From assembly GCA_025358155.1 (NCBI GenBank), contig JANYKR010000295.1, positions 1 to 58,035 of the forward strand: a stretch of DNA of 58,035 nt, read 5' to 3'. Under the pieces are notes generated by a model that saw only the letters and a program-made list of their open reading frames with translations, had not been told where the DNA came from and did not search any database. The position numbers were made by a program, and so were the translations under genes. This DNA comes from Betaproteobacteria bacterium (GTDB lineage: Bacteria; Pseudomonadota; Gammaproteobacteria; Burkholderiales; Burkholderiaceae_C). Positions 1 to 58,035 of this stretch are shown in pieces. Each line of letters starts with the position of its first letter. Within the stretch, counting starts at the first letter, position 1.

Positions 1-194
1 GGCAGCCGCCAGGCTTCGCCCCGCAGCTCGGCGATGGCAAACAGCAGTGCCGAGGCCAGCGCAAAACGGCAGGCCACCGAGTTGAGCGCCGGCACCGGCC
101 CCAACTGGTACAGGATCACATGCCAGGTGGACGCCCAGACCAGCGTGGGGCCCCAGAACAGCAGGCGGGTCGAGTCAAGCAGGCGTGTTGTCAC
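1..194 (-). CDS. EamA/DMT-family transporter, N-terminal part (runs off the window)
   Basis: Only the first 64 residues are present, read leftward from a GTG at 194 and cut by the window edge. The translation starts VTTRLLDSTRLLFWGPTLVW and carries two hydrophobic stretches typical of the first helices of EamA drug/metabolite transporters; the family reading is mine, without a search. It lies 198 bases downstream of the aldehyde dehydrogenase on the same strand, so it could be the distal gene of the AEP operon or an independent unit. The substrate is unknown. The upstream frame is open for some codons, so the exact start is uncertain. Confidence 0.55.
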   Translation of the reverse strand, partial: MTTRLLDSTRLLFWGPTLVWASTWHVILYQLGPVPALNSVACRFALASALLFAIAELRGEAWRL

Positions 195-392
195 GGGCGA
201 GGGGGGATCAGCGGCGCGCCACTGTAGTCGAAGCCCCGTCGCGACCCCGCGTTGGCGGGCCGTGCCAGCGGCGCCGCCGGCGGCCTGGCGCTCTGCTGTG
301 CCGATGTTCAGAGTGGGTACTGAAGGCCTGAGCCCGGCAGGACCGGGTCGGGCTGCCTGGCGGGCGAGAGGCAGCGGCGGCTGCCCGCCAGC

Positions 393-1775
393 TCAGGCTG
401 AGCGCAGGTGCCAGGCCTTGGGCCGGGTGAAGGTCTGGATGCCTTGTGCCGACAAGGTCAGCCCGACACCTGAGTCGCGGACGCCCGACCAGGGCAGCCG
501 CGGGCTGACCCGGTCGCAGCAGTTCCAGTACACGCTGCCGGCATGCACGCGCGACAGCAAGGCGCGTGCTGCGGCCTCGTCGCGGCTGTAGACGCCTGCT
601 GTCAGGCCGTAGCGGCTGTCGTTCATCAGCGCCACCGCTTCGTCGTCGTCTTGCACCTTCTGAATGCCGATGATCGGGCCGAAGCTCTCTTCGTGCATCA
701 GGTCCATGGTGTGGTTGACCTCGGTCAGCACCGTGGCCTCGAAGCCGTTGCCGGGGCCGGACAACCGGTGACCCCCACGCCGCAGCGTCGCGCCCTTGGC
801 CAGTGCATCGGCCACTTGCGCGGCCAGCAGCGCCAGTTGCGGGGCCCGGGTTATCGCGCCCAGCGTGGTGGCGGTATCCATCGGGTCACCGGCTTTCAGG
901 CTGTCGACCGTGTGGCAGAAGTGTTCGACAAAGGCATCGAAAACGGCTGCGTGCACGTAGATGCGTTCAACCGAGCAGCAGCTCTGGCCGGTGTTGTACA
1001 TCGCGCCGTCAGCAAGTGATTCAGCCGCTGCCAGCGGGTCGGCATCGGCGCGCACATAACTCGGGTCCTTGCCGCCCAGCTCCAGTTGCAGCTTGACCAG
1101 GCGCGGCGCCAAGACCTGCGCAATGCGCAGGCCGGTGGCATGGCTGCCGGTGAAGAACAGGCCATCGATGGGCTGCGCCAGCAGGGCCTGGCCCACCTCG
1201 GCACCGCCCACCAGGCAGGCCAGCACGGCGGGCGGCACGCCGCTCTCATGCAGCAAGCGGGTGATGTGTTGGCCGGTCAGGGTGGCATGCTCGCTGGGTT
1301 TGTAGAGCACGGCGTTGCCGGTCAACAGCGCCGGCACGATGACGTTGCAGCCGACAAAATACGGGTAGTTCCAGGCCGAGATGTTGGCCACCACGCCGAG
1401 CGGCACATGGCTGATCTGCTCGCGCATGCCGCCGCTGTCGGACACCTGCTGGTCGCCCACGGCAGCTTCGGTCTGCGCCAGAAAATAGTCCAGCCGCGGG
1501 ATCAGGCCGTTGATCTCGCTGCGCGACTGGCTGATCGGCTTGCCGACCTCCTGCGTCAGCGTGCGGGCCAGCGGCTCGATGTCGCGCAGCAGGGCGGCAC
1601 GAAAGCGCGCTATCACCGCCAGTCGCTCGGCGATCGGCTTTGCTGCCCAGGCAGGCTGCGCAGCACGGGCGGCGCCGGCACTGGCGGCCACGCCGACGGC
1701 ATCGTCGGCCGGGATCTCGGTGATCAGTGCCCCAGTGGCCGGGTTGTAGATGCGCAGGGTCGGTGGGGTGGTCAT
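393..1775 (-). CDS. NAD(P)-dependent aldehyde dehydrogenase, last clear gene of the AEP operon
   Basis: 460 residues, the usual length of a succinate-semialdehyde-type aldehyde dehydrogenase. Visible active-site features are the cofactor-binding NAVLYKPSE segment (Lys159), the general base in LELGGKDP (Glu232) and the nucleophile in NTGQSCCS (Cys266). The enzyme should oxidise an aldehyde to its carboxylate in the cytoplasm. It begins 30 bases after the iron alcohol dehydrogenase, so the pair could oxidise an alcohol to an acid in two steps. It is not the phosphonoacetaldehyde dehydrogenase of this locus, which is encoded separately at 11639. The substrate cannot be read from the sequence; a gamma-glutamyl aminoaldehyde is one candidate because of the neighbouring ligase. 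Confidence 0.9.
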   Translation of the reverse strand: MTTPPTLRIYNPATGALITEIPADDAVGVAASAGAARAAQPAWAAKPIAERLAVIARFRAALLRDIEPLARTLTQEVGKPISQSRSEINGLIPRLDYFLAQTEAAVGDQQVSDSGGMREQISHVPLGVVANISAWNYPYFVGCNVIVPALLTGNAVLYKPSEHATLTGQHITRLLHESGVPPAVLACLVGGAEVGQALLAQPIDGLFFTGSHATGLRIAQVLAPRLVKLQLELGGKDPSYVRADADPLAAAESLADGAMYNTGQSCCSVERIYVHAAVFDAFVEHFCHTVDSLKAGDPMDTATTLGAITRAPQLALLAAQVADALAKGATLRRGGHRLSGPGNGFEATVLTEVNHTMDLMHEESFGPIIGIQKVQDDDEAVALMNDSRYGLTAGVYSRDEAAARALLSRVHAGSVYWNCCDRVSPRLPWSGVRDSGVGLTLSAQGIQTFTRPKAWHLRSA

Positions 1776-1805
1776 CGCGGTTGCAAGGTCTGCAGGGTTT
1801 CGGTA

Positions 1806-2939
1806 TCACATCGCCTGCTGGAACAGGCGTTGGTAGTCGGCCTCGACGGCCGGTCTGGGGTTGGTGGCGCCGGCAAAGTCGGTGGCAGCCAGTGCCACCA
1901 GCCGGGGCAGGTGCTCGGGCCTGACACCGCGCGCGGCCAGGCCGCCGCTGATGCCGATCTGCGCCTTGAGCTGCGCCAGCCAGGGCACCAGTGCGGCGCC
2001 GGCATCGCCCAGGCCGACAGCATGCGCCAGGTCGTTGAACCTGGTCGGCACGGCTTCGAAGTTCCAGGCCAGCACCGGCTCGATCATCAGCGCATTGGCC
2101 AGGCCGTGGTGCATGTCGACCACCGCGCCCAGCGCGTGGGCACAGGCATGCACCGAGCCCAGGTCCTTCTGGAAGGCGATCGCGCCCATCATCGAGCTCA
2201 TCATCATGTCGGCTCTGGCCTGCAGGTTGCCAGGGTCGTTGACCGCCGTGGCCAGCGCCCGGGCGCCGATGCGCAAACCCTCCAGCGCAATGCCGTCGCA
2301 CAGCGGGTGCCAGACCGGCGACAAATAGCTCTCGATGTTGTGGGTCAGCGCGTCGATGCCGGTGGCTGCGGTGATGGACGCCGGCAGCGCCAGCGTCAGC
2401 TCGGGGTCGGCAAACACCGCCTTGGCCATCAAGTGGGGGCTGAACACGGCGCGTTTGACGTGGTTGCCGTCCTCGCCCACCACGGCAGACCGGCCCACCT
2501 CCGACCCGGTGCCAGAAGTGGTGGGCAGTGCGATGAAGTGGGGCAACGGATTGACGATGTTGCGCACCTGCGGGTGGTCCCAGACGTACTCGATCACGTC
2601 GCCCTCATGCACCGCCATCAACGCCACCACCTTGGCCACGTCCAGCGCCGCGCCGCCACCAAAGCCGACCACCGCGTCGGCGCCGTGCGCCCGGTAGGCG
2701 GCGGCACCGGCCATCACCTGGCTGGCGACGGGGTTGCCAAAAACGCCGTCGAATACAGCCACGTCCAGCCCTGTCAGGTGGCTGCGGAACTCGGCCAGCA
2801 CCGGCAGTTGCGCCAGCGCCCGGTCGGTGACGATCAGCGGCCGCCGGATGCCTTGCTCCAGCAGGTGGGCGGACACCAGCTTGCGGGCGCCGGCGCCAAA
2901 GTGGATGGGGGTGGGGAATGAAAAACGGGTGATGGTCAT
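1806..2939 (-). CDS. Iron-containing (group III) alcohol dehydrogenase
   Basis: 377 residues starting at the ATG 11 bases after the ligase stop (MTITRFSFPTPIHFGAGA), in preference to a longer open frame that would overlap the ligase gene. The nucleotide-binding GGGAALDVAKVVAL segment and the Fe-ADH metal region (HACAHALGAVVDMHHGLANA, with the conserved HALG...HG...N pattern) are visible. The family reversibly oxidises alcohols with NAD(P). Inside an AEP operon two substrates are plausible by inference: 2-hydroxyethylphosphonate, because a related family member (PhpC) interconverts it with phosphonoacetaldehyde, or the alcohol group of a gamma-glutamylated amino alcohol made by the adjacent ligase. 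Confidence 0.9.
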   Translation of the reverse strand: MTITRFSFPTPIHFGAGARKLVSAHLLEQGIRRPLIVTDRALAQLPVLAEFRSHLTGLDVAVFDGVFGNPVASQVMAGAAAYRAHGADAVVGFGGGAALDVAKVVALMAVHEGDVIEYVWDHPQVRNIVNPLPHFIALPTTSGTGSEVGRSAVVGEDGNHVKRAVFSPHLMAKAVFADPELTLALPASITAATGIDALTHNIESYLSPVWHPLCDGIALEGLRIGARALATAVNDPGNLQARADMMMSSMMGAIAFQKDLGSVHACAHALGAVVDMHHGLANALMIEPVLAWNFEAVPTRFNDLAHAVGLGDAGAALVPWLAQLKAQIGISGGLAARGVRPEHLPRLVALAATDFAGATNPRPAVEADYQRLFQQAM

Positions 2940-2950
2940 GGCGCTGGATG

Positions 2951-4396
2951 TCAGATGATTTCGAAGTAACGCTTGAGTTCCCAGTCGGTCACCGCATCCT
3001 GCCATTGCCGGTGCTCCCACTCGCGGGTGGCGGCGAAGTGATCGACAAAGGTGTCGCCCAGCCAGTCGCGGGCAATCTCTGATTGCTTGAACACCTGGGT
3101 GCCGAGCATCAGCGAGCGGGGCGCACGGGGCACGTCGTCAGCCCCCTGGTTGGTGCCGGTGATCGGCGGGGTGCTGAGCTTGAGGCCTTTCTCAACCCCG
3201 TGCAGGCCGGCGGCAATGACTGCCGCCATCGCCAGGTAGGGGTTCACGTCGGCGCCGGGGCAGCGGGTTTCCAGCCGGGTGGCCTTGGGGCTGCCGGCGA
3301 TGACGCGAAAGCTGGCGGTGCGGTTGTCCATGCCCCAGGTCGGTTTGACGGGGGCCCAGAAGCCATCGACCAGCCGCTTGTAGCTGTTGATGGTGGGCCA
3401 GAACATCGGCGCAAATTCCATCAGGCAGGCGACCTGGCCCGCCAGGTAGCTCTCGAACAGCGGGCTCATGTGGCGCGGGCTGTTGGCGTCGAAGAACAGG
3501 TTCTTTTTGCCGCCCGCTGAGCCGTCCGTCAGGCTCTGGTGGATATGGCCGGAGCAGCCCGGCAGCGACGCATTCCACTTGGCCATGAAGCTGGGCATGA
3601 TGCCGTAGCGCTTGCCGATCTCGCGCGCGCCGGTCTTGAACAAGATGGCGCGGTCGGCTTGTTCCAAGGCCTCGCAAAACGCGATGGCCACCTCGTACAC
3701 GCCCGGCCCGGTTTCGGTGTGCAGGCCCTCGATCGGCACCCGAAAGGCCGCCATCTCGTCCATCAACGCGTTGAAGAACTCGCGTTGGTCGGCCATGCGC
3801 AGCAGCGAGTAGCCAAACATGCCGGGCGTGATGGTTGAGGGCGCCACGCCTTGTTTGGCCGCCCATGTTTGCGGAGTCTCGGCAAAGTTGAACCACTCAA
3901 ACTCCATGCCCGCCATCGGCTTCAGGCCGAGCTTTTCAGCGCGCTTGAGCACGCGTTTGAGGGTCTGGCGCGGGCACACCGCGAACGGCGAGCCGTCGGC
4001 ATTGACAAAGTCGCCCAGGAAAAACGGCACGCCGCTGTCCCAGGGCACGTGGCGAGCGGTGTCGAGGTCGAGCCGGGCCAGTGCATCCGGGAACCCGTGC
4101 TGCCAGCCGGTGACCTGGGTGTTGTCGTAGCAGTGGTCTTGCGAGTCCCAGCCAAACACCACGTCGCAAAAGCCGAAACCACCGTCAGGGTAGGGCTCGG
4201 CAGCGCCGAGAAACTTGTCGCGGTGCAGGTACTTGCCGCGCAGGATGCCGTCGATGTCGCTGCAGGCCACTTTGACCTTGCCGGCGGTTGATTGCCGGAT
4301 GGCCGCGACGGCGGGGTGCTCGGCGGCGGGCTTCGCCGCGGCGCCGGCCATGTTGGCGGTGTTGACCGTGATCTTGCGGGGAGTTCGGGTTGCCAT
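2951..4396 (-). CDS. Glutamine-synthetase-family amide ligase (GlnT/PuuA-like)
   Basis: 481 residues from the ATG at 4396 (MATRTPRKITV), 16 bases after the phnW stop. The protein has the GS beta-grasp start (CSDIDGILRGKYL), the metal/ATP site around MAGMEFEWFNF and TETGPGVYEVAI, the SGHIHQSL loop and the C-terminal RLETRCPGADVNPYLAMAA motif. It belongs to the gamma-glutamyl-amide ligase branch (PuuA, IpuC and similar) rather than to housekeeping GlnA, judging by the altered loops and the Lys/Ala-rich N-terminus of about 30 residues. Those enzymes use ATP to join glutamate to an amine. Its position directly after phnW suggests an amine linked to phosphonate breakdown, such as AEP or ethanolamine; that is inference. 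Confidence 0.85.
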   Translation of the reverse strand: MATRTPRKITVNTANMAGAAAKPAAEHPAVAAIRQSTAGKVKVACSDIDGILRGKYLHRDKFLGAAEPYPDGGFGFCDVVFGWDSQDHCYDNTQVTGWQHGFPDALARLDLDTARHVPWDSGVPFFLGDFVNADGSPFAVCPRQTLKRVLKRAEKLGLKPMAGMEFEWFNFAETPQTWAAKQGVAPSTITPGMFGYSLLRMADQREFFNALMDEMAAFRVPIEGLHTETGPGVYEVAIAFCEALEQADRAILFKTGAREIGKRYGIMPSFMAKWNASLPGCSGHIHQSLTDGSAGGKKNLFFDANSPRHMSPLFESYLAGQVACLMEFAPMFWPTINSYKRLVDGFWAPVKPTWGMDNRTASFRVIAGSPKATRLETRCPGADVNPYLAMAAVIAAGLHGVEKGLKLSTPPITGTNQGADDVPRAPRSLMLGTQVFKQSEIARDWLGDTFVDHFAATREWEHRQWQDAVTDWELKRYFEII

Positions 4397-4412
4397 GCGC
4401 AGGCCTCTCAGA

Positions 4413-5540
4413 TCAAAGTGCCGGCGGGCCGGTCGGAATACCCATATCTTGCAGCGCCTCGGCCACCGCATTGACCGCCTGCTGCATCTCGTTGCGGCCG
4501 ATGGCGCCGATGCAGCCGACCCGGAAGGTCTCGACCTGGGTCAATTTGCCGGGGTAGAGCAAAAAGCCGCGCGCCCTGGCGGCGTCGTAGAAGCGCTTGA
4601 AGTCGTAGGCCGGGTGCTCGGGCGCATGGAACGTGACGATGATCGGCGCCTGGTGCTGGGGCTTGAGGTAGGGCCGCAGGCCGAGTGCCGACAGACCGGC
4701 CACCAACACCGCGCAGTTGTCGGTGTAGCGAGCGAGCCGGGCCGGCTGGCCGCCAAGCTCTTCAAACTGGCTGATCGCCTCGGCCAACGCCACCACGACA
4801 TGCGTAGGCGGGGTGAATCGCCACTGGCCGGTTTTTTCCATGTAGGTATGCTGGTCGTGCAAATCCATCGCCAGGCTCTGGCTGTTGCCGGCGCAACGCT
4901 CGAGCACCGCCTTGCGGATGAACACAAAGCCCATGCCGGGCACGCCCTCCAGGCACTTGCCGCTGGCAGCCACCAGCGCGTCGAAGCGCACGCTTCGGGC
5001 ATCGATAGGCAGCGCAGCAAAGCTGCTCATGGCGTCGACGATCAGGCCCTTGCCGTGACGTTCACACACCGCTGCCACCTCGGCCAGCGGGTTCTCGACG
5101 CCGGCGCCGGTTTCGCAGTGGATCAGGATGACATGGCTGACGCTGGGGTCGGCATGCAGTTTGGCGTCCAGCGCCTCGGCCGAGACCGGCTGGTCCTCGG
5201 CAAAGCCCAGCACGCTGCAGCGCCGGCCCATCATCTGGGTGAGCTTGCCGGCGCGCTTGCAGTAGGCGCCGTTGTCGAGCACCAGCACATGCCCGCCTTG
5301 CTCGCTGGGCGGTACCAGCGTGGCCACGGCGGCCTCCACACTGAAGGTGCCGCTGCCTTGCAGTGGCACCAGCACATGGCTGTCCTGGCCGTGCACGATG
5401 GCCAGCAGCCGGCGCCGCAGGCTGGCGGTCACGGCGATGAAGTCGGCGTCCCACGAGCCCCAGTCATGCAGCATCGCCAGCTTGGTGCGCAGCGTGGTGG
5501 TGAGCGGGCCCGGGGTGAGCAGGATGCGGTCGCGGTCCAT
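4413..5540 (-). CDS. phnW: 2-aminoethylphosphonate:pyruvate aminotransferase PhnW
   Basis: 375 residues, close to the usual PhnW length. The ATG at 5540 gives [20 protein letters not shown], matching the family's LLTPGPLTT start. The class V PLP fold is clear: a substrate-binding [10 protein letters not shown] segment, [12 protein letters not shown], the cofactor aspartate in [10 protein letters not shown] and the Schiff-base lysine in [11 protein letters not shown]. PhnW moves the amino group of AEP to pyruvate, giving phosphonoacetaldehyde and alanine in the cytoplasm. It starts 20 bases after the permease stop. Its product is the substrate of PhnY at 11639, and no phosphonatase (PhnX) gene was seen. 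Confidence 0.96.
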
Positions 5541-5560
5541 TGAGGTGTCTCCGTGGGCGG

Positions 5561-7273
5561 TCAGGCCCGCCATGCTTGGGTTTTTTTGTCGATGCGCCAG
5601 GCCAGCAACGAGAAGGCCCCCATCGCGATGCTGGACGCTGCAGTGATCATCACCGCGCAGGCGGCAGCCGCGCCCATTTCACCCGCCTCGTCGAGGTTCA
5701 GGATGGCAATTGCCGCCACCTTGGTCTCGGGCGAGTACAAGAACACCACCGCCGAGATCGTGGTCATCGCATTGATGAAAAAGTAGCGTGCAATGTCCAC
5801 CAGCGCCGGGCTGCAGATCGGCAGCGTGACGCGCCGGAAGGTGACCCAGAACGGCACCTTGAGCGACGCCGACACCGCCTCGAACTCGGCGTCCAGCGCC
5901 TTCAGTGCGGTCACCGCCGTCAGATGGCCGGTGGTGTAAAAGTGCGCAACCGTGCAGCAGGTCAGCAGCGCCATCGTGTGGTACAGCCCGCTCAGCGGGT
6001 TGCCAGGGGCGTTGAAGAAGAAAATGTAGCCCAGGCCCAGCACCAGGCCGGGCACCGCCATCGGCAGCATGGCCAGCAGGCGCACAGCGCTGCGCAAGGG
6101 TGCTGCGCCCAAGGTTTTTTCCAGCAGGTAGGCGCCCATGAAGACCAGCGCCGTGCCGAACACCGCCGTGCCGGCGGCCATGGTCAGGCTGTTGACAAAG
6201 GCCTCACCCACCTCGGCATCGACCAGGCCCATCGTGTAGTGCTTGAGCGTGGGCTGCAGGTTGTAGGGCCAGAAGCTGGCAAAGGACGCAAACACCGCCA
6301 TGCCCATCATCGCCAGCACCAGCAGCGCGATCAGCGCGCAATAGCCGGTGGCCAGGCTGTCGCGCCAGGCCTTGGGCCGGGGCCGGTAGGGCACGGCGCG
6401 GGCGGTCAGCATGGCAGTCTGTTTGGCGGCAATCGCCCGGTCGACAAAAAACGTCAGCACTGCCGGTGCCAGCAGCAGCAGCGCAACCACCGCGCCGCGC
6501 TGAAAGTCCTGCTGGCCGATCACCAGCTTGAAGACGTCGGTGGCCAGCACATTGAAGTTGCCGCCGATCACCTTGGGGATGCCGAAATCCGTCATCACCA
6601 GCGTGAAGCTGACCAGCGCGGCCGAGATCAGGCCGTACTTGGCGCCCGGCAAGGTGATGGTGACAAACCGGCGCCAGGGCCGGGTGCCCATCGCCTCGGC
6701 CGCCTCGTAGAGCCTGCCATCGGCCGCGCCCAGCGCTGTGACCAGGATCATCAGCGCATGCGGCAACACCGCAAAACATTCGGCCAGCACGATGCCGGGC
6801 GCTCCGTAGATCTGCGCGATGCCCACGGCCTGCATCGCATCCTTGAGCACGCCCTGGTTGCCAAACCAATAAATCAGCGAGATGGCCGACAGCAGCGACG
6901 GCGCCAGCAACGGCAGCAACGTGATGCCACGGAACAGCGGCTTGAAGCGCATGCGGCTGCGGCGCAGTGCGTAGGCAAAACCAAAGGCCAGCGGCAGCGT
7001 GATCAGCGTGACCAGCGCCGAGACCCACAGGCTGTTGCCCAGCGAGTCCAGCAGCGCGGGCGTTTTGGCATAGGCCACAAAGTTGGCCAGGCCGACAAAG
7101 CGGCCCGAGGCGTCGTCCAGCGCTTGTTTGAGGATGGCGCCCAGCGGCGCGGCCAAAAAAATCAGCAGCAGCAACAACACGACGGCCAGACCGAGGTGGG
7201 CCAGCCGGTCGGCAGGGGCGGTGCGCAGGCGTGGCGCGAACGCGTGCGGGGCTGGCGGCAGCGCCGCACTCAC
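5561..7273 (-). CDS. AEP-type ABC transporter permease, two fused membrane domains
   Basis: 570 residues from a GTG at 7273 whose bases overlap the ATPase stop (GTGA). The protein holds two tandem permease domains, each with about six helices and a cytoplasmic EAA-like loop ([20 protein letters not shown] in the first, [20 protein letters not shown] in the second). This fused layout is that of iron(III)/AEP-type importers of the PhnU2 kind. It should form the whole membrane channel with the ATPase at 7270 and the binding protein at 8345. The frame is open much further upstream, but that would bury the start deep inside the ATPase gene. Confidence 0.9.
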
Positions 7274-8334
7274 GCAAAGATCCTCATCCGGTCGGGCAGC
7301 AGCCGCAGCGGCAGGCGGGCCCCCACGACCAGCCCCTGCTCGGACAGGAAGTTGAGCGACAAATAAACCGACAGCCGGTGCGGCCCCAGCGCCGGGCCGG
7401 TCACCTGCACCAGACAGTACGAACCCAGGAACTCGATCTTCTCGATGCAACCCTCAAACACATTGCTGTCGCCGGCGGCCAGCGGCCGGGCCAGCACATC
7501 CTCGGGCCGCAGGTACACCGTCACTTCACGCCCTGCCTGGCCCGGGTGCGGGCAATCGAAGTGTGTGCCCCCCAGCCGCACGCCGCCGGCCTCAAGCCTG
7601 GCGGGCAGGGCGTTGACACGGCCGACAAAATCGGCCACGAAGGCCGAGGCCGGCTCGCGGTAGACCTGCATCGGCGTGCCCACCTGCTCGATCCGGCCGT
7701 GATTCATCACCACGATGCGGTCGGCCACCGACAGCGCTTCTTCCTGGTCGTGCGTCACCATGATGGTGGTCACGCCCAGGCGGCGCTGCAGGCTCTTGAT
7801 CTCCTGGCGCAAATGCACCCGCACTATCGCGTCGAGTGCCGACAGCGGCTCGTCGAGCAGCAGCAAGCCGGGCGAGGTGGCCAGCGCCCGGGCCAGCGCT
7901 ACCCGCTGCTGCTGGCCGCCTGACAACTGCGCCGGCACTTTGGCCTCGCTGCCCGGCAAGCCCACCAGCCCGAGCAACTCAGCTACCCGGGCGCGGATCT
8001 CGGCCCTGGGCCGCTGGCGATTGACCAGCCCGTAGGCCACGTTGTCCGCCACGCTCAGGTTGGGAAACAGCGCGTAGGACTGGAACACGATGCCGTAGTC
8101 GCGCTGGGCCGGCGGCAGGGTGGAGATGTCGCGCCCGGCCTGCAGGATGCGGCCGGCGCTGTGCGCCTCGAGCCCGGCGATGATGCGCAGCAGCGTGGTC
8201 TTGCCGCAGCCCGAGGGCCCGAGAAAGCAGACAAACTCGCCGGAGGCGATCTGCAGGTCCACGCCCTGCAATGCGGTGAAGCTGCCGAACTGCTTGGCAA
8301 CGCCTTCGAGTTGCAGGTAACTCGGCTCGCTCAC
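7270..8334 (-). CDS. phnT: AEP-type ABC transporter ATP-binding protein
   Basis: 354 residues from a GTG at 8334, ten bases after the binding-protein stop. Walker A is GPSGCGKTT, the signature is QLSGGQQQRVALARAL, Walker B is LLLLDEP, and the switch histidine lies in VMVTHDQEEAL-like IMVTHDQEEAL. The last 110 residues form a TOBE-type regulatory domain, as in spermidine/iron-type importers. It energises the permease encoded next. The AEP assignment rests on operon context with PhnW and on similarity to PhnT-type proteins from memory; a spermidine/iron substrate would be the alternative if context were absent. Confidence 0.9.
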   Translation of the reverse strand: MSEPSYLQLEGVAKQFGSFTALQGVDLQIASGEFVCFLGPSGCGKTTLLRIIAGLEAHSAGRILQAGRDISTLPPAQRDYGIVFQSYALFPNLSVADNVAYGLVNRQRPRAEIRARVAELLGLVGLPGSEAKVPAQLSGGQQQRVALARALATSPGLLLLDEPLSALDAIVRVHLRQEIKSLQRRLGVTTIMVTHDQEEALSVADRIVVMNHGRIEQVGTPMQVYREPASAFVADFVGRVNALPARLEAGGVRLGGTHFDCPHPGQAGREVTVYLRPEDVLARPLAAGDSNVFEGCIEKIEFLGSYCLVQVTGPALGPHRLSVYLSLNFLSEQGLVVGARLPLRLLPDRMRIFA

Positions 8335-8344
8335 CCGGCGCGCC

Positions 8345-9412
8345 TTATTTCTTGGGTTCGGACTTGGCGCTGTAGCGCTTGTTCCACTCGGCCAACACCC
8401 GCTCGCGGTTCTCGGCCGCTACGTTGAAGTCCAGCTTGACCAGGCGCGCCTCGTAGTCCTTGGGCACGTTGGCCAACGGCGCAGCCACGCCCGGCTGGGC
8501 GGTGATGGCAAAATTCTTGCCGTACAGCAGCATCGCATCTTTGCTGCTGGCCCAGTCGGCGAGCTTCTTGGCGGCGTCGAGCTTCCTGGTGCCTTTGTGG
8601 ATCGCAAACGCCTCCAGGTCCCAGCCCAGGCCTTCTTTCGGGAAGACCAGGTCGATAGGCGCGCCCTTGGCCTTGTTGGCATTGCCGCGGTATTCGAAGC
8701 TGATACCCACCACGTACTCACCCGCCGCAGCCATGTTGCAGGGCTTGCTGCCGGAGTGGGTGTACTGGCCGATGTTCTCGTGCAGCGCGTCCATGTACTT
8801 CCAGCCGCCGCCCTTGCCGTTGTCGTCGCCCCAGAGCGTCAACCAGGCGGTGACGTCGAAGAATCCGGTGCCCGACGAGGCCGGGTTCGGCATCACCACC
8901 TGGCCCTTGTAGGCCGGCTTGGTCAGGTCTTTCCAGGTCTCGGGCTTGGGGATGCCCTTCTTGGCGGCCTCGACGGTGTTGAAGCAGACCGTGGCACCCC
9001 AGACGTCCATGCCAAACCAGGCCGGCGGGTTTTTCTTGTCCCGGTACTGCGACATGATCGCGTCGAGGTTGAGCGGCCGGTAGGCCTCGAGCATGCCGTT
9101 CTTGTCCAGCAAGGCCAGGCTGGATGCGGCCACGCCCATTACCGCGTCTGCTTGCGGGTTGGCCTTTTCAGCCAGCAGCTTGGCGGTGATCACGCCGGTA
9201 CTGTCCCGCACCCATTTCAGCTCGATGTCCGGATAGGCTTTGTTGAAGCCTTCCTGGTAGGCCTTGAGCTGGTCGGTTTCGAGCGCGGTGTAGACCAGCA
9301 ACTGGGTCTTGCCCTGGGCCATGGCGCCCGTGCTGGTGAAGGATGCGATCAAGGATGCGGTCAGGGCCAAGGCCAGCAGCTTGAGCGGGGGACGGGGGCA
9401 CGGCAATCTCAT
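8345..9412 (-). CDS. phnS: AEP-type ABC transporter periplasmic binding protein
   Basis: 355 residues. The ATG at 9412 has a good ribosome-binding site (CCGGAG) just upstream and begins a signal peptide of about 32 residues ending near TGAMAQ. The mature part begins KTQLLVYTALETDQLKAYQE and follows the iron(III)/AEP-type extracellular solute-binding fold. It is the first gene of the leftward seven-gene operon and is divergent from the regulator at 9582, with 169 bases between them. It should capture AEP in the periplasm. The ligand is inferred from context with PhnW, PhnA and PhnY. Confidence 0.9.
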   Translation of the reverse strand: MRLPCPRPPLKLLALALTASLIASFTSTGAMAQGKTQLLVYTALETDQLKAYQEGFNKAYPDIELKWVRDSTGVITAKLLAEKANPQADAVMGVAASSLALLDKNGMLEAYRPLNLDAIMSQYRDKKNPPAWFGMDVWGATVCFNTVEAAKKGIPKPETWKDLTKPAYKGQVVMPNPASSGTGFFDVTAWLTLWGDDNGKGGGWKYMDALHENIGQYTHSGSKPCNMAAAGEYVVGISFEYRGNANKAKGAPIDLVFPKEGLGWDLEAFAIHKGTRKLDAAKKLADWASSKDAMLLYGKNFAITAQPGVAAPLANVPKDYEARLVKLDFNVAAENRERVLAEWNKRYSAKSEPKK

Positions 9413-9538
9413 GAAGTTCTCCGGATCAAGAAGGGAAGCGGCAAAAAAACTCAGAGCATGGACCGGCGACCGTGACAGCACGATGACCGAATCGGAGCAT
9501 GTTGTCGGCCTGCTGTGGCCTTGTCAATGGTAGTTTGT

Positions 9539-9554
9539 AGATTGTTGACAATCT
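9539..9554. promoter_or_regulatory. Perfect dyad AGATTGT-TG-ACAATCT, probable PhnR operator over a -35 box
   Basis: Seven-base arms with a two-base centre, perfectly symmetric. The TTGT..ACAA core is the kind bound by GntR/FCD dimers. A consensus -35 hexamer TTGACA (9545-9550) lies inside it, and TCCAAT (9568-9573) follows after 17 bases as a possible -10. TTGTCAA at 9521-9527 also pairs with TTGACAA at 9545-9551. The site lies between the divergent operons, so autoregulation by the adjacent regulator is the likely role. Confidence 0.65.
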
Positions 9555-9555
9555 G

Positions 9556-9573
9556 ATTGGACCGGCGTCCAAT
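9556..9573. promoter_or_regulatory. Second perfect dyad ATTGGAC-CGGC-GTCCAAT just upstream of phnR
   Basis: Seven-base arms around a CGGC centre, one base after the first dyad and eight bases before the phnR ATG. It overlaps the possible -10 hexamer, so it could be a second protein-binding site or, if transcription starts further upstream, a leader hairpin. If the -10 at 9568 is right, phnR would be almost leaderless. Confidence 0.5.
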
Positions 9574-9581
9574 GGCTGGCA

Positions 9582-13147
<3,566 letters not shown>

Positions 13148-13150
13148 GCC

Positions 13151-13720
13151 ATGCCCTCAAGCCTGTTCTCCCTTGACGACATCGAGCTGCTCTACCGCCG
13201 GCGCGGTCAGGCGCAATACAGCGGCGAGCCGGTGACCCAGCTGCAGCATGCACTGCAGGCCGCCGCGTTGGCCGAAGCCGATGGGGCCGATGACGAACTC
13301 GTCACCGCCGCGCTGCTGCACGACCTGGGTCACCTGGTGGTGGACCCGGGTGCCGATGCTGGCCACACCCCCACCCTGCACGGCGTGGACGATCTGCACC
13401 AGTTCATTGCCTTGCCGTTCTTGCGCCGATTGTTCTCGGCCCGGGTGCTGGGCGCGGTGCAAGGGCATGTCGACGCCAAGCGCTACCTCTGCGCCACCCG
13501 GCCCGGTTACCTCGATGCGTTGTCGGCCGACTCCCGGCGCAGCCTGGTGTTGCAGGGCAGTGCCTTCAGCGCAACGCAGGCTGCTGATTTCAGCGCCCGG
13601 CCGGGTGCCGAAGAGGCCGTGCGCCTGCGCCTGTGGGATGACGAGGCCAAATCGGCCGACAGGGTCACGCCGACGCTGCTCCACTTCATGGCCCGGGCCC
13701 GGCGTTGCGCGCTCGCCTGA
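13151..13720 (+). CDS. phnZ: PhnZ-type HD-domain phosphonate oxygenase
   Basis: 189 residues, the size of PhnZ. Residues of the mixed-valent di-iron HD oxygenase fall almost exactly where they do in PhnZ: Tyr23 and Glu26 in QYSGEP (PhnZ Tyr24/Glu27), His33, His57-Asp58 in LLHDLGH, His83 in DDLHQF, His106 and Lys110 in GHVDAKRY, and Asp163/164 in LWDDEAK. PhnZ cleaves 2-amino-1-hydroxyethylphosphonate to glycine and phosphate. The gene starts 3 bases after phnY. PhnZ normally needs a PhnY* hydroxylase, and a PhyH enzyme that could serve is encoded at 15903. Confidence 0.88.
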   Translation: MPSSLFSLDDIELLYRRRGQAQYSGEPVTQLQHALQAAALAEADGADDELVTAALLHDLGHLVVDPGADAGHTPTLHGVDDLHQFIALPFLRRLFSARVLGAVQGHVDAKRYLCATRPGYLDALSADSRRSLVLQGSAFSATQAADFSARPGAEEAVRLRLWDDEAKSADRVTPTLLHFMARARRCALA

Positions 13721-13744
13721 TGCCACCCTGGTGCGAGTCAGCGT

Positions 13745-14638
13745 TTGCCGCCTGATCCGACGCCGCTGGCCCTGACCTGGCCCATTGTTGCCGCCGTGCT
13801 GGTGGGTGCGCTGCTGCATGCGGGCTGGAACGCGCTGGTCAAGAGCAGCGGCGACAAGCCGCTCGACACTGCACTGGTGCATTTTCTCGGTGCGCTGGTG
13901 GCCCTGCCACTGCTGTGCCTGACGGGGCTGCCGGGCCCGGCGGGCCTGCCTTACATCGCCGCATCCTTGGTCATCCACATCGGCTACTACATCGCGCTTG
14001 CCGGGGCTTACCAGCACGGCGACCTGGGCCTGACCTACCCGATCATGCGGGGCTTTGCGCCCTTGTTGGTGGCTTTGGGCAGCAGCGCGCTGATCCACGA
14101 GACCCCGAGTGCCGCCGCCTGGGTCGGCATCGTCGGCATCTCCCTCGGGGTGGCGTTGGTGGGCCTGGCGCACCCAGGTGAAGCGCTGCACCACCGCAAG
14201 GCACTGGCCTATGCGTTTGCCAACGCCGGCATCATCGCGGTTTATACCGTGGTCGACGGCCTGGGGGTGCGCACCGAGGTGGCGCACGGCGGCCAGGCGC
14301 TGCGTTATGTGATGCTGCTGTTTGTGCTGGACGGCATTGCCTACCCGGCGCTGGTCTGGCTGCGCCGCGATGCCACCGGACGGCGCCAGATCGTGGCCTA
14401 CGCCCGCCGTCGCTGGCCGCTGGCCGCGCTCGGCGGCAGTGCTTCGATAGGCTCGTATGCGATTGCACTGTGGGCCATGACCCGGGCACCGGTGGCCAGT
14501 GTGGCCGCGCTGCGCGAAACCTCGGTGCTGTTTGCAGCGCTGCTGGGCAGCCGGTTGTTGAAGGAGAAGTTCGGCCTGCAGCGCGCCTTGGGCACCGCGG
14601 TGATCCTGGCCGGCGTGATGGCCCTGCGAATGGGCTGA
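13745..14638 (+). CDS. EamA-family membrane protein of the phosphonate operon
   Basis: 297 residues with about ten hydrophobic helices in two EamA halves (LVGALLHAGWNALVKSSGD near the start, ASVAALRETSVLFAALLGSR in the second half). The only start in a frame closed at 13718 is a TTG at 13745, 24 bases after phnZ. Phosphonate clusters of Burkholderiales often contain an EamA-like 'phosphonate utilization associated' membrane protein, and this matches in place and size. It may move a phosphonate or a product across the inner membrane. A hairpin follows 10 bases after its stop. Confidence 0.82.
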   Translation: MPPDPTPLALTWPIVAAVLVGALLHAGWNALVKSSGDKPLDTALVHFLGALVALPLLCLTGLPGPAGLPYIAASLVIHIGYYIALAGAYQHGDLGLTYPIMRGFAPLLVALGSSALIHETPSAAAWVGIVGISLGVALVGLAHPGEALHHRKALAYAFANAGIIAVYTVVDGLGVRTEVAHGGQALRYVMLLFVLDGIAYPALVWLRRDATGRRQIVAYARRRWPLAALGGSASIGSYAIALWAMTRAPVASVAALRETSVLFAALLGSRLLKEKFGLQRALGTAVILAGVMALRMG

Positions 14639-14648
14639 GGCCGGACGT

Positions 14649-14672
14649 CAGCCAGTCCCTGCGGACTGGCTG
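14649..14672. terminator. Hairpin between convergent EamA genes, possible terminator
   Basis: A perfect 10-bp stem (CAGCCAGTCC/GGACTGGCTG) with a CTGC tetraloop starts 10 bases after the EamA stop and lies before the convergent gene's 3' end at 14741. There is no T-run on either strand, so it is a terminator-like hairpin of the GC-rich type and not a textbook intrinsic terminator. Confidence 0.6.
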
Positions 14673-14740
14673 TCGCCTGCCGAAGCGGCCGAGCTCTGCG
14701 AGGCCGTGGGGTGCCACGGCACAGGCCGGGCATTTCCGGA

Positions 14741-15748
14741 TCAGCCCGCCGACGGCCTGGCCAGGATCACCAGCGCCACGCCACCCAATACCGCCGCCGA
14801 GGCGCCCAGCAGATGCGGCGTCAGCAGCTCGCCCAGCAGCAAGACACCACCGGCGGTGGCCAAGGCCGGCACCGTCAGTTGCACGATGGCCGCCCGCGTA
14901 GCGGACAGGCCGCGCAGCGCTGTGTACCAGATGGCATAGCCCAGGCCCGAGGCCAGGGCGCCCGAGGCCAGCGCCAGCAGGGCCCCTTGCACGTCCCAGC
15001 GCGCCAATGGCCAAAGCAGCGCGCTGACGCCCAGCGCCAAGGGCGCTGCCCGCAAGAAGTTGCCGGCGGTCACCGTGGTGGCATCGAGCACGGCTCCACC
15101 CGAACCCGTGGCGCGACCCCGCAGCGTGTACACCGCCCACGCCACACCGGCACTGGCCATCAGTGCGCCCGCACTCAGTGACGGTGCGGTCAGACCGGGC
15201 AGCAACAGCCACACCAGCCCGGCACTGGCGGTCACCAGACCCAGCCACTGCAGCGGCCGCAGCCGCTCGCCCCGCGACAAGCCCCAGCCGATCATCGAGG
15301 TCTGCACCACGCCAAACAGCAGCAGGGCGCCGGTGGCGGCAGTCAGGCTGACATAGGCAAATGAAAATCCAGCGGCATAGACAAACAGGGCCAGTGCAGA
15401 CAGCCAACTTCCGCCCTGCCACGGCCGCAGCGCTGGCGCTGTGTAGCTGGCACCTTGGCGGCCAGCCCCCGTGCCTGAGCGACCTCGCAAGAACACCAGC
15501 AGCGCCAGCATCAACGCGCCCGAGGCCAGGCGCAGGCTGGTGAAGCTGGCCGGGTCGATGCCGGTCTGCTTCAAGGCGATGCGGCACAGCAGCGAGTTGC
15601 CGGCAAAGGCCAGCATCGCCAACAGCGTCAACGCGGCGGTGCGGCCAGGTGGTGCTGTGGACGGCGGTGCAAACGCGGATGCAGCAGCTTGCCGCGACGG
15701 CGCAGCAGACGGGACGGCAGACTCGGCGGCGGGCGGTGGTGGGCGCAT
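14741..15748 (-). CDS. EamA/DMT-family transporter
   Basis: 335 residues from the ATG at 15748. After a Pro/Ala-rich cytoplasmic N-terminus of about 37 residues come ten hydrophobic helices in two EamA halves (LLAMLAFAGNSLLCRIALKQ opens the first). It is convergent with the EamA gene at 13745 and divergent from the dioxygenase at 15903. It is the third EamA-type gene within 16 kb and differs in sequence from the other two. The substrate is unknown; location suggests but does not prove a role in phosphonate export or import. Confidence 0.85.
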   Translation of the reverse strand: MRPPPPAAESAVPSAAPSRQAAASAFAPPSTAPPGRTAALTLLAMLAFAGNSLLCRIALKQTGIDPASFTSLRLASGALMLALLVFLRGRSGTGAGRQGASYTAPALRPWQGGSWLSALALFVYAAGFSFAYVSLTAATGALLLFGVVQTSMIGWGLSRGERLRPLQWLGLVTASAGLVWLLLPGLTAPSLSAGALMASAGVAWAVYTLRGRATGSGGAVLDATTVTAGNFLRAAPLALGVSALLWPLARWDVQGALLALASGALASGLGYAIWYTALRGLSATRAAIVQLTVPALATAGGVLLLGELLTPHLLGASAAVLGGVALVILARPSAG

Positions 15749-15902
15749 CCGGCCATGGTAGCGGCGGTGCGGCGCAGCCACGCTGCGGATCGGCCCGGGC
15801 TGGTGGGTGGGGCCGGCAGGCCGCAAAATGCCGTCACCTCTGCCCCGGCCGCGAGCACCGCCTGCCGTCCGGCCCAAGCTCCTGATCTCCCCCTCAACGC
15901 CG

Positions 15903-16736
15903 ATGGCCCGCCTGCACGCCGACGAAATCGCCCGTTACCACGCTGAGGGCTGGGTGGTACCTCTTTGGCGCCTGCCCGCCGATCAGGTGACCGAGATGCA
16001 AGCGGCGCTGGCCGAACTGTTGCGCCGCAACCCCGGCGTGCGGCCTGAAAAGCTGGTGTCGGCGCATATCGAGCGCGCAGCCGGTGCAGGTGCTGGCGCC
16101 GACGGCCGCCCCGACAACGGCGAGGGCGTGCGAGGCGTGGCGGCATTTCTCGATCTGGCACGCGACCCGGCCATTGTCGAACGGGTGTCGGCTGTGCTCG
16201 GCGACGACCTGATCCTGTGGGGCGCCCATGTCTTCTGCAAGCCAGCCGGCGACGGTTACGCCACGCCCTGGCACCAGGACGGCCACTACTGGCCGATTCG
16301 CCCGCTGGCCACCTGCACGGTTTGGGTGGCGCTGGAGCCCAGCACCCGCGCCAATGGCTGCCTGCGCGTGATCCCCGGCTCGCACCGTCCCCAACAGTTG
16401 CATCCCCACCTGTTCGAGGACCGCAGCGACCTGACACTGCAACAGCGGCTGGCCGACGACGCCTTTGACGCAGCGTCGGCGGTGGACATTGAACTGCAGC
16501 CCGGCCAGATGAGTCTGCACGATGTCTACTTGATCCACGGCGCCGCCGCCAACACCAGCGCCCAGCGCCGCACCGGCGTGGCCTTGCGCTACATGCCGGC
16601 CAGCTCACACTTTGACCGCAGCCTGCAACCTGCGCGCGGCCAGACCGGCGTGGCGGTTGACTTTGCGCAGCGGCCGCTTTGGCTGCTCAAGGGTGTGGAC
16701 CGCAGCGGTCGCAATGACTTCAGGACCGGCCACTGA
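15903..16736 (+). CDS. PhyH-family Fe(II)/2-oxoglutarate dioxygenase, candidate PhnY*
   Basis: 277 residues from the ATG at 15903 (MARLHADEIARYHAEGWVV). The iron facial triad reads His124-x-Asp126 in WHQDGHYW and His212 in LIHGAAANTS, with a 2-oxoglutarate-binding arginine in QRRTGVALRY (Arg223 or Arg229). Length and fold fit the PhnY* hydroxylase that adds a hydroxyl to carbon 1 of AEP, the substrate step for PhnZ. It is 2.2 kb from phnZ and transcribed on the same strand but not in the same run of genes. Without a phylogeny a different PhyH substrate cannot be excluded. Confidence 0.75.
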   Translation: MARLHADEIARYHAEGWVVPLWRLPADQVTEMQAALAELLRRNPGVRPEKLVSAHIERAAGAGAGADGRPDNGEGVRGVAAFLDLARDPAIVERVSAVLGDDLILWGAHVFCKPAGDGYATPWHQDGHYWPIRPLATCTVWVALEPSTRANGCLRVIPGSHRPQQLHPHLFEDRSDLTLQQRLADDAFDAASAVDIELQPGQMSLHDVYLIHGAAANTSAQRRTGVALRYMPASSHFDRSLQPARGQTGVAVDFAQRPLWLLKGVDRSGRNDFRTGH

Positions 16737-16858
16737 CACTCAAGGCTGGCACGCCGCGCTGACGCTGCGATCCGCCGGCGGTCTTGATTCACGGGCTGAC
16801 GGTCACGCCGGGCATCTGGGCGCAGCGGGAACGTCCAGGCCCGTGTCGGCTCGCGGGC

Positions 16859-17935
16859 TCAAGACCGCCGCGCCAGCGGCAGGTTCAGCAACAGGTTCTG
16901 GGGCTTGAGCCGCAACAGGCCGTCGGCGTTGCTGGCCAGGCCCAGCCAGACCGGCATGCCGGCCAGCTCGACCTGCATGTCGGTGGGGTCGGCAAAGTCG
17001 AGCCGGAACAGCCCGACCAAGCGCGCCAGCCGGGCTTCGTCCACCGGCTGAGCCCGGTACAAATCATTCAGGATGGCGGTGGATTCGGCGTCCAGTCCCA
17101 GGTGCCAGCGCCAGTGCGCGTCGTCGATGCGGGCCAGCGGCGTGATGTGGACGCTCAAGCCCAGCAGGTGCTGCACCCAGCGTGCCAGCACCCGTGCCAG
17201 TGCCGCCAGGCCGGAGTGGCTCAGCGTCAGCGGTGCGCTGATGCCCGGCGCCAACGTCTTGGGCACTTGCAGCGTCAGGTCGAGCACAAAGCGGTGCCGC
17301 TCCGAACCGTCATGGTCCAGGTCGTGCCAGTAGTCGGCGGCGTTGTCGGTACTCAAGACTTGCAGCTGATGGCTGCGCAGCGGTATCTGGGCCTCGGCCA
17401 GCAGTCGGCCGAGCGCGCCAAAGCCGCCCGCGTCACTCAAGCGGTCGAGCGTGGCGCTGTCGCCCGCCAGTACCCGGCCCGATTGCAGGCTGATGCGCTG
17501 CGGCCGGAACAGCAGCTCGGCGGCGCGCGCCTCAAAAGCGTCGGCGTCGGCATCCAGCAAGTGGCGCAGGATGGTCTGGGCGATCAGGTTGATGAACACC
17601 GGCGGCAGGCGGATGGCCGCTTGCCGGAACAGGTCGATGTAGAACGCCTCCAGCGTGCCGGCGGCCAGCAAGCCGTCGCGCAGGGCGAGAAATTGCTGGT
17701 AGTTCTCGCGCGCATCGGCGTCTTGCAGGGCCGCCAGTTCAGCCGCTGGCACGGGGCGCAGCGGGTCATTGCGCAGGGCCTGGTGCAGCCGGGTTTCGGC
17801 TTTGCAAGACTCGGCCACCAGCGCCAGTTCGGGGCGGTCCAGCCACTGCGCCAGCCAGGCAGCGGTGGGCAGCAGCCGGCCTTGCGCATCAAGCGCGAGG
17901 TGGCGGTAGGCGCAGGCAGGCCAGAAATCGATCAC
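16859..17935 (-). CDS. Conserved hypothetical protein (resembles DUF6352)
   Basis: 358 residues from a GTG at 17935 (starts VIDFWPACAYRHL). No signal peptide or membrane helix is visible; the protein looks soluble and largely helical with a mixed C-terminal half. It resembles a Burkholderiales-restricted conserved family that I recall as DUF6352, usually of about this length; I cannot assign a function. It ends 122 bases from the convergent dioxygenase gene. Its stop overlaps one arm of an 11-base inverted repeat (GGCGGTCTTGA at 16777-16787, TCAAGACCGCC at 16859-16869), too far apart for an ordinary terminator. Confidence 0.8.
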   Translation of the reverse strand: MIDFWPACAYRHLALDAQGRLLPTAAWLAQWLDRPELALVAESCKAETRLHQALRNDPLRPVPAAELAALQDADARENYQQFLALRDGLLAAGTLEAFYIDLFRQAAIRLPPVFINLIAQTILRHLLDADADAFEARAAELLFRPQRISLQSGRVLAGDSATLDRLSDAGGFGALGRLLAEAQIPLRSHQLQVLSTDNAADYWHDLDHDGSERHRFVLDLTLQVPKTLAPGISAPLTLSHSGLAALARVLARWVQHLLGLSVHITPLARIDDAHWRWHLGLDAESTAILNDLYRAQPVDEARLARLVGLFRLDFADPTDMQVELAGMPVWLGLASNADGLLRLKPQNLLLNLPLARRS

Positions 17936-17991
17936 AGGTGTTCAGCGCCAGCCAAAGCGCCGGCTCAAAAGCTCGCCCTGCGTGCGCGCCG

Positions 17992-19788
17992 TCATTTGGC
18001 CCAGCCGTCTTTCAATCCGGCGATGCGGTTGAACACCGGCGCCTCCGGGCGGTGGTCGTGGCGGTCGCTGACGAAGTAGCCGTGGCGCTCGAACTGGTAG
18101 CGCTGGTCAGCCGGTGCCGTGGCCAATGAGGGCTCGACAAAGCCGGTGGAGACCGTTTTGCTGGCCGGGTTCAGTGACTCGCGGAAGTCCCGACCGCCAG
18201 CCTCGGGCTGCGGCACGGTGAACAAGCGGTCGTACAGGACGAAGGTGGCGGCCAGGCCGTCCTGCACCCCGACCCAGGTGATCGTGCCCTTGACTTTGAC
18301 CGCATCGGCCCCGGGCGTGCCGCTCTTGGTGTCGGGTACGACCACGGCCAGCACGGCGCTGACGCGGCCCTCGGCGTCCTTCTCGCAGCCGGTGCACTCG
18401 ACCACCATGCCGTACTTGAGGCGCACCCGGCTGCCCGGAAACAGCCTGAAAAAGCCCTTGGCCGGCACTTCGGCAAAGTCGTCTTGCTCGACCCAGACTT
18501 CGGCCCCCAGGCCAAAGGCGCGCAGGCCCAGCTCGGGCAGCTGCGGATGGGCCGGAGCGCTGCAGGGCTCGACATGGCTGGCGCCAAACAGCTCGGCCCA
18601 GTTGACGAGTTTGAGCTTGAGCGGGGCGATCACGGCCATCGCCCGGCCGGCCTTGCCTTCGAGGTCAGCGCGCAGCGCGCCGTCGAGCACGCTGTAGTCC
18701 ACCCAGATGTTGGTCTTGGACGCACCGGTGTCCTCGGCAAACTTGCGCACCGCCTCGGGCGTGTAGCCACGCCGGCGCATGCCGGCCAGGGTGGGCATGC
18801 GCGGGTCGTCCCAACCGCTGACGATGCCCTCGTCCACCAGCGCACGCAGTTTGCGTTTGCTGGTCATCACGTAGGTCAGGTTGAGCCGGCCGAACTCATG
18901 CTGCTTGGGCAGCGGCCGCTGCAGCAGGCCACCGTCAGCGAGTTGGCCAAGCAGCCAGTCGTACCAGGGCCGCTGGTCCTCGAACTCCAGCGTGCACAGG
19001 CTGTGGGTGATGTTCTCCAGCGCGTCCTCGATCGGGTGCGCATAGGCGTACATCGGGTAGATGCACCAGGCATCACCGGTGTTGTGGTGGTGCGCGCGCT
19101 TGATGCGGTAGAGGGCAGGGTCGCGCAGGTTGATGTTGGGCGAGGCCATGTCGATGCGCGCGCGCAGCACCATCGAGCCGTCGGCATGCTGGCCGTCCCG
19201 CATTTCGCGCAGACGGACCAGGTTCTCGGCCGGTGTTCGGCCGCGCCACGGGCTGTCGGTGCCAGGGGTGTTGAAATCGCCCCGGTTGGCGCGCATGGCC
19301 TCGGCGCTCTGCTCATCGACATAGGCCAGGCCGCGCTCGACCAAGTGTTCGGCCGCGCGGTACATGAAGTCGAAATAATTGCTGGCGTAGTACAGGTGGT
19401 GGCTGGGTTGGTTCTTGAAGTTTGCATCCCAGGACCAGCCCAGCCAGTGCACCATCTCGATGATCGCGTCGACAAACTCCTGCTCTTCTTTCTCGGGGTT
19501 GGTGTCGTCGAAACGCAGATGACAGATGCCGCCAAAATCACGCGCCAGGCCAAAGTTCAGGCAGATGCTTTTGGCATGGCCGATGTGCAGGTAGCCGTTG
19601 GGTTCGGGCGGAAAGCGCAGCCGCACCGGCGCTGGGTCGGCCTCTCCGGACAGATGGTGAGCCGCATCGCCGGGTGAGCCGCCCCACTGTCGCTGGGCAT
19701 AGACCCCGTCTTGCAGCTCGCGCTCAATCAGCGTGCGCAAAAAGTTGGCCGGCTTGGCCGGGGCATCGGATTTCGGGGGCGCGGACAT
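17992..19788 (-). CDS. glnS: Glutaminyl-tRNA synthetase
   Basis: 598 residues, slightly longer than the E. coli enzyme. Class I motifs are clear: LHIGHAKS (HIGH at 68-71) after the RFPPEPNGY lead, the QKPWYDWL-like region reading QRPWYDWLL, and the KMSKS-type loop as VMTSKRKL in the middle of the protein, followed by the beta-barrel anticodon-binding part. It charges tRNA-Gln with glutamine directly. The ATG at 19788 is followed by a short Lys/Pro/Ala segment. It stands alone between a conserved hypothetical gene and a 2TM gene. Confidence 0.97.
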   Translation of the reverse strand: MSAPPKSDAPAKPANFLRTLIERELQDGVYAQRQWGGSPGDAAHHLSGEADPAPVRLRFPPEPNGYLHIGHAKSICLNFGLARDFGGICHLRFDDTNPEKEEQEFVDAIIEMVHWLGWSWDANFKNQPSHHLYYASNYFDFMYRAAEHLVERGLAYVDEQSAEAMRANRGDFNTPGTDSPWRGRTPAENLVRLREMRDGQHADGSMVLRARIDMASPNINLRDPALYRIKRAHHHNTGDAWCIYPMYAYAHPIEDALENITHSLCTLEFEDQRPWYDWLLGQLADGGLLQRPLPKQHEFGRLNLTYVMTSKRKLRALVDEGIVSGWDDPRMPTLAGMRRRGYTPEAVRKFAEDTGASKTNIWVDYSVLDGALRADLEGKAGRAMAVIAPLKLKLVNWAELFGASHVEPCSAPAHPQLPELGLRAFGLGAEVWVEQDDFAEVPAKGFFRLFPGSRVRLKYGMVVECTGCEKDAEGRVSAVLAVVVPDTKSGTPGADAVKVKGTITWVGVQDGLAATFVLYDRLFTVPQPEAGGRDFRESLNPASKTVSTGFVEPSLATAPADQRYQFERHGYFVSDRHDHRPEAPVFNRIAGLKDGWAK

Positions 19789-19903
19789 GGGCAGGGGCGG
19801 GGCGGCCAGGCCGCCAGCGGCCGGCCGCGAATCGGGCGGAGGTGGCCAATTCTAGGAGGCTGGCGGGCCCGCAGCCGCTGCAGCTTCCGGCCCTGGGCGC
19901 GGC

Positions 19904-20245
19904 TCAGCGGGCATCGCCGCCTTCGCGTCGCTTGAGCGTTTCGATCTCGCGCTCGACCATGCGCTGGGTCAGGCCCTCGCCCTGCAGTCGCAGCAGCACA
20001 AGGATGCCATGGATCGTCAGGCCCAGGCCCCAGCCCCAAAGTGGAAGGAAACCACCCACCCGGTGGTGTCGGCCCCAGCCCGCACCGTCGCCCAGGCCCC
20101 ACTCGGCACCTTGCCACAGCACAAAGAGCCCGGCGTTGACCAGCACAAACACCAGCAGGTGGATGAAAAAGCCCTTCTTCAGGGCCACGCGACGGCGCGC
20201 GCGCTGTGCCAGGCTGGGGGGCGTGCTGTCGGGGTATGGGGACAT
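19904..20245 (-). CDS. 2TM-domain small membrane protein
   Basis: 113 residues from the ATG at 20245 (MSPYPDSTPPSLAQRARRRV). Two hydrophobic helices (FFIHLLVFVLVNAGLFVLW and LWGWGLGLTIHGILVLL) flank a Gly/His-rich loop, and the C-terminus is a charged helix (QRMVEREIETLKRRE). This matches the '2TM domain' family, often attached to or near histidine kinases, though no kinase is fused here. It lies 115 bases upstream of glnS on the same strand. Function is unknown. Confidence 0.8.
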   Translation of the reverse strand: MSPYPDSTPPSLAQRARRRVALKKGFFIHLLVFVLVNAGLFVLWQGAEWGLGDGAGWGRHHRVGGFLPLWGWGLGLTIHGILVLLRLQGEGLTQRMVEREIETLKRREGGDAR

Positions 20246-20790
20246 CGGGAAGCTCCGGGTTGATTTGAGGCTTTGGGTCCACCGGCCTGTTGCGGCATCG
20301 GTGAATACGGGGAGGCTGTCGGGCTTGGGGACGCAGCCCCGTCCCCAAGCCCGACAGCATCCTAGAGCCGGCCGATCCTGGCGGGTGGCCCGGAGCGACG
20401 AAAGAACGCTGGCGCGGACCAAGACGCGGCCACCAGGCGCGAGTTGCGCGAAGCGCCCGACTGATGCGCCTTGCAGCGCTGGAGGCGATTGAACGGGGCG
20501 GCGCAGTGCCGGCAGGCAACCTGTGGCAACGGTATCCGCCCGGCGTTTTCCTGCCAGAACACCCTTTGGCCCCGGCGCTGGCCCCGGCGCTGGCCCTGGA
20601 GGCGGGTGGTGATAATGCTGGGGATGATGCTTCTCAGAGAGCCGCCGTGCCCACCCCCTGGTTTGCGCTGCCAAAGGCCACAGACGATTTGCTGCGGCGG
20701 TGCAGCCGGGCAAGGGCAATTTTTTTGTCGAATTTTTGATTCGGCGTCGGGTGATTCCACGTCGGGCGATGCGCCAGCGAGGGGCGTGCC
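20246..20790. other. 545-base intergenic region with a long hairpin, no confident gene
   Basis: It contains the perfect hairpin at 20315-20358, a duplicated GGCCCCGGCGCT unit near 20570-20600, and an AT-rich patch at about 20718-20745 (CGAAT-TTTTG-ATTCG) that probably holds the promoter of the MipA-like gene. A leftward open frame ending at 20362, four bases before the hairpin on that strand, encodes an Arg/Ala/Ser-rich sequence with no recognisable start or family; it may be a remnant. Confidence 0.6.
20315..20358. repeat. Perfect 18-bp inverted repeat (hairpin) with 8-base loop
   Basis: GCTGTCGGGCTTGGGGAC at 20315-20332 pairs without mismatch with 20341-20358, around the loop GCAGCCCC. No T-run follows on either strand. 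It begins four bases after the stop codon of a leftward remnant frame, so it could be that gene's terminator or a dispersed palindromic element. Confidence 0.85.
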
Positions 20791-21645
20791 ATGGCCAACC
20801 TGAGCGGCCGGCCAGGCATTGCTGCGCAGCTGGCGGCTGCGGTGGCGGTGGCGGTGCTGGGCGCCCCGGCGTCGGCCGCGCTGGCCGCCGAGGTCGAGCG
20901 GCCGTTGTGGGAGTTGGGCCTGGGCGTGGCTGCGCTGAGGCTGCCGCACTACCGAGGGTCGGACCAGTCGCACACCTGGACCCTGCCGGTGCCGTATGTG
21001 CAATACCGGGGCGAGATATTCAAGGCGGACCGTGACGGTGCGCGTGCCCTGTTGTTTGATTCGGACCGGGTTCAGCTCGACCTCAGTGTGGCGGCGAGCG
21101 CGCCCACGCGCAGCAGTGACAACCGGGCCCGCCGTGGCATGACCGATCTGGCGCCTACGCTGGAGTTCGGTCCCAAGTTCAACCTCGCACTGGCCCACGG
21201 TACGCACTGGAAACTCGACCTGCGGGTGCCGCTGCGGGCGGCGCTGACACTCGAGCGGCAACCGCGCGCCATGGGTTGGATCGCCACCCCCAACCTCAAT
21301 CTTGACCTTGAGCTGCCGCAGTCCTGGAGGCTGGGCTTGCAGGCGGAGGCGGTCTTGTCCAGCCAGCGGTTCAACGCTTATTTTTACGATGTGGCACCCG
21401 CTCAGGCCACGCCGCAACGCCCAGCCTACCGGTCGCACGGCGGCGCCGCCGGGAGCGAGTTGACGCTGGCGTTGTCGCGGCGCTTTGATGCCGCCTGGTT
21501 GGGCTTGTTCGTGCGGCGCGACAGCCTGCGCGGCGCAAGTTTTGCCGCCAGCCCGCTGGTGCGCCAGACTGACAATGTCGCCTTCGGCATCGCACTGTCC
21601 TGGGTGTTGGCCAACTCATCGCAACGTGTGACCGTTACCGAGTGA
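20791..21645 (+). CDS. MipA/OmpV-family outer-membrane protein
   Basis: 284 residues. A signal peptide of about 30 residues ends near AALAAE. The mature part starts LWELGLGVAALRLPHYRGSD, the typical MipA/OmpV opening with its aromatic 'P.Y.GS' signature, and continues as alternating beta strands ending in an amphipathic C-terminal strand. Family members are outer-membrane beta-barrels, some serving as scaffolds for murein hydrolases. It ends 7 bases before the acyltransferase ATG, so the two are likely co-transcribed. A specific role is not visible. Confidence 0.85.
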   Translation: MANLSGRPGIAAQLAAAVAVAVLGAPASAALAAEVERPLWELGLGVAALRLPHYRGSDQSHTWTLPVPYVQYRGEIFKADRDGARALLFDSDRVQLDLSVAASAPTRSSDNRARRGMTDLAPTLEFGPKFNLALAHGTHWKLDLRVPLRAALTLERQPRAMGWIATPNLNLDLELPQSWRLGLQAEAVLSSQRFNAYFYDVAPAQATPQRPAYRSHGGAAGSELTLALSRRFDAAWLGLFVRRDSLRGASFAASPLVRQTDNVAFGIALSWVLANSSQRVTVTE

Positions 21646-21652
21646 GCAGGTG

Positions 21653-22408
21653 ATGGATCGCCTCAGGACCTGGGCCCGCACTGGGCTGCTGCTGGCCTTG
21701 CTGACGGTGCTCGGCCTGGTATCACTGGGCTGGAACCTGCTGGCGGTGCCGCTGTATCCCTTGCTGCCGGTCGAGCGCGGTCGCGCGGTCGGGCGGGCGG
21801 TCATCGCCTGGTGTTACCGGGCTTTCTGGGCGCTGGCGTCGCTGGCAGGCATGCTCAAGATCGAGTCGAGTGTGCTCGACCGCTTTCGGGACGAGGCCGG
21901 CCTGATCATCGTTGCCAACCACCCCAGCATGCTCGACGCACTGATCCTGGTGGCGCGCCTGCCGCGCAGCGCCTGCATCATGAAAGCCGAGCTGATGAAG
22001 AACCTGTTTCTCGGCGCGGGCGCACGGTTGGCGCGCTACATCCGAAACGATTCGGCCCGGGGCATGATTCGGCTGACGGTGCAGGATTTGAGGCGCGGCG
22101 GGCAGTTGGTGATCTTTCCGGAAGGCACCCGCACCACGGTGCGACCGGTCAACCCGTTCCGCCCTGGGGTGACCCTGATCGCCAAACTCGCTGACGTGCC
22201 GATTCAGACCGTGTTCATCGACACCGATTCACCCTACCTCGGCAAAGGTTGGCCGATCTGGAAACTGCCGCCCTTGCCGATGGTGTTCACCGTGCGTTTG
22301 GGCGAGCGGTTTGCGCCGTCGCCCGATCCGCATGCGCTGCTGCGCACGCTGGAGGACTATTTTGTCGCCAACTTGCAAGCGCCCAGGCGGCCAGGGCGCT
22401 GCGCCTGA
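21653..22408 (+). CDS. 1-acyl-sn-glycerol-3-phosphate acyltransferase family protein (PlsC-like)
   Basis: 251 residues from the ATG at 21653, preferred over the GTG three bases upstream because AGCAGG precedes it. A membrane helix (GLLLALLTVLGLVSLGWNLL) is followed by the catalytic NHPSMLD (His90, Asp95) and the acceptor-binding FPEGTRT motif. Such enzymes acylate lysophosphatidic acid at the inner membrane. Whether this is the housekeeping PlsC or a paralogue cannot be told from the window. It is linked to the outer-membrane protein gene upstream. Confidence 0.9.
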   Translation: MDRLRTWARTGLLLALLTVLGLVSLGWNLLAVPLYPLLPVERGRAVGRAVIAWCYRAFWALASLAGMLKIESSVLDRFRDEAGLIIVANHPSMLDALILVARLPRSACIMKAELMKNLFLGAGARLARYIRNDSARGMIRLTVQDLRRGGQLVIFPEGTRTTVRPVNPFRPGVTLIAKLADVPIQTVFIDTDSPYLGKGWPIWKLPPLPMVFTVRLGERFAPSPDPHALLRTLEDYFVANLQAPRRPGRCA

Positions 22409-22463
22409 GCCGGTGCCTTGAGCCAGTTGCCGACCTGGGCCGCGCCAGCATCGCCCGCCGGCT

Positions 22464-23309
22464 TCACATGCCCTTGAACAAATGGGCGTACAGCCGGCTG
22501 GCGGTAAGCCGCTCGGGCCGGCCGCGCAGCGACAAGAACACTTTGCCCGAGTCGTCCCGCACAGCGGTGGTGATGGCCGAGGCCCGCACCAGCAGGCTGC
22601 GGTGAACCTGCCAGAACTGCTGTCCATCGAGCTGCGGCACCAGTTCACGCAGCGACAAGCGGATCAGGTGCTCGCGCTCGGCGGTGACCACCCGCAAATA
22701 CTTGTCAGCCGCTTCAAAGTACAGCACCTCGGCCACCGGCACCAGGTGCACGGTGTTGCCCACCCCGGCCTGGATCACCACCAGCCGGGGCGCCGGTGGG
22801 TTGCTCGGGGCACCGGCCAGCAGAGCATGCAATTGGCTGAGCGTCTGCTGGAGGCCGGTCTCCGTCAGCGGGGCGCCGGGCGCAGCTGGCAAGGCGGCGG
22901 CGCCCGCCGGCAATGGCGCCGCCGCCCGGTCTGCCAAGCGCAGTTTCAGCCTTGCCACGCAAGCCGCCAGGCGCGGGCCATCCACCGGCTTGACGAGGTA
23001 GTCCACCGCCTGGGCCTCAAAGGCTTGCAGCGCGAACTGGTCGTAGGCGGTGACAAACACCAGCAGCGGAAAGGGTCGGTTCTCCGGCCAGTCTTCGGCC
23101 AATGCCTGGGCCGCCTCCAGCCCGCTGGCGCCGGGCATGCGGATGTCGAGAAAACACACCTCGGGCTGCAAGGCCAGGGCCTGGCGTGCTGCGCTCAGGC
23201 CGTCGCCCACCAGCGCGGCAATGGCCAGGTCGGGCCACAGCCGCGCCAGGTCAGCGACCAGGGCGGCAGCCAGCAAGGGCTCGTCTTCGGCAATCAGGGC
23301 GCTGGGCAT
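22464..23309 (-). CDS. LytTR-family response regulator
   Basis: 281 residues. An N-terminal receiver domain has the acidic pair in AEDEP, the phosphoacceptor Asp55 in CFLDIRMPG, the Thr in FVTAYD and the Lys in YLVKPVDG. An Ala/Pro linker leads to a C-terminal LytTR DNA-binding domain (VLYFEAADKYLRVVT, then QFWQVHRSLLVRASAI). It is 11 bases downstream of the histidine kinase on the same strand and forms a two-component pair with it. This arrangement is like AlgR/FimS or LytR/LytS; target genes are unknown. Confidence 0.92.
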   Translation of the reverse strand: MPSALIAEDEPLLAAALVADLARLWPDLAIAALVGDGLSAARQALALQPEVCFLDIRMPGASGLEAAQALAEDWPENRPFPLLVFVTAYDQFALQAFEAQAVDYLVKPVDGPRLAACVARLKLRLADRAAAPLPAGAAALPAAPGAPLTETGLQQTLSQLHALLAGAPSNPPAPRLVVIQAGVGNTVHLVPVAEVLYFEAADKYLRVVTAEREHLIRLSLRELVPQLDGQQFWQVHRSLLVRASAITTAVRDDSGKVFLSLRGRPERLTASRLYAHLFKGM

Positions 23310-23320
23310 GGCGTGACGCT

Positions 23321-24526
23321 TCAGGGTGTGTCGCCTCGGCCGGGCGGGGTGGGTGGGCCAGCGCGGCGGGTCGCAGCCGCAGCAGACTCTGTCGGCAGCG
23401 GCAAATCGAGCACGGCCAGTGTGCCGCCCTCTGGGTCGGTGGCCGGCGCCAGCGTGAATCTCGCCTGATCACCGTACATCGTGGCCAGCCGCGCGGCAAC
23501 GTGCTGGCTGCCGTAGTGGCTGCCGCAGTCGCTGGCGGGTGCGCCGGAGATCGGCCCTGTGATGGCCCCGCCAGCGCCTGCCGGCAGCCCCAGCCCGGTG
23601 TCGCGCACCGTCAGCAGCAGCCGATCGCCGCGCTGCTCGGCCCGCACGGCGATCCGGCCACCCTCCAGCTTGGGCTCCAGGCCGTGGCGGATGCTGTTTT
23701 CCACCAGCGGCTGCAGCAACAGCGGTGGCACTGGCAGGTCGCGCAGGGCAGCCGGCAGGTCCAGCGACACCTGCAGCCGCGGGCCCATCCGCAGGGTCAT
23801 CAGCGCCAGGTAGTCGGTCAGCCGGTCAAACTCGGCCGACAGCGGGTGCAAGGTGGCGCGCGACGCACCCAGGGTGGCGCGCAGGTAGCCGATCAGGCGG
23901 TCGAGCATGGCCTGGGCGCGCGGCGGGTCGAGTGAGATCAGCACCCGCAGGTTGGCCAGGGTGTTGAACAGCATGTGCGGCTCCAGCTGCGACTGCAGCA
24001 GCATCAGCTGGGCCTCGGCGGCTACGCGCCGCGCCGCGTCGGCCGCCGCCTGCTCGGACCGCAGCCGTTCGTTGGCATAGAAGTACCAGGTGGCGGCAAA
24101 GGCCACGATGATGCTGATGGCGATGGCGCCGCGGTTCTGCAGCAGGCTGGGTGTGACGAGGCCGGTAACGGCATCGCCAATCGCGCTGCCTCCGGTATAG
24201 CCCAATGCCGTGCCGACCAGGATGCACAGCAGCATCCAGCCCGGGCCCGGCCAGCGCGAGCGGCGGTAGGCCGAGTCCTGGGGCCGCCCCGGCAGCCAGG
24301 CCGCCATCAGCAGCCGGCCGCCGTCGATGAACAGCCAGCACAGCGTGCCGATGGCGGCCGAATAGACCCAGGCGGTGAACAGGTTGCCACGCCCGCCCGA
24401 TGACATCAACCAGACCAGCAGCGCGATGACCACGCACACCCCCTGGTTGCGCAGACCGCGGCGCGCAAAACCATCCCAGGGCTGCGTGGTTTGGGCGGCG
24501 AGATCAGGCGGCGGCATGGTCGGCAT
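23321..24526 (-). CDS. LytS/AlgZ-type sensor histidine kinase
   Basis: 401 residues from the ATG at 24526 (a second ATG lies three codons further in). Four or more hydrophobic helices occupy about residues 25-180, with no large periplasmic domain. The kinase part has the family's phosphoacceptor motif SQLEPHMLFNTLANLR, then the N box around LVENSIRHG and the G box DTGLGLP. It should phosphorylate the response regulator at 22464. The final 40 residues hold a Gly/Ala/Pro-rich tail. The next gene upstream, 67 bases away, encodes a small membrane protein. Confidence 0.9.
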   Translation of the reverse strand: MPTMPPPDLAAQTTQPWDGFARRGLRNQGVCVVIALLVWLMSSGGRGNLFTAWVYSAAIGTLCWLFIDGGRLLMAAWLPGRPQDSAYRRSRWPGPGWMLLCILVGTALGYTGGSAIGDAVTGLVTPSLLQNRGAIAISIIVAFAATWYFYANERLRSEQAAADAARRVAAEAQLMLLQSQLEPHMLFNTLANLRVLISLDPPRAQAMLDRLIGYLRATLGASRATLHPLSAEFDRLTDYLALMTLRMGPRLQVSLDLPAALRDLPVPPLLLQPLVENSIRHGLEPKLEGGRIAVRAEQRGDRLLLTVRDTGLGLPAGAGGAITGPISGAPASDCGSHYGSQHVAARLATMYGDQARFTLAPATDPEGGTLAVLDLPLPTESAAAATRRAGPPTPPGRGDTP

Positions 24527-24593
24527 TGTCAGGCCCGGCCGGGTGTAGACCAGCTTGCCGCGGTGTGCCAAAAATCGGCTGCAAGCAGGGGTT

Positions 24594-25115
24594 TCAAGCT
24601 GGTGTGGCGACAACCACCAGGGCATTGCCGCGTTGTTGCAGCGCTCGCCAGGCCCGGGCGCCAAACAGGCCGCTGGCGGCGCCGTAGAGCGCGCCGGCCA
24701 GGGCGACAAAGACCGGCTCGCCGGCCAGCGTGGGCGACAAGCTCAGCGAGACGGCAACTGCGTAACGCAGCCAGAAGATCAGCATCAGCAGCGCCATGGG
24801 CACCCAACTGCCGCCGATGCTGAGTCGACCGTCGGGCAGCAGTTGCACCAGGCGCGGCAAGCGCAACTGCTGGTTTGCTGTTGCACCCAGCAGCACACCG
24901 GCCAGCCAGCCGGCGAGTGGCAGGGCCTGCGCACCAAAGGCGCTGACCGTGCCGGAAAGCGACAAGGCGGCCAACACCACTGGCTGGATCCACAAACGGC
25001 TGGGCGAGACCTCATGGTCGCGGGCCTGCCTGAGACCCAGCGCAACCAACGCAGCCAGGATGAGCCAGACCCAGGGCGGGGTGTGGCTGAGGATGGCGAG
25101 GGCGAACTGTGTCAT
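24594..25115 (-). CDS. Small polytopic membrane protein (DUF6622-like)
   Basis: 173 residues from the ATG at 25115 (MTQFALAILSHTPPWVWLIL). Five hydrophobic helices are visible, with the conserved-looking LGLRQARDHEVSPSRLW segment after the first. I recall similar proteins as DUF6622, but the family name is uncertain. No function is known. It lies 67 bases before the histidine kinase on the same strand and may be co-transcribed with it. Confidence 0.75.
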   Translation of the reverse strand: MTQFALAILSHTPPWVWLILAALVALGLRQARDHEVSPSRLWIQPVVLAALSLSGTVSAFGAQALPLAGWLAGVLLGATANQQLRLPRLVQLLPDGRLSIGGSWVPMALLMLIFWLRYAVAVSLSLSPTLAGEPVFVALAGALYGAASGLFGARAWRALQQRGNALVVVATPA

Positions 25116-25340
25116 GGCGGGCTCCGGAAGACTGTGGGATGGGGGTGGGAAGGCGGTGAGAGACGGGAGTGATCCTGCCGGCTGCGGCCGGGCCGGGCCA
25201 GGGCCGGGGGACAGAACGCCGACTGGCGTCGCCAAATGCCGGTCAGAGGGCCCGGTTGGCAGCCCGCTGCGCTGCCCGGTCGGAAGGCTGTGCGCCGGCC
25301 CACTTAAACTCATGCCCTCAAAACAAGGAGCCCTCCCAGC

Positions 25341-26066
25341 ATGGCCGGTCATTCAAAGTGGGCCAATATCCAGCACCGCAAGGGTCGCCAGGACGAAAAA
25401 CGCGGCAAGGTCTGGACCCGCATCATCCGTGAGATCACGGTCGCCGCACGCCAGGGCGGCGGCGACGTGGGCGTCAACCCCAGGCTTCGCCTGGCCATTG
25501 CCGGCGCCAAGGCCGCCAACATGCCGGCCGACCGCATCAAGTACAACATCGACAAGGCCTCGGGCACGCTCGAAGGCATCAGCTACGAGGAGATCCGTTA
25601 CGAGGGCTACGGCATCGGCGGCGCGGCGATCATCGTCGACACCATGACCGACAACCGGGTCCGCACGGTGGCCGAGGTGCGCCATGCCTTCAACAAATAC
25701 GGCGGCAACCTGGGCACCGAGGGCTCGGTGGCGTTCCAGTTCAAGCACTGCGGCCAGTTTTTGTTTGCGCCGGGCACACCCGAGGACAAGCTGATGGAGG
25801 TGGCGCTGGAGGCCGGCGCCGACGACGTCATCACCCACGATGACGGCTCTGCCGAGGTGCTGTGCGCCGCGCCTGACTTCGAGGCCGTCAAGCTGGCGCT
25901 CGAGGCTGCCGGCCTGACGCCCGAGATTGCCGAGGTGACGATGCGGGCCGAGAACAACATCCCGCTGGCCGGTGAAGACGCCGAGCGCATGCAAAAACTG
26001 CTCGACGTGATCGAGGACCTGGACGACGTGCAAGCGGTGTTCCACAACGCCGAAATGGATTCATGA
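25341..26066 (+). CDS. yebC: YebC/PmpR/TACO1-family protein
   Basis: 241 residues with the invariant start [14 protein letters not shown] and the usual acidic C-terminal third ending [21 protein letters not shown]-associated members of this family act in translation of proline-rich stretches or as transcriptional regulators. AAGGAG precedes the ATG. It overlaps purD by four bases (ATGA), and the yebC-purD-hemF order is common in Burkholderiales. Length is normal. Confidence 0.95.
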
Positions 26067-27358
26067 ACATTCTTGTCATTGGTGGCGGTGGCCGCGAGCA
26101 CGCTCTGGCCTGGAAGCTGGCGCAAAGCGAGCGCGCTCAAAAAGTGTTTGTTGCACCGGGCAATGGCGGCACCGCGCAAGACGCCCGACTCACCAACCTG
26201 CTGATCACCGACCCGAACGCGCTGGCCGACTTTGCCGAGGCCGAGAAGATCGGCCTGACGGTGGTCGGCCCCGAGGCGCCGCTCTCAGCCGGCGTGGTCG
26301 ACATCTTTCGCGCCCGCGGCTTGCGCATCTTCGGCCCGACCTCGGCCGCCGCGCAGCTGGAGAGCTCCAAGGCCTTTGCCAAGGACTTCATGCAGCGCCA
26401 CGGCATCCCCACCGCGACCTACGCCGCGTTCACCGACGCGGCGCTGGCCCATGCCCATGTCGAAGAGACGGGCGCGCCCATCGTCGTCAAGGCCGACGGC
26501 CTGGCCGCCGGCAAGGGCGTGGTGGTGGCCATGACGCTGGCCGAGGCGCATGAAGCGATCGACTTCATGCTGGGTGACAACACCCTGGGCGTGCAGCACA
26601 ACGCCGGCGCCGACGGCCTGGCCTTGCCCCGGGTGGTGATCGAAGAGTTCTTGCAGGGCGAAGAGGCCAGCTTCATCGTGCTGGTGGACGGCAAGCATGT
26701 GCTGGCGCTGGCCAGCAGCCAGGACCACAAGCGCCTGGGCGACGCCGACACCGGGCCCAACACTGGCGGCATGGGTGCCTACTCGCCGGCGCCGGTGGTC
26801 ACGCCCAATGTGCATGCCAAGGCGATGCAGGAGATCATCTTGCCGACGGTAGCCGGCATGGCGCGCGACGGTATCCCGTTCACCGGCTTTCTCTACGCCG
26901 GGCTGATGATCGACCCGCAAGGCCGGCCCAGGACGCTGGAGTTCAACACCCGGCTGGGTGACCCGGAGACCCAGCCGATCCTGATGCGCCTCAAAAGCGA
27001 CCTGGTCGAGGTGTTGCTGCATGCCACCGATGGCACCCTGGACCGGGTCGAGCTGCAATGGGACCGGCGCTTTGCGCTGGGCGTGGTGCTGGCGGCGGCC
27101 GGCTACCCTGCGGCGCCACGCAAGGGCGACCTGATCACCGGCTTGCCGCCTGACTGCGAAGACGCGGTCGTCTTCCATGCCGGCACGGCAATCGAGGGCG
27201 GCAAGCTGCGCGTGACCGGCGGCCGGGTGCTGTGCGTCACTGCGCTCGGCGACTCGGCCAAGCTGGCGCAGCAACGTGCCTACGACGCGCTACGCAGCAT
27301 CCACATCGACGGCGTGCTGTACCGCCGCGACATCGGCCACCGTGCCATCAAGCGTTGA
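26063..27358 (+). CDS. purD: Phosphoribosylamine-glycine ligase
   Basis: 431 residues, standard length. The N-terminal [13 protein letters not shown] motif, the ATP-grasp stretch ([16 protein letters not shown]) and the [15 protein letters not shown] segment near the active site are present. It makes glycinamide ribonucleotide from phosphoribosylamine, glycine and ATP, the second step of purine synthesis. The start overlaps yebC by four bases, indicating coupled translation. Confidence 0.97.
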
Positions 27359-27395
27359 GAGCCCGAAGGGCCAACGCATCGAAACCGGAGACGCC

Positions 27396-28343
27396 GTGCA
27401 AACCCAAGCCGTGCGCGACTACCTGCTGGGCCTGCAGCACCGCATCATCAGCGCGCTGCAGGCTGCTGACGGCAAGGACTTTGTCACCGATACCTGGGTG
27501 CGTGCGCCGCAAGAGCGCCTGCAAGGCGATGGCCGCAGCCAACTGGTGGAGGAGGGCGGCTTGCTCGAGCGTGGCGGCTGCAACTTCAGCCATGTCACGG
27601 GCCCGCAGCTGCCGCCCTCGGCCACCCAGCACCGGCCCGAGCTGGCTGGCGCGCCGTTCGAGGCGATGGGTGTGTCGCTGGTGTTGCATCCGCGCAACCC
27701 TTATGTGCCCACTGTGCACATGAACGTGCGTATGTTCGCGGCCCTGCCCGAAGGCAGGCCGCCGGTGGTCTGGTTTGGCGGCGGCATGGACTTGACGCCG
27801 TACTACGGCTTCGAGGCCGACGCCCAGCATTTTCACCAGACCTGCCGCGACGCGCTGGCGCCGTTGGGTGCCGGCCTGTACCCACGCTTCAAGAGCTGGT
27901 GCGACGAGTACTTCTTTCTCAAACACCGCAACGAGCCGCGCGGCATCGGCGGCGTGTTTTTTGACGACTTTGCCGAACTGGGCTTCGAGCAGAGTTTTGC
28001 GATGCTGCGGGCGGTGGGCGATGCCTTCTTGCCGGCTTATTTGCCGCTGGTGGAGCGCCGGCGCGCGCTGCCCTACGGCGAGCGTGAACGTGATTTTCAG
28101 GCCTACCGGCGGGGCCGCTACGTCGAATTCAACCTGGTCTATGACCGCGGCACCTTGTTCGGCCTGCAGTCGGGCGGCCGCACCGAGAGCATCCTGATGT
28201 CGATGCCGCCGGTGGTGAAGTGGCGCTACAACTGGCAGCCCGAGCCGGGCACACCCGAAGCCCGGCTTTACAGCGATTTTCTGCGGCCGCGCGACTGGGC
28301 TGGCCTGGACTCGAGCGGCGCCAACGGGGCTGGCAGCGCTTGA
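27396..28343 (+). CDS. hemF: Oxygen-dependent coproporphyrinogen III oxidase
   Basis: 315 residues from a GTG at 27396, chosen because GGAG lies five bases upstream and family homology begins there ([14 protein letters not shown]); an open frame continues upstream into purD. The signature [12 protein letters not shown] is at 128-139, with [10 protein letters not shown] and ESILMSMPP later. The enzyme converts coproporphyrinogen III to protoporphyrinogen IX using oxygen, so the organism can make haem aerobically. The stop overlaps the nadD start (TTGA). Confidence 0.96.
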
Positions 28344-28990
28344 GCGACGCACGACGCATCGGCCTGCTGGGCGGCAGCTTTGACCCGCCGCACCTGGCCC
28401 ATCTGGCACTGGGCCGGCTGGCCCGGCAAGCCTTGGCGCTGGACGAGTTGCGCTGGCTGCCGGCCGGCGCGCCCTGGCAAAAGGCCGGCCGGCAGATGGC
28501 CTCGGCAGCGCACCGTCTGGCGATGCTGGGCTTGCTGCTGGCCGATGAGCCCGACATGCTGATCGATCCGCGAGAACTGCAGCGCGACGGTGCCACCTTC
28601 ACCATCGACACGGTGCGGGAGTTGCAGGCCGAGCGCTCTAGCGCCGATAAAAACCCGGCTGACTGGTTCCTGATCCTCGGCCAAGACCAGTACAGCCGCT
28701 TCCACACCTGGCGCGACTGGCCCGAGCTGCTGCAGCGCTGCACGCTGGCGGTGGCGGGCCGTGCCGGCCAGGCACCGCAAGCGCCGGCCGCGCTGGCGGC
28801 TGTGCCTCACCGGCGGGTTACGCTCGACCTGCCACCGCAAGACATTGCTGCCAGCGACATCCGCCAGCGCCTGGCCGCCGGCCAGCCGGTCGCGGCACTG
28901 GTGGGCGAGCGCGTAGCCGGCTACATTTCGCAGCACGGTCTTTATCAACAGGGCAATTTGCCACAAACCCCACGGGACACCCCGCACTGA
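28340..28990 (+). CDS. nadD: Nicotinate-nucleotide adenylyltransferase
   Basis: 216 residues from a TTG at 28340 that overlaps the hemF stop; the longer open frame would lie inside hemF. The nucleotidyltransferase motif GGSFDPPH is at 11-18 and the C-terminal ASDIRQRL matches the SxxxxR signature. It adenylates nicotinate mononucleotide in NAD synthesis. It abuts rsfS directly: the stop at 28990 is followed at once by the rsfS ATG. Confidence 0.95.
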
Positions 28991-29806
28991 ATGGACATTC
29001 GCAAACTTCAACGGGCCATCGTCGATGGCCTCGAGGACGTCAAGGCCCAGGACATCCTGGTTCTCAACACCGAGCACTTGTCGTCGCTGTTCGAGCGCGT
29101 GATCATCGCCTCGGGTACCAGCAACCGGCAGACCAAGGCACTGGCCTCGGGCGTGCGCAACGCGGTGCGTGAGGCCGGATTTCCGGTGCTGGCCACCGAA
29201 GGCGCCGAAAACGGCGAGTGGATCATCGTCGACTGTGGTGCGGCCGTGGCCCACATCATGCAGCCCGCCATCCGCGAGTACTACCGCCTCGAAGAAATCT
29301 GGGGCGGCAAGACTGTCAAGATGAAGCTCGGCGGCGCCGCCAAGGGTCTGGTCAAGGCGTCTGAAGGCGCGGGCGACGACGATGCGGACGAGGACGACGA
29401 GCCGGTGGCCAAGAAGCCGGCCCGCAAGGCTGCGGCAAAACGGTCAGCCAAGCCGGCCGCGCCCGCGCAGCCGGCGCGGGTTGCTGTCGCCGCCAAGCCC
29501 GAGCCCTCGCAACGGCCAGCGTCCAAGGCGGCTGCTGCCAAAAAAGTGGCGGCCAAGGTGGCTGCAGCCAAAAAGGTGGTGGCACGCAAAAAGGCCATCG
29601 CCAAGGCGCCGGTGCTCAAGACGATCGTCGTCAAGGCGGTGGACCGCCGCACGGCGGCCGCCAAGTCGGTATCGGCCGCTGCGCGCAAGACCTCGGGCCC
29701 GGCCCGCAAGACTGCCACGGGCGGTCGCGCTGCCGCACCGTCCGGTCGCAAGGCAGCGGCCAAGACCCTCTCCAAGCCGTCGTCCAAGCCCACGACCCGG
29801 CGCTGA
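28991..29806 (+). CDS. rsfS: Ribosomal silencing factor RsfS with a long basic tail
   Basis: 271 residues, more than twice the usual length. Residues 1-115 are a normal RsfS domain (AQDILVLNTEHLSSLFERVI, ASGTSNRQTKALA, ENGEWIIVDCGAAVAHIM, YYRLEEIWGG). From about residue 125 an acidic patch (DDDADEDDE) leads into a Lys/Ala/Pro/Arg tail with repeated AAKK-type units, like histone H1 or AlgP. RsfS binds ribosomal protein uL14 and blocks subunit joining in starvation. The tail may add RNA binding; this is inference. Base composition matches neighbours. Confidence 0.93.
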   Translation: MDIRKLQRAIVDGLEDVKAQDILVLNTEHLSSLFERVIIASGTSNRQTKALASGVRNAVREAGFPVLATEGAENGEWIIVDCGAAVAHIMQPAIREYYRLEEIWGGKTVKMKLGGAAKGLVKASEGAGDDDADEDDEPVAKKPARKAAAKRSAKPAAPAQPARVAVAAKPEPSQRPASKAAAAKKVAAKVAAAKKVVARKKAIAKAPVLKTIVVKAVDRRTAAAKSVSAAARKTSGPARKTATGGRAAAPSGRKAAAKTLSKPSSKPTTRR

Positions 29807-29815
29807 GCGTCCGCC

Positions 29816-30286
29816 ATGCGCCTGCTGCTGGCAGCGGTGGGGCAGCGGCCGCCGGCCTGGGCCGAGACCGCCTACGAGGACTTTGCCAAGCGCTTTCCGC
29901 CCGAGATGCGGCTCGAGCTCAAGGCCGTCAAGGCCGAGCCGCGCAGCAGCGGCCGGACTGCCGCCCAGATGATGGCCGCCGAGGCCCAGCGTCTGGAAGC
30001 GGCCTGCCCCAAGGGCGCCCGGCGGGTGGTGCTGGACGAGCGCGGCGCGCGGCTCGACACCGCGCAACTGGCAGATCGGCTGCGCTACTGGCTGGGCGAC
30101 GGGCGTGATGTGGTGCTGCTGGTGGGCGGCCCGGACGGCCTGGACCCCGCCCTCAAAGCCAGCGCCGACGAGACCTGGCGTTTGTCTGACCTGACACTTC
30201 CCCATGCCTTTGTGCGGGTGCTGCTGGCCGAGGCCTTGTACCGGGCCTGGAGTGTCACCGCCGGCCATCCGTACCACCGCGAATAA
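29816..30286 (+). CDS. rlmH: 23S rRNA (pseudouridine1915-N3)-methyltransferase
   Basis: 156 residues, the usual RlmH length. The SPOUT knot is seen in [12 protein letters not shown] (104-108 the glycine-rich loop) and the invariant C-terminal YHRE. It methylates pseudouridine 1915 of helix 69 in the 70S ribosome using S-adenosylmethionine. It lies 9 bases after rsfS; the rsfS-rlmH pair is widely conserved. Confidence 0.96.
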
Positions 30287-30335
30287 ACCGGTCCACCCAG
30301 CAACCGAACCCCTGCGGCGCCCAGCCTGATTCAAC

Positions 30336-30959
30336 TTGCACGACTTCATCTACCTGGCCTCACAAAGCCCACGCCGACGCCAACTGTTGGACCAGTTGGG
30401 GGTGCGACATGAATTGCTGCTGCCCGACGCCTGCGAGGATGCCGAGGCGCTGGAGGCGGTGCTACCGGCCGAGCTGCCGGCCGACTACGTGCAGCGGGTC
30501 ACCCACCTCAAGCTGCAAGCCGCCCGCCACCGCTTGCTGCATCGCGGCCTGCCCGAGGCGCCCATCCTGTGTGCCGACACCACCGTGGCGCTGGGACGGC
30601 GCATCCTGGGCAAGCCCGCCGATGCCGACGACGCCCGCGCCATGCTGACGGCGCTGTCGGGCCGCAGCCACCGGGTGCTGACTGCCATCGCCCTGGGCAC
30701 CGGCAACGGCACCGGGCGCAGCCGATGGCAAGACCGCACCGCGTTGAGCGTGTCGCATGTGCGCTTTGCCGCGCTCAGCGCAGCCACCCTCCACGATTAC
30801 ATCCGCAGCGGCGAGCCCTTTGGCAAGGCCGGCGGCTACGGCGTGCAGAGCCAGCTGGCGGGCTGGATCGAACATATCGAGGGCAGCTACTCCGCTATCA
30901 TGGGTTTGCCCCTCTTCGAGACGGCCCAGCTGCTGAGACAAGCGCGCGTGCGGTTCTGA
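30336..30959 (+). CDS. maf: Maf-family nucleoside triphosphate pyrophosphatase
   Basis: 207 residues from a TTG at 30336 ([18 protein letters not shown]). The Maf signature SQSPRR is at 9-14; the catalytic Asp is in LCADTTVAL, and the [13 protein letters not shown] and [13 protein letters not shown] segments mark the dTTP/UTP-type (YhdE-like) subgroup. It hydrolyses non-canonical or pyrimidine nucleotides. No ATG lies near the N-terminus in this frame, which supports the TTG. Confidence 0.93.
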
Positions 30960-30996
30960 TTCCGGCCCCGGCGTGCCGAGACAACCCCAAGGCGCC

Positions 30997-32475
30997 ATGC
31001 ACGACATCCTGATCAACTGGGCCCCGCAGGAAACCCGCGTCGCCATCATCGAAAACGGCGCGGTTCAAGACCTGTACATCGAGCGCACGCTCGAGCGCGG
31101 CCTGGTCGGCAATGTCTATCTCGGCAAAGTGGCGCGGGTGTTGCCCGGCATGCAAAGCGCCTTCATCGATGTCGGGCTGGAGCGCGCCGCCTTCTTGCAC
31201 GTGGCCGACCTGCACGGCGGCGGCCACCACCACGTGCCCAAACACGAGGTGGCTGTTCAGGTGCCGATCGAGCGCCAGGTGTTCGAGGGCCAGACCCTGA
31301 TGGTTCAGGTCATCAAGGACCCGATCGGCAGCAAGGGCGCCCGGCTGTCGACCCAGGTCAGCATCGCCGGGCGCATGCTGGTGTTCTTGCCGCAGGACAA
31401 CCACATCGGCATCTCGCAAAAGATCGGCTCGCCCGAGGCGCGTGAGCTGCTGCGCAGCCGCATGCAGAGCCTCACCAGCACGACAGACGGCAGCGCCACC
31501 GGTGGCTTCATCCTGCGCACCAACGCCGAGGACGCCAGCGATGCGGAGCTGGCTGACGATATCGCCTACTTGCGCAAGGCCTGGGCGACGATCAAGGCCC
31601 AGGGTCTTGCACAGCCGCCCGGCACCTTGCTGCACGAGGACCTGAACCTGGCCGAGCGGGTGCTGCGCGACCTGGTCAACGACAGCACCCAAAGCATCCG
31701 CATCGACAGCAAGCTGCAGCACGACGACCTCAAGGCCTTTGGCGACGTTTTCACGCCCGGTTCTGCAGCCAAGCTGGAGTTGTACAAGGGCGAGCGACCG
31801 ATTTTTGACCTGTTCGGCATCGAGGAGGAGATCGCCCGCGCACTCGCCCGCCGGGTTGATCTCAAGAGCGGCGGCTACCTGATCATCGACCAGACCGAGG
31901 CCCTGACGACGGTGGACGTGAACACCGGTGGTTTTGTCGGTGCGCGCAATTTCGACGACACCATCTTCAAGACCAACCTGGAGGCGGCCGGCGCCATTGC
32001 CCGGCAACTGCGGCTGCGCAACCTGGGCGGCATCATCATCGTGGACTTCATCGACATGGTGCGAGACGGCCACCAGGCCGCCGTACTGGCCGAGTTCAGA
32101 AAGCAGCTTTCGCGCGACCGCACCAAGGTCTCGGTCAGCGGGTTTTCGCAGCTCGGCCTGGTCGAGATGACCCGCAAGCGCACCCGGGAAAGCCTGGCCC
32201 ACATGCTGTGCCAGCCCTGTCCCACCTGCGAGGGCCGCGGCCAGGTCAAGACCGCGCGCAGCGTGTGTTACGACGTGCTGCGCGAGATCTTGCGCGAGGC
32301 CCGGCAGTTCAACCCCAAAGAGTTCCGCATCATCGCCAGCGCGGCGGTGGTCGAGATGCTGCTCGACGAGGAGAGCCAGCATCTCGCCGGCCTGAGCGAC
32401 TTCATCGGCAAGCCGATCTCGCTGGCTACCGAGCCGTCGTTCAGCCCGGAGCAGTACGACATTGTGCTGATGTAG
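30997..32475 (+). CDS. rng: Ribonuclease G
   Basis: 492 residues from the ATG at 30997 (MHDILINWAPQETRVAIIEN), the standard start of RNase G. An S1 domain (VYLGKVARVLPGMQSAFIDVG) is followed by the catalytic region with DVNTGGFVGARNF and IIIVDFIDM carrying the two metal-binding aspartates, then a zinc-link-like CPTCEGRG. The long scaffold tail of RNase E is absent. It processes 16S rRNA 5' ends and degrades some mRNAs. It starts 37 bases after maf. Confidence 0.96.
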   Translation: MHDILINWAPQETRVAIIENGAVQDLYIERTLERGLVGNVYLGKVARVLPGMQSAFIDVGLERAAFLHVADLHGGGHHHVPKHEVAVQVPIERQVFEGQTLMVQVIKDPIGSKGARLSTQVSIAGRMLVFLPQDNHIGISQKIGSPEARELLRSRMQSLTSTTDGSATGGFILRTNAEDASDAELADDIAYLRKAWATIKAQGLAQPPGTLLHEDLNLAERVLRDLVNDSTQSIRIDSKLQHDDLKAFGDVFTPGSAAKLELYKGERPIFDLFGIEEEIARALARRVDLKSGGYLIIDQTEALTTVDVNTGGFVGARNFDDTIFKTNLEAAGAIARQLRLRNLGGIIIVDFIDMVRDGHQAAVLAEFRKQLSRDRTKVSVSGFSQLGLVEMTRKRTRESLAHMLCQPCPTCEGRGQVKTARSVCYDVLREILREARQFNPKEFRIIASAAVVEMLLDEESQHLAGLSDFIGKPISLATEPSFSPEQYDIVLM

Positions 32476-32491
32476 CGCGGTCGATGGCCTG

Positions 32492-32782
32492 ATGCGCGAA
32501 CCGGTGCTGTACCTGAGCCTGCACTTCAAGGAACACCGGCAGACCTGCTGCGAGTTGCTGAAGGCGGTGCGCCTGTCGGGCGATCGGGAGGCCTGGCTGG
32601 AGTTCTTCGCCGATTCCGTGCTGGCCAGCGCGACGCAGGCTGCCACATCGGCCAAGTGCTTGCTGGAACTGGCCTCGGCCGACAGCCAGCGCATTGCGGA
32701 CCTCGGCCGAGCTGAGGCATCGGCAGTGGCGACTCACAACCCGAGTCACAGACCTCGCCCAGTTGGGGCCGACGGTGCATGA
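32492..32782 (+). pseudogene. Fic-family protein remnant (C-terminal fragment)
   Basis: The open frame starts MREPVLYLSLHFKEHRQTCC and continues DREAWLEFFADSVLASATQA, which matches the stretch that follows the Fic core in Fic/winged-helix proteins. The Fic motif itself (HPFxxGNGR) is missing, and the reading frame degenerates after about residue 75, where a winged helix should follow; frame +3 near 32700-32810 keeps a trace of it. It sits 16 bases after rng with no start signal. I read it as a decayed gene. Confidence 0.7.
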
Positions 32783-32905
32783 CGCTGAAGGTGTCGGCAG
32801 GGGTATCGACATCTTGGTGTCCCTTGAGGGTCCGGCCGCTTCAGAGCGCTTGAGCCTGGCTGCGGCTGTCGGCCCGCATGCAACCCGCAGCGGGCGGACC
32901 CGGGG

Positions 32906-33616
32906 TCAGGATTGAATCGACTGCCACTGTTGCAACTGTTGCAGCAGTGGTGCCATGCCCCAGGCCCAGACTGCCAAGCCCAGCGTGCCGGTGTACAGCA
33001 CGGAGGCCAGGGCCGTGCCGATGGCCAGCAGCACGGCTACCCCATCGCGGTACACCCGGCCCAAGCCCAGCAGCATCAGCGCCGTGGCCGACAGCAAATT
33101 GTCAAACGGGATTGGCAGGATGATGAACACGGCCATCAGTCCTGTCATGGCCGCCAGCCAAGCCTGCAGTCCAGTGCTCGACAGGCCGTGCAGGCGGCTG
33201 CGCGACAACTTGCTGGCGAGCTCGTAAAAATGGGCCAGCAGTCCCAGCACCCGGCCAGCCCAGCGGCCCGACATCTGGAGCTCGGCCACCCGCAGTGGCA
33301 GCCCTGCACCCGGCTGGTTGCGCCACATGGCCAGGGCCATCATCGCCAGGGCCAAGCCCAGCACCGTGCCCACACCCGGTACCGGCAGCATGCACGGCGC
33401 TGCAAGCAGCACCATCAGCGTCCCCTGGGCAGCGGTGCCATGCGATTGGGCAAGTTCTGCGACCGACACCCGGTCCTGCGTCAAGCCGGCCGCGCACGCA
33501 CGCAAACGTTGGTGCAAGGGCGCGGGCCCTGGCCCTGGCCCTGGTCCTGGTCCTGAGTCTGATTGACAATTCTGGCTGCCGCCGCCGGCACCGCTGCCGT
33601 CACCTGGCGGCATCAT
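32906..33616 (-). CDS. exoD: ExoD-family membrane protein
   Basis: 236 residues from the ATG at 33616, which overlaps the terC stop; a second ATG follows directly. The ExoD family is recognised from DRVSVAELAQSHGTAAQGTLMVLLAAPCMLPVPGVGTVLG and later FIILPIPFDNLLSATALMLLGLG. Three or four C-terminal helices are present. ExoD was named from a rhizobial exopolysaccharide phenotype but its biochemical role is unclear. The N-terminus has a Gly-Pro run (residues 22-31) coded by a hexanucleotide repeat at 33524-33553. Confidence 0.88.
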   Translation of the reverse strand: MMPPGDGSGAGGGSQNCQSDSGPGPGPGPGPAPLHQRLRACAAGLTQDRVSVAELAQSHGTAAQGTLMVLLAAPCMLPVPGVGTVLGLALAMMALAMWRNQPGAGLPLRVAELQMSGRWAGRVLGLLAHFYELASKLSRSRLHGLSSTGLQAWLAAMTGLMAVFIILPIPFDNLLSATALMLLGLGRVYRDGVAVLLAIGTALASVLYTGTLGLAVWAWGMAPLLQQLQQWQSIQS

Positions 33617-34623
33617 GGTTTGGCCGCCGCAGCCGTGTGCGGGTTCGGGCTGGCCGGGCTACGGGTCCGCCAGAGCGAATAGGCAACACCCGCAGCAATC
33701 AGTCCAAAGGTCACGCCCAGCGAGATCGCCGGCGGCGTCTTGCCGATCAGACCGACCGAAAAGATCTTCAGCCCGATGAAGACCAGCACTGCTGCCAGCG
33801 CATATTTCAGGTATTTGAAGCGGTGGATCATCGCGGCCAAGGCAAAGTAGAGCGCGCGCAGCCCCAGGATCGCAAAGATGTTGCTGGTGTAGACGATGAA
33901 CGGGTCGCTCGTGATCGCAAAGATCGCCGGCACCGAGTCCACCGCAAACACCAGGTCGATGACCTCGACCATGCAGAGCGCCAGGAACAGCGGTGTGGCC
34001 CAGCGCAGGGGCTTGCCGGTGACCGGGTCAGGCTGCTGCACGAAGAATGCATTGCCGTGCAACGCGGGCGTGACCCGCAAGTGTTGCCGCAACCAGCGCA
34101 GCACCGGGTTGTTGTCGATGTCGGGCATGTGGTCGGCCACCGCCCACATCTTGATGCCGGTGAACACCAGGAACGCACCGAACAGGTACAGCACCCAGCT
34201 GAAGTGGGTGATCAGCGCCGCGCCCAGGCCGATCATCAGTGCCCGCAGCACGATCACCCCCAGGATGCCCCAGAACAGCACCCGGTGCTGGTACTGCCGG
34301 GGGATGGCGAAGTAGCCAAAGATCAGCGCGATGACAAACACGTTGTCCATCGACAGGGATTTTTCGATCAGGAAGCCGGTGAAGTATTCGGTGCCGCTCT
34401 GCGCACCCATGAACCACCACACCCAGATGCCGAACAGCACGGCGATGCTGATGTAGCCGGCTGACAGCAGCAGGCTCTCGCGCACACCGATCTCGCGGTC
34501 GTGCTTGTGCAACACGCCCAGGTCGAGTGCCAGCAAAGTGACGACCACGCCGATAAAAACGAGCCAGATCCAGACCGCCTTGCCAAGGAAGGCGGTGTTG
34601 AGCAGTACGGTCAACGCGTCCAA
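33613..34623 (-). CDS. TerC/Alx-family integral membrane protein
   Basis: 336 residues from a TTG at 34623 (LDALTVLLNTAFLGKAVWIW). About nine helices are visible, with the family's conserved acidic residues in TLLALDLGVLHKHD, EKSLSMDNVFVIALIFGYF and VIDLVFAVDSVPAIFA. Members export manganese or other metals or take part in envelope stress; the Alx branch is pH- and Mn-responsive. Only 43 bases separate it from the terB-like gene upstream, so there is no room for the Mn riboswitch that controls E. coli alx. Confidence 0.9.
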   Translation of the reverse strand: MDALTVLLNTAFLGKAVWIWLVFIGVVVTLLALDLGVLHKHDREIGVRESLLLSAGYISIAVLFGIWVWWFMGAQSGTEYFTGFLIEKSLSMDNVFVIALIFGYFAIPRQYQHRVLFWGILGVIVLRALMIGLGAALITHFSWVLYLFGAFLVFTGIKMWAVADHMPDIDNNPVLRWLRQHLRVTPALHGNAFFVQQPDPVTGKPLRWATPLFLALCMVEVIDLVFAVDSVPAIFAITSDPFIVYTSNIFAILGLRALYFALAAMIHRFKYLKYALAAVLVFIGLKIFSVGLIGKTPPAISLGVTFGLIAAGVAYSLWRTRSPASPNPHTAAAAKP

Positions 34624-34666
34624 GGCAGGGTCCGGTGAGTTGATGAGCGGGGGTCGGGTGGGCGGG

Positions 34667-35092
34667 TCAGGTGGTCAGTCCGTGGGCAGGCGCTTGCAGC
34701 ACGGTGTCGGTGAGCCCCCAGTGCTTGATGGCGGCCAGCAGCACCAGCGACTCACCGTCCGCCAGATGCTGGTCGGCATCGACGATCGCGGTGCACAGGC
34801 CCAGCACCCGGCGGCGCAGCAACGGTTCATCGATATCGCTCAACAGCTGGCTGAGGGTGCGGGCGTCCAGCTGGAAGGCGGCATCCCAGTGGCCGTTTGC
34901 GGTGGCCAGCAGGTCTTCGCAAAAGCCATGCACCACGGCGTGCAGCGCGCCCTGGGTCAGGCCGAGCTGGCCGTGGGCATCGAACTGGTCCAGCACATCG
35001 AGCTCGCGCTTGCAGAGATGGCCATCGGCCAGCAGTGCCAGTGCCACGATGCGGCCGGCGGCTTGGGGGCTGTTCTTGGGGTAGTGGCGCAT
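34667..35092 (-). CDS. TerB-like (tellurite-resistance family) protein
   Basis: 141 residues from the ATG at 35092 (MRHYPKNSPQAAGRIVALAL). The helical TerB pattern is seen in LLADGHLCKRELDVLDQF and IVDADQHLADGESLVLLAAI, two short acidic repeats that coordinate metal in the family. It lies between the Bax-inhibitor and TerC-like genes on the same strand. TerB and TerC are known to act together at the membrane in some bacteria, which supports a shared role here. Confidence 0.82.
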   Translation of the reverse strand: MRHYPKNSPQAAGRIVALALLADGHLCKRELDVLDQFDAHGQLGLTQGALHAVVHGFCEDLLATANGHWDAAFQLDARTLSQLLSDIDEPLLRRRVLGLCTAIVDADQHLADGESLVLLAAIKHWGLTDTVLQAPAHGLTT

Positions 35093-35122
35093 GGGGTCAG
35101 GTCCTTGGGAGTGGGATGGAGG

Positions 35123-35854
35123 TCAGTCTTCCGACGCGCCACCGAAGCCGAACAGCGCCAGCAGGCTGGAGAAGAGGTTGAAGATCGACAGGTACAGCCC
35201 TACCGTGGCGAGCACGTAGTTGGTTTCGCCGCCATTCACGATGCGGCTGGTCTCGAACAGGATCAGGCCCGCCGACAGCAGCGCCACCATCGCCGACACC
35301 GCCAGGCCCAAGGCCGGCATTTGCAGGAACACCGCGCCCAGCCCGGCCAGCAAGGCCACGACCATGCCGGCGAACAAGAATCCGCCCATGGCGCTGAAGT
35401 CGCGTCGGGTGCTCAGCACCCAGGCCGACAGCGACAAAAAGGTGACGCCAGTGGCCGCCAGCGCCAACATCACGACCTGGGCGCCCCCTGGCAACGCCAG
35501 CGACTTGTTCAGCACCGGCCCGAGCGAGTAGCCCATGAAGCCGGTAAAGGCAAACACTGCCGGCACAGCCCAGCCGCTGTTTTGCAATTTGTGCACTGCA
35601 AACAGCAGGCCGAAGCTGCCCGCCAGCATCAGCACCAGCCCTGGCGCCGGCAGCTTGAAGCCCACGCTGAGTGCCGCTGTGGCCGCGCTGAACAGCAGCG
35701 TCATGGACAGCAAAGCGTAGGTGTTGCGCAGCACGCGTTGTGTCTGGCCAGTGACAGCGCCCGGTGCTTGAACGCTGCCTGCCTGGTTGGGCTGCGCGAC
35801 CCGTTCGAAAGTGTTGGCGGCTGCGGTGTGGGCTGGGCTTTGGCTGGTGTTCAT
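35123..35854 (-). CDS. Bax inhibitor-1/YccA family membrane protein
   Basis: 243 residues from the ATG at 35854 (MNTSQSPAHTAAANTFERVA). A soluble N-terminus of about 45 residues precedes seven helices, with LRNTYALLSMTLLFSAATAA opening the BI-1 domain and a glutamate in ILFETSRIVNGGETNYV near the last pair of helices. YccA-type members interact with the FtsH protease. The gene is followed by terB, terC and exoD on the same strand. Confidence 0.9.
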   Translation of the reverse strand: MNTSQSPAHTAAANTFERVAQPNQAGSVQAPGAVTGQTQRVLRNTYALLSMTLLFSAATAALSVGFKLPAPGLVLMLAGSFGLLFAVHKLQNSGWAVPAVFAFTGFMGYSLGPVLNKSLALPGGAQVVMLALAATGVTFLSLSAWVLSTRRDFSAMGGFLFAGMVVALLAGLGAVFLQMPALGLAVSAMVALLSAGLILFETSRIVNGGETNYVLATVGLYLSIFNLFSSLLALFGFGGASED

Positions 35855-35964
35855 GGGTTTGGACTCCGGTTGTAGAAGCTGATGACTCGGTGTGGGCTTG
35901 TGGGTAACTGCGCCGGGCGGTTGCAGGCCAGTGGCCCGGGGTTGGGGGTTGCGTCCGGCTGCGA

Positions 35965-36312
35965 TCAACCCAAGGACAGCTGCCCGCTGCTGCGCTGGCT
36001 TGAGCGTGTCGGCCGCTGGTTGCGCTGCCAGCTGTGTGCGAGCGACCTGGCCGCACGCGCCATGGCGCTGTCCAGCGCGGTGCGCCAGTCGCGCGCCAGC
36101 GCAGTGATCACAACCGTGCCAGCGCCTTCGGTGCTGAGCTCGACCTGGCAGCGCTTGTCCACCCCGCCGCGCGGGCCGTTGACATCCGACAGCCGCACCC
36201 GCGCCCGTGGCACCAGGTTGTGCAGGCGCCGCAGCACAAACTGCAGCCGTTTGACCGCCAGCTCGCGCAATTGGGCGGCTTCGGGATCGCGGGACTCGAA
36301 AAGCACTTGCAT
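35965..36312 (-). CDS. HPF/RaiA-family ribosome-associated protein
   Basis: 115 residues from the ATG at 36312. The beta-alpha-beta fold with a basic first helix (EAAQLRELAVKRLQFVLRRL) and VELSTEGAGTVVITALARDW resembles the HPF/RaiA domain, and a basic Ser/Arg tail follows. Such proteins bind the decoding centre and hibernate ribosomes. It is divergent from the LysR-type gene at 36422, with a 109-base AT-rich region between. Confidence 0.8.
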   Translation of the reverse strand: MQVLFESRDPEAAQLRELAVKRLQFVLRRLHNLVPRARVRLSDVNGPRGGVDKRCQVELSTEGAGTVVITALARDWRTALDSAMARAARSLAHSWQRNQRPTRSSQRSSGQLSLG

Positions 36313-36385
36313 GGCGGACTCCAGGGATTGAGGCGAAGCCGCAGAATAGGTTTGAAATCAATCCTGAAAAAGCAGATGATTGATG

Positions 36386-36398
36386 ACGAATGATTCGT
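36386..36398. promoter_or_regulatory. Palindrome ACGAAT-G-ATTCGT, probable LysR-type operator
   Basis: Perfect 13-base palindrome, 24 bases upstream of the nhaR-like ATG, in the AT-rich divergent region. LysR-type proteins favour T-N11-A dyads overlapping their own promoters. It could control both the regulator and the HPF/RaiA gene. Confidence 0.5.
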
Positions 36399-36421
36399 AA
36401 AAACATGAGTAATCCGACCCC

Positions 36422-37306
36422 ATGAGCCTGGACTTCAACTACCGGCACCTCTACTACTTCTGGGTCGTCGCCAAAGAGGGCGGCATGGCGCGCGCCGCCA
36501 CCCGGCTGGGCATGGCGGTGCAAACCGTCAGCACCCAGGTGCGCGAGCTGGAGCAGTCGCTCGGCCATGCCTTGCTCAAGCCGGCCGGCCGCGGCCTGGC
36601 GCTGACCGAGGCCGGCCTGGCGGCAATGCGCCAGGCCGATCAGATCTTTGCGCTGGGCGAGCAGCTCTCAGGCGTGGTGCGCGGCGCAGCGGCGACGCCC
36701 GGTGTTCGGCTGGCCGTAGGCATCTCGGACGGCTTGCCCAAGCTGGCGGTGCGGCGCTTGCTGCAGCCGGTGATCGACGCGCCGGGCCTGCGGCTGCTGT
36801 GCCACGAGGATGAGTTTGACGGCCTGCTCGCTGACCTGGCCTTGCACCGGCTGGACGTGGTGCTGGCGGACCGTGCTGCACCGCCCAACCGCAACCTGCG
36901 GCTCTACAGCCATCCGCTCGGCACCTCGCCGCTGGTCTGGTACGGCACACCTGCGTTGGTGGACGCGGCGCGCGGTGGTTTTCCGCAGTGCCTGGCCGAC
37001 TTGCCGGTGCTGTTGCCCACCGCCCATGCCGCGGTGCGCGGCCGCATCGATCAGTGGTTCGAGCGGGTCGGCGTGCTGCCCCGGGTGGTGGGAGAGTTCG
37101 AGGACAGCGCCCTGCTGGTCACGTTCGGCTCGGCGGGCATGGGCTTGTTTCCTGCGGCCGAGCTGATCGACGACAAGCTCAGCGCCCGCTTTGAGCTGCA
37201 GCGCCTGGCGCCGTGTGGCGCGGTGGAGGAGCACTTTTTTGCCATCGCCACCGAGAAAAAGGTGTTGCACCCGCTGGTGCAGCGCTTGCTGCCGACGCCC
37301 ACTTGA
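36422..37306 (+). CDS. nhaR: LysR-family regulator, NhaR-like
   Basis: 294 residues. The start MSLDFNYRHLYYFWVVAKEG and the helix-turn-helix GMARAATRLGMAVQTVSTQV are typical of NhaR, a sodium-responsive LysR-type activator. The effector-binding half runs from about residue 90. No nhaA gene is next to it; the nearest candidates for control are the divergent HPF/RaiA gene and the convergent LysE exporter. The symbol is by similarity of the N-terminus only. Confidence 0.8.
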   Translation: MSLDFNYRHLYYFWVVAKEGGMARAATRLGMAVQTVSTQVRELEQSLGHALLKPAGRGLALTEAGLAAMRQADQIFALGEQLSGVVRGAAATPGVRLAVGISDGLPKLAVRRLLQPVIDAPGLRLLCHEDEFDGLLADLALHRLDVVLADRAAPPNRNLRLYSHPLGTSPLVWYGTPALVDAARGGFPQCLADLPVLLPTAHAAVRGRIDQWFERVGVLPRVVGEFEDSALLVTFGSAGMGLFPAAELIDDKLSARFELQRLAPCGAVEEHFFAIATEKKVLHPLVQRLLPTPT

Positions 37307-37359
37307 TCGCCTTGTCCGGCCCGGCCCAGCTGGCCCGCCAGACCCACCCACGCAGGCCC

Positions 37360-38058
37360 TCAGCGCAGCGATTCACCCAGTGCGAGCCGCAAGCCCAGCG
37401 CGACAAACAGCGCACCCACGCCCCGGTTCAACCACCGCCCTACGGCCTGCAACGCCGGCTGCCGAGTTTGATCGGTGCCCAGGCGCTGGCGCAGGCTGGC
37501 TGCGGCCCAGGCCAGCGCCAGGTTGATTGCTGTGGCATTGACCACAAACACCGCACCCAGCAGCCCGAAGGCGGCTGACTTGTGGGGCGAATCCGCAGCG
37601 ATGAATTGCGGCACAAACGCGAGGAAGAACATCGCCACCTTGGGGTTGAGCGCGTTGGTCAGGAAGCCCTGGCCGAACAGCCGCCGCCAAGGGGTGGCTT
37701 GCTGCGCAAGCGCGGAAGACGGCGCCGGCAGCGCACCTGCACCGTCGGGCAGGCTTTGGCGCCGGCCGCCCGGCGGCCGGATCAGGCGCCAGCCCAGCCA
37801 GACCAGGTAGGCGGCGCCGGCCCATCGAATCAGGCCGAAAGCCAGCGGAGACCCGGCCAGCAGTGCGCTCAATCCCAGTGCCGACAGCGCGATATGCAGG
37901 CCGCAGCCGCCGCCCACGCCCAGTGCGGCTGCGGCACCGGCCCTGAAGCCCTGGCCAGCGCTGCAGCGCAGCACCAGCGCCATGTCCACACCCGGGGTCA
38001 GGTTGAGCAACAGGCCAGCGCTGATGAACAGCGGCCAGTCGAGGATGCCGAACTGCAT
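37360..38058 (-). CDS. LysE/RhtB-family amino-acid exporter
   Basis: 232 residues from the ATG at 38058. The family opening LLLNLTPGVDMALVLRCSAG and the second-half motif GFLTNALNPKVAMFFLAFVPQF are present, with about six helices. Members export amino acids or related compounds. It is convergent with the NhaR-like gene and follows the chromate-transporter pair at 45 bases on the same strand. Confidence 0.9.
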   Translation of the reverse strand: MQFGILDWPLFISAGLLLNLTPGVDMALVLRCSAGQGFRAGAAAALGVGGGCGLHIALSALGLSALLAGSPLAFGLIRWAGAAYLVWLGWRLIRPPGGRRQSLPDGAGALPAPSSALAQQATPWRRLFGQGFLTNALNPKVAMFFLAFVPQFIAADSPHKSAAFGLLGAVFVVNATAINLALAWAAASLRQRLGTDQTRQPALQAVGRWLNRGVGALFVALGLRLALGESLR

Positions 38059-38103
38059 GGGGCGGGATTGCAGTGCTGCAGACCGACGGCTGAGGCTGCG
38101 CCG

Positions 38104-38664
38104 TCAGGCCAGCGCCACCGCACCCACCCCGGCGCCCAGCGCTATCAACCACATCGGGCTGAGCTTGCTGACAGCCGACAACAGCACCGTGGCCACCACC
38201 AGCGCCACCGCCGCCCAGCGGTCCCGGGTAGGCGTGGTCAGCACCCAGCCGGTCGACAACAACAGGCCCAGCGTCAGCGGTGTCAGCCCGGCGGTGAAGG
38301 CACGCATGCCGAGTGAATCGGCGCGGCGCTGGCGGTAGCGGCCCACCCACAGCGCAACCAGGGAGGACGGCCCCATGATGCCGACCATCGCCGCCAGCAG
38401 GCCGGCCAGGCCCGCCACATGCCAGCCGATCAACGCAACGAACAAGATGTTGGGCCCCGGTGCGGCCTGGGCAATGGCCACGCTGGTGGTGAACTGCGCA
38501 GCACTCATCCAGCCCTGTTCGGTCACCAGGTAGCGCTGCATGTCGGGCATCGTGGTGATTGCGCCACCGACCGCCAGCATCGACAACAGCATGAAGTGCA
38601 GCCAGAGCTGCAGCAGGTCGGCCCAGCCCAGGCTGTGCAGGCTCAGCAGGTCGGGGCTGATCAT
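38104..38664 (-). CDS. chrA: Chromate transporter, second half-size subunit
   Basis: 186 residues from the ATG at 38664, overlapping the other subunit's stop (ATGA). The CHR motif is seen in MLAVGGAITTMPDMQRYLVTEQGWMSAAQF and the AIAQAAPGPNILFVALIGWHVAG stretch. About six helices. Half-size ChrA proteins work as pairs with opposite membrane topology. Substrates include chromate or other anions; chromate specificity is inferred from family name. Confidence 0.9.
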   Translation of the reverse strand: MISPDLLSLHSLGWADLLQLWLHFMLLSMLAVGGAITTMPDMQRYLVTEQGWMSAAQFTTSVAIAQAAPGPNILFVALIGWHVAGLAGLLAAMVGIMGPSSLVALWVGRYRQRRADSLGMRAFTAGLTPLTLGLLLSTGWVLTTPTRDRWAAVALVVATVLLSAVSKLSPMWLIALGAGVGAVALA

Positions 38665-39326
38665 GGCGCTCGACCGGTGGCTGCTGGGGGCTTGGGGGGC
38701 CGCATGCGCCAGGCCGCCAGTGCCATGCCCACGCTGCCCAAGCTCAGCACCACCCAAACCATCGGCCAGCGCAAGAATCCCACCAGCACCAGGGTGGCCA
38801 GTGCCAGCGAGTAAGCGGCCGGCTGGCCGAGTGGATTGGTCTTGAGGGTGCGCGACAGCTTGACGGCGGTGGCGATGATCAGCCCAGCCGCCACCGCGCC
38901 CATGCCGCGCAGCGCGCCGGCCACTGCGGGCAGCTCGGCAAAACGCTGGTAGAGCATGGCCAGTGCGAGCACGATGAGCAAGGGCAGGCTGAGCAGGCCG
39001 GCTGTGGCCGCTGCAGCGCCCCGCCAGCCCAAAAAGCGGTCACCCAGGATGATCGAGATGTTGATGATGTTGGGCCCCGGCAGCACCTGGCCGATGGTCA
39101 ACAACTCGACAAACTGCTGCGGGCTGAGCCAGCGCTCTTGCTCTACCAGGGTGTGGTGCGCCACCGGCAGCACACCGCCAAAACCCTGCAACGCCAGCCG
39201 CGTGAAGACGAGAAACAGCTCGGTGCAGGACGCGGGTTTGCGCAACGCCAGGCCGGCAGCCGGGTCGGGCAGGGCGCCAGGCAGGGCGCGGGCTGCGGGA
39301 TCGGGACCGGGACCGGTCTCAGGCAT
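38661..39326 (-). CDS. chrA: Chromate transporter, first half-size subunit
   Basis: 221 residues from the ATG at 39326, overlapping the MFS stop by 8 bases. The CHR domain has RLALQGFGGVLPVAHHTLVEQERWLSPQQFVE and TIGQVLPGPNIINISIILGDR. A Pro/Ala-rich N-terminus of about 28 residues precedes it. It pairs with the downstream subunit. Two half-size genes in place of the fused long form is a common alternative in this order. Confidence 0.9.
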   Translation of the reverse strand: MPETGPGPDPAARALPGALPDPAAGLALRKPASCTELFLVFTRLALQGFGGVLPVAHHTLVEQERWLSPQQFVELLTIGQVLPGPNIINISIILGDRFLGWRGAAAATAGLLSLPLLIVLALAMLYQRFAELPAVAGALRGMGAVAAGLIIATAVKLSRTLKTNPLGQPAAYSLALATLVLVGFLRWPMVWVVLSLGSVGMALAAWRMRPPKPPAATGRAP

Positions 39327-40536
39327 GGGCCGGCAATCCTGCCATGCGGCGTGCGGCCCAGGCGCTCAGGGCCAGCGCGGCCAACATCCAGGCCAGCCCG
39401 ACCCAGTGCAGGCTGGCGTAGCCACTTTGCGCCACCATCGCCCCGCCGCTGGTGGCGCCGAGCGCCTGGCCGGCGTACATCGCCGACGAGTTCAAGGCGA
39501 TCAGCGCCGGTGCCAGCGCCGGTGCCGCCAGGCCCAGCCGGGCCTGCTGGGCCGAGTTGGACGCAAAACAGCCGAGCGCCCAGGGCGCGATCACCAGCGC
39601 CATCAGCGGCAAGCTGGTAGCCAGCGGCCACAGCAGCAGCGAGACGGCCATGCAACCCAGCATCAGCGCCACCGCCCGCGACGCGCCCAGCCGGTCGATG
39701 TGGCGCGACACCGCCACATTGCCGGCCACACCGATCGCACCGAACCACAGGAACAAACCGCTGACCTCGGCCGCCGACGCCCCCAGCACCTGCCGGTAGT
39801 AGGGCGCAAAGTAGGTCGAGAGCGTGAACTGGCCGGCTGCGCTGAGCGCCGTGACCGCGACGGTGGCGATCAGCGCCGGCTGGCTGAAGACCTGATGCCA
39901 GTGCGCCCGCGACAAGGCCGCCGGCCGCACCCCGTCCGGCACCGTGCGCCAGACCCAGAGCGCGCCGCCGATGGCCAGCAAGCCGACACCCACAAAGGCC
40001 CAGCGCCAGCCCAATGCCTCGCCCACCCAGGCCGACAGCGGCATGCCCAGCACCGAGGCCAGCGACCAGCCCAGAAAAATGAAGGTGATGGCCCGGCCGC
40101 GCTGCTCGGGCGGCGCCATGAAGCTGACTGCCGCTGCCGCTTGCGGCGTGAACACCGCAGCGCCCAGCACCGACAACACCCGCACTGGCAACAGCGTGCC
40201 GTAGCTGGGCATCAGTGCCGACAGCGCGTGGCCCAACCCGAACCACAGCAGCGACGCTGCAAGCAGGCGGCGCCGGTCGATACCGGCCACCACGGCGGCC
40301 AGCAGGGGTGCACCCAGCGCCAGTACCACGGCCGCCATCGCAACCAGTTGGCCGGCAGCGGCCACACTCACCTGCAGCGAGCGCGCCAGGTCGTTGAGCG
40401 TGCCCACCGCCACCATCACCCCACAGCCCATCGTGAAGTTGCCCAACAGCAGCGCCCAGCGTGCGCCGGGTACTTGTTGCGTCTGCCGGATTGACACGGC
40501 AGAGGCCGCCGGTGCCGGCGGCCCGGCCAAGCTCAC
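39319..40536 (-). CDS. MFS transporter, DHA1-like
   Basis: 405 residues from a GTG at 40536 that overlaps the dehydrogenase stop (GTGA). Twelve helices are seen, with the family's MFS signature around GIDRRRLLAASLL between helices 2 and 3. It resembles DHA1 drug/sugar efflux proteins (AraJ/YdhP-like); the substrate is unknown. It is translationally coupled to the D-2-hydroxyacid dehydrogenase gene and to the chromate pair. Confidence 0.9.
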   Translation of the reverse strand: MSLAGPPAPAASAVSIRQTQQVPGARWALLLGNFTMGCGVMVAVGTLNDLARSLQVSVAAAGQLVAMAAVVLALGAPLLAAVVAGIDRRRLLAASLLWFGLGHALSALMPSYGTLLPVRVLSVLGAAVFTPQAAAAVSFMAPPEQRGRAITFIFLGWSLASVLGMPLSAWVGEALGWRWAFVGVGLLAIGGALWVWRTVPDGVRPAALSRAHWHQVFSQPALIATVAVTALSAAGQFTLSTYFAPYYRQVLGASAAEVSGLFLWFGAIGVAGNVAVSRHIDRLGASRAVALMLGCMAVSLLLWPLATSLPLMALVIAPWALGCFASNSAQQARLGLAAPALAPALIALNSSAMYAGQALGATSGGAMVAQSGYASLHWVGLAWMLAALALSAWAARRMAGLPAHA

Positions 40537-41540
40537 CGGATCACCTTGAGTGCGTCCGGGTTGACGATGTTGCTGGGTTGGTTGTGGATGAAGTTGATGA
40601 CATTGTCGAAAGCCGCCCCAAAGTACAGCTCATAGCTGTCCTGTTCGACATAGCCGATGTGCGGGGTGCAGATGGCGTTCTCCAGCCGCAGCAGCGGGTG
40701 GCCTTGCAGGATCGGCTCGGCCTCGAACACGTCGATGGCGGCCAGGCCAGGCCGGCCCTTGTTGAGCGCGCTGACCAGCGCGTTGTCCTCCACCAGTTCG
40801 GCCCGCGAGGTGTTGACAAACAACGCGGTGGGCTTCATGCGCGCCAGGTCTTCGAGCTTGACGCTGCTGCGGGTCTCGTCGTTGAGCCGCAGGTGCAGCG
40901 TCAGCACGTCGCAGTCCTCAAAAAAGGCGTCCCGGCTGGCGGCAGCGGCGTAGCCGTCGGCCACGGCCCGGGCCCTGGAGGCCTCGCTGCCCCAGACCTG
41001 CACCTGCATGCCAAACGCTCGGCCGTAGCCTGCCACCAACTGGCCGATCTTGCCGTAGCCCCAGATGCCCAGGGTGCGGCCCCGCAACACCAGGCCCAGG
41101 CCGAAGTTGGGCGGCATCGATGCGGCCTTCAAGCCACTTTGCTGCCAGGCGCCGTGCTTGAGGTTGCCGATGTACTGCGGCAAACGCCGCATCGCCGCCA
41201 TGATCAAGGCCCAGGTCAGCTCGGCCGCGGCCACCGGTGAGCCGGAGCCATCGGCCACTGCGATGCCCAGTCGGGTGCAGGTGGCCAGGTCGATGTGCGG
41301 GCCGACTTTGCCGGTCTGTACGATCAGCCGCAGCTTGGGCAGTTTCTCGAGCAGCGCTTTGGGGAAATGGGTGCGTTCACGGATCAGCACCAGCACTTCG
41401 GCATCACGCAGCCGCACCGCCAGTTGGCCGATGCCTTTGACCGTGTTGGTGAAGACCTTGGCGTTGTAGGTCTCCAGCCGCGCCGCGCAGCGCAGCTTGC
41501 GCACCGCGTCCTGGTAGTCGTCGAGGATGATGATGTTCAT
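40533..41540 (-). CDS. D-2-hydroxyacid dehydrogenase family protein
   Basis: 335 residues. The Rossmann motif LGIWGYGKIGQLVAGYGRAF, the NTSRAELVEDNAL segment with the catalytic arginine, DVFEAEP carrying the glutamate and TPHIGYVEQDSYE with the histidine mark the family. It would reduce 2-keto acids or oxidise D-2-hydroxy acids with NAD(P). It heads a leftward run with MFS and chromate genes. The substrate is not evident. Confidence 0.92.
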   Translation of the reverse strand: MNIIILDDYQDAVRKLRCAARLETYNAKVFTNTVKGIGQLAVRLRDAEVLVLIRERTHFPKALLEKLPKLRLIVQTGKVGPHIDLATCTRLGIAVADGSGSPVAAAELTWALIMAAMRRLPQYIGNLKHGAWQQSGLKAASMPPNFGLGLVLRGRTLGIWGYGKIGQLVAGYGRAFGMQVQVWGSEASRARAVADGYAAAASRDAFFEDCDVLTLHLRLNDETRSSVKLEDLARMKPTALFVNTSRAELVEDNALVSALNKGRPGLAAIDVFEAEPILQGHPLLRLENAICTPHIGYVEQDSYELYFGAAFDNVINFIHNQPSNIVNPDALKVIR

Positions 41541-41631
41541 GGTGTGACGCGAGATTGTGCCGTGTCCGGCAGTCGGCCGATGCGGGCGCTAGCATGCAGC
41601 TCCCGTCTACAACGTCTCCCTGAAAACTCCC

Positions 41632-42141
41632 ATGACCATTTCCATGTACTCGGCCAGCGTGCCCGTCCTCCAGCGCCAGCTCGGCGCCCTGCTGACCTGG
41701 CTGGACAAGGCCGAAGCCCATGCGCTGGCACGCAAGTTCGACACTGCCAACTACCTGCAACTCCGCCTGGCGCCCGACATGCTGCCTTTTGTGTCGCAGA
41801 TCCGCATTGCCAGCGACGCCGCCAAGGGCTGCGTAGCCCGCCTGGCAGGGCGGGAGTCGCCCAAGTTCGAGGACAACGAAGCCACCTGGGCCGAGTTGCG
41901 CGAGCGGGTGCGCAAGACCCTGGACTACGTTGGCTCGATCCCGGCCGACGCGATTGACGGCAGTGAGTCCCGAGACATCACGATCCCTATGCGCAACCGT
42001 GACGCGCTGCAGTTCGGTGGCGAGGTGTTCTTGAAGCACTGGGCGCTGCCCAACTTCTTCTTCCACATCACGATGGCCTATGCGCTGCTGCGCCATGCCG
42101 GGGTGGACCTGGGCAAGGGCGATTTTCTGGCGACGCCCTGA
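41632..42141 (+). CDS. DUF1993 domain protein
   Basis: 169 residues starting MTISMYSASVPVLQRQLGAL. The helical DUF1993 pattern is visible (YSASVPVLQRQL, LAPDMLPFVSQIRIASDAAK, LPNFFFHITMAYALLRHAG with its conserved His). It has the look of the DinB/YfiT four-helix bundle. Soluble, no catalytic assignment. It is a single gene between oppositely oriented neighbours. Confidence 0.88.
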   Translation: MTISMYSASVPVLQRQLGALLTWLDKAEAHALARKFDTANYLQLRLAPDMLPFVSQIRIASDAAKGCVARLAGRESPKFEDNEATWAELRERVRKTLDYVGSIPADAIDGSESRDITIPMRNRDALQFGGEVFLKHWALPNFFFHITMAYALLRHAGVDLGKGDFLATP

Positions 42142-42209
42142 GCGGCTGCGGGCTGGAAGCGGGCCGGATGGTGGCCGAGGTGGCGGGCTGATCCGGCTAA
42201 GGCGGCAAG

Positions 42210-42578
42210 CTACAGCGGCATGCCGAACGGCAGCATTTCGCCGTTGTCCGGAAACACGCTGTCGAGCACCCGGTGCAACTCGTCGCGGGTACGACGGGTG
42301 GTCTCGTCCCGCAGGCCGAGTGCAGCAAACACCGCGCCGCGCAGCAGCCACAGGTCTACCGGCTCCTGGGCTTGGCGCACCTGGTGGCGCAGCCAGTCGC
42401 CGCGCAAACCGTCCAGCGGAACGACCGCCGCGATGAAGCGCTGCTTCATCGAGACAAACGCGCGCCGCGCAGCAATTCGGGCGTGGCGGTCCTGCGGCAG
42501 GCCGGGGCCGGGCAGCAGAGGCGCGGCCGGCAGCGGGCTGATGTAGTGCCGCGCGGGGGTGTGCAACGCCGGGTTCAC
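42210..42578 (-). CDS. Hypothetical protein
   Basis: 122 residues from a GTG at 42578, chosen because GAGG lies seven bases upstream; a TTG two codons earlier lacks that spacing. No family recognised. The sequence is soluble, with an Arg-rich helix (DELHRVLDSVFPDNG near the C-terminus) and ends EMLPFGMPL. It follows the gene at 42637 by 58 bases on the same strand, so the two are probably one unit. Confidence 0.6.
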   Translation of the reverse strand: MNPALHTPARHYISPLPAAPLLPGPGLPQDRHARIAARRAFVSMKQRFIAAVVPLDGLRGDWLRHQVRQAQEPVDLWLLRGAVFAALGLRDETTRRTRDELHRVLDSVFPDNGEMLPFGMPL

Positions 42579-42636
42579 TCGCAAACCTCAATGCTTTGCG
42601 GTGCGCTGTGTCCGGCGGTCTGGTGGGTGGGCGGCC

Positions 42637-43104
42637 TCATACCGTCAACGTGGCTGCGCCGGTGCGCGGGGCACGCGCCGGAAAGTGGCGGTTGAGCCGG
42701 GCCAGCCGGCATTCAGCATCGGCCTGGGTGCGTGCCATGGCCACCGTGCCGTACACCGGTGAGCGCAAGTGCCACAGCTCACGCAGCGAGCGGGCCCGGT
42801 CAATCTGCGCCAGCAAGGGGCCGGCAGCCGGATGCTCCAGGTCGGCCAGGCTGTTCTGAAACTCTTGCTTGACCAGGGCCAGGCGATTGACCGGGCGAGC
42901 CGGCTCAGGCAGCCACGGCGCCACCCGGGCCGCCAGCCGGCTGCCCAGTCGGTTGAGGCGGCCGCGCCAGCTCAGTGACGAGGGCCAGAGTTCAGGCGGG
43001 CAGATTTCAACCCGGGAGTGCATCAGGCTGCTGGACGGCGCCAACGGGCGGCGCGTCACCAGCCGAAACATCCACGAGGGCAGTGAGGCGTTGTTCGGGT
43101 TCAT
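42637..43104 (-). CDS. Hypothetical protein
   Basis: 155 residues from the ATG at 43104 (MNPNNASLPSWMFRLVTRRP). No membrane helix or family recognised. The middle part (NRLALVKQEFQNSLADLEHP and QIDRARSLRELWHLRSPVYG) is amphipathic helical, and the C-terminus ARTQADAECRLARLNRHF is basic. Codon use fits a real gene. It is paired with the 42210 gene; a structural or phage-remnant role cannot be excluded. Confidence 0.6.
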   Translation of the reverse strand: MNPNNASLPSWMFRLVTRRPLAPSSSLMHSRVEICPPELWPSSLSWRGRLNRLGSRLAARVAPWLPEPARPVNRLALVKQEFQNSLADLEHPAAGPLLAQIDRARSLRELWHLRSPVYGTVAMARTQADAECRLARLNRHFPARAPRTGAATLTV

Positions 43105-43227
43105 GGAGATGATTTCGGCAGCGGAGTCGGCAAACTGAGACCATTGTTGGGTCGAGCCTTGCCGGGTGAATCAGCGAACAGCAGGCCGATGAGCCGCCAC
43201 TTTGCGGGTGCGCAGGCCGCTCTGCTT

Positions 43228-43263
43228 GGGTGCAAGCGTGGGTGCAAGCGTGAGTGCAAGCGT
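43228..43263. repeat. 12-bp tandem repeat, three copies
   Basis: Two identical GGGTGCAAGCGT units and one with GAGTGCAAGCGT, in the 266-base region between the 43104 gene start and the acylase start. The rest of that region holds no recognised gene. Confidence 0.85.
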
Positions 43264-43370
43264 GGCTGTCAGCCTGCCGGGCCAGCCAGGCCTGCCGCAG
43301 TGCCAGCATCGGCCCGGGCTGCTAGGCTGCACCGCTTGAACAGCTTGCCGCTTGCGGCACGGAGGATGCG

Positions 43371-45923
43371 ATGTTTGGCAAATGGACCCGTCGAGCGCTC
43401 ACGCTCTTGCTGCTGCTGGCTGTAAGCGGAGCGCTGGTGGCCTGGTTTTACGCCCATCGGGTGCTGCCGGTCACCGAGGGCCAGCTCAGTCTGCCCGGGG
43501 TCGGCGCCGAGTTGCAGATCGAGCGCGATGAGCACGGTATCCCGACCATCCGCGCTGCGAGCATGCGCGATGCGATGGTCGGTCTGGGCATTGCCCATGC
43601 CCAGGACCGGCTGTGGCAGATGGAAACCCATCGCCGGATCGGCGCGGGCCGGCTGGCCGAAGCCTTTGGCGAGGGTGCGCTCGAGACCGACCGATTCTTG
43701 CGGGTGTTGGGTGTGCGCCGCACCGCAGCCGCCCAGTGGGCACAGCTGCCCGCCACCTCGCGTGACCTGCTGCAAGCCTATGCCGACGGCGTCAACGCCG
43801 TGATCAGCACGCTGCGGGCCCGGCCACCCGAGTTTGTGATCCTGGGCTTGCAGCCCGAACCCTGGACGCCGGTGGACAGCCTCGCCTGGGCCATCATGAT
43901 GGCCTGGGACCTGGGCGGCAACTGGCAGACCGAGCTGATCCGGCTGCGGTTGGCGCTCAAGTTGCCCAAGGAGCGCATCGACCAGCTGATGCCGCCGTAC
44001 CCGGGCGACGCCGTGACGCCGAGCATGGACTACGCGGCGTTCTACCGCACGCTCAAGCTCGATGCCAAGCTGGCGGGCAACAGCGCCACCGGTGAGCAGG
44101 CGCTGCTGCGGCTGCTGGCCGCTGCGCCTGAGAGTGAGGTCGAGGGGGTGGGCTCCAACGCCTGGGTGCTGGCCGGCAGCCGCAGCACCACCGGCAAGCC
44201 GCTGCTGGCGAGCGACCCGCACCTCAAGTTGTCCAGCCCCGCGCTTTGGTACTTCGCCCGGCTCGAAGCGCCTGGGCTGAAGATGGCCGGGGCCACCTTG
44301 CCGGGCCTGCCCGGCGTGGTGATGGGCCAAAACCAGCACATTGCCTGGGGCCTGACCAACACCGGGCCGGACGTGCAAGACACCTACCTCGAACGCGTCA
44401 AGCCCGACGACGCCGGCCAGTACCAGACACCCGATGGCTGGGCCCGTTTCGAGACCCGGCAGGAAGTCATCAAGGTCAAGGGCGGGGCGGATGTGCTGCT
44501 CACCGTGCGCACCACCCGGCATGGCCCGGTGATCTCGGACGCCGCTGTGGCTGGCCTGGCCGATGATGGCGCCGCAGCAGCTGCGCTGGCCGCGAGCAAG
44601 GGCGCCATGCCTGCCTCAAACCCTGTCGGCGTTGCCGGCGCTGCCTTGAACCTGGCCGGCCCGGCGGGTTACGTCATCGCGCTGCGCTGGACCGGGCTGG
44701 ACACCGACAACGACATCGTCGCGACCACGCAGGCGATGAACACGGCCGGCTCGGTGGACGAGTTCGTGCGCGCCACCGCCACCTGGCAGGTGCCGCAGCA
44801 AAACATGATGGTGGCCGACGACGCTGGCCACATCGCGCTGATCTCGCCCGGCCGGGTGCCGTTGCGGCGGCCCGACAACGATCTGGCCGGGCTGGCACCC
44901 GCCCCCGGCTGGGATGCACGCTACGACTGGGCGGGCTATCTGCCGGTGGACCAGTTGCCGCAGGTGCGCGACCCCGAGCGGGGTTTCATCGCCAACGCCA
45001 ACCAGAAGATCACGCCGCCCGACTACCCGCACTTCATCAGCAGCCAGTGGGCCCGGCCTTTCAGGTTCCAGCGCATCGAGCAGATGATCGAGGCCAGCCC
45101 CCAGCACAGCCTGGCCGACCTGCGGCGCATGCACGGCGATGTCAAATCATTGGCGCTGCCGCGCTTGCTGCCGCGCTTGCTGCAGGCCAAATCCAGCCAT
45201 CCGCTGGCTGCAGCGGCCCAGCAGCAACTGGTCGGCTTTGACGGCACGATGGCGGCCGACAAGGCCGCGCCGCTGATCTACTGGGCCTGGCACCGGCATT
45301 TGTCGGAACAGGTGCTGGCCGACGAGATGGGTGCGCCACTCTACGACCGGCTGCTGGGCCAGCGTGGCTACTTTGATGCGCTCGAGGGCGTGCTGGACCG
45401 GGACGACGCCTGGTGGTGCGACGACAAGACCACCCCTGCGGTCGAGACCTGCAGCGACCAGGTCGACCGGGCCTTCAGTGCCGCGCTCGACGAGCTGCAG
45501 TTGCTGCAAGGTGCCAATGTGGCGGCCTGGCAGTGGGGCAGGGCGCACCAGGCGCGCTCCGAGCACCGGCCGTTTTCACGCGTCAAGCTGCTGGCCAAGT
45601 GGTTCGAGCTGCGCACTCCGGTGGGCGGCGATGCCTACACCGTCAACGTCAGCCGGGTCAATCTCAAGGCCGACGCCAGCACCGGCGAGTTCTACCTGGA
45701 CGAGCACGGCCCCAGCCTGCGCGGCCGCTACGATCTGGGCGACCCCAGCAAATCGCTGGTGATTCACAGCACGGGCCAGAGCGGCATCCCGTGGTCGCCG
45801 TTGTTCCGCAGTTTTGTCGAACGCTGGGTGGCGGTGGACGGCGTGCCTCTGTGGCCGGTGGCCGGCGCGCCGGTCAAGCGCCTGCTGGTCCAGCCCCTAC
45901 CCGGCCAGCCGGCGCGGCCTTGA
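43371..45923 (+). CDS. Penicillin acylase (Ntn-hydrolase) family protein
   Basis: 850 residues, full length for the heterodimeric precursor. An N-terminal signal/anchor helix (LTLLLLLAVSGALVAWFY) indicates export. The family's N-terminal IERDEHGIPTIRA and AHAQDRLWQMETHRR motifs precede the autocleavage site at GVGSNAWVLAGSRS, where Ser262 becomes the beta-chain N-terminal nucleophile. Substrates in this family include penicillins, N-acyl-homoserine lactones and other amides; the actual substrate is unknown. It is a single gene, followed by a convergent HhH gene. Confidence 0.94.
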   Translation: MFGKWTRRALTLLLLLAVSGALVAWFYAHRVLPVTEGQLSLPGVGAELQIERDEHGIPTIRAASMRDAMVGLGIAHAQDRLWQMETHRRIGAGRLAEAFGEGALETDRFLRVLGVRRTAAAQWAQLPATSRDLLQAYADGVNAVISTLRARPPEFVILGLQPEPWTPVDSLAWAIMMAWDLGGNWQTELIRLRLALKLPKERIDQLMPPYPGDAVTPSMDYAAFYRTLKLDAKLAGNSATGEQALLRLLAAAPESEVEGVGSNAWVLAGSRSTTGKPLLASDPHLKLSSPALWYFARLEAPGLKMAGATLPGLPGVVMGQNQHIAWGLTNTGPDVQDTYLERVKPDDAGQYQTPDGWARFETRQEVIKVKGGADVLLTVRTTRHGPVISDAAVAGLADDGAAAAALAASKGAMPASNPVGVAGAALNLAGPAGYVIALRWTGLDTDNDIVATTQAMNTAGSVDEFVRATATWQVPQQNMMVADDAGHIALISPGRVPLRRPDNDLAGLAPAPGWDARYDWAGYLPVDQLPQVRDPERGFIANANQKITPPDYPHFISSQWARPFRFQRIEQMIEASPQHSLADLRRMHGDVKSLALPRLLPRLLQAKSSHPLAAAAQQQLVGFDGTMAADKAAPLIYWAWHRHLSEQVLADEMGAPLYDRLLGQRGYFDALEGVLDRDDAWWCDDKTTPAVETCSDQVDRAFSAALDELQLLQGANVAAWQWGRAHQARSEHRPFSRVKLLAKWFELRTPVGGDAYTVNVSRVNLKADASTGEFYLDEHGPSLRGRYDLGDPSKSLVIHSTGQSGIPWSPLFRSFVERWVAVDGVPLWPVAGAPVKRLLVQPLPGQPARP

Positions 45924-45944
45924 ACCCCCGGGGCCCTCAGGCTG

Positions 45945-46271
45945 TCAAAGCTGGCCGTAGAGTTGCTTGCGCTGCGCCGTGTAGGCCCACCACGGCGCCG
46001 GTGCGGCGCCGCGCATGAAGTCGGTGGCCGCCATGAAGGTGTCGAGCACGCAGGGGTCTTGGCGTTTGCCGCTGTGGGCGCACAAGGCCTGGTACAGCGA
46101 AAACGCGTCGCGGTGCGCCAGGTCTTGCGGGTGACGGATGCCCAGCGCACGCAAGTCACCGGCCATCGCCGGGCCGATGTTGGGCAGTTGCTCCAGCTGC
46201 AGGCAAGCCGCCGCAGACGCCGCCTTGGGGGCCTTGACAGCGGTACTGCGTGGGCGTTTGAGCGTGCCCAT
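45945..46271 (-). CDS. Helix-hairpin-helix protein (Cdd1/'mitomycin resistance'-like)
   Basis: 108 residues from the ATG at 46271. A Lys/Ala-rich start leads to a helix-hairpin-helix (LEQLPNIGPAMAGDLRALGI) and a second helical part ending APAPWWAYTAQRKQLYGQL, as in the short Cdd1/TfoX-C-like family. It could bind DNA non-specifically. It lies three bases after lexA on the same strand, so it is likely LexA-controlled in the same transcript; that is inference. Confidence 0.8.
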   Translation of the reverse strand: MGTLKRPRSTAVKAPKAASAAACLQLEQLPNIGPAMAGDLRALGIRHPQDLAHRDAFSLYQALCAHSGKRQDPCVLDTFMAATDFMRGAAPAPWWAYTAQRKQLYGQL

Positions 46272-46274
46272 GGC

Positions 46275-47000
46275 TCACATCAGCGGCGTGGTGCGGATCA
46301 GCCCGACGGCGATGCCTTCAAGCTCGAAGGCATCGTCAGGGCCCACCACAATGGGCTGGAAGTCGGGGTTTTCGGGCAACAACTCGATGGCTTTGGCCGA
46401 GCCGCCGAACGTGCCGCCCAAGGGGGTGAGCTTCAGGCGCTTGACCGTGACCTCGTCACCCAGCCGGGCCACCACGATCTGGCCGTTGCGCGCGTCGCGG
46501 GTTTTTTGCACCGCCAGCAAATCACCATCAAGAATGCCGGCGCCCTGCATGCTCATGCCGCGCACCCGCAGCAGGTAGTCGGGCTTGGCGGTGAACAGCG
46601 AGGCCTCGACCACGTAGTTGCGGTCGATGTGCTCCTGCGCCAGGATCGGGCTGCCGGCCGCCACCCGGCCCACCAGCGGCAGGCTGAGCTGAAGCAGGCC
46701 GGGCATCGGCAGGGAGTACTGCTGGTTGCGCGTGGCCTGCATGGCGCGCAGCGTGGCGGTGCGCAAGCGGATGCCGCGCGAGGTGCCGCCCACCAGTTCG
46801 AGCACACCTTTGCGGGCCAGGGCCTGCAGGTGTTCTTCAGCGGCGTTGGCGGACTTGAAGCCGAGCTCGGTGGCAATCTCCGCCCGCGTGGGCGGTGCAC
46901 CGGTGCGCTCGATCGCGCGTTGCACCAGATCGAGAATTTGCTGCTGCCGTGCGGTGAGCTTGGGGCTCAGGCCGGGGTTGAAGTCGGGGTCGGTGTCCAT
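46275..47000 (-). CDS. lexA: LexA repressor
   Basis: 241 residues from the ATG at 47000 ([20 protein letters not shown]). The winged helix-turn-helix ([20 protein letters not shown]) is followed by an autocleavage region [10 protein letters not shown] and the S24 catalytic pair: Ser150 in VRGMSMQG and Lys187 in DEVTVKRLK, 37 residues apart as in E. coli LexA. The protein is longer than E. coli LexA because of an insert near residues 80-100. It should repress the SOS regulon until RecA promotes its self-cleavage. Confidence 0.96.
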
Positions 47001-47027
47001 GCGTTGGCCTGACGTTTTATCCAGTGG

Positions 47028-47043
47028 CTGTATTTTTAACCAG
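47028..47043. promoter_or_regulatory. Probable LexA operator (SOS box)
   Basis: CTGTATTTTTAACCAG matches the CTGT-N8-ACAG pattern with one mismatch (CCAG) and an A/T-rich core. It lies 28 bases upstream of the lexA ATG, where autoregulation is expected, and 12 bases before the divergent asparaginase start, so it may also repress that gene. Confidence 0.7.
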
Positions 47044-47054
47044 ATCGAACCCAA

Positions 47055-48032
47055 ATGCCAAGCACCATCGTGATTCTGGGCACCGGCGGCACCATCGCCG
47101 GCACGGCCAGCAGTGCGCAGGACAACGTCGGCTACACCGCGGCTCAGCGCACGGTGGCCGATTTGCTGGCGGCGGTGCCCGCTTGGGTTGGCGGCGTGGT
47201 CGAGGCAGAGCAGGTGGCCCAGCTCGACAGCAAGGACATGGGCGCCGCCGCCTGGCAGCGCCTGGTGCAGCGGGTGGCGCATCACCAAGCGCGGCCCGAG
47301 GTGACCGGCGTGGTGATCACCCACGGCACCGACACGCTGGAAGAAACCGCCTGGCTGCTGCAGCGGCTGTTGGCCCCGGCCAAGCCGGTGGTGCTGGTGG
47401 CGGCAATGCGGCCGGCCACGGCGTTGGCGGCCGATGGGCCGCAGAACCTGCTCGATGCCCTGGCCGTGGCCCGAACCGCAGGTGCCCGAGGTGTACTGGC
47501 GGTGCTGGCGGGCCAGGTGCATCTGGCCTCAGAGGTGCGCAAGGTGCATCCCTACCGGCCTGATGCCTTTGATTCGGGCGATGGCGGGCCCTTGGGCGTG
47601 GTGGAGGAAGGCGTGTTGCGGCGCTTTCGCAATTGGCCTGATCCTGCCGACGGGGCGGGTGCAGGCGACGCGCCGGCGCTGGCCGCCGCCGTCTTGACGA
47701 CCGCCGCAGAATCGTGGCCCTGGGTCGAGATCATCACCAGCCATGCAGCGGCGCGTGGCGACGGCGTGCAGGCGTTGGTGGCGGCTGGCGTGCAAGGGCT
47801 GGTGGTGGCGGCCACCGGCAATGGCACGGTGCACCAGGCGTTGAAGCCTGCCCTGGAAGCGGCAGTGGCGGCCGGTGTGCCGGTCTGGCGCTGCAGCCGT
47901 TGTGCCCAAGGTGTGCTGGTCGGACCGGACGCCGGGCCCGCCGCAGCGATGTCGCCCTGGCAGGCCCGGCTTGAATTGCAGCTCAGGCTGCTCGCACCTG
48001 CTCGGTCGGCAACAGCTGCCGACGCTGGCTGA
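47055..48032 (+). CDS. L-asparaginase/glutaminase family protein
   Basis: 325 residues. The first catalytic motif [12 protein letters not shown] (Thr13) and the second [15 protein letters not shown] (His90-Gly-Thr-Asp-Thr94) are intact, with the [20 protein letters not shown] segment following. No signal peptide, so it is probably cytoplasmic. It hydrolyses asparagine to aspartate and ammonia. It is divergent from lexA with 54 bases between. Confidence 0.93.
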
Positions 48033-48184
48033 AACCGTCCACGGCCGGCAGGCCGCTCATCAGGGCTGGCAGCAGCCTGGGCCGAAACAGCGGGCAGTCC
48101 GGTCATGGACAAGGCACCGGGCATCGTTGGTCGGGGTGCTTGCCCCGTGACGGGCCGACGTGCGCCAGCCCGCAGCCCAGCCGG

Positions 48185-48610
48185 TCAGACCACCGTCAGC
48201 GTGACGTCGATGTTGCCGCGGGTGGCGTTGGAGTATGGGCAGACCTTGTGCGCGGCGGCCACCAGGGCCTCGGCAGCGGCGCGCTCGAAGCCGGGCAGGG
48301 TGATGGCCATTGCCACCTGGATGCCGAAGCCGCCGGTGATCGGGCCGATGCCCACGGTCGAGGTGATGCTCACGTCGTCCGGCACCTTGATCTTCATGCC
48401 CGCGCCTGCGGCCTTCATCGCACCGATGAAACAGGCCGAGTAGCCGGCGGCAAACATTTGCTCGGGGTTGGTGCCTGCACCACCGGCGCCGCCCAGCTCG
48501 CGCGGGGTCGACAGATCGAGCTTGAGAGCGCCGTCGGACGAGGAAGCGGTGCCTGTGCGCCCGCCGGTGGCGGTGGCGGTAGCGGTGTAGAGAACTTTGT
48601 CGAGTGCCAT
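48185..48610 (-). CDS. ohr: Organic hydroperoxide resistance protein (OsmC/Ohr)
   Basis: 141 residues, standard Ohr length. The peroxidatic cysteine is in [13 protein letters not shown] and the second in [13 protein letters not shown], with the conserved [10 protein letters not shown] lead. It reduces organic hydroperoxides using lipoyl-linked electrons. It follows ohrR by 36 bases on the same strand, so both come under the palindromic operator upstream of ohrR. Confidence 0.95.
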
Positions 48611-48646
48611 GGTGATGTCCTTGCGGGGGTGGGAAACCAGCCTGGT

Positions 48647-49144
48647 TCAGAGGCTGGGTGAGGGGCTGCCGGAGCCGGCAGGCGGGGGAATGAGTGCGGC
48701 ACCCAACTGGTGCCGCAGGGCCTTGAGCTGGGCGGTCAGCGTGCTGATCTGCTGCAAGTCGCAAGCGGTGGCGCAGGCGATGGTCTGCGGCACTGCCAGG
48801 GCCTGTGCCTTGAGGGCGAGGCCGGCAGCGCTCAGGCGCAGCAGCACCCGGCGTTCGTCCTGGGGGTCGCGACGGCGCTGCAGCAGGCCGAGCGCGGCCA
48901 GGCGTTTGAGCAGCGGGGTCAACGTGCCGGAGTCGAGCGTCAAGCGCTCGCCGAGTTGCGAAACGCTGATGCCGTCGCCCTCCCACAACACCAGCATGGC
49001 CAGGTACTGCGGGTAGGTCAGGCCGAGCGGCGCCAGCAAGGGCTTGTAGGCCTTGGTCATGGCCAGCGACGCGGCGTAAAGCGCAAAACACAGCTGGTGG
49101 TCCAGCGCCAGCCAATCGCGCGCATCGGTCGGGGGTTGGGTCAT
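48647..49144 (-). CDS. ohrR: MarR-family organic-peroxide sensor OhrR
   Basis: 165 residues from the ATG at 49144 (MTQPPTDARDWLALDHQLCF); another ATG at 49174 would add ten residues. The shorter start is preferred because it begins where OhrR proteins usually do, and because the predicted transcription start near 49176 would leave the longer form leaderless. Cys19 in HQLCFALYAAS is the conserved peroxide-sensing cysteine. The winged helix includes VSQLGERLTLDSGTLTPLLK. Oxidation releases it from DNA and induces ohr. Confidence 0.92.
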   Translation of the reverse strand: MTQPPTDARDWLALDHQLCFALYAASLAMTKAYKPLLAPLGLTYPQYLAMLVLWEGDGISVSQLGERLTLDSGTLTPLLKRLAALGLLQRRRDPQDERRVLLRLSAAGLALKAQALAVPQTIACATACDLQQISTLTAQLKALRHQLGAALIPPPAGSGSPSPSL

Positions 49145-49203
49145 CTGGCGCAGCTGCAGCGTTTGGTGCGACATACCGCGGGAGTGTAGTGCAAAAATAA
49201 ATC

Positions 49204-49224
49204 GCACACAATTCAATTGTGTGC
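49204..49224. promoter_or_regulatory. Perfect 21-base palindrome, OhrR operator
   Basis: GCACACAATT-C-AATTGTGTGC is fully symmetric around a single C. The ACAATT/AATTGT core is the known form of OhrR boxes. On the minus strand a -35 (TTGTGT) lies inside it and a -10 (TACACT) follows after exactly 17 bases, ending at 49183, so bound OhrR would cover the ohrR-ohr promoter. Confidence 0.88.
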
Positions 49225-49251
49225 AAAGGCTTGGAATCAAGATGTGTGCCA

Positions 49252-49293
49252 GCAACCGGCAACCGGCAACCGGCAACCGGCAACCGGCAACCG
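49252..49293. repeat. 7-bp tandem repeat, six perfect copies
   Basis: Six copies of GCAACCG followed by one variant GCGGCCG (49294-49300). It lies in the non-coding region between the OhrR operator and the peptide-binding-protein gene, 113 bases before the latter's ATG. Confidence 0.95.
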
Positions 49294-49406
49294 GCGGCCG
49301 CCGCGCGACCTTGGCACGCCACTTGCACTGCGCAAACCCTGATGAGACAGCCGCAGTATTTGGGTTAGCGTCTGACTATTCACACCCGCACCGGAGCACC
49401 TTCCCG

Positions 49407-50993
49407 ATGAACCTCTTGACCCGCCTCGCCGCTGGCGCCGCCTTGTCGGTCGGCCTGCTGTCTGCATGCGTGCCTGCGTTGGCGCAGAGCAATGTGCTGC
49501 GGATCGTGCCGCACTCCAACCTGGCGATACTTGACCCGATCTGGACCACCGCCTACATGAGCCGCAACCACGGCTACATGATCTACGACACGCTGTTTGG
49601 CACCGACGAAAACGCCAAGATCAAGCCGCAGATGGTCGAGAGCTGGACCGAGAGTGGCGACCACCGGCTCTGGACCTTCAAGCTGCGCAAGGGGCTGGAG
49701 TTTCACGACGGCAAGCCGGTCACGGGTGAGGATGTCATCGCCTCGCTGGCCCGCTGGGGCAAGCGCGATGCACTGGGGTCGGCGCTGTTCCAGTTCGTCT
49801 CACGCATGGACTCGCCCACGCCCGACACCTTCCGCATCTTCCTGGGCGAGGCCTGCGGCTTCGTGCTGGAGGCGCTGGGCAAGCCCTCTTCCAACGTGCC
49901 TTTCATCATGCCCAAGCGCATCGCCGAGACCGATGCGTTCAAGCAGATCGACGAGTACATCGGCTCGGGCCCGTACATCTTCAAGAAAGACGAGTTCAAG
50001 CCTGGCGACAAGGCGGTCTACCTCAAGAACACCAAGTACGTGCCCCGGAGCGAACCGCCGTCCGGCTCAGCGGGTGGCAAGCAGGTTTATGTCGACCGGG
50101 TGGAATGGAACCTTGCGCTGCGCGACGCCCAGGCCCAGGTCAATGCGCTGCAAAAGGGCGAGGTCGACATTATCGAGGCCCTGGGTTTCGACCACTTCGA
50201 GACCGTCAAGGCCGACAGCGCGCTGCAACTGCCCAAATACTCCAACATCGGCCTGCAGTACATGGGGCGCTTCAACCACCTGAGCAAGCCTTTCGACAAC
50301 GTCAAGGTCCGGCAGGCGGCGTTGGCAGCCATGACGCAAGAGCCGTTCTTGCGGGCCCAGGTCGGTGTCAAGGATTTGTACCGCACCTGCGCCAGCATGT
50401 TTGTCTGCGGCACGCCTTACGGCACCACCGTGGGCAGCGAGATCCAGTCCAAGAGCAACATGAAAAAGGCCCAGGAGCTGCTCAAGGCGTCGGGCTACGA
50501 CGGTACGCCCATCGTCATCATGAAGCCGACCGACCTGGCCGCGATCCAGAAGCTGCCTGACGTGGCCGCGCAACTGCTGCGCCAGGCTGGCTTCAAGGTG
50601 GATTTGCAGGCGATGGACTGGCAGACCCTGGTGGGCCGACGCGCCAAGAAGGACCCGCCCGAGAAGGGTGGCTGGCACATGTTCTTCACCTCCTGGGGTG
50701 CGTTTGACGTCTGGAGCCCGATCGGCAACCCGGCGATGGACACCCGGGGCGAGAAGTCCACCTGGTTCGGCTGGGCCACCGACGACAAGATGGTGGACTT
50801 GCGTAACCAGTTCATGCGCGCCACCGACGAGCCGGTCAAGAAGAAGCTGGCCGACCAGATCCATGCCCGCGCCTTCGAGATCGCCACCCATGCACCCCTG
50901 GGCGAGTACGACCAGCCGATGGCAGCGCGCAAGAACATCAGCGGCTTCTTCGTCACCAACAGCAATATCTACTGGAACCTCAAGAAGAACTGA
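49407..50993 (+). CDS. Peptide-type (family 5) ABC transporter binding protein
   Basis: 528 residues from the ATG at 49407, preceded by CCGGAG. The signal peptide ends near VPALAQ. The mature protein follows the DppA/OppA/nickel family-5 fold (VLRIVPHSNLAILDPIWTTA, FKLRKGLEFHDGKPVTGEDV). It opens a five-gene operon with two permeases, a fused ATPase and an M81 peptidase. The likely ligand is a peptide or peptide-like amide, inferred from the peptidase. Confidence 0.92.
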   Translation: MNLLTRLAAGAALSVGLLSACVPALAQSNVLRIVPHSNLAILDPIWTTAYMSRNHGYMIYDTLFGTDENAKIKPQMVESWTESGDHRLWTFKLRKGLEFHDGKPVTGEDVIASLARWGKRDALGSALFQFVSRMDSPTPDTFRIFLGEACGFVLEALGKPSSNVPFIMPKRIAETDAFKQIDEYIGSGPYIFKKDEFKPGDKAVYLKNTKYVPRSEPPSGSAGGKQVYVDRVEWNLALRDAQAQVNALQKGEVDIIEALGFDHFETVKADSALQLPKYSNIGLQYMGRFNHLSKPFDNVKVRQAALAAMTQEPFLRAQVGVKDLYRTCASMFVCGTPYGTTVGSEIQSKSNMKKAQELLKASGYDGTPIVIMKPTDLAAIQKLPDVAAQLLRQAGFKVDLQAMDWQTLVGRRAKKDPPEKGGWHMFFTSWGAFDVWSPIGNPAMDTRGEKSTWFGWATDDKMVDLRNQFMRATDEPVKKKLADQIHARAFEIATHAPLGEYDQPMAARKNISGFFVTNSNIYWNLKKN

Positions 50994-51070
50994 GCCGGGC
51001 CGGGTAGCCGCAGGCCAGCGGGCTTGCGGCAAAGCCGTCCGCCGCTTTTCTCCGGGTCTCGCTTGCGCCC

Positions 51071-52012
51071 ATGCTCAAATTTCTGGCCCGCCGTCTGCTG
51101 TCCACGCTACCGGTGCTGTTGATTGTTGCGGTGCTGGTGTTTTTGATGTTGCGGCTGACGCCAGGAGACCCGGCCGCCGTGCTGGCCGGGGACGCTGCCA
51201 GCACCGAGCAGATTGCACAGATTCGCAGCGGCTTGGGCCTGGACCGATCAATCCCGGCGCAGTTTGTGATCTGGTTTGGCAATTTGCTGGCCGGCGACCT
51301 CGGCCAGAGCTACTACTACAAGACCCAGGTCACCACGCTGATCGGCCAGCGCTTGGAGCCCACCGTGTCGTTGGCGCTGCTGACCATCAGCCTGGCGGTG
51401 TTGGTTGCGGTGCCGCTGGGGGTGCTGGCAGCCTGGCGTTTTGGCGGCGGGCTGGACCGGCTGCTGATGGGGTTCTCGGTGCTCGGCTTTTCAGTGCCGG
51501 TGTTTGTGTTGGCCTACCTGCTGATCTGGTTGGTCTCGCTCAAGCTGGGCTGGCTGCCGGTGCAGGGCTACAAGCGCATTGCCGATGGGCTCGGGCCCTG
51601 GCTCTACCACTTGATCCTGCCGTCCATCACTTTGAGCGTGATCTACATCGCGCTGATTGCCCGGGTCACCCGGGCCTCGGTGCTGGAGACCCTGGGCGAG
51701 GACTACATCCGCACCGCCCGGGCCAAGGGCCTGCCCGAGAGCGCCGTGTTGCTGCGCCATGCGCTGGCCAATGCGGCGGTGCCCATCGTCACCGTGGTCG
51801 GCATTGGCATTGCGCTGCTGATCGGCGGCGTGGTGGTGACCGAATCGGTGTTTGCGATCCCCGGGCTCGGGCGCTTGACGGTGGACGCCGTGCTGGCACG
51901 CGACTTCCCGACCATCCAGGGGGTGATCCTGCTGTTCTCTGCGGTCTACGTCGGTGTCAACCTGCTGGTTGATTTGTCGTATGTGTTTTTCGATCCCCGC
52001 ATCCGGTACTGA
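51071..52012 (+). CDS. ABC transporter permease, DppB-type
   Basis: 313 residues starting MLKFLARRLLSTLPVLLIVA, the standard DppB/OppB opening, with LRLTPGDPAAVLAGD just after the first helix. Six helices and the EAA loop ARAKGLPESAVLLRHALANA are present. It is 77 bases after the binding protein and pairs with the permease at 52024. Confidence 0.94.
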   Translation: MLKFLARRLLSTLPVLLIVAVLVFLMLRLTPGDPAAVLAGDAASTEQIAQIRSGLGLDRSIPAQFVIWFGNLLAGDLGQSYYYKTQVTTLIGQRLEPTVSLALLTISLAVLVAVPLGVLAAWRFGGGLDRLLMGFSVLGFSVPVFVLAYLLIWLVSLKLGWLPVQGYKRIADGLGPWLYHLILPSITLSVIYIALIARVTRASVLETLGEDYIRTARAKGLPESAVLLRHALANAAVPIVTVVGIGIALLIGGVVVTESVFAIPGLGRLTVDAVLARDFPTIQGVILLFSAVYVGVNLLVDLSYVFFDPRIRY

Positions 52013-52023
52013 GGGCCGCGACC

Positions 52024-52971
52024 TTGCCAGCCACTGACCCCCAGCCAGCACCTGATTTTGAAGCCCTGTCGGTTGAAGCCGCCACCGTCGTGCCGCAGCT
52101 CGGCGCCTGGACGCGGGCCAGCCGCAGCGGCTCGGTGCGCATCGGCGGCGTGGTGCTGGCACTGCTGGTGCTGATTGCGCTGGCAGCGCCCTGGCTCGGC
52201 ACAGTTGACCCCTCGCTGTTCGACCCGGCCAGCCGCGATCTGCTGCCGGGCAAGACCGGCGAGATCACCACGCTGGAGGGCGAGCAACTCCGGCACCGCT
52301 TTTTGATGGGCAGCGACAGCTTTGGCCGCGACATCTACAGCCGGGTGATCTACGGCACCCAGGTGTCGTTGATCGTCGGCTTGTTCACCGCGGTCCTGGC
52401 GCTGGCATTTGGCATCACGCTCGGTTTGCTTGCCGGCTTTTTGCGCTGGCTCGATGGCCCGCTGATGCGGGTGATGGACGGCGTGATGGCGATCCCGGCG
52501 ATCCTGATCGCGATCTCGCTGGTGGCGATGTGGCGCGGCAGCCTGGCCACCGTGGTGGTGGCCATCGCCATCCCCGAGATACCGCGCGTCACCCGGCTGG
52601 TGCGCTCGCTGGTGCTGAGCATCCGCGAGGAGCCCTTTGTCGAGGCCGCGATCTCGCTAGGCACCCCCACGGCGCTGATCATGTGGCGCCACATCCTGCC
52701 CAACTGCGTGGCGCCGCTGGTGGTGCAGGGCACCTTCATCTGCGCCTCGGGCATCCTGACCGAAGCGATCCTGTCGTTTCTGGGCGTCGGCCTGCCGCCC
52801 GACATCCCGACCTGGGGCAATGTGATGGCCGAAGGCCGGGCCCAGTTCAACGAGTATCCGCACAACATCTTCTTCCCCGGCATTTTTCTGGCGTTGACGG
52901 TGCTGGCGGTCAACATCCTGGGTGACGGCTTGCGCGACACGCTGGACCCGAAAATGGCCAAACGCGTATGA
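52024..52971 (+). CDS. ABC transporter permease, DppC-type
   Basis: 315 residues from a TTG at 52024, 11 bases after the DppB-type gene. A soluble N-terminus of about 38 residues leads to six helices, with HRFLMGSDSFGRDIYSRVIY (typical of DppC) and the EAA loop EAAISLGTPTALIMWRHILP. It overlaps the ATPase start by four bases (ATGA). Confidence 0.93.
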   Translation: MPATDPQPAPDFEALSVEAATVVPQLGAWTRASRSGSVRIGGVVLALLVLIALAAPWLGTVDPSLFDPASRDLLPGKTGEITTLEGEQLRHRFLMGSDSFGRDIYSRVIYGTQVSLIVGLFTAVLALAFGITLGLLAGFLRWLDGPLMRVMDGVMAIPAILIAISLVAMWRGSLATVVVAIAIPEIPRVTRLVRSLVLSIREEPFVEAAISLGTPTALIMWRHILPNCVAPLVVQGTFICASGILTEAILSFLGVGLPPDIPTWGNVMAEGRAQFNEYPHNIFFPGIFLALTVLAVNILGDGLRDTLDPKMAKRV

Positions 52972-54689
52972 GCGGCCCGCCCGACACGCCCATCCTGGAA
53001 CTGCGCAACGTCACCATCGCGCTGCCGTCCGGCGGCGACCGGTCCACCGCCGTGCGCAACGTGAGCTTCAGTGTCGGCCGAGGCGAGATCGTGTGCCTGG
53101 TGGGCGAGTCGGGCTCGGGCAAGTCGGTCATCGCCCAGGGCGTGATGGGCTTGCTGCCCAAGTCGCTGCCGGTCACGGCCGGCCAGATCCTGTTGCAGGG
53201 CGAGGACATCACCCACGCGCCGCTGTCCCGGCTGCGCGCGTTACGCGCCACCCGCATGGCGATGATCTTTCAAGAGCCGATGACGGCCCTGAACCCGGTG
53301 ATGACCTGCGGTGACCAGATCGACGAGGTGTTGCGCCAGCACACCTCGCTGTCGCCGGCCGAGCGCCGTGCCAAGGTGCTGGCCATCGTGCGCGAGGTGT
53401 TGCTGCCCGACCCCGAGCGCATGGTGGCCAGCTACCCGCACCAGCTCTCGGGTGGCCAGCGCCAACGCATCGTGATCGCCATGGCCCTGGTGCTCGACCC
53501 GGTGCTGCTGATCGCCGACGAGCCCACCACCGCGCTGGACGTCACCACCCAGGCCCAGATCTTGAAGCTGGTACTCGACCTGCAGCAGCGCCACGGCGCT
53601 GGTGTGCTGTTCATCACCCACGACTTTGGGGTGGTGGCCGAGGTGGCGCACCGGGTGGCCGTGCTGCAGCTGGGCGACCTGGTCGAGCTGGGCAGCAAGG
53701 AGGCGGTGCTCAAGCGGCCGCAGCATGCCTACACCCGCATGCTGATGGCGGCCGTGCCCACGCTGCACCTCAAGCAACGGGCGCTGGACGCCAACGCGCC
53801 GGTGGTGCTGCGGGTCACCGGGCTGGACAAGACCTACCAGGACAAACGCTGGTTTGGACCGCAGCGCAACGTGCATGCGGCGCAAGGCGTCAGCTTCGAG
53901 ATCCGGCGCGGCCAGACCCTGGGCATCGTCGGTGAATCGGGCTCGGGCAAAAGCACCGTGGCACGCTGCATCGTGCGCTTGGTCGATCCCACCGGAGGCG
54001 AGGTGATGCTGGGCGGCGACCGCCCCGGTGAGACCGCCGAGGACATTGCGTTGATGTCTGCCGCCCGTTTGCGGCCGCTGCGCCGCCGGGTGCAGATCGT
54101 CTTTCAAGACCCGTACCGCTCCCTCAACCCGCGTCGTAACGTGGCCGAGGCGCTGATCGAAGGCCCGGTCAACTACGGCCTGGGGCGGGCCGAGGCCCTG
54201 GCGCGGGCACGCGGCCTGCTGGCCCTGGTGCGCATGGACGAGAGTGCGATGGCGCGTTACCCGCACCAGTTCTCGGGCGGCCAGCGCCAGCGCATCTGCA
54301 TTGCGCGGGCCTTGATGATGGAGCCCGAGCTGCTGGTGGCCGACGAGGCGGTGTCGGCGCTGGATGTCTCGGTGCAGGCCCAGGTGCTGCAGCTGTTTGA
54401 GGAGATCCGCAGCCGCCTGAACCTGGCCATGCTGTTCATCACCCATGACTTGCGGGTGGCCAGCCAGGTCTGCGACCAGCTCGCGGTGATGAGCCAGGGC
54501 CGGGTGGTCGAGTACGGCCCGGCTCAGCAGGTCTTTGGTGACCCGCAGCATGCCTACACCCGGGCGTTGTTTGCCGCCGCGCCAGGGCGCAACTTCGACT
54601 TTGGCGAAGGTGGCCCCCAAGGCAGCGGCAAAGGTCCGCTGCCACCCTCCCGAGGGGCAGAAGTCAACTCGGGAGCAGCCCAACGTTGA
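52968..54689 (+). CDS. Fused dual ABC ATPase (DppD-DppF type)
   Basis: 573 residues carrying two complete nucleotide-binding domains: GESGSGKSV (46-54), [16 protein letters not shown] and LLIADEPTT in the first; [24 protein letters not shown] and LLVADEAVS in the second. Each is followed by an oligopeptide-type C-terminal segment ([29 protein letters not shown]). In many bacteria these are two proteins (DppD and DppF); the fused form resembles GsiA. It powers the two permeases upstream. Confidence 0.94.
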
Positions 54690-54708
54690 CCCATCGAAAG
54701 CACCCGAA

Positions 54709-56220
54709 TTGACCCGCATCCTGATCGCTGGCTACCAGCACGAGACCAACACCTTCGCCCCCAGTCTGGCCGATTGGGCGGCTTTTGAGCGCGGTGACTC
54801 GTTCCCGGCCTACGTGCACGGCGCGCCGATGGTCGAGCAATTGGCCGGTGTCAACATCCCCGTGGGCGGTTTCATCCAATCGGCCCGGCAGCGCGGCTGG
54901 ACCCTGCTGCCCTCGGGCTGGGCCGGCGCGATCCCGTCGAGTTTTGTCACCCGCGAGGCCTTCGAGCGCATTGCCAACGTGATCTGCCAGGACGTGGTCA
55001 CGGCGCGTGACGGCGCGGGCCTCGACGCTGTCTACCTCGACCTGCACGGCGCCGCCGTGGCACAACACGCCGCCGACAGCGAGGGCGAGCTGCTGGCGCG
55101 GCTGCGCGCCCTGGTCGGGCCGGACCTGCCGATCATCGCCAGCCTGGACCTGCATGCAAACGTCAGCCCCCGCATGCTGCGCGAGGCCGATGCGCTGGTG
55201 GCCTACCGCAGCTACCCGCATGTGGACATGGCGGAGACCGGCGAGCGGGCGGCCGAGCTGTTGGCGCAACGCTTCAAGTTGGGCCGCCGCCAGGCGCTGC
55301 ACTTGCGCCGGCTGCCGTTCTTGATTGCGCTGAACGCCCTGAGCACCTGGCTGGAGCCGGCCCGCGGCCTGTATGCCGAATTGCAGCGGCTGGACCGGCA
55401 TCACGGCGTGGTGCTGAGCTTTTGCATGGGCTTTCCGGCGTCGGACATCGAGGACTGTGCACCGATGATCTGGGGCCACGGTCACTCGTCCGAAGCCGTG
55501 ACGCAAGCGGTTGAAGCGCTCTACGCCCAGGTTGCCGAGCCCGCCCAGTGGCGGCTCGAGATCCTGTCCGCGCGCGACGCGGTGAGCCAGGCCATCAACC
55601 TGGCCGAGTCTGCCGACAAACCCGTGGTGATCGCCGACACCCAGGACAACCCCGGCGCCGGTGGCGACAGCAACACCACCGGCCTGCTGCATGCGCTGCT
55701 GGCCCAGGGCGCCGGCCAGCGCTATCCCGGCCAAGTTGCGCTGGGCCTGATGTTTGACGCTGCAGCAGCCCGTGCGGCGATGGCAGCCGGGGTGGGTGCA
55801 GAGATCGAGCTGGCTCTCGGCACCGCGGTGCCCACTTTCACCGGCCAGCCCAGCGATCCGCCGGTAAGCGGCCGCTTCAAGGTGCTGGCGCTGAGCGACG
55901 GCGCCTGCACCCTGACCGGGCCGATGATGACCGGCCTGACCGTGCAGCTCGGCGCCTGCGCCTGTCTGGAAATCGAAGGTATCCGGGTGGCCGTGGTCAG
56001 CGGCAAGAAGCAACTGCTGGACCGCGAGCTGCTGCGCATGGTGGGCATCCAGCCCGAGGCCATGCGCATCATCGTCGTCAAAAGCTCCAACCATTTCCGC
56101 GCCGACTTCCAGCCCATCGCCAGCCAGGTGCTGGTGGCCAAGGCGGCCGGACCGATGGCGGCCGATCCGGCAGATCTGCCCTGGCGGCATCTGGCGGCGG
56201 GCATGCGGCTGCGGCCTTGA
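54709..56220 (+). CDS. M81-family metallopeptidase (MlrC-like)
   Basis: 503 residues from a TTG at 54709, the first start before the conserved LTRILIAGYQHETNTFAPSL; a longer frame exists but would overlap the ATPase. Zinc-site candidates are in VYLDLHGAAVAQH and IASLDLHANVSPRML, and IADTQDNPGAGGDSNTTGLL and VVKSSNHFRADF mark the family. M81 enzymes include microcystinase C, which degrades linearised microcystin. Downstream of a peptide importer it likely hydrolyses an imported peptide or amide; substrate unknown. Confidence 0.9.
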   Translation: MTRILIAGYQHETNTFAPSLADWAAFERGDSFPAYVHGAPMVEQLAGVNIPVGGFIQSARQRGWTLLPSGWAGAIPSSFVTREAFERIANVICQDVVTARDGAGLDAVYLDLHGAAVAQHAADSEGELLARLRALVGPDLPIIASLDLHANVSPRMLREADALVAYRSYPHVDMAETGERAAELLAQRFKLGRRQALHLRRLPFLIALNALSTWLEPARGLYAELQRLDRHHGVVLSFCMGFPASDIEDCAPMIWGHGHSSEAVTQAVEALYAQVAEPAQWRLEILSARDAVSQAINLAESADKPVVIADTQDNPGAGGDSNTTGLLHALLAQGAGQRYPGQVALGLMFDAAAARAAMAAGVGAEIELALGTAVPTFTGQPSDPPVSGRFKVLALSDGACTLTGPMMTGLTVQLGACACLEIEGIRVAVVSGKKQLLDRELLRMVGIQPEAMRIIVVKSSNHFRADFQPIASQVLVAKAAGPMAADPADLPWRHLAAGMRLRP

Positions 56221-56282
56221 TGCGGCATTGACGCAGCGCTGATCGCCGTTGACGCGGCGTTGATGCGGCGTTGCCGCGGCGC
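56218..56282 (+). repeat. Degenerate 11-bp tandem repeat beginning at the M81 stop codon
   Basis: Six units of about 11 bases (TGATGCGGCAT, TGACGCAGCGC, TGATCGCCGT, TGACGCGGCGT, TGATGCGGCGT, TGCCGCGGCGC). The first contains the M81 TGA stop. The 275-base region to the next ATG holds no other recognised element apart from a weak AT-rich promoter-like patch near 56385-56410. Confidence 0.75.
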
Positions 56283-56495
56283 TGCGACCCGGCCGATGCA
56301 GACTTGGCGCCGCACTGGCGTGGCAGCTCGGGTCCGTCGTCGGCCTGAGCTGAGCGAGGCAAGCACGCCGCGACTGCCACCGGTTTAGTAACGTTTAGGC
56401 ACAGTTTCAGACTGGCAAAGGACAGCGAAGGCTTGCTGGCGCGACATTGTGGATGCGTGGTTTCAACCATCGCCCACAACAACCAGGAGCCGCTC

Positions 56496-57224
56496 ATGAA
56501 CAGTTTTGCCTACCTTTCCGTCCCGTCCCCGTCGGCGGCCTTTGCCCCCATCGATCCGCACCCGGGTGCCACCACAGCGTCGCTGCACCAGCGCTTGCGC
56601 GCCGCTTTGCTCGACGAGATCGCGCTTGGCCTGATCGTCTGCGACAGGCACGGCCAGTTGCAGTTTGCCAACCCTGCGGCCGATCAGGAGCTGGCCAGCG
56701 AGTGTGTGCTTCGCCGGCAGGGCCAGCGCCTGCGCTGCACCGGTGCCACGAACTCCGGGCTGGACGCAGCCTTGAGCAAGGCGGCTGCCAAGGGCGTACG
56801 TCAGCTGCTGACGCTGACCAACGGCGGCGACAGCTTGATGGTAGCGGTGGTGCCGTTGGCCATGGGCAGCGACGCCGAGCCGCTCTTGATGCTGGTGCTG
56901 GGCAGACGAGGCGCTTGCTCGATGCTGGGCCTGGAGATGCTGTCCGGCGTCTATGGCCTGACCTACGCGGAACGGCGGGTGCTTGGCGGCCTGGTCGATG
57001 ACATCTCGCCCCGCGACATTGCTGCCGCCGGTGGTGTGTCGCTGTCGACCGTGCGCACCCAGATCGCATCGATCCGCACCAAGTTTGGCGTGCGCAACAT
57101 CGAAGGCGTGCTGATCCGGGCCGCCGAAGTGCCCATGGTACCCAGCGCATTGCGCCGCCAGGCAGCGCAGCAGCGGGGTATGCCAGCGCTGCGCAGTGCG
57201 CCGGCGCAGGCGATGGCGGCGTAA
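56496..57224 (+). CDS. LuxR-type transcriptional regulator with PAS-like sensor domain
   Basis: 242 residues from the ATG at 56496, preceded by CAGGAG. A PAS-like segment (LGLIVCDRHGQLQFANPAAD) occupies the N-terminal half and a LuxR helix-turn-helix the C-terminal part (LTYAERRVLGGLVDDISPRD, then VSLSTVRTQIASIRTKFGVR). There is no receiver domain. It is followed 36 bases later by a small membrane-protein gene with its own good ribosome-binding site. Ligand and targets are unknown. Confidence 0.85.
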   Translation: MNSFAYLSVPSPSAAFAPIDPHPGATTASLHQRLRAALLDEIALGLIVCDRHGQLQFANPAADQELASECVLRRQGQRLRCTGATNSGLDAALSKAAAKGVRQLLTLTNGGDSLMVAVVPLAMGSDAEPLLMLVLGRRGACSMLGLEMLSGVYGLTYAERRVLGGLVDDISPRDIAAAGGVSLSTVRTQIASIRTKFGVRNIEGVLIRAAEVPMVPSALRRQAAQQRGMPALRSAPAQAMAA

Positions 57225-57260
57225 CAGCCGCCGGTAGTCAACGACTTGCAGGAGAAGATC

Positions 57261-57566
57261 ATGTCCTACGGTTCGGAGTATTCGATCAAGCAACGCTTGA
57301 TCCAGCGTGCAGTGGCTGTGGTTGCGACGGTGGCGGTCAACGCCGTACTGTCGGGCGTGTTGCTCGCGATGTTCCATTCGTCCTCAAGCCTGCCCTGGCT
57401 GCAGCCTACCGATGCCAACCTAGCGCTGCTGGCACGCTGCGACAAAGGGTTGGGCAGCAGCGCCCGGCGCGCTTGCGTCGAGCAGGTGATGGCTTCAGTG
57501 CTGGCGCGGGATGCTGCAGTGCAAGTGGCCGAACGTGCCAAGGAATTGAGCGTGGACCGGCCATGA
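57261..57566 (+). CDS. Small single-helix membrane protein, unknown
   Basis: 101 residues from the ATG at 57261, with AGGAGA upstream; an ATG-like start five codons earlier lacks such a site. One transmembrane helix (AVAVVATVAVNAVLSGVLLAMF) follows a short basic N-terminus, and the rest is probably periplasmic, with two cysteines (RCDKGLG..., RRACVEQ) that could form a disulfide. No family recognised. It is probably co-transcribed with the LuxR-type regulator. Confidence 0.65.
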   Translation: MSYGSEYSIKQRLIQRAVAVVATVAVNAVLSGVLLAMFHSSSSLPWLQPTDANLALLARCDKGLGSSARRACVEQVMASVLARDAAVQVAERAKELSVDRP

Positions 57567-58035
57567 AAAACGGTGGGAGGCGCTGGCCGCCGTGATGAGC
57601 GGGCGACTGGCGTCCAACGCGATCTGCGCATCGCCTAAAAAGACTGACATCGCGGGATATTTTCCGCAGTCTTGAACTCGCGCGCTGCGGACAGCGGCAC
57701 CTTGTCTTGCAGACCGCCGGGGTCCATCACGGGCCGCCATCGATGCAGACCACGGTTTTGAGGATGTGATCGACCTTTGCCGGCATGGGCGCCGAATGTT
57801 GCTTTTGCGAAGGCATCGCACCCCCGGCACGGCATTGAACCTGCCTCAGCCGAGAAGCCGGAAGTCCTGCGGGTGCGCTACCCGCAAGCCGCAGGCGAAG
57901 AAGTCTGGCTGCTGATGCATCGGCCGCCGCCAGCAGCGCCGGCGACAGTGCGCACAGCGCTTCGGCGGCGACCATCATGCGGCGTGGCGAATGGCCGTCG
58001 GCCCACAAGCCCACCCACCCAGCGGGATCGCCAAC
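57567..58035. other. 469-base end region without a confident gene
   Basis: Short frames exist on both strands but none has a good start and a recognisable family. An inverted repeat (AAGACTG at 57640-57646, CAGTCTT at 57667-57673) could be a terminator for the small membrane-protein gene. A rightward frame at 57762-58035 includes VLRVRYPQAAGEEVWLLMHR, which looks like the C-terminal strand of a LysR-type effector domain, so this may be a decayed fragment. Confidence 0.4.

Follow-up and report, generated by a model that had tools for sequence, protein, structure and literature searches.

Genes at the Locus

The window, by which we mean the whole stretch of 58,035 nucleotides that was analyzed, carries an operon for 2-aminoethylphosphonate (AEP) with three further genes appended behind phnW. 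In the order of their coordinates, the features are:

393..1775, minus strand: aldehyde dehydrogenase, proposed gamma-glutamyl-aminoacetaldehyde dehydrogenase (GAADDH-like); PF00171 (Aldedh), 413 bits
1806..2939, minus strand: group III iron-containing alcohol dehydrogenase, proposed gamma-glutamylethanolamide dehydrogenase (GETADH-like); PF00465 (Fe-ADH, 146 bits), PF25137
2951..4396, minus strand: glutamine-synthetase-fold ligase, proposed ethanolamine gamma-glutamylase (ETAGA/GlnA4-like); PF00120 (Gln-synt_C), 296 bits
4413..5573, minus strand: phnW, AEP:pyruvate aminotransferase, directly upstream of the trio; NF010006, 549 bits (cut-off 296), TIGR03301, 458 bits (360.8)
5561-7369, start uncertain, minus strand: phnU2, AEP-type ABC importer
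7270-8334, minus strand: phnT2, AEP-type ABC importer
8345-9481, minus strand: phnS2, AEP-type ABC importer
9582..10409, plus strand: phnR, divergent GntR-family regulator; TIGR03338, 311 bits (cut-off 271.5)
10417-11649, plus strand: phnA, phosphonoacetate hydrolase; TIGR02335, 589 bits, over cut-off
frame 11615-13147, plus strand: phnY, phosphonoacetaldehyde dehydrogenase; TIGR03250, 852 bits, over cut-off

PhnW, PhnU2, PhnT2, PhnS2, PhnR, PhnA, and PhnY all passed NCBIfam cut-offs, the importer set (5561..9481) with 784, 496, and 495 bits for TIGR03262, TIGR03265, and TIGR03261, and the PhnW-PhnY-PhnA route is complete within the window. A first, sequence-only reading had placed a ligase, a group III alcohol dehydrogenase, and an aldehyde dehydrogenase after phnW, separated by 16, 11, and 30 bases; we confirmed the three genes and also the spacing, which depends on start codons that were chosen, not proven. 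The alcohol dehydrogenase is read from an ATG at 2939 in a frame open to 3020 (the Pfam scan used two extra start codons) and the ligase from an ATG at 4396 in a frame reaching 4471. The window begins 392 bases past the aldehyde dehydrogenase (contig stretch G000:C213 from base 1), where the downstream view stops.

Family Assignment of the Trio

None of the trio proteins exceeded the cut-off of an NCBIfam family among the matches listed (for the aldehyde dehydrogenase, the best 25 of 44). The ligase scored below the cut-offs of the GlnA models TIGR00653 (192.6 vs. 429.15 bits) and TIGR03105 (193.7 vs. 469.6) and of the PuuA gamma-glutamylputrescine synthetase model NF045547 (150.9 vs. 650), and the alcohol dehydrogenase below that of the phosphonate-associated Fe-alcohol dehydrogenase PsrA (TIGR03405; 144.2 vs. 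423.7). When aligned with the genome's own GlnA (an out-of-frame row, L125, was disregarded there), the ligase keeps the catalytic Glu/His/Arg motifs, and the equivalent of E327 is a Trp in all 91 of 91 family rows; with the roles and numbering that we take these residues to have in glutamine synthetase, the gamma-glutamyl-phosphate site appears intact and the ammonia site altered. An ammonia-using glutamine synthetase was rejected on the basis of this Trp and of the low GlnA scores. The aldehyde dehydrogenase has the Cys of NTGQSC and the Glu of ELGGK, to which we assign their presumed functional roles in this enzyme family.

Conservation of the Linkage to phnW

The sequence-only reading had named, as one refutation of its proposal, a trio rarely found beside phn genes in relatives; this check did not refute it. 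Out of 409 candidate loci, the 80 nearest were used, a sample biased to near relatives; in 62 of them, phnW precedes the ligase on the same strand, at a distance of at most 250 bases in 53. The even-handed figures are 48 of the 60 loci with at least 2.5 kb of upstream sequence and 43 of the 50 with 5 kb; a ratio of 62/74, from which only the six PhnW-negative loci with little sequence upstream are omitted, would make the linkage look too strong. Among the 63 loci whose downstream sequence spans 4.5 kb or more, the Fe-alcohol dehydrogenase follows the ligase on the same strand in 60 and an aldehyde dehydrogenase of the trio's kind is found downstream in 58. The two dehydrogenase genes that a gamma-glutamylation pathway calls for are present beside the ligase in the window and in 58 of these 63 relatives. 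Moreover, 53 of these 63 loci contain a gene for a PF07722 gamma-glutamyl hydrolase, usually between the two dehydrogenases. Three of these hydrolases were tested and gave 186-193 bits for PF07722; their nearest NCBIfam model is PuuD (104 and 93 bits vs. a cut-off of 266). The operon of the window has no hydrolase gene. Elsewhere in its genome, a single PF07722 protein scores strongly (220 bits) and adjoins two other glutamine-synthetase-like genes; two more PF07722 matches are weak. In five loci the ligase follows phnW with one or both dehydrogenase genes not near; four of these five genomes keep an aldehyde dehydrogenase orthologue elsewhere, with a hydrolase gene alongside. The duplicate rows L110, L112, and L113 were left out.

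In a set of 300 genomes from the order, to which the window's own belongs, 14 encode a ligase of 64% identity or more, and PhnW is present in eight of these 14 compared with 34 of the 286 others (Fisher p 1.2e-4); in all eight genomes with both, the two genes share a contig and lie at most 27 kb apart. In a more distant ligase group of the order (45-51% identity), PhnW is found in four of 15 genomes, on different contigs in three, and no phnW linkage was seen. In a set of 398 genomes from the wider phylum, a ligase relative (E <= 1e-60) was detected in 57, PhnW in 43, and both in 17, with a distance of at most 27 kb only in the window's genome, in G638 (same family, 85%, adjacent), and in G333; in G546 the two are 53 kb apart. 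G333 proved to be a false lead, given that its ligase is only 40% identical and its PhnW-like protein falls below cut-off at 36% identity; no match to either dehydrogenase was found in the 19 kb around.

Ethanolamine Genes beside Related Ligases

Ligases that are 82-83% identical and nested among the PhnW-linked ones lie directly behind an ethanolamine permease (TIGR00908). At L048 the permease just before the ligase scores 628 bits (cut-off 381.75), and L050, L061, and L062 have homologues 90-96% identical to it. In Roseateles toxinivorans (L084), another permease stands between phnW and the ligase, slightly below the cut-off with 360 bits. EutA and a fused EutBC are encoded near the ligase of L116, with homologues in L115 (these two ligases are 74-77% identical). 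In a quick ligase tree (SH-aLRT only; 35 of 101 inner branches weakly supported; L125 and L137 excluded because the ligase frames extracted for them were too short), the four permease-linked rows form one clade. It lies inside a larger starred clade (99) that comprises 83 rows, of which 65 are phnW-linked, and the node uniting the permease clade with the group of the window has a support of 88.

We then compared the two settings, counting as a consistent difference any column in which at least 90% of PhnW-linked rows share one residue and all four permease-linked rows share another. Only three of 460 columns qualified for the ligase (63 rows), one of 379 for the alcohol dehydrogenase (52 rows), and two of 460 for the aldehyde dehydrogenase (45 rows); the active site of the ligase showed no consistent difference.

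Several observations speak against ethanolamine. The genome of the window has neither a TIGR00908 match nor EutB, and its only strong PF07722 protein is encoded outside the operon; an ethanolamine permease occurs in only one of the 62 phnW-linked loci, and of the 12 PhnW-free loci for which 2.5 kb or more of upstream sequence is available, eight show neither such a permease nor EutA/EutBC. Distant relatives (45-46%) on alphaproteobacterial plasmids of Rhodobacteraceae and Rhizobiaceae adjoin polyamine-type ABC transporters and aminotransferases, a setting that lends no support to ethanolamine as the substrate of that subfamily. A replacement of ethanolamine ammonia-lyase by the trio was dropped as a line of evidence, as EutB is found in two of the 14 ligase-bearing genomes versus 51 of the 286 others, which is no anticorrelation.

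A Putative Gamma-Glutamyl Route for Ethanolamine

Judging from homology and gene context, the trio most likely represents the gamma-glutamyl route already described for ethanolamine and does not extend phosphonate breakdown by a branch. We consider it probable that these genes form a gamma-glutamylation pathway for ethanolamine, or a very similar small amino alcohol, set in an AEP operon. The ligase would join glutamate and ethanolamine with ATP to give gamma-glutamylethanolamide, whose hydroxyl the Fe-alcohol dehydrogenase would turn into an aldehyde, the glutamyl cap stopping the amine from reacting; the aldehyde dehydrogenase would then yield gamma-glutamylglycine, which a PF07722 hydrolase would split into glycine and glutamate. 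In the genome of the window, this last step probably falls in trans to the homologue on contig C266. The four steps are reported for ethanolamine in PMC10132767, PMC6529630, and PMC9397018.

The sequence-only reading had named ethanolamine among its candidates for gamma-glutamylation, and the hydrolase of the relatives, the TIGR00908 permeases, and EutA/EutBC support it. Its suggestion of an undescribed branch of AEP breakdown did not hold: the enzyme set matches the ethanolamine pathway as described in PMC6529630 and PMC10132767, 12 of the 80 nearest loci have this set with no phnW, and the active site of the ligase is not consistently different between settings.

Two described ethanolamine systems are comparable. 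The ethanolamine operon of Phaeobacter MED193 (ETAGA, GETADH, GAADDH, GGAH, EtoVWX) has the same functions, namely a ligase, a gamma-glutamylethanolamide dehydrogenase, an aldehyde dehydrogenase, and the hydrolase that most relatives have here. In this comparison by function, the order differs: ligase-alcohol dehydrogenase-(hydrolase)-aldehyde dehydrogenase here, ligase-aldehyde dehydrogenase-alcohol dehydrogenase (by locus tag) in Phaeobacter. Here, by contrast, there is no TRAP transporter, the genes are joined to phnSTUW, and the hydrolase is absent from the window's operon. In the GlnA4 cluster of Streptomyces coelicolor (PMC6529630), a gamma-glutamylethanolamide synthetase likewise has a predicted hydrolase nearby, along with an aldehyde dehydrogenase and a further dehydrogenase, but the alcohol step is given to a short-chain dehydrogenase; a term search of the text found no mention of phosphonate. 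A phnW-joined trio of this kind, which many related bacteria share, was not found in the literature searched, and what is new is the arrangement, in which AEP and ethanolamine, two head-group amines, would apparently be handled from one operon in Burkholderiales.

A further point against the ethanolamine reading is that the ligase stays with phnW in 62 of 80 loci, a proximity for which a pathway unrelated to it has no evident need. The linkage probably reflects a shared source and regulation of the two compounds, which may arrive together because they are counterparts as lipid head groups, AEP in phosphonolipids and ethanolamine in phospholipids; a joint operon would supply phosphorus, nitrogen, and carbon. 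We further suggest, tentatively, that PhnSTU2 might also import ethanolamine or a precursor and PhnR control both pathways, lipid head groups being degraded as a unit with phosphorus drawn from AEP and nitrogen and carbon (glycine) from ethanolamine. This would explain why the permease is so rare in phnW-linked loci and present in the phnW-free clade beside the window, and why no TIGR00908 permease is encoded in the genome of the window; eight phnW-linked loci with no PhnSTU genes seen nearby speak against this idea.

The ethanolamine route would replace a puzzle, the extra genes in many AEP operons of Burkholderiales, with the testable claim that these clusters also degrade ethanolamine, and would tie phosphonate and phospholipid head-group turnover into one operon. 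It would also offer a use of ethanolamine independent of the lyase EutBC, which needs B12. It suggests annotating the ligase as an ethanolamine gamma-glutamylase rather than a glutamine synthetase, and cautions against taking the trio beside phnW as a sign of a new phosphonate substrate.

Alternative Substrates

The same chemistry might serve a different small substrate, an amino alcohol or amine such as propanolamine, alaninol, or isopropylamine, which we regard as improbable. The ligase is 40% identical to the annotated ipuC of Paenarthrobacter aurescens TC1, permeases can be broad, and the wider ligase family also lies beside polyamine-type transporters; on the other hand, the nearest context markers are the ethanolamine models TIGR00908, EutA, EutB, and EutC. 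In the Ipu pathway, isopropylamine breakdown needs monooxygenase genes along with the ligase. The comparison with this pathway drawn by the sequence-only reading fits only in part: the glutamine-synthetase-fold ligase and a nearby amidotransferase gene are shared, but the P450 and ferredoxin genes beside ipuC in TC1 have no counterpart among the trio and phn proteins scanned, and the short-chain dehydrogenase gene of that region is missing here as well. The putrescine Puu pathway shares the ligase fold and the PF07722 hydrolase family; it differs in the low NF045547 score of the ligase (151 vs. 650 bits) and in the amine oxidase that the trio lacks.

It is equally unlikely that glutamate is attached to an aminophosphonate (AEP or 1-hydroxy-AEP) or to an amino alcohol derived from one, making the trio a true accessory phosphonate branch. 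The frequent position of PhnW upstream would favor this, as would L077, L078, L080, L083, L087, L091, L096, and L106, which have phnR and phnW with no phnS or phnU seen and in which the ligase nonetheless comes after phnW (separated from it by one gene in L106). Gamma-glutamyl-AEP, however, lacks a hydroxyl that an alcohol dehydrogenase and, after it, an aldehyde dehydrogenase could oxidize; close orthologues adjoin an ethanolamine permease or EutBC where phnW is absent, the ligase active site shows no consistent difference, and the window already has the whole PhnW-PhnY-PhnA route.

Least likely is oxidation of 2-hydroxyethylphosphonate by the Fe-alcohol dehydrogenase to phosphonoacetaldehyde, a feed for PhnY and PhnA, and by the aldehyde dehydrogenase to phosphonoacetate, the ligase being incidental: the PsrA score lies below the cut-off (144 vs. 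423.7 bits), the cluster already has a PhnY, only ~30% identical to the trio's aldehyde dehydrogenase (PhnY vs. the L146 and L115 orthologues), and both dehydrogenases accompany the ligase and hydrolase at loci with no nearby phn gene. Both AEP ligation and this oxidation, offered by the sequence-only reading, are disfavored; we found no evidence for either.

Extra genes inserted between ligase and alcohol dehydrogenase or between phnW and ligase were considered as a substrate clue and set aside, as they are mixed cargo with no single theme and some called frames are spurious. By eye, they include a GNAT protein, a peptide-binding protein, a PIN-type protein, an M20 peptidase, and an FAD enzyme, and an AraC regulator is confirmed by Pfam in one case.

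Gene order of the cluster

On the minus strand, phnS2, phnT2, phnU2 and phnW are followed by genes for a ligase of the glutamine synthetase (GS) fold, an Fe-alcohol dehydrogenase (ADH) and an aldehyde dehydrogenase (ALDH), and phnR, phnA, phnY and genes for an HD protein and a membrane protein run in the opposite direction:

4413-5573, minus strand, phnW, 2-aminoethylphosphonate (AEP):pyruvate aminotransferase
2951-4396, minus strand, GS-fold ligase
1806-2939, minus strand, ADH
393-1775, minus strand, ALDH
13151-13720, plus strand, HD-domain protein
13745-14638, plus strand, EamA-type membrane protein

The coordinates and intergenic gaps that the sequence-only reading assigned to the ligase-ADH-ALDH trio proved correct on re-examination; the contig extends 392 bases past the ALDH gene. 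The phn products S2, T2, U2, W, R, A and Y, seven in all, scored above curated NCBIfam cut-offs, and the trio proteins passed none among the matches listed (for ALDH, the best 25 of 44). The HD-domain protein scored 213.3 bits on the phosphonate degradation HD-domain oxygenase model TIGR03276 (cut-off 214.6) and lower on TmpB (144 of 300) and PhnZ1 (126 of 300), and is possibly, to judge from these scores, an oxidative phosphonate enzyme within a hydrolytic cluster. The membrane protein reached 229 of 288 bits on TIGR03340, a phosphonate-associated family of unknown function. At one relative's locus (L036:2251-4140, minus strand), the EamA gene and phnS are separated by a gene related to Na/Pi cotransporters (TIGR00704, 265 bits; cut-off 210); a similar gap of about 2.1 kb is present in L040, L041, L051, L058 and L063, the scan having covered L036 alone.

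Linkage of the ligase to phnW

Scanning the genome collection with the ligase returned 409 relatives, the best 80 of which, each at least 77% identical in its best segment and most titled Betaproteobacteria or Burkholderiales, were analyzed. The association with phnW, for which the sequence-only reading had proposed a neighborhood survey, was borne out: a same-strand PhnW lies upstream of the ligase in 62 of these 80 loci (250 bases or less away in 53, 3 kb or less in 61). Among the 18 PhnW-negative loci, six have less than 700 bases upstream and are uninformative and 12 have at least 2.5 kb, so that PhnW is found in 48 of the 60 loci with that much upstream sequence. In the order of the window, 14 of 300 genomes (the window's own included) encode a ligase at least 64% identical, and eight of the 14 also have PhnW, always on the same contig and within 27 kb (Fisher p 1.2e-4). 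Across 398 genomes of the phylum, the sole other close ligase-PhnW pair came from a genome in the same family as the window; one further pair was a false lead. Because 34 of the 42 order genomes with PhnW lack this ligase, the trio counts as accessory to the AEP route rather than as a fixed part of it.

Unrelated genes are recurrently inserted between the ligase and ADH genes (L041, L055, L058, L069, L072, L084, L098, L102-L104, L108 and L109), so that the ligase goes with phnW, and ADH, hydrolase (see below) and ALDH make up another tight block. In L099 and L106, a 411-residue FAD-type oxidoreductase, identified by eye, stands between phnW and the ligase and may be related to the PbfB-D aminophosphonate oxidases. 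The metagenome-assembled contig L035, titled Bordetella parapertussis, groups in the ligase tree with L031 (Burkholderiales) and L033 (Betaproteobacteria) and is probably a misnamed bin.

A fourth gene

In most relatives, a gene of about 260 codons, for a putative gamma-glutamyl hydrolase, lies between ADH and ALDH. All three of its proteins put through Pfam matched Peptidase_C26 (PF07722; 186-193 bits), and PuuD was the nearest NCBIfam family, below its cut-off, for both proteins scanned. A tblastn search with four queries found the gene in 53 of the 63 loci, among the best 80 relatives, that extend 4.5 kb or more downstream; of the 44 among these that also bear PhnW, ADH and ALDH, 39 have it. 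ADH and ALDH occur without it in the window, L038, L045, L073, L082, L100, L111 and L114; mapped on the ligase tree this absence takes four changes, which makes repeated loss of the gene probable. A single strong PF07722 protein is encoded in the window genome, next to two other GS-like genes on contig C266. In small numbers, surveyed genomes lacking a local copy have strong copies elsewhere (G038 and G240), and those with a local copy have either no other strong one (G104 and G118) or two more (G638).

In L034, L042, L046, L052 and L078, the ligase follows phnW, yet ADH and/or ALDH are not nearby. In four of these five genomes, the ALDH orthologue sits next to the hydrolase gene at another site, which indicates that the pathway tends to persist after linkage breaks; the fifth (L052, a small 2.1-Mb assembly) gave no match.

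Ligase chemistry and ethanolamine markers

In an alignment with GlnA from the same genome, the ligase retains the Glu, His and Arg motifs for forming gamma-glutamyl phosphate. The position of the ammonia-assisting glutamate (E327 of Salmonella GS) is a tryptophan in 91 of 91 ligase rows, and likewise in a protein annotated ipuC. The pathway outlined in PMC6529630, PMC9397018 and PMC10132767 leads from ethanolamine through gamma-Glu-ethanolamide, its aldehyde and gamma-Glu-glycine to glycine and glutamate; the first step has been demonstrated in Streptomyces, the remainder being proposed (PMC6529630, PMC9397018), and PMC10132767 covers C. salexigens and A. tumefaciens. The comparison of the trio with these ethanolamine enzymes is one of pathway description (PMC6529630, PMC10132767).

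In four phnW-free loci (L048, L050, L061 and L062), whose ligases are 82-83% identical to that of the window, a permease gene directly precedes the ligase. Against TIGR00908, the model for ethanolamine permeases (cut-off 381.75), the L048 protein scored 628 bits, and the remaining three share 90-96% identity with it (tblastn). Between phnW and the ligase, L084 (Roseateles toxinivorans) carries a regulator of the AraC type together with a permease like these, just below the cut-off at 360 bits. Upstream of the L116 ligase, and separated from it by one glyoxalase-like gene, are EutA and a fused EutB-EutC (L116:11182-15219, minus strand), with homologues 92 and 80% identical in L115; the ligases of both loci share 74-77% identity with that of the window. 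Two ethanolamine routes stand side by side there, EutA/EutB-EutC ahead of ligase-ADH-hydrolase-ALDH. The remaining loci among L030-L137 show neither EutA nor EutBC.

The ligase tree places the four permease-linked rows in a clade of their own, nested in a clade of 83 rows (support 99), 65 of them phnW-linked; a 13-row subgroup (support 88) holds the permease-linked rows together with the window. Columns with one residue in at least 90% of the phnW-linked set and wholly another in the permease-linked set numbered three of 460 for the ligase (63 vs 4 sequences; window residues 401, 411 and 478, none at a catalytic motif), one of 379 for ADH and two of 460 for ALDH. The simplest reading is that one substrate, ethanolamine or something very like it, would serve both settings.

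The trio as a probable ethanolamine pathway

These data do not support the idea that the trio is a new branch of phosphonate breakdown. Gamma-glutamylation, also put forward by the sequence-only reading, remains the best interpretation, given the hydrolase gene and the ethanolamine permease and EutA/EutBC near orthologues; from the comparisons made here, the trio is most likely the known pathway for ethanolamine, attached to the AEP operon. Three observations count against ethanolamine: eight of the 12 PhnW-free loci that extend 2.5 kb or more upstream show no ethanolamine marker; EutB is not less frequent in ligase-bearing genomes; and distant ligase relatives (45-46% identical) on alphaproteobacterial plasmids adjoin polyamine-type transporters, so that the wider ligase family is not confined to ethanolamine.

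Ethanolamine and AEP being analogous head groups, a common source and regulation of both by PhnR are plausible reasons for the adjacency to phnW. Eight loci keep phnR, phnW and the ligase without phnS or phnU in the available stretch, so the importer does not by itself hold the genes together. A recognizable ethanolamine permease occurs in only one of the 62 phnW-linked loci and, by TIGR00908, none in the window genome, which leaves room for ethanolamine uptake via PhnSTU2 or diffusion.

Among the open-access papers listed by searches on phosphonate operons, none describes this ligase next to phnW in its title or abstract opening. Term finds gave neither "glutamine" nor "ligase" in the text of PMC10590968, PMC12366243, PMC8154272 and PMC10574752, and in PMC10590968 "glutamyl" appears three times, in connection with PuuB and in a reference; passages from PMC9311074 contain no mention of such genes.
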